Shown here: in pieces, positions 1-49,093 of the stretch
How positions within the stretch are numbered: position 1 is the first letter of the stretch
How the letters are laid out: every line of letters begins with the position of its first letter
Source of the DNA: a virus
IMG/VR virus record: IMGVR_UViG_3300006919_000089
Span: 1 to 49,093 of that record
Length of the DNA stretch: 49,093 nucleotides
Reading direction: 5' to 3' (one strand)
Translations under genes and position numbers: made by a program
Notes under the pieces: generated by a model
The model's input: only the letters and a program-made list of their open reading frames with translations
Databases searched by the model: none
Told to the model about the DNA's origin: nothing

Positions 1-291
1 CCTATTAGGATTTTCTTTTTTTAATTTTTCTAATCTATCTTTTAATCTTTGCTGGCCAGTAAATTCTCCTTTTAATGTAGTGTTTACCCCAGTGTTATAT
101 ATTTCCTCATATAAAGATTCTAATAAATTTAAATCATTTCCGTCTTTATATTTTTTTATAATTCTTTTTACCTCATCTAATGTATTTCCTTCCTCTCCTG
201 TAGTAACCCAACCAGAGCTTGTAAATTTCCCTATTGATTCAAATAACTTTTGAGCATCTTTTTTTGCTATTTCTTTGCTTATATCTGCCAT
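1..291 (-). CDS. Partial hypothetical protein, C-terminus off the left edge
   Basis: An open frame of 97 codons starts at 291 (MADISKEIAKKDAQKLFE) and runs off the window without a stop. Its ATG shares one base with the stop of the upstream gene (TAATG), which supports the start and co-transcription with the virion genes. The sequence is charged and probably helical, with a GW-then-acidic stretch followed by two amphipathic helices ending in Lys/Glu-rich residues. The helix pattern loosely recalls annexin-like repeats seen in some phage cargo proteins, but this is a weak visual resemblance. Function unknown; likely a virion or internal protein by position. Confidence 0.7.
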   Translation of the reverse strand, partial: MADISKEIAKKDAQKLFESIGKFTSSGWVTTGEEGNTLDEVKRIIKKYKDGNDLNLLESLYEEIYNTGVNTTLKGEFTGQQRLKDRLEKLKKENPNR

Positions 292-1487
292 TATGCCATT
301 CCGTTAGATTTCCACTTATTCATATTCTTTTTTACTACCTTAACTATAGTGTCGTCATCCATATCCATTTTAAATTGATCTGTAGCATGATCGTATATAC
401 CAGCACCTTTATTTGCTTTAAAAGGTAGCGCGCCCCCGCCCGCGTAGATAGTTCCTTCCGCATCTACAGGCATTGGGTTTCCTTTGTGTGTTTCTTCCCC
501 TGGAGTTATATTTCCTCCCTTCATAGCCATTCTAATTCTATTAGCAGCTGATTTATTGTTTCCACTAGCTATATCGTTTTCTAAATCATTCTGATCATTT
601 ACTATTAGCTCATTGCCCGTAAACTCAGCTACTATATTTTTTTCCATTTTCATTCCTTCATCTGCATAAGCTCTAGTATCGTAATTACCTCCGTATTGAT
701 TATCATACCTGCCCTGTCTTTCGTCATACATTTTTGTAAGTAAATCAGCCTGCATGTTGTCTCTCCCTTCTTTTACAGCTTCTGCTCTTTGCGTGTAAAT
801 ATCATCCTGTTGTTGTCTTATATCTTCTCCAGCTTGTTTTCTTGCCTTTCTAGCTTTCTTTCTTCCGCGCCCAGAAAGTAAACTTCCTACAAGCAAGCTT
901 CCTAGTGCAAGTCCTGGGTGCATACCTAATATGCTTGCACCTGCTGCACCAGTGCCACCAGCGGCTGTAAGCGGACCTATAAAACCTGCTGGAGCTGCTG
1001 CCGTTGTCATACCAAGTAGTGGGGCCAACGCTTGGCCAGCCATTACTGTACTACCAATAGTTCCTAAGCTTTCTCCAGTTGACCAATCATAAGGATTTTG
1101 ATTTCTTGTTGCTCCGTATAACATTGCAGCAGGGCCTAAACCTCCCATTGTTCCTGGTGCTCCTAAACTTGTTGCTGCTTTTTGTAAGTATGGAGATAAT
1201 TTTGTAGCCATAGTCCCATATTGCAAAGCTTGAGATCCCTTCATAAGTAAATTTTCACCTGTACTAAAGCCTGTGTTACTAGCCTGAGCAACAGGATCTA
1301 CTATATTTCTTCCTTCTCCTGTATAAATATTTCTAGCTGATCTTGGTGTATAGGCTCCAGATGAGTATGGATTAACAGGAGAATAATCCATTTTAACATT
1401 ACTTAAATTATTTCCAATATTAGAAAAATTAGTATTCAATAAATCTCCATATAATTTTGTAGCACCTATTATATCTGAATAAGCCAT
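291..1487 (-). CDS. Putative internal virion protein with Gly/Ala-rich hydrophobic core
   Basis: 398 residues (MAYSDIIGATKLYGDLL). Residues about 75-210 are Ala/Gly-rich and hydrophobic, as in membrane-interacting ejection or cargo proteins. A basic patch (GRGRKKARKARKQ) and a charged helical region follow. The C-terminal third contains NELIVNDQNDLE, a MAMKGGN segment and GTIYAGGGALPFK, patterns that recur in structural proteins of Bacteroidetes phages. It starts 10 bases after the stop of the very large stabilisation protein, in the same direction. I infer an internal or ejected virion protein; no catalytic motif is visible. Confidence 0.6.
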   Translation of the reverse strand: MAYSDIIGATKLYGDLLNTNFSNIGNNLSNVKMDYSPVNPYSSGAYTPRSARNIYTGEGRNIVDPVAQASNTGFSTGENLLMKGSQALQYGTMATKLSPYLQKAATSLGAPGTMGGLGPAAMLYGATRNQNPYDWSTGESLGTIGSTVMAGQALAPLLGMTTAAAPAGFIGPLTAAGGTGAAGASILGMHPGLALGSLLVGSLLSGRGRKKARKARKQAGEDIRQQQDDIYTQRAEAVKEGRDNMQADLLTKMYDERQGRYDNQYGGNYDTRAYADEGMKMEKNIVAEFTGNELIVNDQNDLENDIASGNNKSAANRIRMAMKGGNITPGEETHKGNPMPVDAEGTIYAGGGALPFKANKGAGIYDHATDQFKMDMDDDTIVKVVKKNMNKWKSNGMA

Positions 1488-1497
1488 AATTTATTTT

Positions 1498-4400
1498 TTA
1501 GTATGTTTGCCTATACTTTGCAAGCAATGCAAAGATATTAAATTTTTCTGTGGTTTTTGCACTATATTTTATTTTTGCATACGTTCCTCTTGTTCTTCTA
1601 GTGCTTTTTTCCGTTCTTAAAGGGCCTTTTAACACTCCGTCTATATATTTGTGAGCTTTTAAGCCTCCTATTTCTACCCAATCAATTTCAAATTCAGACG
1701 AGTCATTATCCGAAAGATCTATTCTAATTGATCTTATTATACAATCGTCATAAACCCCATCAGCATCTCCAATGCCAGCCATATCCCATTCTAAAATAAC
1801 AAAATCATTATCTATGCCTGAAGGGTCTCCAATATTTTGTTTTCTAGTTCCACTAAAATTAAGATTAAAATAATCGCCTCGTTTTCTTCTAATTGGATCA
1901 TAGCCATTAAAATAAACATCGCCTTGCCAGCCGCCTCCATCAGTAATTCTTTTAACCTTCATCCTTACAAGATTATTATATTTTCCAGGAAGATTTATTG
2001 CTTCTCCACCGCGAGGACTAATAAAAACTTGGTCTGTTGCAAATACTAAATTAATAGTAGACTGCCCAAGATTTATAACAGGACTTGTATATACAATTGT
2101 AGCCGCGTCTACAAAATGCCACCCCTCTGCTGTGTCATCAAAATCCCATCTTTTGTTAATTATTAATTGTTCAGATTCGTCTAATAATTCAGTTTTAAAA
2201 TCTAAAACGTTTTTTGCTGTAATTGTATCATGACTTATATCTGTAGTATAATCTACAAAACTAAAATCTACATTCTTAGGAGTCATTATAACTTCAAAAT
2301 TGTCAAAAATTTTACTATCAGCGGCTTGTGTATTTATAACTTTTTCTATATAGCTAATTTCGGGAACATCTTTAGTTCCTGAAAATATTACATCATGCGC
2401 TGTATATGGATTACTATTAGCGTCTAATTCAGTATTTCCAGTTACAGGAGAAGTTATACTTATAGTTCTTTTGTGTACATCGTCTTTTTTACCAAAAAAA
2501 TGTAATTTCTTTTGTTCTTCATGAATATCCCAAATCCACAAAGCTAAAGGATTACACCTTCTTTTTCTATAATAAATACTATCCATAGGGCCGTATGCAT
2601 CATAAGGAATGTTAGTATAAGATCCGCTAAATCCAGTTGTAGCATCAAAGTTTGCAATAGAAACTACATTTATTTCATTTTCTGGACATATTAAAAAAGA
2701 CCCTTGGCTTCCTGTTAGCCATTGTGGTGGAGCAACACTATACTTAGAGGTAAAAGCATTAACAGCCTCACTATAAACCAATGTTTCTGATATTCCTACT
2801 GGTTCTCCATGTGTACTACTACCCATAGTATGATTGTCATGCGTTCTTGCAAATCTTTGCCTTTTACTATTTTTATTCACAAATGTAGAGTTATGAAATG
2901 TAACAAGAAGCTCTTTGTTTTTAAAATCATAAACAGATACTATACCTAAAAAACTTAAAGGATTATCAGATAAATAGTTTCTGCTTCCGTCTGGTTTTTC
3001 AAAACTATCTAATTCCCCTAAATAAGCATCATGAAAAACAGGAGTGTTAGCTGGATGAACAACATTATAAGAACCACCAGTACCACTATTTGAATTACAA
3101 ATTTTATATGCCCTTTGCTCCCAATCTTTAATTATATATTTTAAATAATTTCTTTGACCTAAAGCATCCCCTAATGAAATAAGTTTTTCTGTATCATATT
3201 TAAATAGTCTACCAAAATTACTATCAACAAAATACATAGACTTTTCGCTTAGGGCTACACTAAATCTGTGCCTTGTTCCATATTTAGTTGATATATAAAT
3301 ATGATTTTCTACGGTTTCTCCTGTACCAGTAAATAATGACGTTCCTGCATCATCACTTAACATAGATAAAGGATTTACAAGTAATTTTGCAAAAGCAGAA
3401 TCTTGTAATACATATATTTCATTTTTAAAATTTATTATTCTATTAATCTCCCCGTATAAGCCTTCCATATCATGGAATTGATTTATAGGAAATTGCCTAA
3501 AAGCATCTGCTGTTTGGCCCAATATTTTTGTATTAGAATAAGCAATTTCATATGGAAGATTTAAACTGTCATTAAAATTTTCTTCATCTACAACAAGCCC
3601 AGATTTAATTGTGTTTTGCTGAGAATAAACACTATTGTATAGCCAGTCATTACTATATGGAGCTTGATTCATATCTTTTCCTACAACAGTATCTCCAGCA
3701 TTTAAAGTTAATCCGCTTCTCATGTCTGTATTTACATATGACTCTATAGGAAAAACCTGAAATCTAGAAGCTGATTTTTTCATATAAGGACTAGATGTTT
3801 TTTGATGAGAATACAAATTAACAAATGTATCTCCGCCAAACACTTGAGATATATGCCCTTGACTAGAACCTACTGAATCTCCTACTGGATGAAAATTTCC
3901 ACAAGGAATATATCTAGTTTTGTCTATAGACCCTTTATTATATCCACCATAAGGAACTACGTTTCTTACAATAGAGCATAAGTATTTAAAAGGAACTCTA
4001 TCGCTTCCTGATGCGCCAACATGATCTCCTTCTCCGTGATCTTCAGTTCCTAAACTAGCTCCTCCAAAAGCTCTGGTAGATGGCCTGTCTATATAACCAG
4101 ACCTTATAGGGTAGTCAGCATAACTATTGTAGTTATTTGGAGTTATACTAGGGGCATAATTGCCATTTTCATCTAGACCTAACCAATGCGATTGAGTGTA
4201 TAAAGCAGAAACATTTATAGGTGCAAACCAAGAGGAGTAATAACGATCTGGTCTATATTCAAAATAAGAGTCACTTAGTGCGCCAGAGGTAATGTTATTA
4301 GTATTAGAATGCTTTCTAACTACAGAACACCTAGTATCCATTTCAATTAAAATACTTCTTAACCCCATTTGTATAGTAGATACAGTGTCATATGTGTAAT

Positions 4401-7400
4401 CTTCTTCAAGTACTGATGCTTTTTGAGGATCTGCCGCTGTAATTCCTTCATTTGCAGGAAGGGATGGTGATATAGCAGCAAAAACATGATATCTAGACCA
4501 AGTAGGAACATGGTGGTATAAAGCACAAAATCCTAAAGTATTATTAGAAAACCCAGAAACATGACCATCTTTAACTCTTTTAGATACTTTAAAAAAACCA
4601 TTTGGAACTATTTCTCCGTCAGAAATTTCTTTAGAGTTTGATATAGGTAATTGCCACCCATAATTATATTTTGGCCTACTATACATGTCTCCTCCATGAG
4701 AAGCGCCAGCAAATCTTCCTCCGTCTATTTCCATTCCAATACCAAAATAAGGATCATAAGAAACATATTTCCCTATAAGGATACTATAATCTTTATCTAT
4801 GTCTTTTCTTGTTGAAAAAGCTAAAGCCTCATTTAAAGTGCAATCTGTTTGCTGTGGCTCCCACCTCATTGTTTCACTATTACTTTCCCAACTATGAGTA
4901 TTTTCGCCATCATTATTAGCCGCCCCTCTTTTATCAACAGTCACGCCATTCCATCTACTAGAATAAGGATTGATTGTGCCAGGCTTATCTTTATATCTTA
5001 CTTCATTAGAAAGCTTTAAAACATCATCTATTCTTAACATATCTCCTTCCCTGTAAACATATGGTCTTATCCCAAATGCACTATCAGGAGCGTCTAAAGT
5101 AAACACACTACCACTTACTTCTTTTCGTGCTTTTCTTTGATAATGCTCTTCAAATTGGTTATTAGTAGGATTGACAAAAAAATAAGACAGTTTATCATGA
5201 CTTCCAAAATAACCAGAATGTCTGTAGTGCCTTCCAAATGTTCCAGGCCCGCTTAACCAAGGAATTATATTATTATCTCCCGTTGCTCTGGCGTGGTTAG
5301 CGCCACTCATAGCACTATTTATCTTTCTATCATCTTCTCTTTCTGGCCAATAAAACACTTTACCCGCTGTATTTCCTCCAGTTGTTGCCGTTCCATCAGA
5401 AACATTGTCATCAAAAAATGCTAGGTGAGAGTTTTCAGCAAGACCTAAATATCCGTTTAAATAAGTATCATATTCTGGTTGTTCTGGAAATGAAGGGGTT
5501 ATGTTTCCTCCCGAATTATCAATCCATTGATTTACAAAAACAGGATCTCCCCCAAAAGCATCATTGTCTTTATCAGAAAATCTAATTTTAGAATATCCGT
5601 ATTTTTGTCCTAATTTTGCGCTACCATATTGTACTGTTTGATTTAAAAGACCTTGTTGTACAACTCTTCTATCTTCTTCTTTTCTTTCTGCTCTTACAAC
5701 CCTAAATCCAGATATTTTTTTTACAACTTCATCAGGAATTATAAATTCAAAAGCTACATATAAATCAAATAAATGATGTGTATCATCGTGTGCAGCAGCT
5801 CCAGGTCCACCTCTATCTGCTTGATGCGCTGGAACAGCCCTTGCCCTACCTGCGGCACCTTGAGTTGCTGGATGGCCATTATTAGGAAGAACAGCATTTT
5901 GCTGACCATTAGAACGTATATACGCTTCTAATTTTTGTGTACTATTAGTAAGCCTAGCGCTAAACCATTCAACATCTGGGGGAGGAACAGTATGACCATA
6001 AATATAAGAAATTCTATGATCGTTTATCATTGCGTGCGAATGAATGTTTTGGGTACCAACTAATGAGTCCGTTCCACCAATCATCATATCTGTTGCTCTA
6101 AATGGACTATAAGGCAATGAAGTTACAGGAAGGTATGATCTTTTTATATTGACCATTCTTAAAATATCGTACTGATGTGGAGTTTCTATATCTCCAATCC
6201 ATAAAACATTTCCAGGAGATCCATTTAAATCGTAAGTTTGAACTCCAAATCTATAAACCTCTCCTCTTTGATAGCCTCGTTTATCTCCAGATAAATGCGG
6301 ATCTTTTGACCCTCCTAAAGACATAGATGTTTTAAATTTAGTATTACCTGATGAAGAAGAAACAAGACCATCACCAAGAAAATCTTGAAACTCAGTAACT
6401 AGCTCTTCTCCATTGCTAGTTGAAGATATAAAAGGGGCATTAAATGCGTTTTGAGATTGATCTCCTATTTTTTCTTGAACTCCAAATGATACACGACAAC
6501 CGCCTAATTCATTAGTTGCATAGTTAAAACTTTCTGCTCCACAAGTCATTCTATCAGCAAGATACTTGTAAGTAAGTTTATTGCAATATATTCCGCTTAC
6601 TCCTCCAGCGGTATTACTAGCACCTCCAGATCTTTGGTTTGATATAGCTGTTGTCCATAAAGGAACATTTTTTGTACCGTCATAATTTACATGATCTAAT
6701 TCTCCAGAAGCAGGATACATTCCATTTGGATCTCCTAAAAGCTCTCCATAACCACATGAAAAACCATAATCATCTGTTACACCATAATCATATATACCGC
6801 TATTAACTTCTGAGACAGTTCCACTAATTGATTGATAATGTTTAACCTGAGGGTCATTAGTAGTAAGTATTGCGTCTAGTTCATTTGCACCAGCATTAAG
6901 TCTATTATACCTCAAAGCTTTAACATTCCATTCTTTTTCAGAAATAAAATTTCTTTTTTGTCTTAAATTAGCTGCAAATAATATATTGTCTTTAATTGCT
7001 ATATCTTTACAAACATCAAAAGTATTAGACTCTATTAATATTTCTTCTAAACCATTGTCTATTTCGTTGTTCCAACTTGTATGCTGAAACGTAGATTTAG
7101 TGCCGCTTATTTGATTTCTTGCAATAACAGCAACTCTTGGGGGAAAATTTAATTCATCATAAAATAAAGCATACAATTCTATATAGGCAAAATTAACATC
7201 TATATCTTCAATATTAATTTGAAATCCTTGTGTTCCTAAATTTCCCTTTGGACCACCTGCATATGTAGTAGAGTTTCCAAAAGATTGATCTGAAACTTGA
7301 TACATATTACTAAGAGGGGAAAAGGTTGATTGCCCTCCATTATCATCAATGTATTTATAACAATATTGATAAACCCCTACAGGTAAAGACCCAAACAAAG

Positions 7401-8142
7401 TAGTGTCTAATACAGGCTGAGAAGGATTCATTAAAGGAGTTATATCTAAAGATGTTAGCTCTAAAAGATCCAGATTATTTTGTTTTATATTTAGAGTTCT
7501 TAATGAATTTTTATTGTCAGTCCAATAAATTCTAGAAATATTATCATTTTCTACAATATGTTCTATTCTAACAGGAACATCTAAGTCCATATTTAAATCT
7601 GGATATTGGCCTTCAATAGAATAACAAACTCTAAGATCCGTAACTTTTTTAACTTTAAATTCATGATCAAAATCAACCATTAAAAATATAGTTCTATCTT
7701 TTTCTTCTGCAAAAGGAGTACCACCACCTCTATTCCATTCAAATCTACCAACTATCATTAATAGTAATTGATTTGCATAAGAAACATGACCAACAATAGA
7801 ACACCTATTAGATAGCTCTAAATTATCTAATGCCGATATGTCATCATTTGGCCCCCTATCATAAAATGTTGGATATGAAAAACCAAATTGTGGCTGGTCA
7901 GGCAGTGTATCTATATAAAATGTTGCTAAATCAACAAACAGGCTATTACCATTTATATTTTCTACTGTAAATGTATCCCCTTCTGAATTAGTTAATCTAA
8001 CATTTTTAGCATCAGTATAACTTCCTTCTAATTGAAAATGCGGGTCTAGATCACTAACCATTCCATGAGTAAAGCTTTCTGGTTTAGAAACTCCTGTTTT
8101 TGGAGAGCCTGCTCTATTCTCTTGTCTATTTTTTTTTGCCAT
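1498..8142 (-). CDS. Giant tail stabilisation / muzzle-like protein
   Basis: 2,214 residues, the largest gene here. The N-terminus after a basic start (MAKKNRQENRAG) reads FTHGMVSDLDPHFQLEGSY, then NVRLTNSEGD and ENINGNSL. This arrangement of a GM-x-D-x-D segment, the tyrosine of a GSY/GTY turn and an E-N-x-x-G-N box typifies phage stabilisation proteins related to P22 gp10 and the muzzle protein of crAss-like phages. Around residue 255, GVYQYCYKYIDDNGG and STFSPLSN fit the same family (x-Y-x-Y-x-Y-x-D-x-x-G...S-P-x-S). The rest is Asn/Gly/Tyr-rich beta-type sequence. It should sit at the distal end of a short tail. It starts 2 bases after the stop of the ring/adaptor-like gene. Family assignment is by pattern; length exceeds the usual stabilisation protein. 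Confidence 0.7.
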   Translation of the reverse strand: MAKKNRQENRAGSPKTGVSKPESFTHGMVSDLDPHFQLEGSYTDAKNVRLTNSEGDTFTVENINGNSLFVDLATFYIDTLPDQPQFGFSYPTFYDRGPNDDISALDNLELSNRCSIVGHVSYANQLLLMIVGRFEWNRGGGTPFAEEKDRTIFLMVDFDHEFKVKKVTDLRVCYSIEGQYPDLNMDLDVPVRIEHIVENDNISRIYWTDNKNSLRTLNIKQNNLDLLELTSLDITPLMNPSQPVLDTTLFGSLPVGVYQYCYKYIDDNGGQSTFSPLSNMYQVSDQSFGNSTTYAGGPKGNLGTQGFQINIEDIDVNFAYIELYALFYDELNFPPRVAVIARNQISGTKSTFQHTSWNNEIDNGLEEILIESNTFDVCKDIAIKDNILFAANLRQKRNFISEKEWNVKALRYNRLNAGANELDAILTTNDPQVKHYQSISGTVSEVNSGIYDYGVTDDYGFSCGYGELLGDPNGMYPASGELDHVNYDGTKNVPLWTTAISNQRSGGASNTAGGVSGIYCNKLTYKYLADRMTCGAESFNYATNELGGCRVSFGVQEKIGDQSQNAFNAPFISSTSNGEELVTEFQDFLGDGLVSSSSGNTKFKTSMSLGGSKDPHLSGDKRGYQRGEVYRFGVQTYDLNGSPGNVLWIGDIETPHQYDILRMVNIKRSYLPVTSLPYSPFRATDMMIGGTDSLVGTQNIHSHAMINDHRISYIYGHTVPPPDVEWFSARLTNSTQKLEAYIRSNGQQNAVLPNNGHPATQGAAGRARAVPAHQADRGGPGAAAHDDTHHLFDLYVAFEFIIPDEVVKKISGFRVVRAERKEEDRRVVQQGLLNQTVQYGSAKLGQKYGYSKIRFSDKDNDAFGGDPVFVNQWIDNSGGNITPSFPEQPEYDTYLNGYLGLAENSHLAFFDDNVSDGTATTGGNTAGKVFYWPEREDDRKINSAMSGANHARATGDNNIIPWLSGPGTFGRHYRHSGYFGSHDKLSYFFVNPTNNQFEEHYQRKARKEVSGSVFTLDAPDSAFGIRPYVYREGDMLRIDDVLKLSNEVRYKDKPGTINPYSSRWNGVTVDKRGAANNDGENTHSWESNSETMRWEPQQTDCTLNEALAFSTRKDIDKDYSILIGKYVSYDPYFGIGMEIDGGRFAGASHGGDMYSRPKYNYGWQLPISNSKEISDGEIVPNGFFKVSKRVKDGHVSGFSNNTLGFCALYHHVPTWSRYHVFAAISPSLPANEGITAADPQKASVLEEDYTYDTVSTIQMGLRSILIEMDTRCSVVRKHSNTNNITSGALSDSYFEYRPDRYYSSWFAPINVSALYTQSHWLGLDENGNYAPSITPNNYNSYADYPIRSGYIDRPSTRAFGGASLGTEDHGEGDHVGASGSDRVPFKYLCSIVRNVVPYGGYNKGSIDKTRYIPCGNFHPVGDSVGSSQGHISQVFGGDTFVNLYSHQKTSSPYMKKSASRFQVFPIESYVNTDMRSGLTLNAGDTVVGKDMNQAPYSNDWLYNSVYSQQNTIKSGLVVDEENFNDSLNLPYEIAYSNTKILGQTADAFRQFPINQFHDMEGLYGEINRIINFKNEIYVLQDSAFAKLLVNPLSMLSDDAGTSLFTGTGETVENHIYISTKYGTRHRFSVALSEKSMYFVDSNFGRLFKYDTEKLISLGDALGQRNYLKYIIKDWEQRAYKICNSNSGTGGSYNVVHPANTPVFHDAYLGELDSFEKPDGSRNYLSDNPLSFLGIVSVYDFKNKELLVTFHNSTFVNKNSKRQRFARTHDNHTMGSSTHGEPVGISETLVYSEAVNAFTSKYSVAPPQWLTGSQGSFLICPENEINVVSIANFDATTGFSGSYTNIPYDAYGPMDSIYYRKRRCNPLALWIWDIHEEQKKLHFFGKKDDVHKRTISITSPVTGNTELDANSNPYTAHDVIFSGTKDVPEISYIEKVINTQAADSKIFDNFEVIMTPKNVDFSFVDYTTDISHDTITAKNVLDFKTELLDESEQLIINKRWDFDDTAEGWHFVDAATIVYTSPVINLGQSTINLVFATDQVFISPRGGEAINLPGKYNNLVRMKVKRITDGGGWQGDVYFNGYDPIRRKRGDYFNLNFSGTRKQNIGDPSGIDNDFVILEWDMAGIGDADGVYDDCIIRSIRIDLSDNDSSEFEIDWVEIGGLKAHKYIDGVLKGPLRTEKSTRRTRGTYAKIKYSAKTTEKFNIFALLAKYRQTY

Positions 8143-8143
8143 T

Positions 8144-9280
8144 TTACTGGTTTAATAAATTACTACCATCGTTGCTTATAGGCACTAATGTGTTCCACAT
8201 GCTTCCTATTTGTGACAATTCTTCTGAAGTAGGCATTCCATCATCTCCTCTAGCCTTACCACATAAATAATACCATCTTTTTTCTAGTTCTTTTACAATG
8301 TACTGCGGAAGCTCTCCATTATAAAATTTTATTAATTTAGTTTGCCACATTATATACTGGGCTACTGCTGTCTCGTGACCTTCTTTAATTTTAGGCCAAC
8401 CTCTTAAATCTACAGGATAAGCCAAATAGACTATTGTAATTTCATCCAAACCATCGTGCTGTATATTTAATCTGTTACCCTCTATGTAATACCTAAATGC
8501 TTTTTGCTCAGAATCATCTGTTGTTTTTCCAACTCTACCTCTATGAATAGCAGAAGTTTTTTTAATAGAGGCATGTTCAAAATCAGAATCATCAGTACCA
8601 ACCCGAACTGCTAATAATTTAATATTATTTTCTGGAAGAGTAATTTGTTGATTTCTATAAATTCCTTTTCCTCCTGTTAAAGTTAATCCGCTTACCTTAG
8701 CATTAGGAGTGTCTGAAGAAAGTGTAAATTCATTTCCTTGTGGGCCTATTTCTTTCATTGTAATAGTTAAAACCCCTGTAGTGGTATTCATGCTATAAGT
8801 TGCTACATTTAAAGCTTCTGGAAAATTAAATATAGCATACCAAGGTTTTGTAGTTGTATTATTTCCAGAAGTAGAATTTCCCTCTAAATGATTTATTAAT
8901 CCACGAGAAGAGTTAGGGAAAAGAGTACTATTGTCTAAAGTTTCAGCTAAAGTTGATCCTCGCTCAATTTCATTTGGTCCTAACGACAAACCTATGTTTG
9001 TATTTCCAGGGCTGTTACTTCCATTTCTAAAATATAATTTTACGCCATTTAAAGTAATTGAGTCTCCTGGCGATGGATTAGCAGCAAATGTTATTGTTCC
9101 TGTAGCTTGAGCTCCACTTGCATCATATGTAGATTCTTTTTGTACAAATGTTTCTCTACTTCCTATAAGTTTTTCAGCCTCATAAGACCATTCTATCCAA
9201 TCATTTGTATAATTAGAAAAATCTTTTAATCCTAAATTTCTAGCTACAGTTGTAAAAACTCTATCTATATGTGTATGCAT
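8144..9280 (-). CDS. Ring/adaptor-like neck protein with an inserted beta domain
   Basis: 378 residues. The flanks (MHTHIDRVFTTVARNLGL, DWIEWSYEAEKLIGSRETFV and, at the end, ITIVYLAYPVDLRGWPKI, GHETAVAQYIMWQTKLIKF, ELEKRWYYLCGKARGD) are helical and resemble neck-ring or adaptor proteins of short-tailed Bacteroidetes phages. Between residues about 55 and 205 sits a Thr/Gly/Asn-rich beta segment beginning TGTITFAANPSPGDSITLNG, a phrase common in phage tail and baseplate domains. This looks like a domain inserted into the helical ring fold. It lies between the decoration-like gene at 9292 and the giant stabilisation gene, as expected for a connector. Confidence 0.55.
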   Translation of the reverse strand: MHTHIDRVFTTVARNLGLKDFSNYTNDWIEWSYEAEKLIGSRETFVQKESTYDASGAQATGTITFAANPSPGDSITLNGVKLYFRNGSNSPGNTNIGLSLGPNEIERGSTLAETLDNSTLFPNSSRGLINHLEGNSTSGNNTTTKPWYAIFNFPEALNVATYSMNTTTGVLTITMKEIGPQGNEFTLSSDTPNAKVSGLTLTGGKGIYRNQQITLPENNIKLLAVRVGTDDSDFEHASIKKTSAIHRGRVGKTTDDSEQKAFRYYIEGNRLNIQHDGLDEITIVYLAYPVDLRGWPKIKEGHETAVAQYIMWQTKLIKFYNGELPQYIVKELEKRWYYLCGKARGDDGMPTSEELSQIGSMWNTLVPISNDGSNLLNQ

Positions 9281-9291
9281 ATTTGTTTATT

Positions 9292-9756
9292 TTATACAGA
9301 AGCAATAAAAACTTCTAGTTGATGACTAGCAACTCCTTTTACTTTTAAAGCGGTAGCATTATCTAATGTTGATCCTCCATTACCCCCTTCTACAGTTGTT
9401 CCTGTATACATAATACTACTGTTTGCAGCAACAGATGTGTAACCAGCATCAGAATCTTCATCGTCTAACCCTACTTGTAACGCATCAGTTCCGTCTAAAT
9501 TAGTTACCCTGATGTATCTTACGTCAGCTCTTACAAAAGCACCATCAGCAGTTGTACTTCCAAAAGTAGCCACTTCAGTTAAATTTGTATTTGCTAATTT
9601 TATTACTCTTTTAGATGTATTTACAATACTACCAAAAGTATGTGTATAGGTTTGAGCAAAATCTAAATTATCTGAAGATCCATTGTCATGCCCTATAGCT
9701 AATGCTTCTGTTATTGTTACTGTCAGCGTTGCCGCATTCAAATCAGTATCCGCCAT
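9292..9756 (-). CDS. Small beta-rich decoration-type virion protein
   Basis: 154 residues, Thr/Ala/Asp-rich and predicted all-beta. It contains RYIRVTNLDGTDALQVGLDDED followed by SSIMYTGT, the pattern of a strand with a conserved N-L-D turn, a second strand, and a strand after a small polar loop. The same pattern occurs in the proteins at 45076 and, more weakly, at 44626. It lies amid neck genes, 12 bases from the ring-like gene and 5 bases from the next gene upstream. It is likely a capsid or tail surface protein; no enzyme motif is seen. Confidence 0.55.
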   Translation of the reverse strand: MADTDLNAATLTVTITEALAIGHDNGSSDNLDFAQTYTHTFGSIVNTSKRVIKLANTNLTEVATFGSTTADGAFVRADVRYIRVTNLDGTDALQVGLDDEDSDAGYTSVAANSSIMYTGTTVEGGNGGSTLDNATALKVKGVASHQLEVFIASV

Positions 9757-9761
9757 ATTTT

Positions 9762-10127
9762 CTAATTTTTATTTATTAATTTTTTTGAATACCCTAAAGG
9801 CATTATTTTACAATTTCTATATTTTGTAGGCCTCACCCATACTAATTTTTTATAATAGTCATCTAAAATAGGGACTTTATAAAATACCGTTTCTCCCGTT
9901 TCTTTTGTAGCCTCATTATCCACTCTTACATGAAAAGCTCTTTTATGAGGTTTTTCGTCCAAATATACATAACCCATTTGATTAGGTAAATACACTTGAT
10001 GATTTCTTATAGTAATATCTCTTACAAGTATTTCAAAAAATCTTTTAATAATACTATAATATAATTTATAATCAATATTTTTATAAAGCATAATTTTAAC
10101 ATGCTTATAAATATCTTTTATTGGCAT
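9762..10127 (-). CDS. Small conserved phage structural-region protein (basic)
   Basis: 121 residues with the ATG start MPIKDIYKHVKIMLYK. A longer version would need a GTG at 10154 and would overlap the previous gene by 23 bases, so I prefer this start. The layout YKLYYSIIKRFFEILVRDI, then VYLPNQMGYVYL, then a basic C-terminus resembles a family of small proteins found in Bacteroidetes phage virion clusters (a helix pair followed by a V-x-L-P-x-x-x-G hairpin). Function is not established; nucleic-acid binding or a connector role are both possible given the charge. Confidence 0.6.
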   Translation of the reverse strand: MPIKDIYKHVKIMLYKNIDYKLYYSIIKRFFEILVRDITIRNHQVYLPNQMGYVYLDEKPHKRAFHVRVDNEATKETGETVFYKVPILDDYYKKLVWVRPTKYRNCKIMPLGYSKKLINKN

Positions 10128-10131
10128 ATAT

Positions 10132-11298
10132 TTATCTTTGTACTTGTGCCCCACTTCTTTTCATTCTTAAATTATCATCTAAACCATCAGCTATCTCATC
10201 TCCTTGAGTTTTTAACTCTGTTTGAAGCTCTACTTGTATAACTCTTTGAATTAAATCGCTTACATGCTCCATAGGAATAGGATAAGGATTTGCGGCATCA
10301 TCCCACATAACCGTATCTATAGCTTCTGAAGCATTTATAGGGTTACTACTATTTGCCCCTAAAAATTCATACACTCCGTTATTATAAATATTGTGTATGT
10401 GTGTAGGGTTTTGTAATATCATATCTGATTTTGCTTTATAATTCCAAAAATATCTTCTAGGACTACCACTAACTTTATCGTCATGATAATTTGGAGAAAC
10501 CTGTAATTGATGTATAGATATAATATGATTATTAGAACTCTGTGCGGCAGGCAATGAATTTACAAAACTATTATCTTCTAACTGAGTATGTCCAGAGGTT
10601 TCTTCAGTATAGTAAGGCTTACTATTATTTGTAAACTTATTATATTCATCAAAATCTCCATATTTTTTATTATACAATTTTATAGCTTTACTAAAATGAC
10701 CAAAATAACCACTATCTGTTCCATTATCGTATAAAACAGCTCTAGACAGATTTATTTCTCTAATACCCCTATTGTCTTTTAATTGTATAGGCGCAGGTAC
10801 TTCAAAATTATGATATCCAAAATTTCTAAAGTCTCCTTTATTTTGTTGGGTGGAAGCAGTTTCTCTTCCGTATTGATCTATCCAATGCTGATTACCGCCT
10901 ACATTAGGGTTCATGCTACCCAGTAAACCTGAGTTAATTATGTTTTGTGTAATAGCCATCCATTCAGCATAAGGAGCTCCACTTGCATATGTTCTAGCGC
11001 GTATTAAATAATTTGGTAATGTTGGCGTTGCTAAGGCTGTGTTCCTTAAATAATCTACAAGATCTCCTATGTAATTTCTAATGTCTCTACTAGCTGAATT
11101 ATATGTTGTTAGCGGTACAGATTGATATATAGAATTGTTATGTGTTATGCCTTTATCAACGTTATCTGCAATAAGTTTTGCTCTATGGTAATGAATCCAG
11201 TGTTTTATTTGCTCTATACTAATATTATTTTCTGTAGTATTTTTACCTCCATATGCAAGGTTTCTAATATTATAAGCTATTTCATTTAATGTAATCAT
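10132..11298 (-). CDS. Ring-type neck protein
   Basis: 388 residues. The N-terminus MITLNEIAYNIRNLAYGG...SIEQIKHWIHYHRAKLIADN is a recognisable opening of neck-ring proteins in crAss-like and other Bacteroidetes podoviruses (L-N-E-I-A-x-N-I-x-N-L, then I-K-x-W-I-x-x-x-R-A-x-L). The middle is Asn/Tyr-rich and the C-terminus returns to helix (EHVSDLIQRVIQVELQTELKTQGDE). It is separated from the next upstream gene by a 129-base gap holding a -7 promoter box, so it may head its own transcript. Inferred to join portal and tail. Confidence 0.6.
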   Translation of the reverse strand: MITLNEIAYNIRNLAYGGKNTTENNISIEQIKHWIHYHRAKLIADNVDKGITHNNSIYQSVPLTTYNSASRDIRNYIGDLVDYLRNTALATPTLPNYLIRARTYASGAPYAEWMAITQNIINSGLLGSMNPNVGGNQHWIDQYGRETASTQQNKGDFRNFGYHNFEVPAPIQLKDNRGIREINLSRAVLYDNGTDSGYFGHFSKAIKLYNKKYGDFDEYNKFTNNSKPYYTEETSGHTQLEDNSFVNSLPAAQSSNNHIISIHQLQVSPNYHDDKVSGSPRRYFWNYKAKSDMILQNPTHIHNIYNNGVYEFLGANSSNPINASEAIDTVMWDDAANPYPIPMEHVSDLIQRVIQVELQTELKTQGDEIADGLDDNLRMKRSGAQVQR

Positions 11299-11347
11299 TA
11301 GGCATAGTTTAGGTAGCTACAAAATTAGTTAATTTTTCTTTATAAAG

Positions 11348-11355
11348 CAAAAATA
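11348..11355 (-). promoter_or_regulatory. Candidate -7 promoter box for the ring-protein gene
   Basis: TATTTTTG on the minus strand (TAnnTTTG) in the 129-base gap before the gene starting at 11298. No TTG at 19-20 bases. The gap has no gene or strong hairpin otherwise. Confidence 0.35.
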
Positions 11356-11427
11356 GGCCGCAACTATTTCTAGTATTAACCTATTTTCACAGCAGGGAGC
11401 AAAAGAACTCTCTTCAAATATCATATA

Positions 11428-12276
11428 TTATGATGGAGGTGTCATTAATCCTACATCAACTTTTGTCATCTTGTCTACAGCTAATTCAATTATTTGTCGC
11501 TGGAAGTGATTAGTAAAAACTCTTGAGCCAGGCAAAGCGGTAGCGCCATATGTTTCTTCTCCAATTTGTACATCAGCAAAAGCTTCTTCTAAATTAGGAA
11601 GTGTTATTGTATTCATTTGTAATGCTCTCATGTTGCCAGCATCAGAAAAACCTATTCTATTTTCTACATACGCCCAATCTGGAGAATCGTGTGATGGTTG
11701 ATTAAAAGGATCGTCTGAATAACTGTCTTCAATATAGTCTCTTCTAGATTTATTTTTTATAGATATCCAGTCAGTAGTTTTGATATCTGAACTAGTAATA
11801 CCTGGAAATGGAAGCCCAGTTGATTTATCAATAATATCATCCATATTATAATTTTTTCTAGTAGCGCTTATAACATATAAATGCCGATTTGGTAATACAT
11901 ATTGATTTCCAAATAACCAAATTCCTACCCTAGTGCTTTCATTTCCTGCGCTATGAGTGCTTCCTACAACTACTGTTCCAGTTTGATCTAAAGTTCCACT
12001 GTCTGTATATTTCCTAGAAAAACTTGGAAAAGAATTATTATATATATATGCCCCACTAACTATATCACTTGTAGTAAGAGACCAAAAATTATAATCTATT
12101 AGGGGTGCTAAAGCTCTTCTAGAATCTTCATCAACAAGCATTTTTTGATAATGAAAATTAACAAAGTCAGATATAGCTATTTTTAAAAACCTATCTTTTT
12201 CTGGGGTTGTAAAATAAGGTTGATCTGCTTTATCTAAAAGCAGGTCTATTAAATTATAAGCCTCAGTCAAATTCAT
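11428..12276 (-). CDS. Ring/adaptor-like neck protein
   Basis: 282 residues. The N-terminal helices MNLTEAYNLIDLLLDKA and YFTTPEKDRFLKIAISDFVNFHY have the arrangement of phage head-completion or ring proteins (a short helix, then a T-x-x-E-K-D-x-F helix). The middle is beta-type, with LPNRHLYVISA and an aromatic/Asp-rich loop (SPDWAYVENRIGF). The C-terminus ends QIIELAVDKMTKVDVGLMTPPS. Its place beside two other neck-type genes supports the role. The start is 3 bases after the stop of the gene at 12280. Confidence 0.5.
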   Translation of the reverse strand: MNLTEAYNLIDLLLDKADQPYFTTPEKDRFLKIAISDFVNFHYQKMLVDEDSRRALAPLIDYNFWSLTTSDIVSGAYIYNNSFPSFSRKYTDSGTLDQTGTVVVGSTHSAGNESTRVGIWLFGNQYVLPNRHLYVISATRKNYNMDDIIDKSTGLPFPGITSSDIKTTDWISIKNKSRRDYIEDSYSDDPFNQPSHDSPDWAYVENRIGFSDAGNMRALQMNTITLPNLEEAFADVQIGEETYGATALPGSRVFTNHFQRQIIELAVDKMTKVDVGLMTPPS

Positions 12277-12279
12277 TTA

Positions 12280-13062
12280 CTATCTATTTTTTTTACTACC
12301 AAACCATCCTTTTGGTTTAGCGGTTTCATTTTCTAAATTATTAATAGTACTGCTAGACATTGTTTGTGGTTGAGAAGCCTCTTCAACAGCCACCTCTTCA
12401 ACTACAGGAGTTTGCTCTACAGCAGCCTTTCCAGTTCTTAATTGTCTTCTAAGCAAAGCATATAGATCAGCATTGTCTTTTAACCATACAATTGCTTGTT
12501 CGTCAGCAAGACCAATATTAACAGATCCATGCTTCCACACCCCGTTAACTTTAGTTAATACATTTTTAGCCAATGCTTTCTTTAAAAATATTCTATACTC
12601 TTGATCTATATCGTTTGTAAGTGATAAAAATTTGTCTGGAGTATTATTGGCAAATTGAATAATCTTAGCCTTTAGCATAGTATCTTCTATATCAGAATCT
12701 ATACCCATTAATATAGCTAAGTCTTTCATAGCATTAATATTTAGGTCTGTTGCCTTAGTAATTGCTTCAGCGCTTTTTAAAGCTCCTTCAGCATTCTTTT
12801 CTTCATTTGCTTTTAAATCTTCAATAGAAAACTTTCCACTCATTAGCGGATGTCCTTTTAAAAATTCGTAAACTCTTTTGTCTTGTTTCTGATTAATATC
12901 TAGAGATAATACAGCATTAAACATTTCGTAACCATCAGTCATACGATCATTTATATCTACTAAATTTACATCTCTTCCCTGCTTATCTGTATAATTACCA
13001 AACTTACAGTAATTAAATTTATCAGGCTTTCTTGATTTGATTAAAACTACGTGTCTTTTCAT
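12280..13062 (-). CDS. Hypothetical virion-cluster protein with acidic low-complexity tail
   Basis: 260 residues that I do not recognise. The N-terminus is a basic strand (MKRHVVLIKSRKPDKF). Residues about 75-190 are helical, with NEEKNAEGALKSAEAITKATDL and MGIDSDIEDTMLKAKIIQFA. From residue about 210 there is a Val/Glu-rich linker (VVEEVAVEEA) and a basic end (PKGWFGSKKNR). It lies between the capsid/oxygenase region and the neck genes. A scaffold, head-completion or assembly role is possible, but nothing in the sequence fixes it. Confidence 0.55.
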   Translation of the reverse strand: MKRHVVLIKSRKPDKFNYCKFGNYTDKQGRDVNLVDINDRMTDGYEMFNAVLSLDINQKQDKRVYEFLKGHPLMSGKFSIEDLKANEEKNAEGALKSAEAITKATDLNINAMKDLAILMGIDSDIEDTMLKAKIIQFANNTPDKFLSLTNDIDQEYRIFLKKALAKNVLTKVNGVWKHGSVNIGLADEQAIVWLKDNADLYALLRRQLRTGKAAVEQTPVVEEVAVEEASQPQTMSSSTINNLENETAKPKGWFGSKKNR

Positions 13063-13090
13063 TTTTCTTTTTTTTAATTAATACTCCCTG

Positions 13091-13291
13091 TTATTTGGGT
13101 ATTGCTTTACCCTTTTTTTCTTTTACTATTTTGCCATTTTCTATCCAAGTTTTATTAGCAGACTCTGTCTTCCATTTAAATCCAGACTTACCTCCTATTG
13201 AAAAAACTTGTGGACTACTTGGTTCCCTTACCAATTCGTCTTCTTTTAACTCTATTACTTTCCCATCTCTTACTACTAGTCTTGTTCTCAT
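13091..13291 (-). CDS. Small hypothetical protein, possibly leaderless
   Basis: 66 residues, basic (MRTRLVVRDGKVIELKEDE...KEKKGKAIPK), with beta hairpins and no recognised motif. A Bacteroidetes -7 box (TATCTTTG on the minus strand, 13303-13296) ends 4 bases before the ATG, with a TTG 21 bases further upstream. Transcription would then begin at or next to the start codon. It sits alone between the oxygenase and the gene at 12280. Confidence 0.6.
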   Translation of the reverse strand: MRTRLVVRDGKVIELKEDELVREPSSPQVFSIGGKSGFKWKTESANKTWIENGKIVKEKKGKAIPK

Positions 13292-13295
13292 TTTA

Positions 13296-13327
13296 CAAAG
13301 ATAAAGAATTTTTATTTAATAGACCAA
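13296..13327 (-). promoter_or_regulatory. Promoter candidate with leaderless spacing
   Basis: On the minus strand TTG (13327-13325), 21 bases, TATCTTTG (13303-13296), then TAAA and the ATG at 13291. Both elements fit the Bacteroidetes consensus with slightly long spacing. Confidence 0.5.
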
Positions 13328-14007
13328 GGCCTTAATCCTGCAATTACACTATTTGTTTCTTTTTCAACAAACTGATATGTTCCATTCCACGCGATACTTC
13401 TTCTTATTTGATTTCCCAAAAAAGGATACACGGTATGAAACAAACTAGAAGGCCATAAATACATATCTCCTACTTTAGGCTCTATTATCATTTGCCCCTT
13501 CTGTAAAAGATCAGGGCTAACAGATCTATCTATAAATTCTAAATGCCCGTCTTTATCAGATTTATTATTAATATCTCTTTTTGGTCTATTATTAGGAACT
13601 TTTAAAAACAATGTTGATGATACAAGGCAATTTGTATGATAATGAGCAGGATTATATTCTCCTCCAGGATTCATTTCATTAAACCACATGTCTGTAACAT
13701 CACAATTTATAACATGACTATTTTCATCAAAAATATACATCTCTTTTAAACAAGAGTTTATATATGCATATAGGCATTGCTTAAAAAAATCATATAGATT
13801 ATTTTCTTGCAATACTTTTTGATCTATTTCTATTTCACATTTGATTTGCCCTACCAAATTCTCTCCATAACTTTTTTTGTTTTCATCTTCAAACATTTCA
13901 TCCGTTATAGATATTAATTTATTTGTAATTACGTCAGGTAATTGTACTTTAAGAACCCTAGGGCCAAAAGGTCTTAGCACTTCTAATTTTGCTTCTTTTC
14001 TCTCCAC
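13312..14007 (-). CDS. Putative 2-oxoglutarate/Fe(II)-dependent oxygenase
   Basis: 231 residues with the layout of phage 2OG-Fe(II) oxygenases (2OG-FeII_Oxy type): W-F-N-E-M-N-P-G at 108-115, the metal-binding H-Y-H of NPAHYHTN (His122/His124), a YLKVP-like strand (FLKVP), PKVGDMYLWPSSLFHTVYPF with the distal histidine His191, and the 2OG-binding arginine pair in NQIRRSIAWN (Arg202/203). Such enzymes hydroxylate proteins or nucleic acids; the substrate here is unknown. It lies inside the virion block, downstream of a terminator hairpin after the decoration gene. The fold call is fairly secure, the role is not. Confidence 0.8.
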   Translation of the reverse strand: MERKEAKLEVLRPFGPRVLKVQLPDVITNKLISITDEMFEDENKKSYGENLVGQIKCEIEIDQKVLQENNLYDFFKQCLYAYINSCLKEMYIFDENSHVINCDVTDMWFNEMNPGGEYNPAHYHTNCLVSSTLFLKVPNNRPKRDINNKSDKDGHLEFIDRSVSPDLLQKGQMIIEPKVGDMYLWPSSLFHTVYPFLGNQIRRSIAWNGTYQFVEKETNSVIAGLRPWSIK

Positions 14008-14034
14008 TTTCTTTGTTTTAAAATTAAGAATAAT

Positions 14035-14054
14035 GGAGGGGCCGAAACCCCTCC
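14035..14054 (-). terminator. Hairpin terminator after the decoration gene
   Basis: GGAGGGG-6-base loop-CCCCTCC, a perfect 7-bp stem 22 bases after the stop of the gene at 14077. On the minus strand ATTATTCTTAATTTT follows, moderately T-rich. It probably ends the capsid-decoration transcript before the oxygenase gene. Confidence 0.65.
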
Positions 14055-14076
14055 TTCATTCAAACTATTCAGGATA

Positions 14077-14580
14077 TTATCCTGTTGTTGTAATACTACC
14101 AACAGCACCCATATGTGCGTACACATACCAATATGTACCGTCAGCTACACACTCAATTCTTTCTCCTCCTACAGCAGCAGCTTCAATAGTGAAACTGTCA
14201 GCTAAAAGATTTGAATCACCATCAGCACCAGCATCAGCAGCACCAGCGAATACTATTGTATCAGCAGTTGCAGCGCTAATTACCATATCACCTGTTCCAG
14301 ATGGAGTAAGTGAAACGATAAATGTTAAAGTACCACCAGCAGTAGCAGGAGGTAATGTAACAGCTGAATCTGTACCACCAGATTGCTCGCACAGAAATAC
14401 TTTACCGAAATCATCGTCTTTAAGTACTTTAGCACCCCCAGCACCTAATGCAAGTTTTTCAACTACAGCAGCAGCTTGAAGCTTTGGTAAATGTATTACT
14501 TCAGAACCAGCAGTATTTTCAGCTTTAATAAAGCCTTTAATAGCCGTTCTTAATCTATTAAAATCAAATTTTATTGCCAT
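14077..14580 (-). CDS. Decoration or head-fibre-like capsid protein
   Basis: 167 residues. A basic N-terminal helix (MAIKFDFNRLRTAIKGFIKAE) is followed by Gly/Ala/Thr-rich beta sequence with VFLCEQSGGTDSAVTLP, GTLTFIVSLTPSGTGD and a terminal hairpin IECVADGTYWYVYAHMG. That end pattern (aromatic-rich hairpin after G-x-x) is common in phage head decoration proteins. Like the major capsid gene it looks richer in G+C than the rest of the arm. It is followed by a hairpin that looks like the end of the capsid transcript. Confidence 0.6.
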   Translation of the reverse strand: MAIKFDFNRLRTAIKGFIKAENTAGSEVIHLPKLQAAAVVEKLALGAGGAKVLKDDDFGKVFLCEQSGGTDSAVTLPPATAGGTLTFIVSLTPSGTGDMVISAATADTIVFAGAADAGADGDSNLLADSFTIEAAAVGGERIECVADGTYWYVYAHMGAVGSITTTG

Positions 14581-14603
14581 TTTTTTATTGTTTTTGTAGT
14601 ATT

Positions 14604-14627
14604 GGGGGGTTTTAATTTTTACCCCCC
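14604..14627 (-). other. G/C-rich hairpin upstream of the decoration gene
   Basis: GGGGGGT pairs with ACCCCCC across a 10-base A/T loop. On neither strand is it followed by a T run, so it is not a typical terminator. It could stabilise or process the transcript between the gene at 14695 and the decoration gene. Confidence 0.55.
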
Positions 14628-14647
14628 TCTACCAAGTTGTTTACTAA

Positions 14648-14682
14648 GGTATCCTAGCTAAGCAAAATCTTCTAGGTATACC
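14648..14682 (-). other. Second hairpin after the gene at 14695
   Basis: GGTAT-a-CCTA pairs with TAGG-ATACC (minus strand), 9 bp with one bulge and a 16-18 base loop. With the hairpin at 14604 it makes a two-hairpin spacer between two highly expressed capsid genes. Confidence 0.5.
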
Positions 14683-14694
14683 AATTAATTATTG

Positions 14695-14997
14695 TTATGC
14701 GGATTTATTATAGTTCGCAACAGCGGTAATGTCTGCGTGAGCAAATACACTATTCAAACCATCAGCTACAGTAACAACACCGCTTGCAGTTGCAGCAATT
14801 CTTGCTACTTCTTTAGCCATGTCATCTGCTTTACCTGAAGTACATGTCAACTCAGCACTACCTGCTGCTCCGTCATCTCCTGCGAAATGAATGTCAATAG
14901 CAGTTGTACTAAGTATTTCTATGTGATGTATTTTTTCAGCAGACACATAAACACCATCGTTTGCGTCTACAATAAATCCTAAAAAAGCTCTGGGCAT
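14695..14997 (-). CDS. Small conserved virion protein downstream of the capsid gene
   Basis: 100 residues (MPRAFLGFIVDANDGVYVSAEKIHHIEIL). Alternating strands with AIDIHFAGDDGAAGSAELTC, then a helix DMAKEVARIAATASGVV. This kind of short alpha/beta protein often follows the major capsid gene in marine phages. It begins 27 bases after the capsid stop and is followed by a 114-base gap with two hairpins. Probably a minor capsid or decoration protein expressed with the capsid. Confidence 0.55.
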   Translation of the reverse strand: MPRAFLGFIVDANDGVYVSAEKIHHIEILSTTAIDIHFAGDDGAAGSAELTCTSGKADDMAKEVARIAATASGVVTVADGLNSVFAHADITAVANYNKSA

Positions 14998-15023
14998 ATT
15001 TTCTAATTTTTAAAGGTTAATAA

Positions 15024-16559
15024 TTATGATGCGCTTAATATACCACAAGACAATGGGTTTCTAACAATGATTCCAGTTTCTGAAAGCACGTGGCATTCAA
15101 ATTTGTCATCAGCGTTAGCAGCCAACATTGCTTTTTGGTCATAAGGATTCACCATTCCAGCTACATATTTCTTGATCATACTTCTGTTAACTCCTTCAGC
15201 TCCTTTAGTAACTAACTCAACGTTAGAAACACCAGAAGTTTTTCCGAAGTCCATAAATACCATCTTAGCAGATTCTTTCAGTCTGTTGTCACCAAATGCA
15301 TTAGTTCCACCAGCAGAAGAATGTAAATTAGGGTCATCAAATACAGGACAGTGAGCAACAGTAATTTTGTTACCTAATGCACTATAAGAAGCAAAGTTTG
15401 CTCCAAGATGAACCTCACCACTTATACCATTCATTGAACCACCTGTCATTGCACCAGCAGGAGCAACAATAAGATCTTTCATAGCTCTGTGGAATGCTAA
15501 TCTACCTTCAGTTCCAGTAAATACAACCCACTCATTACCTTCAGCAGCAGTTGCGTTTAATGAAATCTTAGCAATAAACTCAGTAATAATATCTTCAGTT
15601 AAAGATCCCATTGAATAAGAAGCTTGATTAGAAGAATCAATTTGAGCCAATAAACCATCTCCACTTACAATTGAAGAAGCCATAGTTCCAGAAGTACCAA
15701 TTGCAGAAGAAGTATAAGCTCCTGGTCTTTGGATTGTAGTATCTGTTACAGAAGTTCTTCCATACCATCTTTGAAGCTCTTGCTGATACATGAACTCATC
15801 CATCATCATTTGCTCTTTAGTAAAGTACCAAAGCTTAGAACCATTGTTTTCAATCCAAGTTACATCAGTAAGGTCTTTACCAGTAACTGAACATTTCTTA
15901 CGCATTGTAGTTAACCAATTTGTATGAGTTGATGGATATACATAGTTTTCACCTACATCAGCACCGTCAGATCCGTTAGGAAATGCAGAACCAATAGAAG
16001 CTGCAATAGCCTCATCAGCTACATCAGTTTCTAATAAAGGATTAGCAGTACCATCAACCATTTCAAACTTAACAATAAAGTCAGTTACAGCAGCAGATCC
16101 TGAAGTGTTAGTAATAGGGTCTTCAATTACTATTGCAGTAGCTCCAGATTGAAATCTAACCATGTCAAACTTGTTTAAAAAGTCTCCAGTTCTTCCTGTA
16201 GCAGTCCCATCTATAATAAGTTCAAATACATCACCATCTGCATCTGCACCATCAAGAATAATTCCAGTTGTAGATGTTGGTGTATTAGTAAAAGATGTAT
16301 CAGCAGATACACCCTTGAAAAAGCCTGTAGCATATGATGGAGCATTGTATCTACCCATCACTTTCCATTCAAAAGAATTGTCTCCTAAGACTTTTTCAGC
16401 TGCAAAACGACCTGTTCTTTCTAACAAGTATGTCGCAGCATAACGAGGATACTGTTGAATAAGAGTTCTAGCAATCTCAGGGTATTGCATTAGAGCTGTA
16501 TTCAAAGCATTCTCGGCAGTTGTCCCAGAACCATAGGTTCCAGTATATAATTTAGCCAT
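15024..16559 (-). CDS. Major capsid protein (probable)
   Basis: 511 residues, starting MAKLYTGTYGSGTTAENAL. It has an N-terminal helical arm (LMQYPEIARTLIQQYPRYAATYLLERTGR), a long mixed domain with TMRKKCSVTGKDLTDVTWIE and KLWYFTKEQMMMDEFMYQQELQRWYG, and a C-terminal region with VVFTGTEGRLAFHRAM and MVNPYDQKAMLAANADDKFE. Its length, position right after portal and scaffold-like genes, and even, G+C-richer coding all fit the major capsid protein of a podovirus-like phage. The HK97 fold is assumed from context rather than seen. Confidence 0.75.
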   Translation of the reverse strand: MAKLYTGTYGSGTTAENALNTALMQYPEIARTLIQQYPRYAATYLLERTGRFAAEKVLGDNSFEWKVMGRYNAPSYATGFFKGVSADTSFTNTPTSTTGIILDGADADGDVFELIIDGTATGRTGDFLNKFDMVRFQSGATAIVIEDPITNTSGSAAVTDFIVKFEMVDGTANPLLETDVADEAIAASIGSAFPNGSDGADVGENYVYPSTHTNWLTTMRKKCSVTGKDLTDVTWIENNGSKLWYFTKEQMMMDEFMYQQELQRWYGRTSVTDTTIQRPGAYTSSAIGTSGTMASSIVSGDGLLAQIDSSNQASYSMGSLTEDIITEFIAKISLNATAAEGNEWVVFTGTEGRLAFHRAMKDLIVAPAGAMTGGSMNGISGEVHLGANFASYSALGNKITVAHCPVFDDPNLHSSAGGTNAFGDNRLKESAKMVFMDFGKTSGVSNVELVTKGAEGVNRSMIKKYVAGMVNPYDQKAMLAANADDKFECHVLSETGIIVRNPLSCGILSAS

Positions 16560-16644
16560 TTTTTTAAATTTTATTAATTAAACATTTTTTTATTTGCCCA
16601 ATTAACTTTCAACTATTAGTAGACTTTGTCTTACCTTATAAAGC

Positions 16645-17658
16645 TTACTCGCTCATGAACGCTTTTGGATCAAACTCGCCTGACTTTACTTTAAAGTTAG
16701 ACTTGCCTTTTCCACTGTTAAGATTTGGAGAGACTATACTATCCATGATAGCGGCTTTGCCGTCTTCCAAGCCTTGAGAACGAAGAATCTTTTCAATCTG
16801 CTTACGATAGAGCATAAACATAGCAACATCAGCAACATTGGCGTGATCTGCATATATTTCTTTCATCATATCGCCTGTAGCATATCTATAGACTTCTTCT
16901 TTCTGTTTTTTTGTTACTTTCCCTCCCATGAACTCGCTCATGTTCTTGATCTGACTTTTTAACTCTTTTTTTGCGTTCTCTGCTTGTTCTTTTCTTTTTG
17001 TCTTACTTTGCTCTGCTTGTTGTTTAGCCTGAGCTGTTTGTTGATCAATAGCATTATTGATTACTCTTCTAATACTTTTAGCTTTCATTTTCATCATGCC
17101 AGAATCTTCTAATTTATCTAATGATTCTTCTATTTCTGAATCTTCAATACCATCAGCTTTTAACTCTTCAGAAACCAAATCTCTATCTGAAAAATTTAAA
17201 TAAGACCTAAGCTCTGATACCTGATCATTAACTGGAGCTTGTTGTGTTTGAGCTTTTTGCTGTAAAGAATTTATAGCTTGCACAAACTCGTCTTTTGATT
17301 TTATCTCAACACCTAGCTCTTCTCCAACTTTAGCCCAATTTAATGATTCTTGTGCCGTTGGAGTTTCTTCAGTTGTTTTTTCATCTCCATCCCAATTATA
17401 CTCTTCCTCTTTTTCAGATGCCGCGTCTTCAGTTTTGCTGTCCCAAGACCAACCATCTTCTTCGCTTTCTTCTTTGCTTTCTTCTTTACTTTCTACCTGC
17501 TCTGTTTTTGCTTCTTCTTTTTCTTCTACTTCTTCTGTTGTTTCATCTGCCTTGTAGGTATCATCTCCCGCAAAGGCCAATGGATTAAACTCTTTTTTTT
17601 CTTCTGTAGCTTCTGTTGTTTCCACAACCTCTTCTACTAGTTTTGATTCTTCTGCCAT
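16645..17658 (-). CDS. Scaffolding-like protein
   Basis: 337 residues lying between portal and capsid genes, the standard place of a scaffold. Residues 1-110 are extremely acidic and low-complexity (runs of E/K/T/S such as EESKEESEEDGWSWDSK). The middle is coiled coil, with AINSLQQKAQTQQ and AIDQQTAQAKQQAEQSKTKRKEQAENAKKE in separate pieces. The C-terminus is basic and ends SGEFDPKAFMSE. A short C-terminal basic/aromatic tail binding capsid is typical of scaffolds. A -7 promoter box (17698-17691) lies about 33 bases upstream of its ATG. Confidence 0.7.
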   Translation of the reverse strand: MAEESKLVEEVVETTEATEEKKEFNPLAFAGDDTYKADETTEEVEEKEEAKTEQVESKEESKEESEEDGWSWDSKTEDAASEKEEEYNWDGDEKTTEETPTAQESLNWAKVGEELGVEIKSKDEFVQAINSLQQKAQTQQAPVNDQVSELRSYLNFSDRDLVSEELKADGIEDSEIEESLDKLEDSGMMKMKAKSIRRVINNAIDQQTAQAKQQAEQSKTKRKEQAENAKKELKSQIKNMSEFMGGKVTKKQKEEVYRYATGDMMKEIYADHANVADVAMFMLYRKQIEKILRSQGLEDGKAAIMDSIVSPNLNSGKGKSNFKVKSGEFDPKAFMSE

Positions 17659-17690
17659 TTTATTTTAATTTAGTTAATACTCCCAGTTTG

Positions 17691-17698
17691 CAAATATA
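17691..17698 (-). promoter_or_regulatory. Candidate -7 promoter box before the scaffold-like gene
   Basis: TATATTTG on the minus strand, about 33 bases before the ATG at 17658. No clear -33. It would give the scaffold and capsid genes a promoter separate from the packaging genes. Confidence 0.4.
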
Positions 17699-17709
17699 CG
17701 AAATATTTG

Positions 17710-20013
17710 TTATATTTTTTGAGCTGCTTTTTTCAAGCTGTCAGAACTAGTGGTTGATCCAGATGCTCTAGCCCTATCACTATCTTCTTTTTTAGACTCC
17801 TCTTCTCTATTTTTTCTATCAATATAATAGTCAGCAGCTTTTTTATCCATTTCATTTCTTTCTTTAGTATCATGAAGATCTCTATCAACATCTGCTTGTA
17901 TTTTAGCAACCTCTAGCCTAGACTCTGCGCTAATTTGTGCAACTTTTAATTTAGCCTCATTATCCATTTGCTTAAGCTGTGCCTCAGCCTCAAATTTAGC
18001 TTGCTCCACTTGAGCTGCCGCCTCTTGTGCTTGTTGTTGCTCTTGCATAGTTTGCTGTTGTTGTTTTTGCATCTCAGTCATAGCCTGCTCTAATACTTTT
18101 TCAGCTTCTGTCATTGTGTCAGATCGTAAAACTTTAATAACGCCTAACATGTCAATAGTACCTGCTTGTAGCGCAGCTTGTGCTAATTGTTGTACTACTT
18201 GTTTCATAGAATCATCTTTACCACTATCACCTACATAAATACCAAAGTCTTGCAAAGCAATATCTGGCATAACATTTAAGAATTTATAAGCACCGTCTCC
18301 TAAAATCATTCCAGCCTTTTTCCCTCCAGCCCAACAAACCTTCATTAGGTTACATATTCTCTCTAAAACTCTTTGCTTGCATTCGCCATGAGAATAAAAC
18401 CAACTTTCTGTAATAGTTGCAGACTGCACAACACTTCTTTGTACGTTACCCACATATTCATACTGGCCTACAGCTCCCTCTCTTTGTCTAGTAACTCCAG
18501 ATATTTGTCCAGCCATTTCTTCAAGCATTACCTTAAGATTAATGAGCTGCTGAACAGATTGAGATAGTGTAAAGTCAATTTGTTGAAACTGATTAAACGA
18601 TTGCATTTGATTGCCTTCGTCTTTTGAGTTAATAGGAATAATACCATCAGTTTTTAAATGATACAATACTTGCTGTATATCCATACCAACATTTGTAGGT
18701 AATTGAGACACGTCATAAACTACCGCCTTACCACCAGAGCGGGCCATAGCAAGTTCTATTTGATAAACAACAATATTATAAAGCATTTGTATGTTGTCAA
18801 GCATGTCAACTAAAGAACTACTGCTTCCTGTTGTGTTTCCTTTTATACAACCAACATATGATAATGGAGTTTTACCTGGATCATCAATACTTCTAACCTG
18901 ATTGTCCCTTCTTCTAGCATTAACTAATATTCTGCCGCCAATTAAAGTAGCCTCCCAAACATCATCCACCCATTTAGTTTCAATCTTTTCTCCTTTTCTT
19001 TTTTTATACGTATCTTTTACCATTTTTCTAAATGGCCTAGAAGGATCGTATTTATTGTCAGATAATTTAAATTTAATAGCTCGCAATGATTTCCACTCGC
19101 AACTTACCACTCTAATTCTAGCCTCTCTACCATGAGCAACGTCTACCCACTCAAAACTACTATTGTAACTAGCCAAGTCTCCTCCTAAGTACAGGTTTCT
19201 CATTTTGTCTAGCTCTAACAAATCATCAGTGGATAGATTGTCTTTATACTCATCGTTTATTTCGTTGATAGACAACCATCTTTCTTCTCCCACCCAAGAA
19301 GCATCATCTAAATAATCTGAATGAAGAGAATCATCAAACACTATGTTTCTTGGATCAACTCTTCTAGCGTAAGGGTCTCCGTTTTGTATATTAATTTTAT
19401 AAAACTCTTTGCCTGTTACCAACAAGTCTCTAAAACCTTCTTTAAATACATCTTTTAAATTATATCTATTAGAAACATACTCTAAACCATCTTGAGCTGT
19501 TTCCTCTATCATTTCACGATAGTTATACTTCATATAAGTCTCAATGTCTTCTGGTACTGGCATACCTTGTCCTTCAGACAAAACATTAATATTCATTTTT
19601 TCTTGCATTTCAGCATGAAAATCATCTAACAACTCTTTCATCATTAGTCCAACTTTGTGATCGTGCTTTCTAATTACAGCAGCCTTGTTAACTGTTGTAA
19701 CTTTCATATCAATAGGTCTTCTTAGCTCTTCTCCTACTAACAAATCAATCTTAGGAGTTATAATAGGATAATTTACAAGTCTAGCTGGATAGGTTAATCC
19801 ATATTGCTCTGTAATGTAAGAATAATCACCTTGTGTTAACTGCCCGTTATATATCTGATAGTTTCTAATGTCTTTTGATCTTGAAGAATGATAGCTTCCT
19901 CCCTCAGCGCCCATATATCCTGTAACAGCATTTAGAACCTGTCTGCACCAATCTTTAGTTTTATCTTTTTCAGCAATTACCATTGAAGGCATTGATTTGT
20001 ATCTGTTTTCCAT
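17710..20013 (-). CDS. Portal protein
   Basis: 767 residues. The N-terminal part (VLNAVTGYMGAEGG, DIRNYQIYNGQLTQGDY, RLVNYPIITPKIDLLVGEELRRP) matches portals of crAss-like phages, in which Y-P-I-I-x-P-K-I-D-L-L-V-G-E is conserved. The central region has ARRVDPRNIVFDDS and PLSYVGCIKGNTTGSSSSLVDML. Residues about 470-520 (SFNQFQQIDFTLSQSVQQLI, EMAGQISGVTRQREGAVGQ) form the stem/wing region. From about 640 on there is a long Gln/Glu/Lys coiled coil. It lies directly after terminase, with a 4-base gap, so co-translated packaging motor and portal are expected. Confidence 0.85.
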   Translation of the reverse strand: MENRYKSMPSMVIAEKDKTKDWCRQVLNAVTGYMGAEGGSYHSSRSKDIRNYQIYNGQLTQGDYSYITEQYGLTYPARLVNYPIITPKIDLLVGEELRRPIDMKVTTVNKAAVIRKHDHKVGLMMKELLDDFHAEMQEKMNINVLSEGQGMPVPEDIETYMKYNYREMIEETAQDGLEYVSNRYNLKDVFKEGFRDLLVTGKEFYKINIQNGDPYARRVDPRNIVFDDSLHSDYLDDASWVGEERWLSINEINDEYKDNLSTDDLLELDKMRNLYLGGDLASYNSSFEWVDVAHGREARIRVVSCEWKSLRAIKFKLSDNKYDPSRPFRKMVKDTYKKRKGEKIETKWVDDVWEATLIGGRILVNARRRDNQVRSIDDPGKTPLSYVGCIKGNTTGSSSSLVDMLDNIQMLYNIVVYQIELAMARSGGKAVVYDVSQLPTNVGMDIQQVLYHLKTDGIIPINSKDEGNQMQSFNQFQQIDFTLSQSVQQLINLKVMLEEMAGQISGVTRQREGAVGQYEYVGNVQRSVVQSATITESWFYSHGECKQRVLERICNLMKVCWAGGKKAGMILGDGAYKFLNVMPDIALQDFGIYVGDSGKDDSMKQVVQQLAQAALQAGTIDMLGVIKVLRSDTMTEAEKVLEQAMTEMQKQQQQTMQEQQQAQEAAAQVEQAKFEAEAQLKQMDNEAKLKVAQISAESRLEVAKIQADVDRDLHDTKERNEMDKKAADYYIDRKNREEESKKEDSDRARASGSTTSSDSLKKAAQKI

Positions 20014-20017
20014 AATT

Positions 20018-21835
20018 TTAATTTATTTGTGAAGGAACCCCGTTATATCCCATCTTATAATATTTAAATCCTATATCTTTTACTTCTGCTTCTTTTTCAC
20101 TGGCCTGCATTCTATAATTATCTATATTATGAATTAAACATAAACCAAAGGCCATAGCTCGGTCAGTATTTTGCAATCCATAATTAGCAAGCTCATCTAT
20201 TAAATCTATAAACCATAAATCCTGAGCACTTTCTCTTAAGTAATCATCTATTAAATCTTCCATAAGAGACTTTACCTGCTTGTTCATATGCACACCATAT
20301 CTATTTCTAGTTTTTGTGCCAGGGTTATGTGCAGACTCTGGCTTTTCTTTTAGATACTTTAATGCATTCATACGCTTAAAATAATCCAAGATACCTATTT
20401 TAGTATATTCTACTAACATTTTAGCGTTATAATAAACTGCAAGTTTTAAACAACCATCCCAAAAATCCTCTTTCTTTTTAGGCCTGTCTGTGTACTCAGC
20501 AATCACGTAATCGCTTGACATATTAGTATTTGCAAATCTACGATAAATAATCGCACTACCCAAAGAATCTGATGCTCCAGCCTGATCTTGGTCGTAAGAG
20601 TCAATACCTCCTATGTCTAAATTTTTGTATTCTGGCTCTGGATGTACCAATATTTTGTAAGGTCCGTTTGGGTGCGGCTTCCATTTTACAGTTGGATCTC
20701 CTGATCCTAACTCCCAGTCTAAGTAACCCCTTTGTATTTGACTTCTATGATCTTTACTAGACAATATTCTTGACCTCTGTGCGTTTAATAAAGCAATATC
20801 AAATCTTGCTGAGTGCGTATTAAGAAAAGCCTCTTCTACAGTTAAAGGATAGTTTTGTATATGTAAATTATATGCTTCGTTATCTCCAGATTGTTGTATA
20901 TCTTCTCTGTCTGATATAAGTTTTTCCCTTGCCCCTTTCTCATCTTCCTTTCCAGACTCTATATCAAAGAACCCATAATAAGCTTTTGACGCAGGAATAA
21001 ATACAGGTATTAGATTGTAAGCATCATGACTATAATACATATCCATAAAATCCTTAGAAGCTTTAGATATATCACCACCTGTACCACCAACAATAGGAAC
21101 TCCAAATTGTATATCCCCATCCATAAAGCAAGCTTTAGATGACATATAGGCATTCTTAAGTTTTTTAAACTCTCCAGCCTCTTCAAATATCATAAGAGAA
21201 ACCCTTTCTCCTTTAAAAACTTCTGGATTATCCATTGTTCTACATATGATATTAGATTGATAACCACCTATTTCCCATTTACCATCTTTATTTTTTTGCT
21301 TATATCCAGAACGCATAATACCATCTGTGTCTTTTAACACTGAGTGTTTAAAGTTAGGATGTATACCATTAAGACCTTTTCTTGTTTTATCAAAGAATGC
21401 ATCTGCTGTTACTTGAAGTCCTGCCGCCACGCCCACATCATTAAATGGATAAAATGTATACTCATGAGCTACAGCTCCAGAGTTCATATACGAAAAGCCT
21501 TTATCTCTGGCTTTAATAACAATCATGCCCTTACCTTCTTCTTTGCACAACTCTATTGTATCAAAATACTCATGATCCATGTTTCTATACCAAGGATGTA
21601 TTAATGTTTTACGATTGCCAGAGGTCCCGTCATTACCTAATATCTTGTAGTAATTTAAATAAAAATAATACTTACCAGATATTTTTTTCATACCCTTAGG
21701 CTTGTAACCATTTAAACATCTATCCGTTTCTTTAGCCCAATACTCTTGATAGGCTACAGAATCAGGGTTTAGATCAGGATGGCCAGTATTAGGAACAGGA
21801 CGATATCTTTGGGGATCAAATTTAATTTTACCCAT
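20018..21835 (-). CDS. terL: Terminase large subunit
   Basis: 605 residues, the DNA-packaging motor. The ATPase half shows a divergent Walker A, IKARDKGFSYMNSG (107-120), of the type found in crAss-like terminases, and a Walker B with catalytic glutamates, LMIFEEAG (214-221). The nuclease half has the first catalytic aspartate in GGIDSYDQDQAG (Asp412) and later LVEYTKIGILDYF and DLIDELANYG. The N-terminal FDPQRYRP, then YYFYLNYYKI, is also usual in this clade. It overlaps the small gene upstream by 8 bases and is followed 4 bases later by the portal gene. Identification is strong. Confidence 0.9.
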   Translation of the reverse strand: MGKIKFDPQRYRPVPNTGHPDLNPDSVAYQEYWAKETDRCLNGYKPKGMKKISGKYYFYLNYYKILGNDGTSGNRKTLIHPWYRNMDHEYFDTIELCKEEGKGMIVIKARDKGFSYMNSGAVAHEYTFYPFNDVGVAAGLQVTADAFFDKTRKGLNGIHPNFKHSVLKDTDGIMRSGYKQKNKDGKWEIGGYQSNIICRTMDNPEVFKGERVSLMIFEEAGEFKKLKNAYMSSKACFMDGDIQFGVPIVGGTGGDISKASKDFMDMYYSHDAYNLIPVFIPASKAYYGFFDIESGKEDEKGAREKLISDREDIQQSGDNEAYNLHIQNYPLTVEEAFLNTHSARFDIALLNAQRSRILSSKDHRSQIQRGYLDWELGSGDPTVKWKPHPNGPYKILVHPEPEYKNLDIGGIDSYDQDQAGASDSLGSAIIYRRFANTNMSSDYVIAEYTDRPKKKEDFWDGCLKLAVYYNAKMLVEYTKIGILDYFKRMNALKYLKEKPESAHNPGTKTRNRYGVHMNKQVKSLMEDLIDDYLRESAQDLWFIDLIDELANYGLQNTDRAMAFGLCLIHNIDNYRMQASEKEAEVKDIGFKYYKMGYNGVPSQIN

Positions 21836-22046
21836 ACTTTAACTTTTTAGTTTTTCCTATTCCAAACATGCCAGAGTTTTCTTCTTTTTTTGATAGTTTT
21901 GCGTGATATCTATCTCTTAAGTCTACACCATGTAGTTTTTGCGCTAAATCATTATACTTATTAGCTTTTAGCATGTCAACCTCCTTATAATACTTTTTAT
22001 AAGAATTATACAAATACTGTAAATCGTATTTATTTTTTTCAGCCAT
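21828..22046 (-). CDS. Small hypothetical protein upstream of terminase
   Basis: 72 residues, highly charged and helical (MAEKNKYDLQYLYNSYKKYYKEVDMLKANKYNDLAQKL in pieces), ending with a basic GIGKTKKLKYG. Its end overlaps the terminase start by 8 bases, which implies coupled translation. The position is where a small terminase subunit is often found, but the length and sequence do not show one. Function unknown. Confidence 0.55.
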   Translation of the reverse strand: MAEKNKYDLQYLYNSYKKYYKEVDMLKANKYNDLAQKLHGVDLRDRYHAKLSKKEENSGMFGIGKTKKLKYG

Positions 22047-22064
22047 TAACTATGTTGCGCTCTA

Positions 22065-22379
22065 TTAGTCGTGTTGCATTCTACCACCATGACTATATTT
22101 CACCTTCATGCCTTTATTTGCTTTTTTCTTAGCGCCAACTATTCTGTCAGCCGCAGTTGCTTTTGGGTTGTTGTCGTATCCAGCTTTTACACTTAGCATG
22201 CCAAACTCACCACCTTTGTTATATTTTTTTTTCATTTTCATACCATAATTTGCTTTTGCTGTTTTAGCAGCGTTATTAAAATCACTATCAGAAGGCGCAC
22301 CTGCGTCTCCTTTTTTCCTCATTGTTGCTCCACGCTTTCTCTTGGCGTGTATATTCGCGTACAAACCTTTTTTTGCCAT
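22065..22379 (-). CDS. Small basic conserved phage protein (MAKKGLYANIHAKRKR family)
   Basis: 104 residues. The opening MAKKGLYANIHAKRKRG, then RKKGDAGAPSDSDFNNAAKTAK, is a conserved signature of small basic proteins near packaging genes in many marine phages; the function is not settled. The rest contains two copies of a Gly-Met-Lys motif: YGMKMKKKYNKGGEF and KGMKVKYSHGG. Related motifs occur in the protein at 24863, so it probably shares a binding partner, perhaps inside the capsid. It lies 18 bases upstream of the small gene before terminase. Confidence 0.7.
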   Translation of the reverse strand: MAKKGLYANIHAKRKRGATMRKKGDAGAPSDSDFNNAAKTAKANYGMKMKKKYNKGGEFGMLSVKAGYDNNPKATAADRIVGAKKKANKGMKVKYSHGGRMQHD

Positions 22380-22399
22380 TTTTTATTATTTATTAGTTA

Positions 22400-22930
22400 T
22401 TACATTTCTTTAATTTCTTTTCTTCTTTCTAAGAAAGATAATCCCTTGTCTCCAGCTATTTTTTGCCTTTCCCCTCTCCTGTCTATCGCATCAAGTAATG
22501 ACTGTCTTGTTTTTAATATTTTTTCTACCCCTATCATTAATTTTTGTAACATCTCTGCATTCTCTTCATCAAGATGCATTCCGTCAATAAGAGCGGTAAA
22601 CTGATTGATCTTATTGTTAAAAGCTATAAGTTGCTCGTCTAAAGGGTCAAATTGTAGCTCGTTATATTTTTCACTTGCAGCTTTTAATGCAGCATCTTTA
22701 ACTCCTTGCCAGTTATACGTGTCATACAAATCTTTAGATACAGCCTTAATTCTTTCGCTCTCACTATAATGCCTATATGGGCTTTCATAGTCGTAGACTA
22801 AGGCAACCCATTTGAGGGCCGTAGGCCCGAATTTTTCTCTCTTAATGAGTGTAAGAAATTCTGGAACTCCCGTTACACCATCATCATCTTTAAATATGTC
22901 CCCCTTCCTGTTTAAATTAAGTAAGTACAT
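22400..22930 (-). CDS. Hypothetical virion-cluster protein
   Basis: 176 residues (MYLLNLNRKGDIFKDDDGVTG). Contains WVALVYDYESPYRHYSESERI, which resembles a conserved segment in proteins next to terminase in crAss-like phages, then a helical C-terminal half (LIAFNNKINQFTALIDGMHL, KLMIGVEKILKTRQSLLDAI) ending in charged RRKEIKEM. Its ATG overlaps the stop of the gene upstream (TAATG). Function unknown; structural or packaging by position. Confidence 0.55.
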   Translation of the reverse strand: MYLLNLNRKGDIFKDDDGVTGVPEFLTLIKREKFGPTALKWVALVYDYESPYRHYSESERIKAVSKDLYDTYNWQGVKDAALKAASEKYNELQFDPLDEQLIAFNNKINQFTALIDGMHLDEENAEMLQKLMIGVEKILKTRQSLLDAIDRRGERQKIAGDKGLSFLERRKEIKEM

Positions 22931-23202
22931 TACTTCATATATTTAAGTTTTAACTTAAACACGTATCTTAATGGGTCTAGATTTTCAACATCATAATCAT
23001 TTATTATAGTTTGAATATAATAATATGGGTTTTCTTCTAAACTCCAATGTGCTTTTATAATTTTAAATCCGTGTCTTTTTGCTCTTACCTTTATCTCCTC
23101 TTCTTCATTAACAAGATCACCTAAGGTATTAAATATTTTTTCAAGATAATAAAAATCGTTTTTTTGATATATCTTTCCTATGTTTTCGTCTAATTCTTTC
23201 AT
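22930..23202 (-). CDS. Small hypothetical protein
   Basis: 90 residues using the ATG at 23202 (MKELDENIGKIYQKN), which overlaps the stop of the upstream gene as ATGA. A longer frame to 23241 would add 13 residues and overlap more, so I prefer the coupled start. Helical N-terminus, then KAHWSLEENPYYYIQTIINDY and a basic end. No recognised family. It is tightly packed between the lytic enzyme and the gene at 22400, so it is read as one transcript with them. Confidence 0.55.
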   Translation of the reverse strand: MKELDENIGKIYQKNDFYYLEKIFNTLGDLVNEEEEIKVRAKRHGFKIIKAHWSLEENPYYYIQTIINDYDVENLDPLRYVFKLKLKYMK

Positions 23203-24863
23203 TCTTTTAATTGTGTTACAGTAACAGGTGCTATTCCCCAAGCATGAGGTAATGTCTTTTTAATTGTTTCATACCACTTTTTACTTCCTATTTTAGCTCC
23301 TTCCACATTTTCTAATAAGTGCATTATATCTTCTGGAATAAATCCTTTTCTTTTAAGGGATTTATCTATAATTTCATTTGTTAATCCTTTTGGTGATCCG
23401 TCCCATCCTAAGCTTTTCAAAGCCTCTTTATATCTAACCATTCTTGTTTGTTGTTCTCCAGGATCCATCATATATCTATAAAAGTTTGGATTTTTTTTAC
23501 TTACTTCAATTCTTGGATAATTTTTATATATAGCCTTAGCCCCTTCTTTGGATGATGGACTTAAAAGATGTCCCGTTTCATGATCTAGGTTTCTTGCAGT
23601 TTTAGTTATATTTGGAAACTCACCAACTTTAATCCTTCCAGGCATATATGAACCCAGCGCTCCACCAAACATTTGTTCTGGAGGCATAATATCTATAGTT
23701 GCTTCATCTAATTCATTTAAATAATTTTTAATTGAAGTGTTTACCTCGTCAGCACTTTCACCTGTATTAGCCATTCTTAGTTTTCGGTAATCGTCACTCT
23801 TTAAATAGTTTACCCTATTACTAATTACTTTATTATAGTCTAATGGTATCTCTTTTTTACTTAATTCTTTTAATGGTAATACATTTATATCTGGTGTGTG
23901 TCTAAATGTAGGATTAGGATTTATTCGTGACACTAAAGATGATAATAGTTTAGGGGCATGTTTTGCAATGCCACCTATAGCAGCACCACCTCCAGTCATA
24001 AGTAGTAATTCTTGAGGGTTTTTAGGAATTGCAGTTTCACCCAACCATTTTGCTGCTTGTAATCCATACTTAGTAACATTATTCCATAACCAATCGTCTT
24101 TTAAGTTTTTTCCACTATAATCATTAATCTTATTATAATTAAACGCTGTAGGCTCTGTCTCTGTACGTACACCCCCATTATCATATTCTTTTATCAATGA
24201 TGAATCTTTTGCGCCAAATATACTATTTAATATATCATTTTCTTTTGGCAATTTATTTATATTATTAGAGTTTGATAAATAAGGAGCCATATTCTGCTTG
24301 TACATTAACTCTTCTTCTCTTGCTTTTAAAGCGTCAGTGGAGTCTTTAGCCATCATGTTTTTATTAAATAACTCTAATTTTTCTTGCGGATTATCTGTTC
24401 CAGCCCAATGATTACGCAGCCAAAAATCTGATATTGATTGTTCTCCAGACCACACTTTGCTAAAGTTAGAGCTTGGATGTTCTCTATGATATCCTAAGAA
24501 TAACATTTTTTGTTGATCGGCATTAAGACCACTTACATCAACACTTTTCTTTCCTTCCCACATACCTCTTAACCATTGCGGTACAAACTGATTATTTCTT
24601 TCTAAGTAATTAACCGTTCTGTTAACTGCTAAATTACCACCCTTTTCTTCTCCTTCTTCAAACATAAACAGCCCTCTTCCAGGCCCATCATAAAACCCCT
24701 CTTCTTCGCTACCTGAAATTTGCTTGGCTTTAGGGTCCATTCTTTGCTTATGACCCGTTTCGTGATATGCAATATAATCCATAAGTTGGTTATACTGCTT
24801 AGGTGTGCCTCCTTTATCTTTTATGATAAGTTGTAAAAATTCGTTTAAATCTATTTCGTTCAT
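23199..24863 (-). CDS. Virion lytic transglycosylase-like / zinc metallopeptidase-like fusion
   Basis: 554 residues. Residues 28-120 (LMDYIAYHETGHKQRMDPKAK, GPGRGLFMFEEG, NLAVNRTVNYL, QQKMLFLGYHREHP) look like a phage virion transglycosylase: a glutamate in the HETGH helix, then G-R-G-L-F-x-F-E and an A-x-x-R helix. A linker with KEYDNGG and a hydrophobic Gly/Ala stretch (MTGGGAAIGGIAKHA) follows. The C-terminal part has LDHETGHLLSPSS, an HExxH zinc-peptidase signature, then MMDPGEQQTRMVRY and GFIPEDIMHLL. The fusion suggests an ejected cell-wall-opening protein. It overlaps the genes on both sides by 1-4 bases. Both enzyme calls are by motif only. Confidence 0.6.
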   Translation of the reverse strand: MNEIDLNEFLQLIIKDKGGTPKQYNQLMDYIAYHETGHKQRMDPKAKQISGSEEEGFYDGPGRGLFMFEEGEEKGGNLAVNRTVNYLERNNQFVPQWLRGMWEGKKSVDVSGLNADQQKMLFLGYHREHPSSNFSKVWSGEQSISDFWLRNHWAGTDNPQEKLELFNKNMMAKDSTDALKAREEELMYKQNMAPYLSNSNNINKLPKENDILNSIFGAKDSSLIKEYDNGGVRTETEPTAFNYNKINDYSGKNLKDDWLWNNVTKYGLQAAKWLGETAIPKNPQELLLMTGGGAAIGGIAKHAPKLLSSLVSRINPNPTFRHTPDINVLPLKELSKKEIPLDYNKVISNRVNYLKSDDYRKLRMANTGESADEVNTSIKNYLNELDEATIDIMPPEQMFGGALGSYMPGRIKVGEFPNITKTARNLDHETGHLLSPSSKEGAKAIYKNYPRIEVSKKNPNFYRYMMDPGEQQTRMVRYKEALKSLGWDGSPKGLTNEIIDKSLKRKGFIPEDIMHLLENVEGAKIGSKKWYETIKKTLPHAWGIAPVTVTQLKE

Positions 24864-26308
24864 TAGAACCTTCCGCCATTAGTATATCTTTTCTTCATTT
24901 TCATACCATAAGCAGCTTTAGGATAATTTTCTGGATTACGCTTTCTGTGGTCATACCCCTTTTCTTTCATATCAAGATGGTCTTGTAGTTTCTCAGCTTT
25001 AAATCCTTCTCCTGTTTTAGGACTATACATCATGTGTGGTTTAAACGATCCTCCTTTAGCCATCATCATATTTCTTTTATTCATAGCATTTGCAACTAAA
25101 CCACTTAATTGATTCATTGCTATAGCTTGATTTGCTTGTTGTGTGTAGTGACCCCCTTCATCATATTTAGGCATCTTCATTCCTTTTGCAGCATAGTCTA
25201 ATTGTTCTTCTACGTTAGGAGTTACAAATGGATTGTCTTTTTCTCCCACCCAATCTCCTTCTCTTAGGCCAACAGGATCTGAATCTTTTTTTATTTTAGA
25301 AAGAACAGATGTGTTTGCTGGTTTTACATTAGACATCTGAGTTTCAGGTTGTTTCTCTACAGCTTCTCTCTGAATCTTTTTTGGTTCAGAAGGTTGATAT
25401 GGATTTACAGTATCTCCACCGCTTACCAATCCTGATAAAATATCATTAATAGGATTAACAATGCCTTCAAAAAGAGGCATAGCTACATCAAATCCTAAAG
25501 TTTTTACTCCGTCTATCAAAACATCTGATCCTGTTTCTATTACATTTTCTACTAGACCCCCAGCAGCGCTTACTCCTTCGTGAGCAATATCTGCTACAGG
25601 ATCTAAAACTTCTCCTGCTGCATCAAATACAGGGTTTATTATTGGCGATACAACATCACTCACCCCTCCCATTACATCTCCAACAACATCGCCAGCAGAA
25701 CCTAGCACATCAGAAATAAAATTAAAGAACCCAAAATATTCTGGAAGACCTGTATAAGGATTAATAGTCCCGCTACCACCCATAGCCTTTAACATTGCAG
25801 CTTCTTGTGGATTAATATGAGCAAGTTGAGTGTCTCCGTTTCTACCAAGACCTTGAACCTTCTTCATTTCTTTTGGACTTAACTGCCCTCCTTGATCATA
25901 TATACTGCGTAATGCACCCCCTTTATCAAAGCTAGTAACATTTTTTCCCATATACTCATTTAAAGCAATTAATGGATTGGCATCCATATTACCTTCTGTT
26001 AATGTAGTACCTCCTCCTGATCCAGCTCCTGCTTGATTTCTTAAACTTATCATATTAAGTCTACCAAACAAATCTCTTAAATTACCAGACCCACCCAATG
26101 CAGATAGATCTACATTATCAAAATTAGCAAGACCTGTGTCTATACCATAAGGATTACTTCTATTTATAGGTAAGCCACTTGCGGTAACATTTAATGATGG
26201 GGCTAGTTCAGCCATTCCTAAAGGCCCATCCTGAAGATATGGATCAGCCATCATAACGTCTGGTCCGCCTGGTGAATAATTTTCTCCGTGTCCTGGTACG
26301 TGTGGCAT
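24863..26308 (-). CDS. Gly-rich virion protein, first gene of the left arm
   Basis: 481 residues. GDTQLAHINPQEAAMLKAMG with GSGTINPYTGLPEYF is a phrase found in internal proteins of many Bacteroidetes and marine phages. A hydrophobic amphipathic stretch (about 190-300: FFNFISDVLGSAGDVVGDVM and repeats) may insert in membranes. Short motifs recur: FDKGGALRSIYDQGGQL, KGMKMPKYDEGGHY and, at the very end, YGMKMKKRYTNGGRF. It begins the minus-strand virion operon at the divergent control region, with a -7 box about 31 bases upstream of the ATG. Inferred ejected or internal capsid protein. Confidence 0.6.
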   Translation of the reverse strand: MPHVPGHGENYSPGGPDVMMADPYLQDGPLGMAELAPSLNVTASGLPINRSNPYGIDTGLANFDNVDLSALGGSGNLRDLFGRLNMISLRNQAGAGSGGGTTLTEGNMDANPLIALNEYMGKNVTSFDKGGALRSIYDQGGQLSPKEMKKVQGLGRNGDTQLAHINPQEAAMLKAMGGSGTINPYTGLPEYFGFFNFISDVLGSAGDVVGDVMGGVSDVVSPIINPVFDAAGEVLDPVADIAHEGVSAAGGLVENVIETGSDVLIDGVKTLGFDVAMPLFEGIVNPINDILSGLVSGGDTVNPYQPSEPKKIQREAVEKQPETQMSNVKPANTSVLSKIKKDSDPVGLREGDWVGEKDNPFVTPNVEEQLDYAAKGMKMPKYDEGGHYTQQANQAIAMNQLSGLVANAMNKRNMMMAKGGSFKPHMMYSPKTGEGFKAEKLQDHLDMKEKGYDHRKRNPENYPKAAYGMKMKKRYTNGGRF

Positions 26309-26338
26309 AATACTAAAAGTTTAATTTATAATTATCTA

Positions 26339-26346
26339 CAAAGATA
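26339..26346 (-). promoter_or_regulatory. Candidate -7 promoter box for the left arm
   Basis: TATCTTTG on the minus strand matches the Bacteroidetes -7 consensus TAnnTTTG and lies about 31 bases upstream of the first left-arm gene (start 26308). No good -33 TTG is seen at the expected spacing; the upstream stretch is a long A/T run. The remaining gap to 26503 is AT-rich with no gene; apart from short C- and G-runs near 26395-26440 I see nothing else in it. Confidence 0.4.
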
Positions 26347-26503
26347 TAAATTTTTTTTTATTTTTTTGTGAGAGAGGGATACTATATGCTTAAAACCCCG
26401 TACCCTTTCCAAAACTTTTGACACCGTCCCCTTGTTTTTGGAATCACGATTGTTTTACAACTTATTTATTGCTAATCAATTTATTTAACTTAAACTATTT
26501 ATT

Positions 26504-26638
26504 ATGGACTACTTACTATGGCTAATCTTATTGTTCATTGGTATGTTTGCTAAGTGCTTAGGTGCACTACTAGCATTCGGTATCGGTTACTATATTTATA
26601 AAAACTATGCAGATAAACTAATAAAGGGAGACAAATAG
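26504..26638 (+). CDS. Small membrane protein
   Basis: 44 residues, MDYLLWLILLFIGMFAKC followed by a second hydrophobic stretch (LGALLAFGIGYYIY) and a basic tail (KNYADKLIKGDK). One long or two short transmembrane segments. It is the first plus-strand gene after the divergent region. Its TAG stop lies inside the stem of a strong terminator, so it is a single-gene transcript. Function unknown; possibilities include a membrane-acting early protein or superinfection factor. Confidence 0.6.
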   Translation: MDYLLWLILLFIGMFAKCLGALLAFGIGYYIYKNYADKLIKGDK

Positions 26639-26652
26639 TCTCTCTTTTTTTT
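26623..26652 (+). terminator. Intrinsic terminator after the small membrane gene
   Basis: Stem of about 8 bp (AGGGAGAC, loop AAATA, GTCTCTCT with one G-T pair) followed by a run of eight T. The TAG stop of the gene lies in the loop-closing part of the stem. This separates the 44-residue gene from the downstream control region. Confidence 0.85.
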
Positions 26653-26757
26653 AATTAGACATAAAATATGCGTATATAAGTGTGAGTACTATATAGTCTA
26701 ATAACCCCTATAAACGTACTAATAATAGCTATAATAACAGTGTAATTACTGTAAGTT

Positions 26758-26770
26758 ATTGATAATCAAT
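26758..26770. repeat. Perfect 13-base palindrome
   Basis: ATTGATAATCAAT reads the same on both strands around a central A/T. It lies next to a looser inverted repeat (ACAGT, GTAATT, ACTGT). A candidate operator or protein-binding site in the control region. Confidence 0.5.
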
Positions 26771-26816
26771 CAGTTATTGTTTAAATATCATTTATAACAA
26801 GTATATAATATATGTT

Positions 26817-26838
26817 CTAATATATTTAGCTGATTAAT
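26817..26838 (+). repeat. Direct repeat, copy 1 (22 bases)
   Basis: Starts CTAATATATTTAGC and ends TGATTAAT. Identical to a copy at 26928-26949, offset 111 bases. Copy 1 lies upstream of the promoter-like pair and copy 2 downstream of it. Confidence 0.8.
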
Positions 26839-26879
26839 ACTAATAACTAACTAATGAGTTTGCGAAGTTATACATTTTA

Positions 26880-26910
26880 TTTGACATTGTCAAGCGTTTA
26901 ACTATTTTTT
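26880..26910 (+). promoter_or_regulatory. Candidate early promoter with palindromic operator
   Basis: TTTG at 26880-26883, 19 bases, then TATTTTTT at 26903-26910, one base from the -7 consensus TAnnTTTG. The perfect palindrome TTGACATTGTCAA (26881-26893) overlaps the -33 box, as an operator would. Transcription would start near 26917 and run into the right arm, with about 80 bases of leader before the gene at 26997. Confidence 0.5.
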
Positions 26911-26927
26911 ATGACAAATTATATTCA

Positions 26928-26949
26928 CTAATATATTTAGCTGATTAAT
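26928..26949 (+). repeat. Direct repeat, copy 2 (22 bases)
   Basis: Identical to 26817-26838. It falls in the presumed leader of the first right-arm transcript and abuts the first copy of the T-rich leader element. Confidence 0.8.
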
Positions 26950-26966
26950 TTTTCAACTTAATAATA
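26949..26966 (+). repeat. Leader element TTTTTCAACTTAATAATA, copy 1
   Basis: An 18-base element found again at 27288-27305 (identical) and 27434-27451 (one difference). Each copy lies 25-50 bases upstream of a gene or beside a structured element. Confidence 0.7.
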
Positions 26967-26996
26967 GATAATAATATATTAACTAAAACAATTACT

Positions 26997-27278
26997 ATGG
27001 AAACTATAGGAATCAGTTGCTCTTGCGGCAACACAGAAGGCTTTAAGCTTTCACAAAAAGCAGCCGAGTGTACGAGCTGCTCAACATTACATACTATCAC
27101 AGATGAACCAGTGTTCATCACACGTAGTATTACACCTTTACACATATTAGAACAACGTGCTAAAGAACAAGCATTTAGAGACATGATGGTCATGGGTTCA
27201 TTTGATATAAATGGAGACATAGCTGATTGGGCTACATGCTTTCAAACAGATCATCAACAATTTGGAGTGCCATTCTAG
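26997..27278 (+). CDS. Small zinc-ribbon-like early protein
   Basis: 93 residues, METIGISCSCGNTEGFKLSQK then ECTSCSTLHTI: a C-x-C-G pair and a C-x-x-C pair about 18 residues apart, as in a zinc ribbon. The rest is helical (ILEQRAKEQAFRDMMVMGSFD) and ends QQFGVPF. It is the first gene downstream of the candidate early promoter. A nucleic-acid-binding regulator is plausible but not shown. The start has the A/T-rich context aacaattactATGG used throughout this arm. Confidence 0.6.
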   Translation: METIGISCSCGNTEGFKLSQKAAECTSCSTLHTITDEPVFITRSITPLHILEQRAKEQAFRDMMVMGSFDINGDIADWATCFQTDHQQFGVPF

Positions 27279-27287
27279 GCATTCCAT

Positions 27288-27305
27288 TTTTTCAACTTAA
27301 TAATA
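27288..27305 (+). repeat. Leader element TTTTTCAACTTAATAATA, copy 2
   Basis: Identical to copy 1. Lies just after the stop of the zinc-ribbon-like gene and just before the structured element at 27315. Confidence 0.7.
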
Positions 27306-27314
27306 ACTAAACAT

Positions 27315-27433
27315 AAAGAATAGTGAATGGAGTGTGCACGCTCTCCTCTTCAGCAAGGACGAAAAGAGCCTTTAAAATACACTGCTGTTAACTCGTAAAA
27401 AATATGCGCACAGAGAGGGGTATACTATTCTTT
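27315..27433 (+). ncRNA. Structured intergenic RNA closed by a 10-bp stem
   Basis: AAAGAATAGT (27315-27324) pairs perfectly with ACTATTCTTT (27424-27433), and T's continue after it. Inside are a hairpin GGAGTG-TGCA-CGCTCT and a second arm in which CAGCA pairs with TGCTG and encloses AGG/CCT. The element fills the 204-base gap between two genes and ends in a terminator-like T run, so it could be a small RNA, a 3'-end structure or a cis-regulator. I do not recognise a known class. Confidence 0.6.
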
Positions 27434-27451
27434 TTTTTCAACTTAACAATA
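27434..27451 (+). repeat. Leader element TTTTTCAACTTAACAATA, copy 3
   Basis: One base different from copies 1 and 2. It continues directly from the T run of the structured element and leads into the gene at 27483. Confidence 0.7.
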
Positions 27452-27482
27452 ACTAACTTAATATTAATTAAAACAATTTAAA

Positions 27483-27857
27483 ATGTCAGAAACAAAAAAC
27501 ACGTTAGCACAAGGTATGTTTGTTAGAGAACATACATTTAATTCAGGAACTAAAGTTCTTAATGTATCTATCAATGTAGCAGATTTCTGCTCATTCGTTA
27601 AAGATAACATGAATGAAGACTCTAGTGGTAATCAATGGGTTAACCTAAAATTAATCCCTAACAAGAATGTAGGAGACAATAAACTATCTCATACACCTAT
27701 TCTTAATGATTATGTTAGAAAAACTGGAGAGCAAGCTCTTAACGCATTAGCAACTGAGGTTATTAAACCTAGCGTAGAAGAAAGAGTAATTGTAGAAACA
27801 CCTGAAACACAAACAGCAGGTAATACAAAAACGTTAGTAAAAGATTTACCATTCTAA
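27483..27857 (+). CDS. Early protein with SSB-like C-terminal tip
   Basis: 124 residues. A compact beta-type body (GMFVREHTFNSGTKVLNVSI, QWVNLKLIPNKN) is followed by a flexible linker and ends KTLVKDLPF. An acidic/hydrophobic D-L-P-F tip is the partner-binding tail of single-stranded DNA-binding proteins. The body is shorter than usual and I cannot identify a full OB fold. It could be a small SSB or a protein that mimics the SSB tail. The next gene starts on its stop (TAATG). Confidence 0.5.
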   Translation: MSETKNTLAQGMFVREHTFNSGTKVLNVSINVADFCSFVKDNMNEDSSGNQWVNLKLIPNKNVGDNKLSHTPILNDYVRKTGEQALNALATEVIKPSVEERVIVETPETQTAGNTKTLVKDLPF

Positions 27858-28093
27858 TGAGTATTCTAGGAATATCATTCTGTGCTGCCATAGGTTATTA
27901 TATCATAGTATATAAAGCCTTGGGCAGACGCAGATTAGTAAAGACTCAGACATTCTGGGACATACTATTTACATTACTACTACCTTTATTATTTATAGGT
28001 ACATTCAGCGGTCTAGCTACTGCTGTAGTTGCTGGTGTATTCTTTTCAATATTCACAGCTATGACTCCGTCAGTAGACGAGCCAACAAAATAA
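27857..28093 (+). CDS. Small membrane protein
   Basis: 78 residues with two hydrophobic segments: ILGISFCAAIGYYIIVY (3-19) and, after a basic loop (ALGRRRLVKTQ), FTLLLPLLFIGTF with GLATAVVAGVFFSIFTA. The ATG overlaps the preceding stop (TAATG), so the two are translationally coupled. A strong terminator follows. Function unknown. Confidence 0.65.
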   Translation: MSILGISFCAAIGYYIIVYKALGRRRLVKTQTFWDILFTLLLPLLFIGTFSGLATAVVAGVFFSIFTAMTPSVDEPTK

Positions 28094-28119
28094 AGAGAGC
28101 CCTTGTGGCTCTTTTTTTT
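28094..28119 (+). terminator. Intrinsic terminator
   Basis: AGAGCC-CTTGT-GGCTCT is a perfect 6-bp stem directly after the TAA stop, followed by eight T. It ends the 27483-28093 operon. Confidence 0.9.
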
Positions 28120-28131
28120 CTACTTATTAAT
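28115..28131 (+). repeat. Leader element TTTTTCTACTTATTAAT, copy A
   Basis: Begins inside the terminator T run. The identical 17 bases recur at 32389-32405, again straight after a terminator. It is related to the TTTTTCAACTTAA element. Confidence 0.65.
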
Positions 28132-28156
28132 TACTATTAATCAAAAAACTTTTACT

Positions 28157-28540
28157 ATGGAAAAAGAAATCTATGAAATCTCTTCACAATACATGAAAGA
28201 TTTAAAAAAATTGCTTGATAACAAAAAAATATCACAATATGATATTGCACATCAATCATTTAGAAAGAACAATGCTGATTGGATCATTAAGCATGTTAAC
28301 AAAGCCAAATTAACTATTACATATCTTAATGGCACTACAAGAGTATTGCCTACATATACTGAGCTTATGAAAAGAGTTAACTGGAGTAATAATGATTATA
28401 AATCAGCTAGAAGAAAGTTTATTGCAAGATATTATAAAATAGTAAATGCTTTTACTAAGCATAAAAACAGATTTAAAAGAAACACTTTAGCTAATCGTTT
28501 TAATCCTAAGCAGATTAAACAGTTAGCATCACAAATATAG
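28157..28540 (+). CDS. Basic hypothetical early protein
   Basis: 127 residues from the ATG at 28157 (MEKEIYEISSQYMKDLKKL). An upstream in-frame ATG at 28103 would start inside the terminator and is rejected. The protein is Lys/Asn-rich and basic (RKFIARYYKIVNAFTKHKNRFKRN), with a helical N-terminus and a strand pair ITYLNGTTRVLP. Nucleic-acid binding would fit its charge but no family is recognised. Its TAG stop is the first part of the hairpin that starts the structured RNA array. Confidence 0.6.
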   Translation: MEKEIYEISSQYMKDLKKLLDNKKISQYDIAHQSFRKNNADWIIKHVNKAKLTITYLNGTTRVLPTYTELMKRVNWSNNDYKSARRKFIARYYKIVNAFTKHKNRFKRNTLANRFNPKQIKQLASQI

Positions 28541-28589
28541 TATAGGTGTAAATCACAAACCACGTATATGGTAGATGATTACTATACTA
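28538..28589 (+). ncRNA. Structured RNA array, element 1 (long hairpin)
   Basis: TAGTATAG (28538-28545) pairs with CTATACTA (28582-28589). Further pairs are TAaATCA with TGATTA (one bulge) and ACCA with TGGT around a 6-base loop, giving about 18 pairs in one interrupted hairpin. The upstream gene's stop codon is in the stem. No T run follows, unlike elements 2-4. Confidence 0.6.
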
Positions 28590-28598
28590 AAATAGGTT

Positions 28599-28667
28599 GG
28601 GAGTAGGTGCGTGTGGCCACGGAATGATAACTAACGCGTAGCGGTTATTACTACTCCCTTCCTTTTT
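28599..28667 (+). ncRNA. Structured RNA array, element 2
   Basis: GGGAGTAG (28599-28606) pairs perfectly with CTACTCCC (28651-28658), then TTCCTTTTT. Inside are CGTG-TGGC-CACG and ATAAC/GTTAT hairpins, so the element is a closed three-way junction. It shares boundary sequence (GGTTGG before, TTCCTTTTT after) with elements 3 and 4. Confidence 0.65.
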
Positions 28668-28678
28668 CTATAAAGGTT

Positions 28679-28742
28679 GGAGTCCACGCGTGTTAACTAA
28701 GGTCAGATAAAGCAACGCACTGATTGGGCTCCTTCCTTTTTT
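28679..28742 (+). ncRNA. Structured RNA array, element 3 with possible pseudoknot
   Basis: GGAGTCC (28679-28685) pairs with GGGCTCC (28726-28732, one G-T pair), then TTCCTTTTTTT. Inside, GCGT (28688-28691) can pair with ACGC (28715-28718), and TCAG (28703-28706) with CTGA (28720-28723). These pairings interleave, which is an H-type pseudoknot arrangement. Confidence 0.6.
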
Positions 28743-28752
28743 ATAAAAAGTT

Positions 28753-28813
28753 GGGGTGGCTTAACGAATAACCGAAACTCGGTACGGTAAACTAGCCACT
28801 CCTTCTTTTTTTT
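28753..28813 (+). ncRNA. Structured RNA array, element 4
   Basis: GGGGTGGCT (28753-28761) pairs with AGCCACTCC (28794-28802, one G-T pair), followed by TTCTTTTTTTT. Inside is ACCGA-AAC-TCGGT. The strong stem plus eight T's would also act as an intrinsic terminator just before the gene at 28835. Confidence 0.65.
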
Positions 28814-28834
28814 ATTAACTAAAAACAAATAATT

Positions 28835-29392
28835 ATGCCAAATTGGTGCTGGAATCACCTAGAAGTATCAGGTGACGAAAAACAACTACAAGAATTTGTA
28901 GAAAAATCAACAACAAATATTGAAACAAGTGATGAATTTTCATTTGAAGGCACTCTACCACGTGGTGATCGTAAAGATTGGTATGATTGGAGTATAAATA
29001 ATTGGGGGACTAAATGGGACGCTTGCGAACCTAATATATGTCATAACGATATAGATTACTTTGCTGTATCATTTGAATCAGCTTGGACTCCTCCTATAGC
29101 TTGGATAGATAATATTATGCAAGATTTTCCCAACTTATCTTTTACGTTAGAATATGAAGAACCAGGCATGTGCTTTGGTGGTAGACTATCAGCACAATAC
29201 GAAGTAATATGGGATGATTTAAATTGGGACTTAGACCCAGCTTCAGAATGTTGTGAAGCAGAAGTATCGTTTGATGAAGATGGCTTTCATGGAGAAGCTA
29301 AATGTCTTGTATGTGGAGAAGAAACAGAAACAATAAGTATTAATGTGGCTGATATTAAGCCTGCTAAAATTAAAGTAAATGAAAGTAAATAA
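28835..29392 (+). CDS. DUF1281/YubB ferredoxin-like domain protein
   Basis: 185 residues. MPNWCWNHLEVSGDEKQL, then NNWGTKWDACEP and FAVSFESAWTPPIAWIDNI, is the clear signature of the phage/plasmid family around DUF1281 (YubB-like ferredoxin fold): M-P-N-W-x-x-N, N-W-G-T-K-W and T-A-W-x-P-P. The C-terminal part adds ECCEAEVSFDEDGF and CLVCGEE, cysteine pairs that may bind zinc. Function of the family is unknown. It starts after the RNA array and heads a run of small overlapping genes. Confidence 0.8.
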   Translation: MPNWCWNHLEVSGDEKQLQEFVEKSTTNIETSDEFSFEGTLPRGDRKDWYDWSINNWGTKWDACEPNICHNDIDYFAVSFESAWTPPIAWIDNIMQDFPNLSFTLEYEEPGMCFGGRLSAQYEVIWDDLNWDLDPASECCEAEVSFDEDGFHGEAKCLVCGEETETISINVADIKPAKIKVNESK

Positions 29393-29627
29393 AATAGGAG
29401 AAAACCTTACAAAATCATACAATGAATGGAGGGAATATGTAAGTGATAGCGTGCAACAATCTACGCTTAAAAGAGAAATTCCTAAAACTATAAATAAACT
29501 AAAAGATACTCTAAGTAAACTTGATAATAAATTCTTAGGTAAATATAATCATTTTTTAGATGTGCAATATCTAAGAAAAAAAACAGAAGAAATGTATAAT
29601 CGTAGTAAAAATATTATAAATAGATAA
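29379..29627 (+). CDS. Small hypothetical coiled-coil protein
   Basis: 82 residues, nearly all helical and charged (IGENLTKSYNEWREYVSDSV, TINKLKDTLSKLDNKFLGKY, YLRKKTEEMYNRSKNIINR). It overlaps the preceding gene by 14 bases. No family recognised. Confidence 0.55.
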   Translation: MKVNKIGENLTKSYNEWREYVSDSVQQSTLKREIPKTINKLKDTLSKLDNKFLGKYNHFLDVQYLRKKTEEMYNRSKNIINR

Positions 29628-29629
29628 TT

Positions 29630-29878
29630 ATGGAAACAAACACAATATCATTTAATGTTAGTAAAAATATTAACATAGGTAACTTTGAGTCAGTAAAAAT
29701 TAACTATGGTCAAAGCATTACAGTAGATCCTACAAGGTCTATTGAAGAGCAAAGACAAGAATTAATAAAAGAATGCTACAATGTAGTTAAAAAAGAAACA
29801 GCACTATGGACATTAAAAACTATACAACATGTTGATAGTCAAAAGAATACAACAATATATAAAAGTAAAGCAAAATGA
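29630..29878 (+). CDS. Small hypothetical early protein
   Basis: 82 residues: ISFNVSKNINIGNFESVKIN, then YGQSITVDPTRSIEEQRQEL and a helix KECYNVVKKETALWTLKTI. A beta hairpin followed by helices is similar to small phage proteins seen beside recombination genes, but I cannot name a family. It starts 2 bases after the preceding stop and overlaps the next gene as ATGA. Confidence 0.55.
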   Translation: METNTISFNVSKNINIGNFESVKINYGQSITVDPTRSIEEQRQELIKECYNVVKKETALWTLKTIQHVDSQKNTTIYKSKAK

Positions 29879-30138
29879 AAGAATATAAAATTGAAGGCAA
29901 ATCAGTAGAGCAATACTGGACAGATTTAATTACTAAACATCTAGTTGGTAGGAAAATAATAAACATAGAATACATTCCTCAAGACGAAATGGATGAAAAT
30001 ATGTGGTACAAAAGACCAATATCTATACAATTAGATAATGGACATTGGATAACTCCCATTATGGATGATGAAGGTAATGATGGTGGAGCTATGTCTACTA
30101 CATTTAAAGATTTAGGAACAATACCTGTAATATCGTGA
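29875..30138 (+). CDS. Small conserved-looking hypothetical protein
   Basis: 87 residues. Contains KIINIEYIPQDEMDENMWYK, then PISIQLDNGHWITPIMDDEG and NDGGAMSTT. The D-D-E-G-N-D-G-G loop after a Gly-rich strand looks conserved from other phage early proteins, with no known role. ATGA overlap with the upstream gene and GTGA overlap with the downstream gene show tight coupling. Confidence 0.6.
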   Translation: MKEYKIEGKSVEQYWTDLITKHLVGRKIINIEYIPQDEMDENMWYKRPISIQLDNGHWITPIMDDEGNDGGAMSTTFKDLGTIPVIS

Positions 30139-30398
30139 AGTCATACTTACTTAAGAAACTTATAGCAGGCTACAAGGTTAATCCTAGACACTCTGGGCTT
30201 GATCTTGTTGCTCTGCCTTATAAGTATACTAACGAAAAAATACTTGTCAAACACAGTGATAAGAAAATGATAATAGATCAGGACACTCTATTACTTGGAT
30301 CAAAAACATTTGAAGACAAGTTTGGTAGAGACACAAACTATACTCTGTTTTATTATCAATGGGAACCTAGTAAAAAACAATTAAAATTAGAACTATGA
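30135..30398 (+). CDS. Small hypothetical protein, GTG start
   Basis: 87 residues (MKSYLLKKLIAGYKVNPRHS). There is no useful ATG nearby. GTG at 30135 overlaps the previous TGA stop, the same arrangement as its ATGA-coupled neighbours. Basic, beta-rich (ILVKHSDKKMIIDQDTLLL, YTLFYYQWEPSKKQLKLEL). Not recognised. Confidence 0.55.
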   Translation: MKSYLLKKLIAGYKVNPRHSGLDLVALPYKYTNEKILVKHSDKKMIIDQDTLLLGSKTFEDKFGRDTNYTLFYYQWEPSKKQLKLEL

Positions 30399-30649
30399 CA
30401 GGAGAAGAAGTAGAAGTATATATCAGAGAAAATTTAGGCAGTGAGCCTAGACATAATGTAGAAGCATTAGCTTCAGCTATATCAATAGTAGCAGGCAAGG
30501 TTGATCATAATGAGTATGAGCTAATGCAATTACTGCTAGAAAATAAACCAATACCTAAATTAATGACTCATAGTTATGGCTTTCACACACATAGCGGCAG
30601 AGAACTTATTGAAGGTATGAAAAATTATTATTATGAAGAAAACAATTAA
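30395..30649 (+). CDS. Small hypothetical helical protein
   Basis: 84 residues (MTGEEVEVYIRENLGSEPRH), with two amphipathic helices (ALASAISIVAGKVDHNEYEL, MQLLLENKPIPKLM) and a His/Tyr-rich end. ATGA overlap with the upstream gene. Function unknown. Confidence 0.55.
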   Translation: MTGEEVEVYIRENLGSEPRHNVEALASAISIVAGKVDHNEYELMQLLLENKPIPKLMTHSYGFHTHSGRELIEGMKNYYYEENN

Positions 30650-30660
30650 AAAATATTATT

Positions 30661-30909
30661 ATGAAAACATATAGAATATTAATGTCAAGAACATACAACA
30701 CGTCTGTAGAAGTAAATTTTCCAGATGATGGTAGAGACCATGCAGAAATTATTAATGATAAGATAGAAGATCATGACCATGAAATATGGGATTTAATAGC
30801 TGAAGCAGAATTATTCCAAATGAATGTAGATAATCAAGATTGGAAAATACAAGAAATAAATAAAACAAGAACAGGGGGTCTTTCTCCTGATACAGGACCA
30901 AGAAATTAA
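30661..30909 (+). CDS. Small acidic hypothetical protein
   Basis: 82 residues, MKTYRILMSRTYNTSVEVNF, then an acidic region (DDGRDHAEIINDKIEDHDHE) and a helix. The opening strand pair and the D-W-K-I end suggest a small alpha/beta fold. It lies 11 bases after the previous stop and 2 bases before the next gene. Confidence 0.5.
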   Translation: MKTYRILMSRTYNTSVEVNFPDDGRDHAEIINDKIEDHDHEIWDLIAEAELFQMNVDNQDWKIQEINKTRTGGLSPDTGPRN

Positions 30910-30911
30910 AA

Positions 30912-31085
30912 ATGGAAAAAATAACAAAAGAAAAATTTAATGAGTATTTAATTGTTCAAGAATTAGGATTTTACAACATGCTAGATCCTAAAGCAAGAGA
31001 ATTAACCTCTTTAAACAAAAAAGAATGGCTAGAAATTATTAAAAATTATTCAAAACTAAAAAAATTATGGGAACAAGAAGTTTAA
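30912..31085 (+). CDS. Very small conserved-looking early protein
   Basis: 57 residues: MEKITKEKFNEYLIVQELGF, YNMLDPKARELTSLNKKEWL, EIIKNYSKLKKLWEQEV. The pattern G-F-Y-N-M-x-D-P...L-x-x-x-x-W-x-x-I-I-x-N-Y resembles small phage proteins of the DUF5049-like sort. It overlaps the next gene by 19 bases in another frame. Coding is supported by good helical periodicity and by the gap it fills exactly. Confidence 0.6.
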   Translation: MEKITKEKFNEYLIVQELGFYNMLDPKARELTSLNKKEWLEIIKNYSKLKKLWEQEV

Positions 31086-31519
31086 CTTATGTAGAAGAAT
31101 CATGGGAAACTGCTATTGCAGATGAAAACAATAACAATAAGGTACACAGAGAAACACAAAACATACTTTGTATGTATCGCCAGTATGACGGCTATCTTGA
31201 TGGTCACGGCAGAGAACTTGCAGAGTTTTTGCAAGGCTTTAATATTGTTAATGGCTTGAGTATAGATGTCCCTGAGCGTACTGCAAATGGAGTGCATTGC
31301 CTTGCGGCACAATTAATTGCACACTTTAAAGATGGGCCAGGGGGTATATACATATACAATTCTGATGCTAAAGATTGTGGCGAAGAATTTACCTATACTA
31401 TTTACGAAAATAAAGGTAAGGTATGTATTCGTGCATATGATGTATGGGCTAAGAAAATTATATTTGACGGCACACCAGAAAAATTATTAACTAAAATAGA
31501 ATCAAATGTTGAACACTAA
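31067..31519 (+). CDS. Conserved phage protein (MGTRSLT family)
   Basis: 150 residues. MGTRSLTYVEE, MYRQYDGYLDGHGRELAEFL, NGVHCLAAQLIAHFKDGPGG and IYIYNSDAKDCGEEFTYTI are all features of a conserved phage/plasmid protein of unknown function in which Y-R-Q-x-D-G-Y-x-x-G-H-G and C-L-A-A-Q are nearly invariant. The next gene starts inside its end, a 14-base overlap. Conservation argues for a real early function, but the activity is not known. Confidence 0.75.
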   Translation: MGTRSLTYVEESWETAIADENNNNKVHRETQNILCMYRQYDGYLDGHGRELAEFLQGFNIVNGLSIDVPERTANGVHCLAAQLIAHFKDGPGGIYIYNSDAKDCGEEFTYTIYENKGKVCIRAYDVWAKKIIFDGTPEKLLTKIESNVEH

Positions 31520-32363
31520 TCAAATCTTAGAACAAAACAAACTTAACTGGAATGTAGTTAAGAAACCATTAATGTATGCGGGTGAATGCGTGCCTGGAGC
31601 TAATAACGGCTTACACAGCACGCCATACTATGGTATAGTAAGGGAAGATACAAACGAAGTATTTACCACAGTATCAGAAGGCTATGAGCCTACACAAAAT
31701 CATACAATTATAGAAACTATGCAAGAAATTGCAGGTGAGAATAATTTAGAGATTGTAAAAGCATTACCACTACATGGCGGTAGAAAAGTTGTAGTGCAAA
31801 TGAAACGCCCTAGTAATAATATTGTGATTGGAGATCAAGAAACAGAGCAATATATATATGCAATAAATGGACATGACGCTACGACATCATTAAAATTTGG
31901 CTTTATGAATAAAGTTATATTTTGTCAAAATCAATTTGCGTGGTTATCAGGCAATGCATTTTCTGGCTATAGACATACAAAATCTATACAAAATAAAGTA
32001 AAAGAATTGCCCAAAATACTTAACTTTACAGAAGAGGAAAATAAAATTGCAGACTTGCAAATGTTTAGTAATCAATCTGCTAATTCATCTTTAATAAACG
32101 ATTTAGTTGATTATCTAGCTAATACAGATAAACTGCCTATATCTACTAGAAAAGCAAACATGGTTACAGATCTATCAAGATGTATTGATAATGAAATGAC
32201 TAGAATATCTCATACTAAATGGGGTGTATTTAATGGCGTAACACAATATACTACACACATGAAATCATCTCCTAGAAGAGAGTATGGTCAACAAGAATCT
32301 ATACTAACAGGTGCTTGTGGAAAAATGAATGAAAAGGCTTTTAACTTTTTAAAAGCATACTAA
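31506..32363 (+). CDS. DUF932 phage/plasmid-like protein
   Basis: 285 residues. The layout GECVPGANNGLHSTPYYGIVREDTN (in part), EVFTTVSEGYEPTQNHTIIE, RKVVVQMKRPSNNIVIG, DATTSLKFGFMNKVIFCQNQ and NKVKELPKIL belongs to the DUF932 (phage/plasmid-like TIGR03299) family. Members are found near recombination genes of phages and ICEs; their role is unknown. A strong terminator follows 10 bases later, so it ends the operon that began at 28835. Confidence 0.85.
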   Translation: MLNTNQILEQNKLNWNVVKKPLMYAGECVPGANNGLHSTPYYGIVREDTNEVFTTVSEGYEPTQNHTIIETMQEIAGENNLEIVKALPLHGGRKVVVQMKRPSNNIVIGDQETEQYIYAINGHDATTSLKFGFMNKVIFCQNQFAWLSGNAFSGYRHTKSIQNKVKELPKILNFTEEENKIADLQMFSNQSANSSLINDLVDYLANTDKLPISTRKANMVTDLSRCIDNEMTRISHTKWGVFNGVTQYTTHMKSSPRREYGQQESILTGACGKMNEKAFNFLKAY

Positions 32364-32369
32364 CAGAGA

Positions 32370-32393
32370 CGAGGGGGCTAACGCCCCCTTTTT
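32370..32393 (+). terminator. Intrinsic terminator
   Basis: GGGGGC-TAAC-GCCCCC, a perfect 6-bp G/C stem followed by five T, just after the DUF932 gene. The leader element TTTTTCTACTTATTAAT begins in its T run. Confidence 0.9.
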
Positions 32394-32405
32394 CTACTTA
32401 TTAAT
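32389..32405 (+). repeat. Leader element TTTTTCTACTTATTAAT, copy B
   Basis: Identical to 28115-28131 and in the same setting: from the T run of a terminator into the leader of the next gene. Confidence 0.65.
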
Positions 32406-32426
32406 AAATAAATAAAAAATATATAT

Positions 32427-32603
32427 ATGAAATTAATAGTATTAGATTTTTACAAAGACATTGCATTTGTATACACTTTAAACGATTTAGATAGAGAAAA
32501 AGATAATGAATGGGAATATGTTTCAAGATTTTTAAAACAACATAGCCATAGAGAAAATCGTTGTGAGTGGATGTTAACTAGTAATGAAATAATAATAAAA
32601 TGA
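32427..32603 (+). CDS. Very small hypothetical protein
   Basis: 58 residues (MKLIVLDFYKDIAFVYTLND, LDREKDNEWEYVSRFLKQHS, HRENRCEWMLTSNEIIIK). Hydrophobic opening strand, then a helix. It starts after the terminator and leader element and its stop overlaps the next gene as ATGA, which supports it as real. Function unknown. Confidence 0.6.
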   Translation: MKLIVLDFYKDIAFVYTLNDLDREKDNEWEYVSRFLKQHSHRENRCEWMLTSNEIIIK

Positions 32604-32926
32604 ATTATGATTATTGGAAATTATCTAATCCAACAGATGATGGATTTGGATATGATATGGTATCACCATGTTGCGGATGCTCTTATGAAGAAAGCAGAAT
32701 AACAGATTGCTGTCATGTTGAAGTAATAAATAAATATATTTACGATTTAGATAGTGTAAAAAAATTTTGTGATGCTTGTAATGAAATACCAGAATGCAGT
32801 GGGTATACTTGCAATGAATGTGGTGGTTGGTTTGAAGATCCAGAAGATAGCAGAGATCATGACGATAGAATGCGTGAAAAACATTTAGAAGATATGGCTG
32901 ACGCAGAAAGAAAATATGGAGAATAA
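32600..32926 (+). CDS. Cys-rich zinc-binding-like protein
   Basis: 108 residues with eleven cysteines: SPCCGCSYEE, TDCCHVEV, KFCDACNE, PECSGYTCNECGGWFED. The C-x-x-C pairs are typical of zinc ribbons, perhaps two fused. An acidic, His/Arg-rich tail follows (DSRDHDDRMREKHLED). It precedes the helicase gene by 30 bases. Possible nucleic-acid-binding role; no family named. Confidence 0.6.
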   Translation: MNYDYWKLSNPTDDGFGYDMVSPCCGCSYEESRITDCCHVEVINKYIYDLDSVKKFCDACNEIPECSGYTCNECGGWFEDPEDSRDHDDRMREKHLEDMADAERKYGE

Positions 32927-32929
32927 TTA

Positions 32930-32937
32930 TATATTTG
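32930..32937 (+). promoter_or_regulatory. Candidate -7 promoter box for the helicase
   Basis: TATATTTG matches TAnnTTTG, 19 bases upstream of the helicase ATG. No clear -33 TTG at 19 bases. It would give a short leader of about 13 bases. Confidence 0.4.
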
Positions 32938-32956
32938 TTTGCTTAAATAAAAAATT

Positions 32957-34246
32957 ATGGATAATTACGAAATAGAACAAACATTACTAGGCAAACTTAT
33001 GGTTGAGCCAGAATTAATAGATAAATACTCTCAGTTAATCCATGAAAATTTATTTGAACATGAATTTAATAGGTCTACATATCATGCAATTATGGAATTA
33101 AAAAGTAAAAACAGAACTGTAGATATATTAACTGTATCAAAATTAATAAAAGGAGAAAATGTAGTTAGGAATTTAGCAGAAATGACTGATAAGGCTTTTG
33201 ACTTTATGGAGTCTATAACCTGTATAGGGTATTTAACAGAAGAATTTCAAAAAAGAACACTTACAGGAATAGTGCATAATGTTCATAATCAACTAAGTAA
33301 TAGAGATGAATTAGAAATTATAGTTGGAAATTTAACCTCAGAAATGTCTAAATTACAAATAGGTAAGCCAGAAGTGTTAGGCGATATTGGTTTACAAATT
33401 AAAAACTTTTTAGATGATATAGAAGTTAGAATGAATACCGATGGTTTATTAGGCATTGCTTCAGGATTTCAAGCTATTGATAAATTTACAGGCGGTTGGC
33501 AAGAAACAGATCTTATTATAGTAGGTGGTGCTTCATCTATGGGTAAAACAAGCTTTGCGCTTGCTCTAGCTTATAATGCTGCTAAATTTACAGAAACATC
33601 AACCGTAATATTTTCTTACGAAATGAGTGCCTTACAGTTGCTTAGAAGGCTTGCATCTATGGAGTCTGAAATAAATAATAAATATATAACTAATGGTACT
33701 ATAAATAATAAAGAATTAGCTAAAATACATGAGGCTATAGGAAATATAGAAAAAATACCATTACATATAGACGAAGGTAATATTACATCTTTAGGATATT
33801 TAGTTCATAGAATTAAAGAATATGTAAAAAATAAAAATGCCAAACTTGTAATGATAGATTATTTACAGCTAGTTAGTTCTAAAAATAAATCTGGAAGTAG
33901 AGAGCAGGAAGTAAGTAAGGTAGCCAGAACATTAAAAAATTTAGCTAAAGAGCTGAATATCACAGTTATAGCGCTTAGCCAATTAAATAGAGGTGTAGGT
34001 ATGCGTAATAACAGTAAACCAACATTGTCAGATCTTAGAGAGTCAGGCGAAATAGAACAAGCAGCAGATGTAGTAATGCTTATATATCGCCCTGAGTATT
34101 ATGGTATAGAGTTTAATGACGATGGAAAAGAAAGCAAAGGAACTGCCAATATTATATTTGCTAAAGGTAGAAATATAGGTGTTGGAGAAATAACTTTAAG
34201 CTTTAAAAGTGAAATAACAAAATTTATAGATTATGAAAAAGTTTAG
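32957..34246 (+). CDS. dnaB: Replicative DNA helicase, DnaB family
   Basis: 429 residues. The N-terminal primase-binding-like helices (EQTLLGKLMVEPELIDKY, STYHAIMELKSKNRTVDILT) are followed by the RecA-type motor: Walker A GGASSMGKTSF (190-200), H1a-type VIFSYEMSALQLLRRL, Walker B KLVMIDYLQLV (296-306), VARTLKNLAKELNITVIALSQLNR in pieces, LSDLRESGEIEQAADVVMLIYRPEYY, and an arginine-finger region FAKGRNIGVGEI. It is a complete ring helicase that would unwind the fork. No primase or polymerase is present in the window, so host enzymes are presumably recruited. Confidence 0.93.
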   Translation: MDNYEIEQTLLGKLMVEPELIDKYSQLIHENLFEHEFNRSTYHAIMELKSKNRTVDILTVSKLIKGENVVRNLAEMTDKAFDFMESITCIGYLTEEFQKRTLTGIVHNVHNQLSNRDELEIIVGNLTSEMSKLQIGKPEVLGDIGLQIKNFLDDIEVRMNTDGLLGIASGFQAIDKFTGGWQETDLIIVGGASSMGKTSFALALAYNAAKFTETSTVIFSYEMSALQLLRRLASMESEINNKYITNGTINNKELAKIHEAIGNIEKIPLHIDEGNITSLGYLVHRIKEYVKNKNAKLVMIDYLQLVSSKNKSGSREQEVSKVARTLKNLAKELNITVIALSQLNRGVGMRNNSKPTLSDLRESGEIEQAADVVMLIYRPEYYGIEFNDDGKESKGTANIIFAKGRNIGVGEITLSFKSEITKFIDYEKV

Positions 34247-34394
34247 TTTAATAGGTAAGTATCCTATTATATCAACTGTAATAATTGCTAGCATAGTTTT
34301 TGTTGTAGGGCCAATTATGTTTGCATTAATTATTGCAGGAATTGTAGTACTGCCAATGTATTTAGCTGTTCAAATACTTGGTGACACAGAATAA
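34233..34394 (+). CDS. Small two-segment membrane protein
   Basis: 53 residues from an ATG inside the helicase end (14-base overlap): MKKFSLIGKYPIISTVIIAS, IVFVVGPIMFALIIAGIVVL, PMYLAVQILGDTE. Two hydrophobic segments with a basic N-terminus. Its 3' end holds the -33 box of the next promoter. Function unknown. Confidence 0.6.
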   Translation: MKKFSLIGKYPIISTVIIASIVFVVGPIMFALIIAGIVVLPMYLAVQILGDTE

Positions 34395-34407
34395 TATCGT
34401 ATATTTG
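34378..34407 (+). promoter_or_regulatory. Promoter matching the Bacteroidetes consensus
   Basis: TTG (34378-34380), 19 bases, TATATTTG (34400-34407). This fits the Bacteroidetes -33/-7 consensus and is the best match in the window. The ATG of the HU-like gene is only 7 bases after the -7 box, so the transcript would be nearly leaderless. It overlaps the end of the membrane protein gene. Confidence 0.7.
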
Positions 34408-34414
34408 CCTCTGT

Positions 34415-34666
34415 ATGGACAAGAATAAAAGAGGTAAATCTAAAGTAAAATCTATAATAAATGAGATTGCTTACGATTTAGGAATTGACAAAAAACTTGT
34501 TAGACAAGTACTTCTTTTGACATTTAAAGAATTAGCTGTTACTTTATTGTTAAGAGGTAGGCCTGTTATGATAAGAAGATTTGTAAAATTTGTAATAGCT
34601 GCAACAAGAGTTAAAAATCTAGCAGTAAAAAATAAAAAAGAAAAACAAAAACAAGAATCAGAATGA
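34415..34666 (+). CDS. HU/IHF-like DNA-binding protein (short)
   Basis: 83 residues. SIINEIAYDLGIDKKLVRQV and LLTFKELAVTLLLRGRPVMI, then RRFVKFVIAATRVKN, follow the HU/IHF plan: two helices, then a strand with the V-x-I-R-x-F-x-x-F box. The DNA-clasping arm is shortened and the C-terminus is a Lys/Glu tail. It would bend or coat DNA, or act in replication or recombination. It is followed directly by the annealing protein gene (ATGA overlap). Confidence 0.65.
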   Translation: MDKNKRGKSKVKSIINEIAYDLGIDKKLVRQVLLLTFKELAVTLLLRGRPVMIRRFVKFVIAATRVKNLAVKNKKEKQKQESE

Positions 34667-35154
34667 ATTTAAACGATTTAAGAAAAGAAATACCATTCAA
34701 GTGGCGTGTACAGTCTACTAAGTTTGGAAAAACAACCTGCGTGGCTTATATAGACGCTAGGGACTGCATGGACATACTAGATGAAGTGTGTGGTCCAGAA
34801 AACTGGCAGAGTATATTTTATGAAGCAAATGGTTTGCTGTTCTGTAAGGTAGGTATTTGTTGTGATTCAAAAGATAATGAGTCTGAAGTTGCATATCATC
34901 AATGGGTGTGGAAATCAGACACAGGATCAGAATCTAAAGTAGAAAAAGACAAAGGTCATGTGTCAGATGCATTTAAACGTGCATGTGTAGAATGGGGTAT
35001 AGGTAGATTTTTATACAGATTACCAATACAGACTTTAACTACAAAACAATGGAAAGGTAAAGACTATCCATATGCTCCTGAGAAAGATAAGATTATCTTT
35101 GATGGAGATACATTAACTAAGTATATTAACTGGAAAATCAAAAACAATAAATAA
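34663..35154 (+). CDS. Rad52/22-type single-strand annealing protein
   Basis: 163 residues, the Rad52 core only. TTCVAYIDARDCMDILDEVCGPENWQ (in parts) and SESKVEKDKGHVSDAFKRACVEWGIGRFLYRLP are the two conserved blocks: the Y-I-D-A-R helix before G-x-x-N-W, and S-D-A-F-K-R-A-x-x-x-W-G-I-G-R-x-L-Y. This protein would anneal single strands for recombination-dependent replication. It pairs with the exonuclease at 37114 and the SSB-like gene downstream (TAATG overlap). Confidence 0.88.
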   Translation: MNLNDLRKEIPFKWRVQSTKFGKTTCVAYIDARDCMDILDEVCGPENWQSIFYEANGLLFCKVGICCDSKDNESEVAYHQWVWKSDTGSESKVEKDKGHVSDAFKRACVEWGIGRFLYRLPIQTLTTKQWKGKDYPYAPEKDKIIFDGDTLTKYINWKIKNNK

Positions 35155-35732
35155 TGAGTGCATTACCGTTTAATTTAAACACAACAACAACAACAAGAGC
35201 TAAAGGCGAAAAAGTAGAATATATTACTACTGGGGCTCATGAATGTAAAATTACAGCTTTAACAACTTCAGATAATCTAGAAGACTACAAAGGCTCACCA
35301 TTTATACAATACGCTGTATCAAGCAATGGCAAAGTAGGTAGGTGTAGATTCTGGGTAGTTAAAGAAACAGACAAAGCGTCTACAAGAGAGTGGAAAGCTA
35401 AACAAATCAAAGACTTTCTTATTAACGCAGGAATAACAGACTTTAGTGATGACAGTAAAGCTATGAACGAAGCTATTGGCAAGTCTTTAATGATTACATT
35501 TATATCAGAAGAGTATATAGGTATAAATAAAGAAAATCAAGAACCTGTTATTAGAACTTCAACTAAATATAGATGGTCAGCAAAATCAGGAGGAAAGTGT
35601 ACATATAATCATGACATGAACCAGACTCTAACTGATGAGCAAATGTCTGAATTTAGTATGAAGCATTCTGAATGGAATAAAGCTAATAGTTCTATGGCTG
35701 CAACTTCTAATGATGAAGATATGCCGTTCTAA
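35154..35732 (+). CDS. Single-stranded DNA-binding-like protein
   Basis: 192 residues. The body has EYITTGAHECKITALTTSDN, SPFIQYAVSSNGKVGRCRFW and SLMITFISEEYIGINKENQE, consistent with an OB-type fold as in phage SSBs. It ends NDEDMPF, an acidic tip with the terminal Pro-Phe used for partner binding. It is coupled to the Rad52-like gene, the usual setting for an SSB. A region with multiple helices (35739-35850) follows. Confidence 0.65.
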   Translation: MSALPFNLNTTTTTRAKGEKVEYITTGAHECKITALTTSDNLEDYKGSPFIQYAVSSNGKVGRCRFWVVKETDKASTREWKAKQIKDFLINAGITDFSDDSKAMNEAIGKSLMITFISEEYIGINKENQEPVIRTSTKYRWSAKSGGKCTYNHDMNQTLTDEQMSEFSMKHSEWNKANSSMAATSNDEDMPF

Positions 35733-35738
35733 AGATAT

Positions 35739-35850
35739 ATAAATGAGAGAGATAACAGATCCCTAGGATCAGGTAAGTGTCCTGCTAGACAGGTTAAACT
35801 TTTAAGATTTAAGTGCGCCACAACTCCAAGGGTGAAACTCTCAAATTTAT
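35739..35850 (+). ncRNA. Multi-branched structured RNA between SSB-like and RusA genes
   Basis: The outer stem pairs ATAAAT-GAGAG (35739-35749) with CTCTC-aa-ATTTAT (35838-35850), 11 pairs with a 2-base bulge. Inside: GATCC-CTA-GGATC (35758-35770), CCTG-CTAGA-CAGG (35781-35793) and ACTT/AAGT (35798-35814). A first CAGG (35770-35773) can compete for CCTG, so the fold could switch. No T run follows. I recognise no known ribozyme or riboswitch core. Confidence 0.6.
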
Positions 35851-35853
35851 TAT

Positions 35854-35861
35854 TATCTTTG
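35854..35861 (+). promoter_or_regulatory. Candidate -7 promoter box before the RusA gene
   Basis: TATCTTTG, 4 bases before the ATG at 35866, the same spacing as at 13296-13303. It implies a transcript beginning at or in the start codon. No clear -33 box is seen, because the region upstream is the structured RNA. Confidence 0.45.
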
Positions 35862-35865
35862 CAAT

Positions 35866-36231
35866 ATGGCAGAGATATTTATAGCAGGAAATGTCCCCTC
35901 TAGTAAAAACGGAAAACGATGGACAGGTAAATATTTAATTCATTCTAAAACAGTAATGAATTATATAAAAAACACAAAACAAGACTGGATTAAAAACAAA
36001 GAAAAGTTTGAAGAACTAATTAAAGACAAAGAAATGCCATACAAAATAGAATTTACATTTATAAGAAATAGCAGAAGAAAGTTTGATTATATAAATCCTT
36101 GTCAAACAGTTCAAGACTTAATGGTTACATATGATTACATAGAAGATGATAATTGTGATTGTGTAATACCTAGCTTTGGCGAGTATAAATACGACAAAAA
36201 TGATTCAGGAGTAAAAATAAAAGTATTATGA
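35866..36231 (+). CDS. rusA: RusA-family Holliday junction resolvase
   Basis: 121 residues. IAGNVPSSKNGKRW and KFDYINPCQTVQDLMVTYDYIEDDNCDCV reproduce the RusA layout: V-P-S-x-N, then the catalytic aspartates in D-Y-I-N-P...x-D-x-L...I-x-D-D-N. It cuts recombination and replication intermediates in phage DNA before packaging. The length is normal. It overlaps the next gene (ATGA). Confidence 0.85.
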   Translation: MAEIFIAGNVPSSKNGKRWTGKYLIHSKTVMNYIKNTKQDWIKNKEKFEELIKDKEMPYKIEFTFIRNSRRKFDYINPCQTVQDLMVTYDYIEDDNCDCVIPSFGEYKYDKNDSGVKIKVL

Positions 36232-36671
36232 CAAAAAATCAAGCATTAACAAATTTTCTTTTAGATTATTGCAAAAAAGTTAATATAACAATAGAGCAAT
36301 TGTATCATAAATCTAGAAGAAGAGAATTAGTAGAACACAGAATGACTTTAGCATTTATTTTAAGAAAATCATTAGGAATGAAATATCAAGAAATAGCTGA
36401 AGCTTTAAAAAGAAATCATGCATCTATTATTTATCAAGTTAAAAATATGGAAAACTTTATATCAGTTTATCCACATATTAAAAGATTACATAATGTAGCA
36501 GATGAAACCTTATTAGAGCATAAAGAATATTTGGTTGAATTTTATAATTCTCCAATAAGCTCTCAATTAGAAAGAGAAAAAAAGTTAGTTGAAATACTAT
36601 TAGATAACAATTATAAATTAAAATCAAAAATTAAACAATTAAAAAAAGAATTAGATGGCGTTAAAAACTAA
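36228..36671 (+). CDS. DnaA domain IV-like DNA-binding protein with coiled-coil tail
   Basis: 147 residues. ITIEQLYHKSRRRELVEHRM, LAFILRKSLGMKYQEIAEAL and KRNHASIIYQVKNMENF match the DnaA C-terminal domain: R-R-R-E/D-L-V-x-x-R-x-x-x-x-x-L-x-R...Y-x-E-I-A-x-x-x-x-R-x-H-x-S-I/T-V/I-x-x-x-x. The AAA+ ATPase part is absent. The C-terminal 50 residues are Lys/Glu coiled coil. It could recognise a DnaA-box-like origin, compete with host DnaA, or act as a regulator. Confidence 0.7.
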   Translation: MTKNQALTNFLLDYCKKVNITIEQLYHKSRRRELVEHRMTLAFILRKSLGMKYQEIAEALKRNHASIIYQVKNMENFISVYPHIKRLHNVADETLLEHKEYLVEFYNSPISSQLEREKKLVEILLDNNYKLKSKIKQLKKELDGVKN

Positions 36672-37008
36672 AAAAGAAAAAATCAAAATTATGGGTAAAA
36701 GCTACAAAGTAGAAAAACCTATATCAGATACAATGAAAGCAATGTCAGATGCATTAAGATCTCATGAGGTTGCGTTATTAACTTGGGTTCATAAAGATTA
36801 TACATCTAAAGGTAAATTTGCAAAAGAAGAATTAGATGGCTTTAGAAATAGTTTACATGATTATTGTTTACAGATACCAGAAGCTCAAAATATTCTTAAA
36901 AGAATGGATGAAATAGACAATCAACTAGAACAAGACAATCAAAATAAAGAAAAGGAAGAAGAGAAAAATCAAAACAAACAAGAGAAAGATACGGGAGCAA
37001 AAGAATAA
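36655..37008 (+). CDS. Hypothetical protein with charged Gln/Asn tail
   Basis: 117 residues. The body is KPISDTMKAMSDALRSHEVA and FRNSLHDYCLQIPEAQNILK, helical. The last 30 residues are low-complexity Glu/Lys/Gln/Asn. It overlaps the DnaA-like gene by 17 bases in another frame. Unknown function. Confidence 0.55.
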   Translation: MALKTKKEKIKIMGKSYKVEKPISDTMKAMSDALRSHEVALLTWVHKDYTSKGKFAKEELDGFRNSLHDYCLQIPEAQNILKRMDEIDNQLEQDNQNKEKEEEKNQNKQEKDTGAKE

Positions 37009-37013
37009 TTTAC

Positions 37014-37021
37014 TACTTTTG
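37014..37021 (+). promoter_or_regulatory. Candidate -7 promoter box before the exonuclease leader
   Basis: TACTTTTG matches TAnnTTTG, just after the stop of the gene ending at 37008. Transcription would start near 37027, at the hairpins described next. No clear -33 TTG. Confidence 0.4.
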
Positions 37022-37035
37022 TAGAACTTTCTTGT

Positions 37036-37054
37036 CCATGTTCGCATGGTTTTT
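37036..37054 (+). terminator. UUCG-capped terminator hairpin
   Basis: CCATG-TTCG-CATGG followed by TTTTT. It is a short but well-formed intrinsic terminator after the 35866-37008 operon. If the promoter at 37014 is used, it would instead lie in the leader as an attenuator. Confidence 0.7.
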
Positions 37055-37055
37055 G

Positions 37056-37108
37056 TTTTGATTGCATTGGGGCCCTCCTTCGGGAGGGTCTTAATGTCTC
37101 TAAAATCA
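37056..37108 (+). ncRNA. Structured leader of the exonuclease gene, UUCG hairpin
   Basis: A strong hairpin GGCCCTCC-TTCG-GGAGGGTC (37071-37090) lies inside GCATT/AATGt and TTTGAT/ATCAAA pairs (ends near 37056 and 37108). The ATG is 6 bases after the last pair. It has no T run, so it is not a plain terminator. The outer stem would place the start codon next to structure. Confidence 0.55.
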
Positions 37109-37113
37109 AACAC

Positions 37114-37923
37114 ATGAAATTAATAGAAAATCACAACCTTACGCATGACAGCTACTATCAAGATACAGAATATGTATCTAACAGTATGCTGAATAATCTT
37201 ACTGGTAAATCACCAGAATACTTTAGGTTTGCTATGGACAATCCACAACCTACTACACCAGCTATGAAATTTGGATCAGCATTACACATGAATGTATTGC
37301 AACCAGAAGAGTTTGCTAATAATTATGTTGTAGCGCCTAAGTTTGATAAACGAACTAAACAAGGTAAAACAGATTATGCAGAATTTATTAAGTCTAATAT
37401 GTTAAAAACTGTTATTTCAGAACAAGATTATCATCTTATGAATCAAATGACTGAAAAAATAATGAGAGATAGTGATGCTAAAACATTACTTACTAATGGT
37501 ATTAAAGAACATATTATTGCTTGGAATAATGACTTCTGGGATATAAAATGTAGAGGCATGCTAGATGTTTATAATAAAGATGCTAATATTATAATAGATT
37601 TAAAGACAACACAAGATAGCTCTTATTACGGCTTTGCAAGCTCTGTAAGGAAGTTTAAGTACTATAAGCAGGCTGCATTCTATATGGACGCTGTAAAGGC
37701 TCAGGAGTTCTATATTGTAGCTATAGAAAAAAATCCACCATTTAGTATTAATATAATACAGTTGGGAGATAATCTTATAGATATGGGTAGAGATTTGTAT
37801 AACACAGACCTAGAAATATATAAATATTGTCTTGATAATGATTATTGGCCTAGCCAAGGATTTGATTATCTTGACAAAAAATCAGAAAGAACTATACATA
37901 TAATGAACGAAGATATATTATGA
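37114..37923 (+). CDS. PD-(D/E)XK exonuclease, RecE / DUF3799-like
   Basis: 269 residues. SNSMLNNLTGKSPEYFRFAM, MKFGSALHMNVLQPEEFANN and RTKQGKTDYAEFIKSNM are the N-terminal part of the phage PDDEXK (DUF3799) exonuclease family. The active site reads GMLDVYN (Asp151), IIIDLKTTQD (Asp162, Lys164) and YYKQAAFYMDA (Gln186, Tyr190). It should chew 5' ends to expose single strands for the Rad52-type annealase. The next gene starts inside its end (ATGA). Confidence 0.88.
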   Translation: MKLIENHNLTHDSYYQDTEYVSNSMLNNLTGKSPEYFRFAMDNPQPTTPAMKFGSALHMNVLQPEEFANNYVVAPKFDKRTKQGKTDYAEFIKSNMLKTVISEQDYHLMNQMTEKIMRDSDAKTLLTNGIKEHIIAWNNDFWDIKCRGMLDVYNKDANIIIDLKTTQDSSYYGFASSVRKFKYYKQAAFYMDAVKAQEFYIVAIEKNPPFSINIIQLGDNLIDMGRDLYNTDLEIYKYCLDNDYWPSQGFDYLDKKSERTIHIMNEDIL

Positions 37924-38114
37924 AAATACCAAAAGGAAGAACACCAAAAGGAGCAGTAAAAGCATATGATGCAGAAGGCAATTTTATAGGATTTGTATTT
38001 AAGGATTTTTATGACAAAATTACTTATGATATTGCAAAAAAAGACAGAAAAGATAGAAAAGAACGTCAAGACAAGGCAATAGAAATGATTATGAACGGGG
38101 AAATTAAAGATTAA
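37920..38114 (+). CDS. Small basic hypothetical protein
   Basis: 64 residues (MKIPKGRTPKGAVKAYDAEG), mostly charged (KKDRKDRKERQDKAIEMIM). Coupled to the exonuclease gene by ATGA. Unknown; it may bind DNA or its neighbour. Confidence 0.55.
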   Translation: MKIPKGRTPKGAVKAYDAEGNFIGFVFKDFYDKITYDIAKKDRKDRKERQDKAIEMIMNGEIKD

Positions 38115-38118
38115 AAAA

Positions 38119-38511
38119 ATGAAAAATTCAGTAGTATTTGAAGGGGGTATTGATAAAGTTAGTACCTTAGCAGACGGGAGCCTACGTATCTATGTAGGTA
38201 CTCCTGAGCTGGCACACGAAACTATGGTTAATCTATTTGGATTAATTAAAAGACCTGGCTATGTATTAATATCAGCTAATCATATTAATCAAGACCAGAT
38301 AGATGCAGTAGAAAAAGCAACAACTAACGCAGAGTTTAGTGAAAAAACTCCTAGTCAAAGAATGAGGGGAGTGCTTTATAAGCTATGGGAAAAAACACAG
38401 CCTAAAAATCTTAATGGAGATACAGGCCAAATGGAATATGTAGAATTTGATTTATTCTACAAAAGACAAATGAATAAAATAATTGATCACTTTAAAACTA
38501 AATTAGACTAA
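38119..38511 (+). CDS. Conserved phage hypothetical protein
   Basis: 130 residues. FEGGIDKVSTLADGSLRIYV, TPELAHETMVNLFGLIKRPG, EKTPSQRMRGVLYKLWE and FYKRQMNKIIDHFKTKL follow a conserved phage protein pattern (D-G-S-x-R-I...T-P-E-L...S-Q-R-x-R-x-V-L-Y-x-L-W-E...F-Y-x-x-x-M). Function unknown, commonly found with recombination genes. Its stop shares a base with the next ATG (TAATG). Confidence 0.65.
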   Translation: MKNSVVFEGGIDKVSTLADGSLRIYVGTPELAHETMVNLFGLIKRPGYVLISANHINQDQIDAVEKATTNAEFSEKTPSQRMRGVLYKLWEKTQPKNLNGDTGQMEYVEFDLFYKRQMNKIIDHFKTKLD

Positions 38512-38810
38512 TGACAAAACATAATGAGCATTATTGGGAAGTGGGTAGAAATGGATATATTGCAAATACCACTGGAGATAAAAGAATACCATCTTATTAT
38601 ATAGGAAAGTATCATAAATACGAAGCTCGCAAAGTAGTAGAAGACTTTGATCTTTCGTATAACTGTGGGACAGCAGTCACATATATTTTGCGTGCAAAAC
38701 GTAAACATAAATCACCAATAGATTGCATTACAAAAGCAATAGCTCATTTAGAATTTGAATTAGAAAGATTAAAACATGAAAGTAAAGAAAGTAAAAAGAA
38801 AGACATTTAA
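38511..38810 (+). CDS. DUF3310-like protein
   Basis: 99 residues. The C-terminal half, YNCGTAVTYILRAKRKHKSP then DCITKAIAHLEFELERL, matches DUF3310: G-x-A-x-x-Y-I-x-R-A-x-x-K, then D-x-x-K-A-x-x-x-L-x-x-E-x. The N-terminal half carries EHYWEVGRNGYIANTTGDKR and a repeat of Tyr/Lys residues. Such proteins occur in many phages and may be linked to nucleotide metabolism; evidence for a specific role is thin. Overlaps the radical SAM gene by 35 bases. Confidence 0.65.
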   Translation: MTKHNEHYWEVGRNGYIANTTGDKRIPSYYIGKYHKYEARKVVEDFDLSYNCGTAVTYILRAKRKHKSPIDCITKAIAHLEFELERLKHESKESKKKDI

Positions 38811-39633
38811 AATTAGGCCTTCTGGTAGGTCAACAGATTTTATATCACCAAGCTTTGGTTATGGTTGCCTCTATAATTGTTCATACTGTTATATGAAGCG
38901 CCATATGCCTTTTGGTTTAGGTGTAGCAACTAATACAGAAGACATACTTACTGAAATAAACTCGCATGCAGCATTTGCACAAATAGAAAAACCTAATCAA
39001 ACGCATGAAAAATATATTACATACGATATAAGCTGCAATGAAGATTTTGCTTTGCACGCTAAACACCATGAGTGGGAAAAAATATTTACATTTTTTAAAA
39101 ATCACCCTGACATTATGGGTAGTTTTGCTACTAAATATGTAAATAAAGATTTGTTATATTTTGATCCTAAAGGAAAAATACGTATTAGATTTAGTTTAAT
39201 ACCGCAAAATAAAGCTGATTTACACGAACCAAATACATCAAAAATTATAGACAGAATATTAGCTATTGATGCTTTTACATTTGCTGGTTACGATGTGCAT
39301 GTAAACTTTAGCCCTATAATGGTGTATGATGGATGGCTAAATGATTATTTTGAATTATTTAGATTAATGGATAAGTATATAGAAATTAAAGAAAATGTTT
39401 TATCAGAATGTATATTTCTTACACACAACATAGAAAGACATACTTTAAATCTTAAAAACAATCCAAAAACAGAAATAGATTTATGGGTTCCTAATATACA
39501 AGAAACTAAAATATCAGAATATGGATGTGAAAATATTAGATATAATTACAAGTTAAAACGTGAATACATTAAACAATTTAAAGACTTACATGATAAGGTA
39601 ATACCTTGGAATAAAATTAGATATATATTTTAA
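38776..39633 (+). CDS. Radical SAM protein, spore photoproduct lyase-like
   Basis: 285 residues. SFGYGCLYNCSYCYMKRHMP carries the C-x3-C-x2-C iron-sulphur motif (Cys31, Cys35, Cys38) followed by Y-M-K-R, the form seen in spore photoproduct lyase (SplB) relatives. Further on: YDISCNEDFALHAKHHEWEK, MGSFATKYVNKDLL, IRIRFSLIPQNKADLHEPNT and YDVHVNFSPIMVYDGW, which also follow that family's layout. SplB repairs a UV-induced thymine photoproduct; the phage substrate is not known. It lies in the early arm, so DNA repair or modification is plausible. Confidence 0.78.
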   Translation: MKVKKVKRKTFKIRPSGRSTDFISPSFGYGCLYNCSYCYMKRHMPFGLGVATNTEDILTEINSHAAFAQIEKPNQTHEKYITYDISCNEDFALHAKHHEWEKIFTFFKNHPDIMGSFATKYVNKDLLYFDPKGKIRIRFSLIPQNKADLHEPNTSKIIDRILAIDAFTFAGYDVHVNFSPIMVYDGWLNDYFELFRLMDKYIEIKENVLSECIFLTHNIERHTLNLKNNPKTEIDLWVPNIQETKISEYGCENIRYNYKLKREYIKQFKDLHDKVIPWNKIRYIF

Positions 39634-39634
39634 A

Positions 39635-39799
39635 ATGGCAATAATTATATTAATATTTATTATATTAGCAACTATCTGTTTGTGTGCACATGCATATAAA
39701 TCAAGTTTAGAAATGCAAGAAAATAACATAATTAAAAATATGAAAGAATATGAGCAAAAAGAAAAAGCTAAACAGCAAGAATCCAAAATATTGGAGTAA
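39635..39799 (+). CDS. Small membrane-anchored coiled-coil protein
   Basis: 54 residues: an N-terminal transmembrane segment (MAIIILIFIILATICLCAHA) followed by a charged helix (LEMQENNIIKNMKEYEQKEK). Starts 1 base after the radical SAM stop. It overlaps the next small gene by 50 bases in another frame. Function unknown. Confidence 0.55.
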   Translation: MAIIILIFIILATICLCAHAYKSSLEMQENNIIKNMKEYEQKEKAKQQESKILE

Positions 39800-39890
39800 A
39801 GAACAATTAAACCAAAAGGTTGTAAAAAGAAAAGAACTTGCTTGTACAACATCTAACGGATGTAAGATTTATAAGGTTTGGTATGAATAA
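39750..39890 (+). CDS. Very small basic protein
   Basis: 46 residues: MSKKKKLNSKNPKYWSKEQL, NQKVVKRKELACTTSNGCKI, YKVWYE. Very basic, with two cysteines. It overlaps both neighbours. The overlap with the following gene has the ATGAATAA form, which suggests coupled reading. Real but unassigned; moderate confidence because of its size. Confidence 0.45.
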   Translation: MSKKKKLNSKNPKYWSKEQLNQKVVKRKELACTTSNGCKIYKVWYE

Positions 39891-40089
39891 TATAGAATAT
39901 ACAATTATGACAATAATTACAATAAGTTTAGCAATAGGTTTTATTATAGGATTTGCAACAGCTTTTATAATAAAAATAAAAGAATGTAAAGAACTAGAAA
40001 AAGAAATGGATAAATTTAGAGATTTATATTTTAATGAACTAGATAAATGGAGGGATAAATACACTGAAGATGATTATGAAGCGTATTAA
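39883..40089 (+). CDS. Small membrane-anchored coiled-coil protein
   Basis: 68 residues from the ATG at 39883 (MNNIEYTIMTIITISLAIGF), which overlaps the previous stop. A single transmembrane segment to about residue 32 is followed by a charged helix (ECKELEKEMDKFRDLYFNEL). An upstream in-frame ATG at 39838 would overlap the previous gene further. It is similar in plan to the 39635 protein. Function unknown. Confidence 0.55.
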   Translation: MNNIEYTIMTIITISLAIGFIIGFATAFIIKIKECKELEKEMDKFRDLYFNELDKWRDKYTEDDYEAY

Positions 40090-40207
40090 ATATATCTTAC
40101 ATAGATTAGGGTTTCATAATAAAAATTGTAGAAGAAGAGTCTATACTACAGAGCAAGATTATTTATGTTTAATAACGGGCAACACCCATAAAAAATTTGA
40201 ACTATGA
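40076..40207 (+). CDS. Very small hypothetical protein
   Basis: 43 residues: MKRIKYILHRLGFHNKNCRR, RVYTTEQDYLCLITGNTHKK, FEL. Basic N-terminus. It overlaps the end of the previous gene by 14 bases and the GroES-like gene as ATGA. The overlaps suit the run of coupled small genes. Confidence 0.5.
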   Translation: MKRIKYILHRLGFHNKNCRRRVYTTEQDYLCLITGNTHKKFEL

Positions 40208-40464
40208 TACAAATGATAAACAACAAAGTTTTAATAACGCCAGAAACTGTAAAGGAGACAACAGAGTCAGGAATAATATTATCTAAAGCAGAAGCAGAAA
40301 TTCCTAATACAGGAACAGTTGTTTCTGTTGGTAATAAAGTTAAAGAATTAAAAGAAGGAGATTATGTTATATATCAACCCATGCATGCTATGAAAATTAA
40401 TCATGAAGATGTTGATTACTTAATGTTTCCTGAGTCAAGTATAATAGCTAAAATAAATAAATAA
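40204..40464 (+). CDS. GroES-like co-chaperonin
   Basis: 86 residues, close to the size of GroES. NNKVLITPETVKETTESGII (the strand before the mobile loop and the G-I-I/V-L motif), IPNTGTVVSVGNKVKELKEG and DYVIYQPMHAMKINHEDVDY with ESSIIAKINK follow the GroES pattern (R-V-L-I...G-I-x-L-x...G-x-V-x-x-V-G...x-x-G-D-x-V-x-Y...E-x-x-I-x-A). Phages of the T4 type (gp31) use such a lid to fold capsid protein in host GroEL. No GroEL-like gene is seen, so it would work with the host's. Confidence 0.82.
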   Translation: MIQMINNKVLITPETVKETTESGIILSKAEAEIPNTGTVVSVGNKVKELKEGDYVIYQPMHAMKINHEDVDYLMFPESSIIAKINK

Positions 40465-40465
40465 T

Positions 40466-40684
40466 ATGAGATTTTTAACGCATTTAAAAAAAACCGCACA
40501 CGAAGAAGACACAAGATGGATTGTTAAATACGATTCTAAAAATTTAGTTAGAGAGGTTAAGCAAATTTATAAACCATCTGAGTATTATGCCTTAAACCTA
40601 CACAAAGGCAAAAACGCTAGACCTTTACATAATAAAAATGTTTTAATTAAAATATTAGAAGATGACAAAACAAAACGAAATTAG
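40466..40684 (+). CDS. Small basic hypothetical protein
   Basis: 72 residues (MRFLTHLKKTAHEEDTRWIV, KYDSKNLVREVKQIYKPSEY, YALNLHKGKNARPLHNKNVL). Basic, mixed alpha/beta. One base separates it from the GroES-like stop. Not recognised. Confidence 0.55.
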   Translation: MRFLTHLKKTAHEEDTRWIVKYDSKNLVREVKQIYKPSEYYALNLHKGKNARPLHNKNVLIKILEDDKTKRN

Positions 40685-40775
40685 AAAGTGGGTTAAATAT
40701 AGAACTAGATTAGCTAAATGGCTAAAACGAGTAGATAAGCATATAGAAAAACTTAAAGGGTTACGTTATAGTTAA
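40662..40775 (+). CDS. Very small basic protein, last gene of the plus arm
   Basis: 37 residues: MTKQNEIRKWVKYRTRLAKW, LKRVDKHIEKLKGLRYS. A single basic helix. It overlaps the previous gene by 23 bases, and its last 23 bases also overlap the end of the convergent metallophosphoesterase gene. The gene's reality rests on coupling and frame only. Confidence 0.45.
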   Translation: MTKQNEIRKWVKYRTRLAKWLKRVDKHIEKLKGLRYS

Positions 40776-42036
40776 GTATACCTTGTAATCCATTTTGCCT
40801 ACTATATATAAACGCTTGCGCTTTCTTTATATTTCCTATAAATCCTTTGCTGTCATGCCAATAATCAGTTGCAGACATAGATGATAAGTTTCTAACGGTT
40901 ATACCGTTAAGCTCTTCTATGGCCTGTAACTTCATGGCTTTATTAGTATGATAATGACCTCTATGTACTTCTACGTATACAGTATTACTCCATAAGTTTT
41001 TAAATCTTTGAGCTATTATACCAGGAAGATCATTTGTTTTAGGTCCGTCACCATGATCAGATATAATAAGATTATTACCATAAGGTATAGCCTTCATTAA
41101 ACAATCACTATTATCTACTTTAACATTTTTATTATTTTCATAATATAACTCTAGAGTATCACCAAGATGCATAACAGATTCTCTATCATGATTACCAGGT
41201 ATTACCATAACATGCACATCTGCAACTTCAGATAAAATGTCTATTGCTTTTATCATAAGCTTTCTTGCGTGCCTATAAATATCTATATGGTAATCTGAGT
41301 TAAATTGAGGAGTGCCTCTTGTTGTAGCAGGTATAGGCCAATCTTTATCAGAATTTAATAAATCATGTCCTACGATAAAAAGTATCTTATCTATGTAATA
41401 CCCTTGAGCTCTATATAATAAGTGTTCTATAGCGCTTAAAAGACGTTCTTCAGCTATATCTAAACTATACTCATCTCCTTTAATACCAATTTTACCTAAA
41501 TGTAAGTCAAAAGCTGATATTTCTAATAGATGTAGATCATTTCTATCATTAGGTCTTTTTCTTTTAATCTTTGAAACTTTAGGAGATAGGTTACGTAAAT
41601 CTTCAATAAGTTCTGCTTTTAGTTTTTTAATATTAAGCTCTGGCCTTATTCTTTTAAGAAAAGCTTTAGTTCTAAACATAGTAACTGTAATAGGATTTCT
41701 ATCATTGTCAAACCCTGTCACTTCATACGTACCTATATCGTATTTATCTACTTCCCAATTATCTAAATCTACTTTACACTCAGACAAAAGGTCTTCTAAA
41801 GACTTTACTCTTGTGCAATTTTCTGCGGTTAATACAGCATTAGTTTTAGTTTCTTGAAAGTTAATAACTTCTTTTTCTTTTGGCTCTGTATCTGGATTCT
41901 TTTTTCTAATAGCCCTTGCTAAAGTTCTTATTTGCTCGTAATTAGTGCCAAATTTTTTAGCAGTATCTGCGTACTTACTACGCATTAAGTGAGGGTTGTT
42001 TAATAAATACTCTCTGATTTCATCATTTAAAGACAT
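40753..42036 (-). CDS. Calcineurin-type metallophosphoesterase with N-terminal HTH-like domain
   Basis: 427 residues. The N-terminal 50 (DEIREYLLNNPHLMRSKYAD, TAKKFGTNYEQIRTLARAIR) looks like a helix-turn-helix. The catalytic part has the full metal-binding set: ISAFDLHLGK (D177-x-H), GHDLLNSD (223-230), VIPGNHDRES (G-N-H-D-R, 281-285), DHGDG (327-331) and HRGHYH (358-363). Such enzymes act on DNA or nucleotides; related proteins are common in phages of marine Bacteroidetes. It is convergent with the plus arm and is the last gene of the right minus-strand block. Confidence 0.82.
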   Translation of the reverse strand: MSLNDEIREYLLNNPHLMRSKYADTAKKFGTNYEQIRTLARAIRKKNPDTEPKEKEVINFQETKTNAVLTAENCTRVKSLEDLLSECKVDLDNWEVDKYDIGTYEVTGFDNDRNPITVTMFRTKAFLKRIRPELNIKKLKAELIEDLRNLSPKVSKIKRKRPNDRNDLHLLEISAFDLHLGKIGIKGDEYSLDIAEERLLSAIEHLLYRAQGYYIDKILFIVGHDLLNSDKDWPIPATTRGTPQFNSDYHIDIYRHARKLMIKAIDILSEVADVHVMVIPGNHDRESVMHLGDTLELYYENNKNVKVDNSDCLMKAIPYGNNLIISDHGDGPKTNDLPGIIAQRFKNLWSNTVYVEVHRGHYHTNKAMKLQAIEELNGITVRNLSSMSATDYWHDSKGFIGNIKKAQAFIYSRQNGLQGILNYNVTL

Positions 42037-42039
42037 GTT

Positions 42040-42285
42040 CTATTTTTTAATTTCTTCAACACCATAGCCGTGTTGACTTATGAGTGTTAAATTTACGGGA
42101 ACAAGCTTTTTCTTTGAACGACTTCCTATTAATTTATTAACAGTTTTGTTAACAATTTTTTGATCAGTAAATATACTTCCTTTATTATACCCCTTAACCA
42201 CAACATTATCTAGTCTATATAATTTGTTTTTTGAATCTTTAAAAACCCAATTAGAAAGCCATATAGGAATACAATATTTAGACAC
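42040..42285 (-). CDS. Small conserved-looking hypothetical protein
   Basis: 81 residues. MSKYCIPIWLSNWVFKDSKN, VVVKGYNKGSIFTDQKIVNK and VPVNLTLISQHGYGVEEIKK. The G-Y-N-K-G-S-I and S-Q-H-G-Y-G-x-x-E blocks look conserved from Bacteroidetes phage proteins, with no known role. Overlaps the structural gene upstream by 8 bases and precedes the phosphoesterase by 3 bases. Confidence 0.55.
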   Translation of the reverse strand: MSKYCIPIWLSNWVFKDSKNKLYRLDNVVVKGYNKGSIFTDQKIVNKTVNKLIGSRSKKKLVPVNLTLISQHGYGVEEIKK

Positions 42286-42868
42286 TGCTTGTGCTAAAGG
42301 TTATAGTTGGGCCTGCTTGAGATGATGTAATGTAAAAATAAATAGCTTTACTTACATCTTTAAACGCTGTATTAGTTATTTGTGATAAATCTACTCCAGC
42401 TAAATAAGGTACAGACCCTTGAAATATACAGTTTAATTCAGCCCCTTTAGACGCAGTAACTACGCCACTTGAAATAGTTGGAGTTAGTCTTGATTGGTCT
42501 CCATAACTCCAATGAACACCCATTGTAGCAGCAGCGCTTGAACCGTTAAAATTGTTTATTATAAGACTGTTTAATGACCCGCCTTTTAATATAGAAACTA
42601 AAGGAATTAAAATATTAGTTTTAGTAGAATCTATAATTAAATTATTTACAATATTTAATCCTACAGGATTAATGTTTGAACTAATATTACTTATTTGTGC
42701 TGAATTTTCAGGATTAGCTCTATAAGAATTTTTAGCTATTTCTCTTTTTTGTTGCTCAGAAAGACCAGAAGGAGCTTGCGCAGACATAGCTTTATTTTCT
42801 TTTCTTGTTAAAAATTTAGATCTAGTTTGTGATCCTTTTCCTTCGTATTTATCTTTTATTATAGGCAT
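42278..42868 (-). CDS. Fibre-associated or decoration virion protein
   Basis: 196 residues. Charged N-terminus (MPIIKDKYEGKGSQTRSKFL), a helix (SGLSEQQKREIAKNSYRANP), and a Ser/Asn/Gly-rich beta C-terminus (VNNLIIDSTKTNILIPLVSI, ISSGVVTASKGAELN, AIYFYITSSQAGPTITF). It lies immediately after the tail fibre gene. A fibre tip, head-decoration or receptor-binding part is possible. No firm family. Confidence 0.5.
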   Translation of the reverse strand: MPIIKDKYEGKGSQTRSKFLTRKENKAMSAQAPSGLSEQQKREIAKNSYRANPENSAQISNISSNINPVGLNIVNNLIIDSTKTNILIPLVSILKGGSLNSLIINNFNGSSAAATMGVHWSYGDQSRLTPTISSGVVTASKGAELNCIFQGSVPYLAGVDLSQITNTAFKDVSKAIYFYITSSQAGPTITFSTSSV

Positions 42869-42881
42869 AATATATTATTTA

Positions 42882-44072
42882 TTAATAAGAACTAAAATCT
42901 AATTCAAAAACCATTGTTACTAAATAATTTGTTGTAGCTAAATCTACAGAATTTTTTATAGTTACACCTATTAAATCTCCAGCAGAAAACGCGTTTGTAC
43001 CGCTAGACCCTGATGTAGTTAAGTCTGTAAAATCAGCAACCATAAGATCTTCTTTTGCTGTTCCGTCTATAACCTTTGTTCCTAGGACATTAGAGTTACC
43101 AGCATTCCAAATTTCACCATCATCTACATCATATAACTTAAAAGTAACTGTATTACTTGTAGTATTATGGTGATTATTAACTCTCATGTGTATTTTTAAT
43201 AATTTACCATCAACTGGCATTACCATTGGTATAGCTATATTAGTTATATTAGCATGCTCCGTTGTAGTGTTAAAAGGTATAAAGTGCTCTGTAGTAGTTA
43301 AATCATCATTAAAAGAAGTTTGTTGAATATGGATTTTTTTATCCTTTGTCATTATTTCTTTACCTTCTATAGTAACAGTTCCAGAAGCGCTTCTAGCTAT
43401 CGTAGTATCATCTGCATGGCCTAATTCTACACTACCAACACCTATAGAGTTACTTGTGCTTGCTGTTAATCCTCCAGCGTTACCAGATACAGAAGTTACA
43501 TTAGAATTTAATAAAGTAGATATACTAGTTAAACCAGTTCCTCCATTAGCTACAGCTAGAGTTCCAGTTACGCCATGAGTGTTTGCTGCACTTCCGTCAA
43601 AATTAGCAGAAGATGTGCTTGCAAGATCAGTTTGAAAGGCCCTTGTAGTTGTAAGTGTAGCGGCAGATCCAGTTGTGTCTTGATTTAAAGTACTAATATA
43701 TGTACCGTTAATAGCTGTTCCCCTCCAATCTCCAGTTGTAATAGTTCCTAAAGTATCTATATTTGTAGACCCTTGAAAGCCATCTTTTAAACCATCAGGA
43801 GTAACAACTCTACTAGTGTCAGTACCTGTTGTTGTTTCAGCTGTTGTTGCTAGCTCAACAATTCCTTCAGATGTAGTTGATGCTGCTTCAGGAGTAGAAG
43901 CATCTATATCAGAACGAATGTCTGATCCTGTTCTATAAACAATTTTATTATCTGCGTCTAAAGCAAGAAATTTATCTGGATCTGAATCTGTAGTAGTAAG
44001 GCTTTCTAAATAAACATCATTACGAAATCTAGATATAAAATCCCATATATGCTGACCTATCCACTTTATCAT
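42882..44072 (-). CDS. Tail fibre protein
   Basis: 396 residues. The N-terminus MIKWIGQHIWDFISRFRNDVYLE is a recurrent opening of tail fibres in marine phages, the part that attaches to the particle. Then come ASTTSEGIVELATTAETTTG and DTSRVVTPDGL, a phage fibre repeat; TGTLAVANGGTGLTSISTLL, a typical fibre turn; and a C-terminal beta head (EHFIPFNTTTEHANITNIAI, VTFKLYDVDDGEIWNAGNSN, YLVTMVFELDF). It is the likely receptor-contacting protein. Three bases from the DUF5675 gene upstream. Confidence 0.8.
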   Translation of the reverse strand: MIKWIGQHIWDFISRFRNDVYLESLTTTDSDPDKFLALDADNKIVYRTGSDIRSDIDASTPEAASTTSEGIVELATTAETTTGTDTSRVVTPDGLKDGFQGSTNIDTLGTITTGDWRGTAINGTYISTLNQDTTGSAATLTTTRAFQTDLASTSSANFDGSAANTHGVTGTLAVANGGTGLTSISTLLNSNVTSVSGNAGGLTASTSNSIGVGSVELGHADDTTIARSASGTVTIEGKEIMTKDKKIHIQQTSFNDDLTTTEHFIPFNTTTEHANITNIAIPMVMPVDGKLLKIHMRVNNHHNTTSNTVTFKLYDVDDGEIWNAGNSNVLGTKVIDGTAKEDLMVADFTDLTTSGSSGTNAFSAGDLIGVTIKNSVDLATTNYLVTMVFELDFSSY

Positions 44073-44074
44073 TA

Positions 44075-44554
44075 TTATTCAGGTATAATATCAAAATCTA
44101 CATATTCAATAGTTACGTCTTGTCCTGATTTTATCGCTTTAGCAATATTTGGATATATTCTTTTGTACGCATTAGTTGATTTCCCAATGAATCCATCCTT
44201 AATAATGATGTTGTTTTCTTGTGAATCACCCACAAGTAAACATCCAGCAGTATGAGAATCATCATTGCCAGTGTGTATAAGAATCCATTCAAAACCTGGG
44301 ACATCAATAATATGTAACATCCCTTTATGAATAGACGAAAATCTTTTTTTATATTTTTCATGAAAACCACCTTCAGTTCTTAATTTAATTTCATAAGTAC
44401 CAGCAGGCACTCTTGTTTCTCCTCTTATTTTTAAAGCCCTAGCCTCATCTTCTAGCGTATAGCATAGAAATTCTAAACCTAGGTCTCCCTCTAAAAAAAG
44501 TAAACCAGAAGTGCTATCCTCCTGGCTACTAAATCTTAATACTTTAAGCTTCAT
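44075..44554 (-). CDS. DUF5675-type protein, possible cell-wall enzyme
   Basis: 159 residues. EFLCYTLEDEARALKIRGET, RVPAGTYEIKLRTEGGFHEK, GMLHIIDVPGFEWILIHTGN and DDSHTAGCLLVGDS form the DUF5675 pattern (T-L-E-D...V/I-P-x-G-x-Y...G-M-L-x-I...V-P-G-F-x-x-I-L-I-H-x-G-N...T-x-G-C-L-L-V-G). The H-x-G-N...T-x-G-C arrangement recalls L,D-transpeptidase-like active sites, so a murein-acting role is often proposed; no activity is proven. Positioned between the fibre and the decoration/holin genes. Confidence 0.72.
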   Translation of the reverse strand: MKLKVLRFSSQEDSTSGLLFLEGDLGLEFLCYTLEDEARALKIRGETRVPAGTYEIKLRTEGGFHEKYKKRFSSIHKGMLHIIDVPGFEWILIHTGNDDSHTAGCLLVGDSQENNIIIKDGFIGKSTNAYKRIYPNIAKAIKSGQDVTIEYVDFDIIPE

Positions 44555-44625
44555 TTATTTATTATTTAAGAAATTAAAAAGGTACTCAGAGAACGTTTGC
44601 ATGTATGCTTTTCCCTTTTTAACTA

Positions 44626-45051
44626 TTAATCGTCAGTGTTAATACCAGTATCTTTTCCGTCACAGATTAAATATTGACATTTTTGTGCAGCAGTTGCAGC
44701 GTCTAAATCTAAATTGTTTGACGCATCACCAGCGCCATCTATGTGGACTGGAGAGAAAAAACAATGACCTGGAGCTAAATCTGCTATATCATCACCATCT
44801 GCCTGTACTGTTACAACATAATCAGTATCTACATTTTTTACAAATGTATATATTAAATCTTTATTGTTGTGTGCAGTATTAATTGTAGTAGCTGAAGTAC
44901 CAGCTAATATTTCTCCTGTATGCATTTGTGTTGAATCAGTTACTTCTGCCGCAGTAGTAAAAGAAGGTGAGAATGAAAATACTGTAACTCCTTCAGAGTC
45001 TACTAAACTAAAAGATCCTGATGCTGTTATTGATAAACTTTGTGTTGCCAT
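44626..45051 (-). CDS. Small beta-rich virion protein
   Basis: 141 residues. Thr/Ser/Ala/Asp-rich strands: SLSITASGSFSLVDSEGVTV, FSFSPSFTTAAEVTDSTQMH, LIYTFVKNVDTDYVVTVQAD, GHCFFSPVHIDGAGDASNNL. The K-N-V-D...V-V-T-V hairpin followed by L-x-P-G-H matches the hairpin of the 45076 and 9292 proteins (V-R-N-L-D...V-L-x-V...L-x-x-G-E). Likely a decoration or tail surface protein. Begins 25 bases after its neighbour's stop. Confidence 0.55.
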   Translation of the reverse strand: MATQSLSITASGSFSLVDSEGVTVFSFSPSFTTAAEVTDSTQMHTGEILAGTSATTINTAHNNKDLIYTFVKNVDTDYVVTVQADGDDIADLAPGHCFFSPVHIDGAGDASNNLDLDAATAAQKCQYLICDGKDTGINTDD

Positions 45052-45075
45052 TTTATTATATTTTAATATTATTTA

Positions 45076-45465
45076 TTAAGCGTTTGCATCTATTTCTACA
45101 GCAAAATATTCCGCAGTAACTGTACCTCCTAAACCTCTTGCCGCTACTGTATCTGTATCACGTAGAATTGTAAATAAAAATTCACCCGCCTTTAAAACTC
45201 CTAATAAATCATTGTCACTAGAAGCTCCTCCATAAACTTCTAAAACATTTGCATTGTCTAAATTTCTTACATATATTGCTTTACCGTATCCAGGCGCAGC
45301 CATAATTGTAGCGTCTCCGTCTGTAGCACAATCAATTCTTCCTGTAGCTACTTGATCAACACCAGTAATATTCATTGCAAATGCACCTGATAAGCCTTGT
45401 GTGTATCCAGTTGAAGTAACAGCAGACATGTTTAGCGCAACATTTAATGTGTAGTTTTTTGCCAT
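45076..45465 (-). CDS. Small beta-rich virion protein
   Basis: 129 residues. YTLNVALNMSAVTSTGYTQG, AIYVRNLDNANVLEVYGGAS, LLGVLKAGEFLFTILRDTDT and TAEYFAVEIDANA. The hairpin Y-V-R-N-L-D...V-L-E-V, then L-K-A-G-E-F, is shared with the 9292 and 44626 proteins, so the three may be relatives occupying similar surface positions. Starts 14 bases after the stop of the 45480 gene. Confidence 0.6.
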   Translation of the reverse strand: MAKNYTLNVALNMSAVTSTGYTQGLSGAFAMNITGVDQVATGRIDCATDGDATIMAAPGYGKAIYVRNLDNANVLEVYGGASSDNDLLGVLKAGEFLFTILRDTDTVAARGLGGTVTAEYFAVEIDANA

Positions 45466-45479
45466 TGTTTTTTAATTTT

Positions 45480-45746
45480 TTACAAATTTATAAAATTTTT
45501 CTTATATTTTTTAGATTCTTTTAACTTTTTAAGCTCCGCACACTTTTCAAATTCTTCTAATATACAAAAATAATCAATTATTTTATCAATAACATGATTA
45601 TCAATCTTTTTTTTAGGGTTAAACGGTAGCGCACATCCATTATAATCTAATAGTTCATCAAATGATAGCTTGTTTGTTATAATCATATAAGAGTTTGTCA
45701 TTGACTCATGTAACAATACTTCAGGGCTATCATCTAATTTTTCCAT
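45480..45746 (-). CDS. Small hypothetical protein with UvrB/C-like helix
   Basis: 88 residues. MEKLDDSPEVLLHESMTNSY and DYNGCALPFNPKKKIDNHVI precede a helix KIIDYFCILEEFEKCAELKK. The Y-F-x-x-x-E-E-F-E-K-C-A-x-L helix resembles the UvrB/UvrC motif (Y-E-x-A-x-x-L-R-D), a coiled-coil protein-contact element, here without the repair partner. Only one base separates it from the holin-like gene. Unknown function. Confidence 0.5.
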   Translation of the reverse strand: MEKLDDSPEVLLHESMTNSYMIITNKLSFDELLDYNGCALPFNPKKKIDNHVIDKIIDYFCILEEFEKCAELKKLKESKKYKKNFINL

Positions 45747-45747
45747 A

Positions 45748-46140
45748 TTATTTTTTTACCTTTTCTAAAGATCTTCCTCCAAAATAAGCTCCAATAACTG
45801 TTATTAATACTAACTGCAATAAATCAACCCAAGTAGATTTTACTTCAAAATTTAATGCACCTGCATCTATAAATATTAATAACATAGTACACACTATTAA
45901 AAATATTAAAACCATTGGCCTAACATTTTTACTAAGCCATGAGTCTGATTTTAAATCTGCCTCCCAACGAGATGTAATATTTTTTTCCATCTCTATTTCA
46001 TAATTAGAAATTAATTCTTTTATCTTTCTTTCTGCTTCAAGCTTTTCTTCTTTAGATGTATGTAAATTATCTATAACACCACCAACACCTTTTACAAGAT
46101 CAGCTGCTCCGCTAGAAAATATTTTTGTTAATATACTCAT
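45748..46140 (-). CDS. Holin-like protein (GTA 3TM holin type)
   Basis: 130 residues. A charged N-terminal helix (IKELISNYEIEMEKNITSRW), then the key box RWEADLKSDSWLSKNVRPMV, is the hallmark of the GTA/3TM holin family. Hydrophobic segments follow: LIFLIVCTMLLIFIDAGAL and DLLQLVLITVIGAYFGGRSL. It would make holes in the inner membrane for lysis. The C-terminus ends EKVKK. The next gene's start is 1 base away. A second small membrane protein at 46407 may be a partner. Confidence 0.72.
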   Translation of the reverse strand: MSILTKIFSSGAADLVKGVGGVIDNLHTSKEEKLEAERKIKELISNYEIEMEKNITSRWEADLKSDSWLSKNVRPMVLIFLIVCTMLLIFIDAGALNFEVKSTWVDLLQLVLITVIGAYFGGRSLEKVKK

Positions 46141-46142
46141 AA

Positions 46143-46403
46143 TTAATATCCGCCTCCTCCGCCTCCTAAATTATTATTATTGTTATTATTGTTGTTATTG
46201 TTGTTGTTAAACTGAACATTTGCACCATTTAATCCTTGTGAAGAAGAAGCAGCAGCAGCATGAGTGGTGCCTCCCATATAGCCTTGAACTCCTTGAAACA
46301 TATGAGTATGAAAGCCTTGCTGACCATTAGCTAAAGCCCATTGTGTTGCTTCTTGTGGTGTGCTATATAAAGGCACTCCACTTATTGTTGTTAATATTGG
46401 CAT
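46143..46403 (-). CDS. Small structural-type protein with Asn and Gly homopolymer tail
   Basis: 86 residues. ILTTISGVPLYSTPQEATQW, ALANGQQGFHTHMFQGVQGY and MGGTTHAAAASSSQGLNGAN; the G-V-P-L-Y-S-T...E-A-x-x-W-A and G-x-H-T-H-x-x-x-G...Y-M-x-G...H patterns recur in small phage structural proteins. The C-terminus is 13 consecutive Asn then Leu and 6 Gly, then Tyr. The Asn run is coded by mixed AAC/AAT at 46170-46208. Three bases from the holin gene. Role unknown. Confidence 0.6.
   Translation of the reverse strand: MPILTTISGVPLYSTPQEATQWALANGQQGFHTHMFQGVQGYMGGTTHAAAASSSQGLNGANVQFNNNNNNNNNNNNNLGGGGGGY
46170..46208 (-). repeat. Asn codon run (13 x AAY)
   Basis: Thirteen consecutive AAC/AAT codons in the gene at 46143, followed by one Leu and six Gly codons. 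The codons are mixed, so the run is not a pure microsatellite, but it is near the trinucleotide pattern that changes length by slippage. Confidence 0.8.
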
Positions 46404-46406
46404 AAT

Positions 46407-46625
46407 TTATTTTGTTTTTACTTTTTCAAATGAGCTAATTCCAAAGCATCCTAATGTTACCCATACAAATGAATTATAAACAACTTCATTTATAATTAAA
46501 TCTTTATCAGCTATTACGCTAGTGCCAAGATCAGCTACAGCAAATAAAACCATAACAACAAAAGATGCAAATCCAACTACATTTTTTTCATTAATTTCGT
46601 TTTTATCTTTAAACAAACTCCACAT
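46407..46625 (-). CDS. Small membrane protein, holin-like
   Basis: 72 residues with two hydrophobic segments: VVGFASFVVMVLFAVADLG (about 16-34) and VYNSFVWVTLGCFGISSF (about 49-66), with charged ends (MWSLFKDKNEINEK, EKVKTK). The size and topology suit a class II holin or antiholin. It lies between the repeat protein (2 bases upstream) and the Asn-rich gene. Function inferred from size and from neighbourhood with the holin-like gene at 45748. Confidence 0.55.
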   Translation of the reverse strand: MWSLFKDKNEINEKNVVGFASFVVMVLFAVADLGTSVIADKDLIINEVVYNSFVWVTLGCFGISSFEKVKTK

Positions 46626-46627
46626 AA

Positions 46628-49093
46628 TTATTTTATTTTTATTTTCTTTTCAATACTTCCATCACTATAAATATAAAAAAGCAAATTATTATTATTATTT
46701 TTTGCAGGTCTTCCTAATAAATCTGTAATCATTATTAATTCTTTTTTATCATATCTGCTAAATAAAGGCCCAGACCAAGTTCCTGTACAATAATCATAAG
46801 TAGCTTGACATATTGTATCCCATTCATTTTCACAACAGTAATCATCTACTTCTATTACCCAAGCGTAACATTCATCATTTAAAAAGAAAGGATTTCCAGA
46901 TCCATTTATACACCAGGTTGCAGCATATAAACACCCTAGAGAGTCATGCCCGTGATTTATGTTTGCTAAAGGATTATAATTCCATGCGTTTAAATCCATA
47001 CATCCCTGAACCACTTCAATACACGAACCGTTATCAGTATTAGCTGTTGAATCATAATTAAAAGCAGTACTATCCATACAACCATAAACATAAGAAATGC
47101 AATTAAAATCTTCTGTATTAGCTTCTGGGTTAAAGTTAAGCATTGAGGGATCAGTACAACCGTAAATATAAGGAATACAAGAATTATTATCAGCATTTGC
47201 TAAAGGGTTATAATTAAACATTGTGCTGTCTATACAGCCGTAAACAAATGGTATGCAAGACCCATTGTCTATATTTGCTAATTGATTATAATTAAACATC
47301 GTAGGGTCTGTACAGCCATATACTATATCTATGCAGCTATTATCTTCTACATTAGCCAACGGGTCATAGTTAAATGCATTAGGATCCATACAGCCATAAA
47401 CAACACCTATGCAACTACCGTCATCAGTGTTAGCGTCAGGGTTATAATTAATAGCTATACTACTAGTGCAGCCAGTTACAACAGGTATGCAATTACCAGC
47501 TGTATTAGCACTTGCATTATAATTAAATGCTAAAGGATTCATACAACCTACAACTACTGCTATGCAACCACCATTATCTACGTTAGCAGAAACATCGTAA
47601 TTAAAAGCATTTATGTCTGTACAACCAAACACCGCTAAGTTAACACAACTAGTGTCATCTATATCAGCGGTATAACCTTGCGTGTAATATTCTAAATAAG
47701 CTGGAGATGTACAACCAGGACTGTAATAACACGTGTCAGCAGTATTAGCTGTATCACTATAATTATAAGCCGTAGCATCTAAACAACCAACTATTACATC
47801 TATACACTCGTTACCACAGTAAGGTAAAGCAGCGTGAATATCTTCTGGATTTTTAAAATCTCTTAATTTGTTTTCGTTTGGACCAGGCCAAGGGTTATTA
47901 CCTTCATAAAGTATAACACCATAATTGTTTTCTAGTTTAAATGAATTTTGTATCGTCTGAATGTCTAACTGTTGAGGATTTTGCTGAGGAGTTGGTACCT
48001 CAAAGTAATACACGTAAACTTCTTTGTAAGCGCTTAGAGATAAATTAAATGTATCAGAATAAATACCTATTGAATCAATTTTAAATTGCCACAAAGAATC
48101 ACCTTGTCTTACACCTAACCAACAATTACCCCATGAATCACCACCTGCGTCATATAATATTAAATTATAATCACAAGGAGTTGTTAGCTCCATTTTATCA
48201 GCCAAAGGATCGTAGTTAAAAGCCAGAGAATCTATGCAGCCGTAAGTGGCTAAATTGTTACACGACCCATCATCTGTGTTAGCAAACTCATTATATTCTA
48301 CATAGTTGTCATCCATACAACCAAGTATTGGTGTATTACCATCACAAACACCAGCGACATAAGGAGTTGACGATGCGCTAAACCCAAAGTTAGGTGGGTT
48401 TAAATTAAATATAGTATCAAGACAATCTGTATTAGTAACTAAACAACTACCAACAACCGCGCCCCCTCCAATACCATCACCGTAAGTATCATTAATAGTA
48501 AAGACTATAGTATCTCCAATAGGTACACATACTTCTGTATATACAGTTTGCCCAACTTGTGTGTAGTCATAAGTTCCAGATGGTATAGACTGTATAATGT
48601 TACCGTTAGCTTTTATTTCCCAATAAGTTTCAGCAGGCCAATTATCTAGTAATATAGCTATTTCAATTAATGATTGATTTACATTACAAGCAACCTCCAT
48701 TACACATGTACCGTTATCTATATTAGCCCATGGGTTATAATTTTCAGCTAATGAATCCATACAACCAAGAACATAAATACAACTACCATTACTAACAGTC
48801 GCTAAAGGATTATAATTTGGAGCTACAGAATCAGTACAGCCAAAAACAACAGCAAAAGCATCACTAACTTTTACATCATCAATACATATATCACTAGTAT
48901 ATAGAGAACCAGTGTTACCTACAAAAGCTATTTTAAAGTCATGTTGTAAGTTTAGACTATCTAATGGGTAATAAGCAAAATGCCAAGGCATACCTTGATC
49001 ACCATCGTAAGCGCCTATAAATATATAATTACCCATTACATCTATAGCTGCTATTTCTAGCTCACCCATTTCAGGACCAAACATATGGTACCA
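46628..49093 (-). CDS. Secreted-type Cys-repeat protein with MAM-like and T9SS sorting-like domains, N-terminus off the edge
   Basis: 821 residues in frame to the window end; the true start lies beyond it, so no signal peptide can be judged. The first 80 residues (YHMFGPEMGELEIAAIDVMG, DICIDDVKVSDAF) look like the second half of a MAM-type adhesion domain. About 15 Cys repeats follow (G-C-x-D-x-x-A-x-N-Y-N-P-x-A-N-x-D-x-G-S-C), ten of them consecutive near the end. The C-terminus includes ECYAWVIEVDDYCCENEWDT and ends ELIMITDLLGRPAKNNN...FYIYSDGSIEKKIKIK, the pattern of T9SS substrate sorting domains. It shares an operon with the holin-like genes, 2 bases upstream of the next one. Confidence 0.72.
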   Translation of the reverse strand, partial: WYHMFGPEMGELEIAAIDVMGNYIFIGAYDGDQGMPWHFAYYPLDSLNLQHDFKIAFVGNTGSLYTSDICIDDVKVSDAFAVVFGCTDSVAPNYNPLATVSNGSCIYVLGCMDSLAENYNPWANIDNGTCVMEVACNVNQSLIEIAILLDNWPAETYWEIKANGNIIQSIPSGTYDYTQVGQTVYTEVCVPIGDTIVFTINDTYGDGIGGGAVVGSCLVTNTDCLDTIFNLNPPNFGFSASSTPYVAGVCDGNTPILGCMDDNYVEYNEFANTDDGSCNNLATYGCIDSLAFNYDPLADKMELTTPCDYNLILYDAGGDSWGNCWLGVRQGDSLWQFKIDSIGIYSDTFNLSLSAYKEVYVYYFEVPTPQQNPQQLDIQTIQNSFKLENNYGVILYEGNNPWPGPNENKLRDFKNPEDIHAALPYCGNECIDVIVGCLDATAYNYSDTANTADTCYYSPGCTSPAYLEYYTQGYTADIDDTSCVNLAVFGCTDINAFNYDVSANVDNGGCIAVVVGCMNPLAFNYNASANTAGNCIPVVTGCTSSIAINYNPDANTDDGSCIGVVYGCMDPNAFNYDPLANVEDNSCIDIVYGCTDPTMFNYNQLANIDNGSCIPFVYGCIDSTMFNYNPLANADNNSCIPYIYGCTDPSMLNFNPEANTEDFNCISYVYGCMDSTAFNYDSTANTDNGSCIEVVQGCMDLNAWNYNPLANINHGHDSLGCLYAATWCINGSGNPFFLNDECYAWVIEVDDYCCENEWDTICQATYDYCTGTWSGPLFSRYDKKELIMITDLLGRPAKNNNNNLLFYIYSDGSIEKKIKIK

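Follow-up and report, generated by a model that had tools for sequence, protein, structure and literature searches.

The question raised by this locus is whether a 119-nt segment between two early genes of a phage is a structured RNA or a chance inverted repeat, and, if it is the former, what kind of element it would be. The DNA analysed (hereafter, the window) is a stretch of 49,093 nt and represents a fragment of a crAss-like phage (capsid protein against Pfam Crass_capsid, 2.7e-35), in which the portal and the terminase also matched phage families. Few viruses of Bacteroidota are as abundant as the crAss-like phages. The relatives of the window were IMG/VR contigs, several of them 65-67 kb long.

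The element in the window

The segment, here named R1, is located in the early region of the window, on the + strand (Table 1). A preliminary description of the sequence had reported a perfect 10-bp closing stem with 99 nt between its arms and T's after it, two internal arms and the same leader on either side. All these features were found at the positions described, the internal arms corresponding to P2, P3 and P4, and the leader copies (at 27287 and 27431/27434) differing at one position (T/C). The accompanying statement that the element takes up almost the whole space between the genes was slightly overstated, as R1 accounts for 58% of the 204-nt gap (27279-27482), the remainder consisting of the two leaders and of the T-run that belongs to a terminator-like hairpin, part of which lies within the end of the upstream gene.

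Table 1. Features at and around R1; positions refer to the window unless another contig is named.
Feature	Position	Strand	Observation
R1, structured RNA element, 119 nt	27315-27433	+	covariance model score 110 bits; homologues in further crAss-like contigs
P1 closing stem, 5' arm AAAGAATAGT	27315-27324	+	pairs with 27424-27433; 10/10 pairs in 5/6 full-length members
P1 closing stem, 3' arm ACTATTCTTT, then T-run	27424-27433	+	
P2 hairpin, 5 bp, UGCA loop	27330-27343	+	both-side changes in 4/5 pairs
P3 5' arm CCUCU	27345-27349	+	partner 27416-27420 AGGGG; both-side changes in 3/5 pairs
P3 3' arm AGGGG	27416-27420	+	
P4 5' arm CAGC	27351-27354	+	partner 27384-27387 GCUG; CAGY/GCUG in 6/6 full-length members
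P4 3' arm GCUG	27384-27387	+	then UUAAC, kept in six full-length members (L019: AUUAAC)
P5 hairpin AAGG/CCUU, variable stem	27355-27372	+	by eye; inner segments; MFE folds of L034, L035, L048, L049
Upstream T-run and leader CAACTTAATAATAACTAA	27287-27314	+	
Downstream T-run and leader CAACTTAACAATAACTAA	27431-27456	+	
Terminator-like hairpin, end of upstream gene	27263-27286	+	terminator scan
Upstream 93-aa gene	26997-27278	+	conserved in relatives
Downstream 124-aa gene	27483-27857	+	conserved in relatives; C-terminus DLPF
Tandem array of four stem-closed RNAs (RH, RA, RC, RB)	28541-28808	+	
GG/CC and internal-loop end pattern	28594-28739; L004, L006, L028, L030, L033		

A 10-bp inverted repeat is by itself no evidence of such an RNA, because the window contains 11 perfect repeats of this length (spacer of 3-150 nt), fewer than the simulated 15.5 (sd 3.6), and one was present in 301 out of 5000 simulated gaps. 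The folding z-score of R1 in the window was only about -0.9, while values from -2.2 to -2.6 were obtained in four of five R1 members. Moreover, the gap segments containing R1 gave z-scores of -0.8 in the window and +1.5 in L019, and therefore R1 is not discoverable by folding energy alone. Judged by comparison between contigs, R1 is structured beyond chance, a conclusion that the window alone does not provide and that comes from the conserved architecture and the compensatory changes among its homologues.

Homologues and the conserved fold

The first homologues were recognized by eye (L003/L019) and by their end pattern (L034 and L035), followed by a scan with a two-gap pattern. A total of 11 stretches in the set viral_contigs presented this pattern, 8 of which were genuine R1 (7 full and 1 cut by the contig end), appearing in L015, L019, L034, L035, L048, L049, L050 and the truncated L046; L015 is a near-identical twin of the window, and the three remaining stretches (L044, L045 and L047) were not R1. 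The same pattern appeared in 26 stretches of the set genome_contigs, with the closing CTATTC within 260 nt in none of them (0/26). Altogether, and counting the window, R1 was found in nine IMG/VR contigs, comprising seven distinct sequences spread over three deeply separated crAss-like lineages. The terminases of L034 and L046, from the lineages where this could be tested, were 28% identical to that of the window, and a PolA-type polymerase was present in L035, L048 and L049. A covariance model constructed from five members, applied to 34 sources, recovered the held-out L019 (E 7.5e-7) and the truncated L046 (E 1.4e-5), with opposite-strand scores of at most 16.7 bits. The identity between members ranged from 51 to 73% in the model alignment, reaching 97% between L048 and L049. 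Thus, on the sequences compared, R1 is a previously unlisted structured RNA shared by very different crAss-like phages.

Further scans delimited the family. The scan that did not depend on P1 returned 14 stretches, 7 being known R1 members and 7 being new, none of the latter matching the model better than E 0.96, and therefore no variant P1 was found. The scan for the 3' end gave 7 stretches, of which 6 were known members and the other (L077) was a chance match inside a coding sequence. Named crAss phages were rejected as members, with a best E of 0.38 in 7 records. In addition, positions 5276-5351 of L003 hold a shorter RNA resembling the 5' half of R1 with a different 3' half (BLAST E 0.006-0.008; covariance model E 2.3), possibly a chimera.

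Covariance analysis, as suggested in the preliminary description, supported a structured RNA with internal arms, with the exception of P1. This stem was identical in five of the six full-length members and kept 8 of its 10 pairs in L019, with no compensatory change in any member, so its pairing is unproven by covariation because its sequence is nearly invariant. The sequence of P2, which has 5 bp (4 bp in L019), varied between most members, the pairing being always kept. Both P2 and P3 were maintained through double changes, and P4 through a change from C to U. The arms of P3 were CCUCU/AGRGG, extended to CCCUCU/AGAGGG in L048 and L049, from which all its double changes come; since these two contigs are near-identical, the changes may represent one event. 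In the six-sequence alignment, which was fitted to the covariance model and so leans towards it, 98.3% of the cells paired and double changes were found in 7 of the 20 pairs (14 cells). Neither the covariation score (0.410) nor the cell count was reached by any of 500 shuffles, and 11 out of 500 had at least as many doubly changed pairs, relatedness being not fully removed by these two controls. A plain MAFFT alignment of five members gave a similar covariation result, and RNAalifold, unaided, returned the same P1, P2 and P3. Furthermore, the wobble cells on the + strand comprised nine G-U and one A-C, which assigns the RNA to the early-gene strand.

Three unpaired motifs (GAAYG, UGCA and UUAAC) were also conserved. 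The length of R1 varied from 108 to 184 nt, with differences that were not all multiples of three, and no reading frame was conserved. A coding role was rejected: the window has a short ORF with its start at 27328, and by eye this frame meets an immediate stop in L034, is shortened in L035 and lacks its ATG in L019. Likewise, the P2 loop (GUGUGC) could form a pseudoknot with a downstream GCGCAC in the window and in L019 (the latter by eye), but inspection by eye did not reveal one in L034, L035 and L048, and it was dropped as a family feature.

Exchange of the gap content and competing readings

Of the 22 contigs compared, 16 had both flanking genes (93 and 124 aa), and R1 was found in only two of these 16 (the window and L019), being wholly absent in the other 14. 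The preliminary description had singled out a loss of the pairing in close relatives keeping the flanking genes as the result that would speak against the element. What disappeared was R1 as a unit, and where it was kept (L019), P2-P4 paired fully; R1 is thus lost or replaced as a whole, not decaying. Most of the 16 gap segments were stem-closed or otherwise folded, with z-scores from about +1.5 to -4.0. An ORF of at least 54 aa was present in the gap in L017, L027, L031, L032, L033 and L039, and almost nothing lay between the flanking genes in L011. L013, L027 and L030, with terminases about 91% identical to that of the window, differed in gap content.

The two flanking proteins of the window had no match in L034, L035, L046, L048, L049 and L050, and the neighbours of R1 differed between lineages. 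In L034, R1 directly follows another RNA family (R2) with no gene between them and lies upstream of an MKPM gene, while in L049 a gene of similar appearance precedes it. Across the contigs compared, R1 is therefore kept over long evolutionary distances and replaced over short ones. Its presence in 2 of 16 contigs, together with other neighbours elsewhere, indicates an accessory, exchangeable cassette and not a switch dedicated to its neighbour.

The reading that we favour, with a little more than even confidence, is that R1 is a free-standing structured early phage RNA, carried as an exchangeable cassette and acting in trans; the gain and loss of the unit and its differing neighbours speak more for an accessory RNA gene than for a one-neighbour switch. 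The element would accumulate as a discrete RNA from the early-gene strand, would act in trans and would most likely bind a protein or an RNA, of the host or of the phage, in host takeover or counter-defence, the latter being the guess most in keeping with an early, accessory and exchanged element. The direct leader repeats flanking R1 would allow homologous recombination to insert or delete the unit.

The foremost competitor, which we regard as rather unlikely, is that R1 acts in cis as part of an untranslated region of its own transcript, as a leader, a stabiliser, an autoregulatory site or a riboswitch. A gene closely follows R1 in all seven contigs with a downstream side (the window, L019, L034, L035, L048, L049 and L050, the twin L015 aside), so a leader role is possible. 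In L046, R1 is the first element after a consensus promoter, a 12/12 sigma-70-type match whose -10 box ends 18 nt before R1; this arrangement, a single consensus match within an A+T-rich stretch, also speaks for the free-standing RNA favoured above. Moreover, the 124-aa downstream protein of the window, with no family match, ends in DLPF, which we take to be an SSB-like tip, and autoregulation such as that of T4 gene 32 would be conceivable by analogy; the structure models of the 124-aa and 198-aa downstream proteins (pLDDT of 45.8 and 29.6) were too poor for an SSB-fold comparison. However, the downstream genes differ between lineages, 14 of the 16 contigs with the same downstream gene lack R1, no constant association with one gene family was found, and the arrangements in L034 (R1 stacked with another RNA) and L049 also disagree with this role.

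Regarding transcription, the window had neither a sigma-70-type promoter nor a TAnnTTTG box, the promoter element of Bacteroidota, within 120 nt upstream of R1. In the lack of a recognizable host-type promoter, R1 may be transcribed by read-through or depend on the leader. The leader (CAACTTAAYAATAACTAA) comes after T-runs and before both genes and R1, a position from which it may be a phage promoter or a processing signal. Two articles, as far as consulted, report that a virion RNA polymerase transcribes the early genes of phi14:2 (PMC8375218, PMC10136315).

It is quite improbable that R1 only marks a transcript boundary, serving as a long-range terminator or as a 3'-end protector together with a spacer and having no specific partner. 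The closing stem does run into a T-run in the window and in L019, and relatives fill the same gap with other folded segments, but the terminator scan did not list R1 (the nearest terminators being at 27263-27286 and 28092-28116) and P1 has 2 G-C among its 10 pairs and encloses 99 nt. Nor is the T-run conserved: no run of at least five T's directly follows P1 in L034, L035, L048 and L049, where four T's (L035, L048 and L049) or four T's, an A and three T's (L034) were found. By these features R1 is not of the intrinsic terminator type, and the conserved unpaired GAAYG, UGCA and UUAAC would be unexpected of a spacer. Finally, a DNA-level element (a recombination, packaging or regulator site made of inverted repeats) is hardly credible. 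In several members P2 does form a palindrome, perfect or nearly so, and the sequence of P1 scarcely varies, but the excess of G-U over A-C wobbles is that expected of RNA from the named strand, and a DNA site would not readily account for the nesting of P1, P3 and P4 around variable inserts.

Other early-region RNAs and known systems

The preliminary description had suggested that R1 may be the same kind of RNA as an array at 28538. This was correct in so far as both are stem-closed RNA cassettes of the early region, but R1 is not homologous to any RNA of the array: the seeds of R1 and of the array matched no common site, and the R1 model had one significant place in the window. The array consists of four different RNAs (28541-28586, 28594-28665, 28674-28739 and 28749-28808), and RH, RA, RC and RB each had their own distribution among the relatives. 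Furthermore, the families R2, R3 and R4 also cross the R1-bearing lineages, as R5 probably does, and another family (RD) recurs in the gap between the 93-aa and 124-aa genes. A TAnnTTTG box shortly precedes RD in L010, L019, L030, L031, L032 and L039, and was not present before it in L017, L022, L028 and L029. In those six contigs with the box, RD is pseudoknot-like, with a GTGCTA/TAGCAC pairing (by eye) and a terminator-like hairpin of its own.

Several side observations were made on these regions. Several otherwise unrelated RNAs share a 3' pattern (by eye), in which an internal loop UU (or UC)/UU separates an outer GG/CC pair from the stem immediately ahead of the T-run; it may serve as a shared signal for processing or binding. 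The RG family (L013 and L030) has the closing stem AGAAAGGAGG/CCTCCTTTCT, presumably resembling the 3' end of 16S rRNA and its complement, a likeness that could be due to chance in a purine/pyrimidine terminator stem. The candidate R6 (window 40088-40207) was rejected as a shared RNA for being a short coding gene; the 45-aa frame at 40070-40207, with the motif NCRRRVYTTEQDYLCLITGNT, is conserved in L034, L010 and L046 as a small early protein. A spore photoproduct lyase-like gene (window 38776-39633) showed about 70% nucleotide identity with L049, which suggests exchange between lineages. In the cultured crAss-like phage phi14:2 (L082), positions 4031-4500 hold an early-region tmRNA with the tag GSSVQKLAMVA, amid long non-coding early-region stretches whose ORF annotation was withdrawn.

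A broader proposal, put forward tentatively and with less confidence than the reading of R1 itself, is that crAss-like phages may share many small structured RNA genes as a repertoire passed on by horizontal exchange and shuffled among early-region slots, the gap between the 93-aa and 124-aa genes being one, like protein anti-defence genes in other phages, with R1 as one counter-defence or host-takeover RNA. Structured RNAs of phages are already known, and no description was found of RNAs exchanged as a repertoire between early regions of crAss-like phages; in the parts of a review and a genome survey covered by term search, non-coding RNAs are not mentioned. The occurrence of R1 across lineages with 28% identical terminases, and of other folds in the same gap of close relatives, suggests a layer of RNA genes missed by ORF-based annotation. 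Should the targets of R1 be host defences or the programme of early transcription, a route to test host takeover would be open, for example in the cultured relative phi14:2.

Surveys of microbiome and marine sequences, as far as consulted, have listed candidate structured RNAs, some of them near phage genes in Bacteroidetes (PMC8040213, PMC2864571). Those candidates resemble R1 in being structured RNAs with no function assigned, and no Rfam family matched R1. Within the literature searched, the supplementary motif lists of that survey lying outside it, no RNA of the R1 type was described. Rfam release 15 gave 0 matches in the window at the curated gathering cut-off and, at lax thresholds, nothing at R1 nor in L034, L049, L013, L030 and L022, and ARAGORN found 0 tRNA or tmRNA genes in the window. 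With a conserved RNA structure and no conserved reading frame in the sequences aligned, R1 would be classed as a phage-encoded structured non-coding RNA.

Among known RNAs, Y RNA is about 100 nt long with its ends paired in a closing stem, as the 5' and 3' ends of R1 are in P1. A TROVE protein would be the most tempting partner of R1, because crAss001 is reported, in the part of the article consulted, to express such a protein early (PMC8375218). This idea was rejected, as a TROVE gene was found in 0 of the 18 records searched, many of them fragments. The packaging RNA of phi29 is a compact branched RNA, expressed early, essential for packaging and forming multimers through loop-loop contacts. 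By analogy, the self-complementary UGCA loop of R1 could kiss, but the phi29 RNA is essential, whereas none of the 8 window-type records searched (G001-G008, some being fragments) gave a significant match to R1. Finally, the stable RNAs C and D of T4 are phage-encoded, structured, roughly 100-150 nt long and of unknown function. They sit in the T4 tRNA cluster, whereas the window has no tRNA, and they are likened to R1 by type, as phage-encoded structured RNAs of similar size.

Follow-up and report, generated by a model that had tools for sequence, protein, structure and literature searches.

What occupies the gap between two early genes of this virus, and whether its contents act on the neighbouring genes or elsewhere, is the question raised by this locus. 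The window, which is the entire virus record of 49,093 bases, encodes a major capsid protein of the crAss type (PF23898, E 2.7e-35) and a P22-like portal, and annotated relatives of its terminase come mainly from Flavobacterium, Bacteroides and Cellulophaga phages. The virus is a distant relative of crAssphage and, because of this capsid, portal and set of terminase relatives, its host probably belongs to the Bacteroidota. From ~26.4 kb, structural genes are oriented leftward and early/replication genes rightward. The gap (28541-28834, 294 nt) lies on the early side, between the genes for a 127-aa basic protein and an Api92-like protein, and contains four successive closed-stem elements (E1-E4); a fifth module (E0) occupies the preceding early gap.

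27312..27440 (+): E0, fifth closed-stem module, AAGAAUAGU/ACUAUUCUU followed by U8
28157..28540 (+): upstream gene, 127-aa basic protein, homologues of which almost always precede RNA modules
28538-28589 (+): E1 (family E), 8-bp closing stem UAGUAUAG/CUAUACUA, no U tract
28594-28667 (+): E2 (family A), three-way junction with 8-bp P1, AGG-UU-GGGAGUAG ... CUACUCCC-UU-CCU-UUUU
28600..28657 (+): match to covariance model R1 of family A
28672-28741 (+): E3 (family C), AAAGG-UU-GGAGUCCA ... UGGGCUCC-UU-CCUUU, U tract
28745-28815 (+): E4 (family B), hairpin plus internal loop, AAAAAG-UU-GGGGUGGCU ... AGCCACUCC-UU-CUUUUU, U tract
28835..29392 (+): downstream gene, Api92-like protein with a DUF1281_C domain, in relatives not always the neighbour

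The 127-aa protein has no match in Pfam, PHROG, or PDB sequences or folds, and a known RNA-binding fold was rejected, as its AlphaFold model (pLDDT 77) gave no significant structure match.

The folding energy of the whole gap lies below that of all 200 dinucleotide shuffles (z -3.97), and the coordinates and anatomy of the four elements agree with a preliminary description made from the letters alone. Folded singly, E4 is the strongest (z -4.65), E2 (z -2.45) and E3 (z -2.44) are moderate, and E1, the start of which overlaps the stop codon of the 127-aa gene, is the weakest (z -1.67); the folds of E1-E4 are not due to chance. The same description had noted common boundaries around differing interiors in the second to fourth elements, which is borne out by an outer frame common to E2-E4 (AGG-UU-stem ... 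stem-UU-CCU-U tract, the UU/UU forming a symmetric internal loop) that encloses unrelated cores. Four plus-strand elements with the UU/UU frame and outer pairs occur in the window, three of which are E2-E4, compared with 0-1 in shuffles. As far as their sequences tell, E2-E4 share a frame and not an ancestor. By our own terminator-type stem score, E2-E4 rank as the top three of the whole 49-kb window (26-32 vs 17-24.5 for the rest). The G+C-rich hairpin running directly into a U tract that characterizes intrinsic terminators is present in E2-E4 and absent in E1, so the earlier proposal that every element carries its own terminator stands for the terminator-like ends of E2-E4 and fails for E1. 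The short loop of such terminators (3-8 nt) is not found in E2-E4, the interiors of which span 32-44 nt, and a standard terminator scan of the window does not list them. ARAGORN found neither tRNA nor tmRNA, consistent with the earlier remark that the elements fit no tRNA layout.

The core of E2 (family A), GYGUGUGGCCAYGGAAWGAUAACUAA, was found in 20 viral contigs and is nearly unchanged among relatives, being invariant apart from a loop. Compensatory changes, which were to be sought in relatives, occur in its closing stem P1: counted on eight distinct sequences, 100% of cells are paired and 5/7 pairs are changed on both sides, which was equalled by 0-1 of 500 shuffles. P2 and P3 are almost invariant, and covariation neither supports nor contradicts either helix. 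Family A is carried by 10 of 16 records, in exactly one copy each. The E4 core (family B) was found in 10 contigs; its internal loop (CUUAACRAAU/UACGGUAAACUAG) never changes, and the helices on either side of it vary. Copies of E1 occupy the same place in L006, L009 and L017 (91-95% identity). E3 possibly contains an H-type pseudoknot (GUCAG 28702-28706 / CUGAU 28720-28724); its copies in another gene context (L043/L062) are 100% identical and provide no variation within the putative pseudoknot. E0 is weak by energy alone (z -0.63), and its core, GAGUGURYACGCUCUCCU, has a match in one other viral contig (L023/L165), with L042 sharing the 3' part only. Covariation tests cover families A, B (few sequences) and a third family, D. 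Because model-fitted alignments lean towards their structure, an alignment-free arm swap was also conducted, which scores the best stem that the two flanks of a module form with each other against that formed with flanks from another member; permutations as good as the native pairing numbered 15/5000 for A, 52/5000 for B and 0/5000 for D.

A sister module that this window lacks, family D, was identified in 97 viral contigs (L075-L164 among them) with 85 distinct sequences, and a model built from 10 of these sequences finds 76 among the loci, E-values of such home-made models being rough. In its helices P1 and P2, 12/12 pairs show changes in both partners, paired cells amount to 97.3% of the total vs 80.3% in shuffles, and covariation reaches 0.48 vs 0.18 in shuffled (0/500) and 0.13 in slid versions, so that helices covarying across relatives are present in both A and D. 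One D core per record was found in 25 records of up to 90 kb, where single copy means per record, as records are mostly fragments and contigs partly non-independent; one record contains one further one-mismatch match, to which the D pattern does not fit. Long forms (~150 nt) with an extra domain occur in L006, L009 and L046. A U tract (>=6 T in 8) follows 52/78 D modules against a background of 10%, and about one third keep the stem and lack a strong U tract. D is located mainly between co-directional replication genes, mostly ~35-60 nt before the next start, and in most carriers no homologue of the 127-aa gene lies upstream of it. The crAss-type capsid match of D carriers is strong, weaker or none, and records of ~30 kb may be incomplete. 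Two candidate roles were rejected. Shine-Dalgarno mimicry is not a general role, since a match to the complementary sequence of the 16S rRNA tail, seen in many D arms (AGAAAGGAGG), is missing from A, B and several D arms. The D core also resembles a promoter (UAUACUUUG, similar to TAnnTTTG), but this role is at odds with the incorrect spacing and with covariation in both arms of P1 and P2.

Protein searches for relatives yielded 38 and 11 loci. One to several closed-stem modules follow almost all homologues of the 127-aa gene (~30 relatives), usually at a distance of 0-30 nt, with the exception of a distant homologue (L036) that precedes a simple hairpin only. Together, 24 arrays contain 53 modules in ~23 sequence clusters, where a few of the singletons are short or doubtful hairpins, and one module adjoining family A was merged into A by an imperfectly split fused domain. 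No two modules of one array are alike. The arrays are therefore sets of different RNAs and not duplications, and the notion of duplicated small RNAs, which the preliminary description had put forward, is not supported, given these differing, single-copy cores. Over 330 nt, L023 and L024 share flanking genes at 99% and 97% identity, yet the module between them differs; this pair provides the evidence for swapping, L022 having been left out on account of a false start codon inside its module. Furthermore, a gene intervenes between the copies of E2 and E3 in L043, and the same module cores adjoin unrelated genes in other contigs. Across contigs, loop and core sequences are the most conserved part and the closing stems vary.

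Searches against Rfam 15 gave 0 matches in the window at the curated gathering threshold, and relaxing the cutoff to E 10 added nothing but low-scoring matches to unrelated families; in 12 relatives GOLLD was found elsewhere and nothing at the modules, and no model matches E1-E4 or D. Neither the array nor the D module was found in annotated isolate phages at blastn sensitivity, and a match to Cellulophaga phi13:2/phi18:3 (28 nt inside coding sequence, E 0.9) was dismissed as chance. A plasmid search with E2 gave no match. In exact scans of 84,980 bacterial and archaeal species genomes, core A had 0 matches and core D two isolated, chance-looking ones. The array is not described in the literature searched, which included few subscription papers. 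A hammerhead, twister, pistol or hatchet ribozyme was rejected for want of an Rfam match, and to our knowledge the consensus of none of these fits the modules. The reverse transcriptase (PF00078) of retrons and DGRs is absent from the record, which is possibly incomplete, while positive controls were detected.

Several known systems share features with the array. Like E2-E4, intrinsic (Rho-independent) terminators consist of a G+C-rich stem followed by 5-8 U, but they are unlike modules that have long interiors and invariant cores and that, in E1 and many D members, lack a U tract. Racr RNA anti-CRISPRs are likewise small structured non-coding RNAs on phages, but they mimic CRISPR repeats (PMC10651486), whereas cores A and D, the two that were scanned by exact match, showed no similarity to a host CRISPR repeat and never formed a repeat in the scanned genomes. 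Pseudo-ToxI of phage PhiTE and type III antitoxins resemble the array as recombining phage RNA loci and in that E3 may be a pseudoknot. Pseudo-ToxI, however, comprises tandem copies of one 36-nt unit in a locus that changes by recombination (PMC3475682), whereas all units differ here and ToxI-like tandem near-identical repeats are absent. A search of the record for a ToxN-type toxin, run without a positive control, found none. GOLLD and other metagenome candidate RNAs (PMC2864571, Rfam) are also structured RNAs of phages and metagenomes with functions not known, and GOLLD (RF02032) itself occurs in a D-carrying contig (L139 675-1060, +), but it measures ~400 nt. Phage tRNA arrays are comparable in their tandem small structured RNAs, short AT-rich linkers, early operon and variable set, but differ from this array in consisting of tRNAs. 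Phage structured non-coding RNA is a known kind; the novelty here lies in exchangeable single-copy cores set in a constant frame.

The explanation that we tentatively consider best is that the modules are swappable structured RNA cassettes, which would be released as small RNAs acting in trans and in which the closing stem would often serve as a terminator. The gap would encode four different self-contained RNA domains as cassettes of the early operon, with the conserved core as the working part and the driftable closing stem presenting it; in E2-E4, the closing stem and U tract could also form the 3' end of the transcript. We infer that punctuation or cleavage of the operon transcript would yield discrete RNAs of ~50-80 nt, each potentially acting in trans on its own host or phage target. 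The single presence of each type and the differing sets of close relatives make it probable that such targets vary with the host. The cassettes are swapped between phages, plausibly via the common frame. With A and D present once in each record, records of 85-90 kb included, a general terminator or processing site would be odd, and a gene-specific switch would be odd because the same core precedes unrelated genes; single copy, unrelated neighbours and a dispensable U tract together favour trans-acting RNA domains. Against such action in trans, the modules are sense-oriented between co-directional genes, as expected of a cis element, and core sequence conservation alone fails to separate trans from cis. 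Independent transcription of the array is unsupported, because no Bacteroidota-type promoter (TTG-N17-23-TAnnTTTG) was found beside it and the promoter scan gave no excess over shuffles.

Less probable but still credible are regulated terminators (attenuators) acting in cis, in which the core would bind a factor or ligand that stabilises or melts the closing stem and thereby sets read-through into the early genes downstream. The U tracts that end E2-E4 and are enriched in D fit this role, as does the placement of modules between co-directional genes, where the short distance from D to the next start leaves little room for a promoter. However, unrelated genes follow the same core, each record contains one copy, a strong U tract is missing from E1 and from roughly one in three D modules although the stem is kept, and one switch is hard to read from three consecutive terminators with different cores. 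A more general version of the trans-acting cassettes, which we regard as rather doubtful, would comprise modular phage RNA cassettes with a constant closing frame, exchangeable single-copy cores and host-dependent sets traded between unrelated Bacteroidota phages, in effect the RNA equivalent of anti-defence gene islands.

Cis-acting elements for mRNA processing or stability, which would separate or protect neighbouring cistrons and use the cores as nuclease or RNA-binding protein sites, are unlikely but still a live alternative. Their intergenic sense-strand location, the AT-rich linkers, the dispensable U tract and the gene for the basic 127-aa protein beside the array in ~30 relatives are in agreement with such a function, but a general site would be expected many times per genome, not once per record as for A and D, and most D carriers lack the 127-aa homologue upstream of D. 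As a special case of action in trans, the modules could be anti-defence decoys that mimic host RNAs bound by a toxin, CRISPR or other immune factors. Non-redundant sets differing between near-identical phages would suit an arms race, and phage RNAs that disarm defences are known (Racr, PMC10651486; pseudo-ToxI, PMC3475682), but no host original of cores A and D was found in the genomes scanned, and the missing tandem repeat units also render decoys quite improbable; the search for ToxN in the record, likewise without a find, lacked a positive control. AT-rich phage terminators typically show purine/pyrimidine stems, which those of the modules resemble; nevertheless, ordinary terminators with meaningless loops are hardly credible despite the terminator-like tails, since loops are conserved where stems vary, and the pure array of terminators suggested earlier is not supported, given cores conserved to the base and modules without a strong U tract.

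Many environmental phage contigs contain recurring RNA families that are absent from Rfam, at least three in number (A, B and D), two of them with covariation support, and D crosses phage lineages. It is unusual for interchangeable cores to sit in a constant frame, and the frame together with the 127-aa gene offers a handle for collecting many more modules. If the RNAs act in trans, they would form a scarcely studied level of the conflict between crAss-related phages and their hosts.

Additional features were observed elsewhere in the window. An early intergenic element at 35742-35840 (+) retains the flanks GAGAGAUAACARAUCCCUAG ... CCAAGGGUGMAACUCUC with a differing interior in L003, L051, L067 and L030 and is, on this comparison, another frame with an exchangeable interior; a TAnnTTTG-like box lies 3' of it, just before the ATG at ~35866. 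A noncoding stretch of 300 nt (26660-26960), in which the repeat AATATATTTAGCTGATTAAT occurs twice, is 82-88% conserved in many relatives and is a possible origin or early control region. A match to the Bacteroidota-type promoter (TTG-N19-TATATTTG) at 34378-34415 (+) ends ~8 nt before an ATG, which possibly indicates a leaderless mRNA. The protein encoded at 36228-36671 (+) has Pfam matches only to the DnaA C-terminal DNA-binding domain (PF08299), and a repeat-rich protein with many GCxDxxAxNYxPxA units (46628-49084, -) is possibly a secreted or tail-associated adhesin. Lastly, an intergenic 15-bp hairpin with a UUCG loop (37064-37097, +) is very stable (z -4.37) and shows conservation of ~95% (L051, L125) and 97% (L067).
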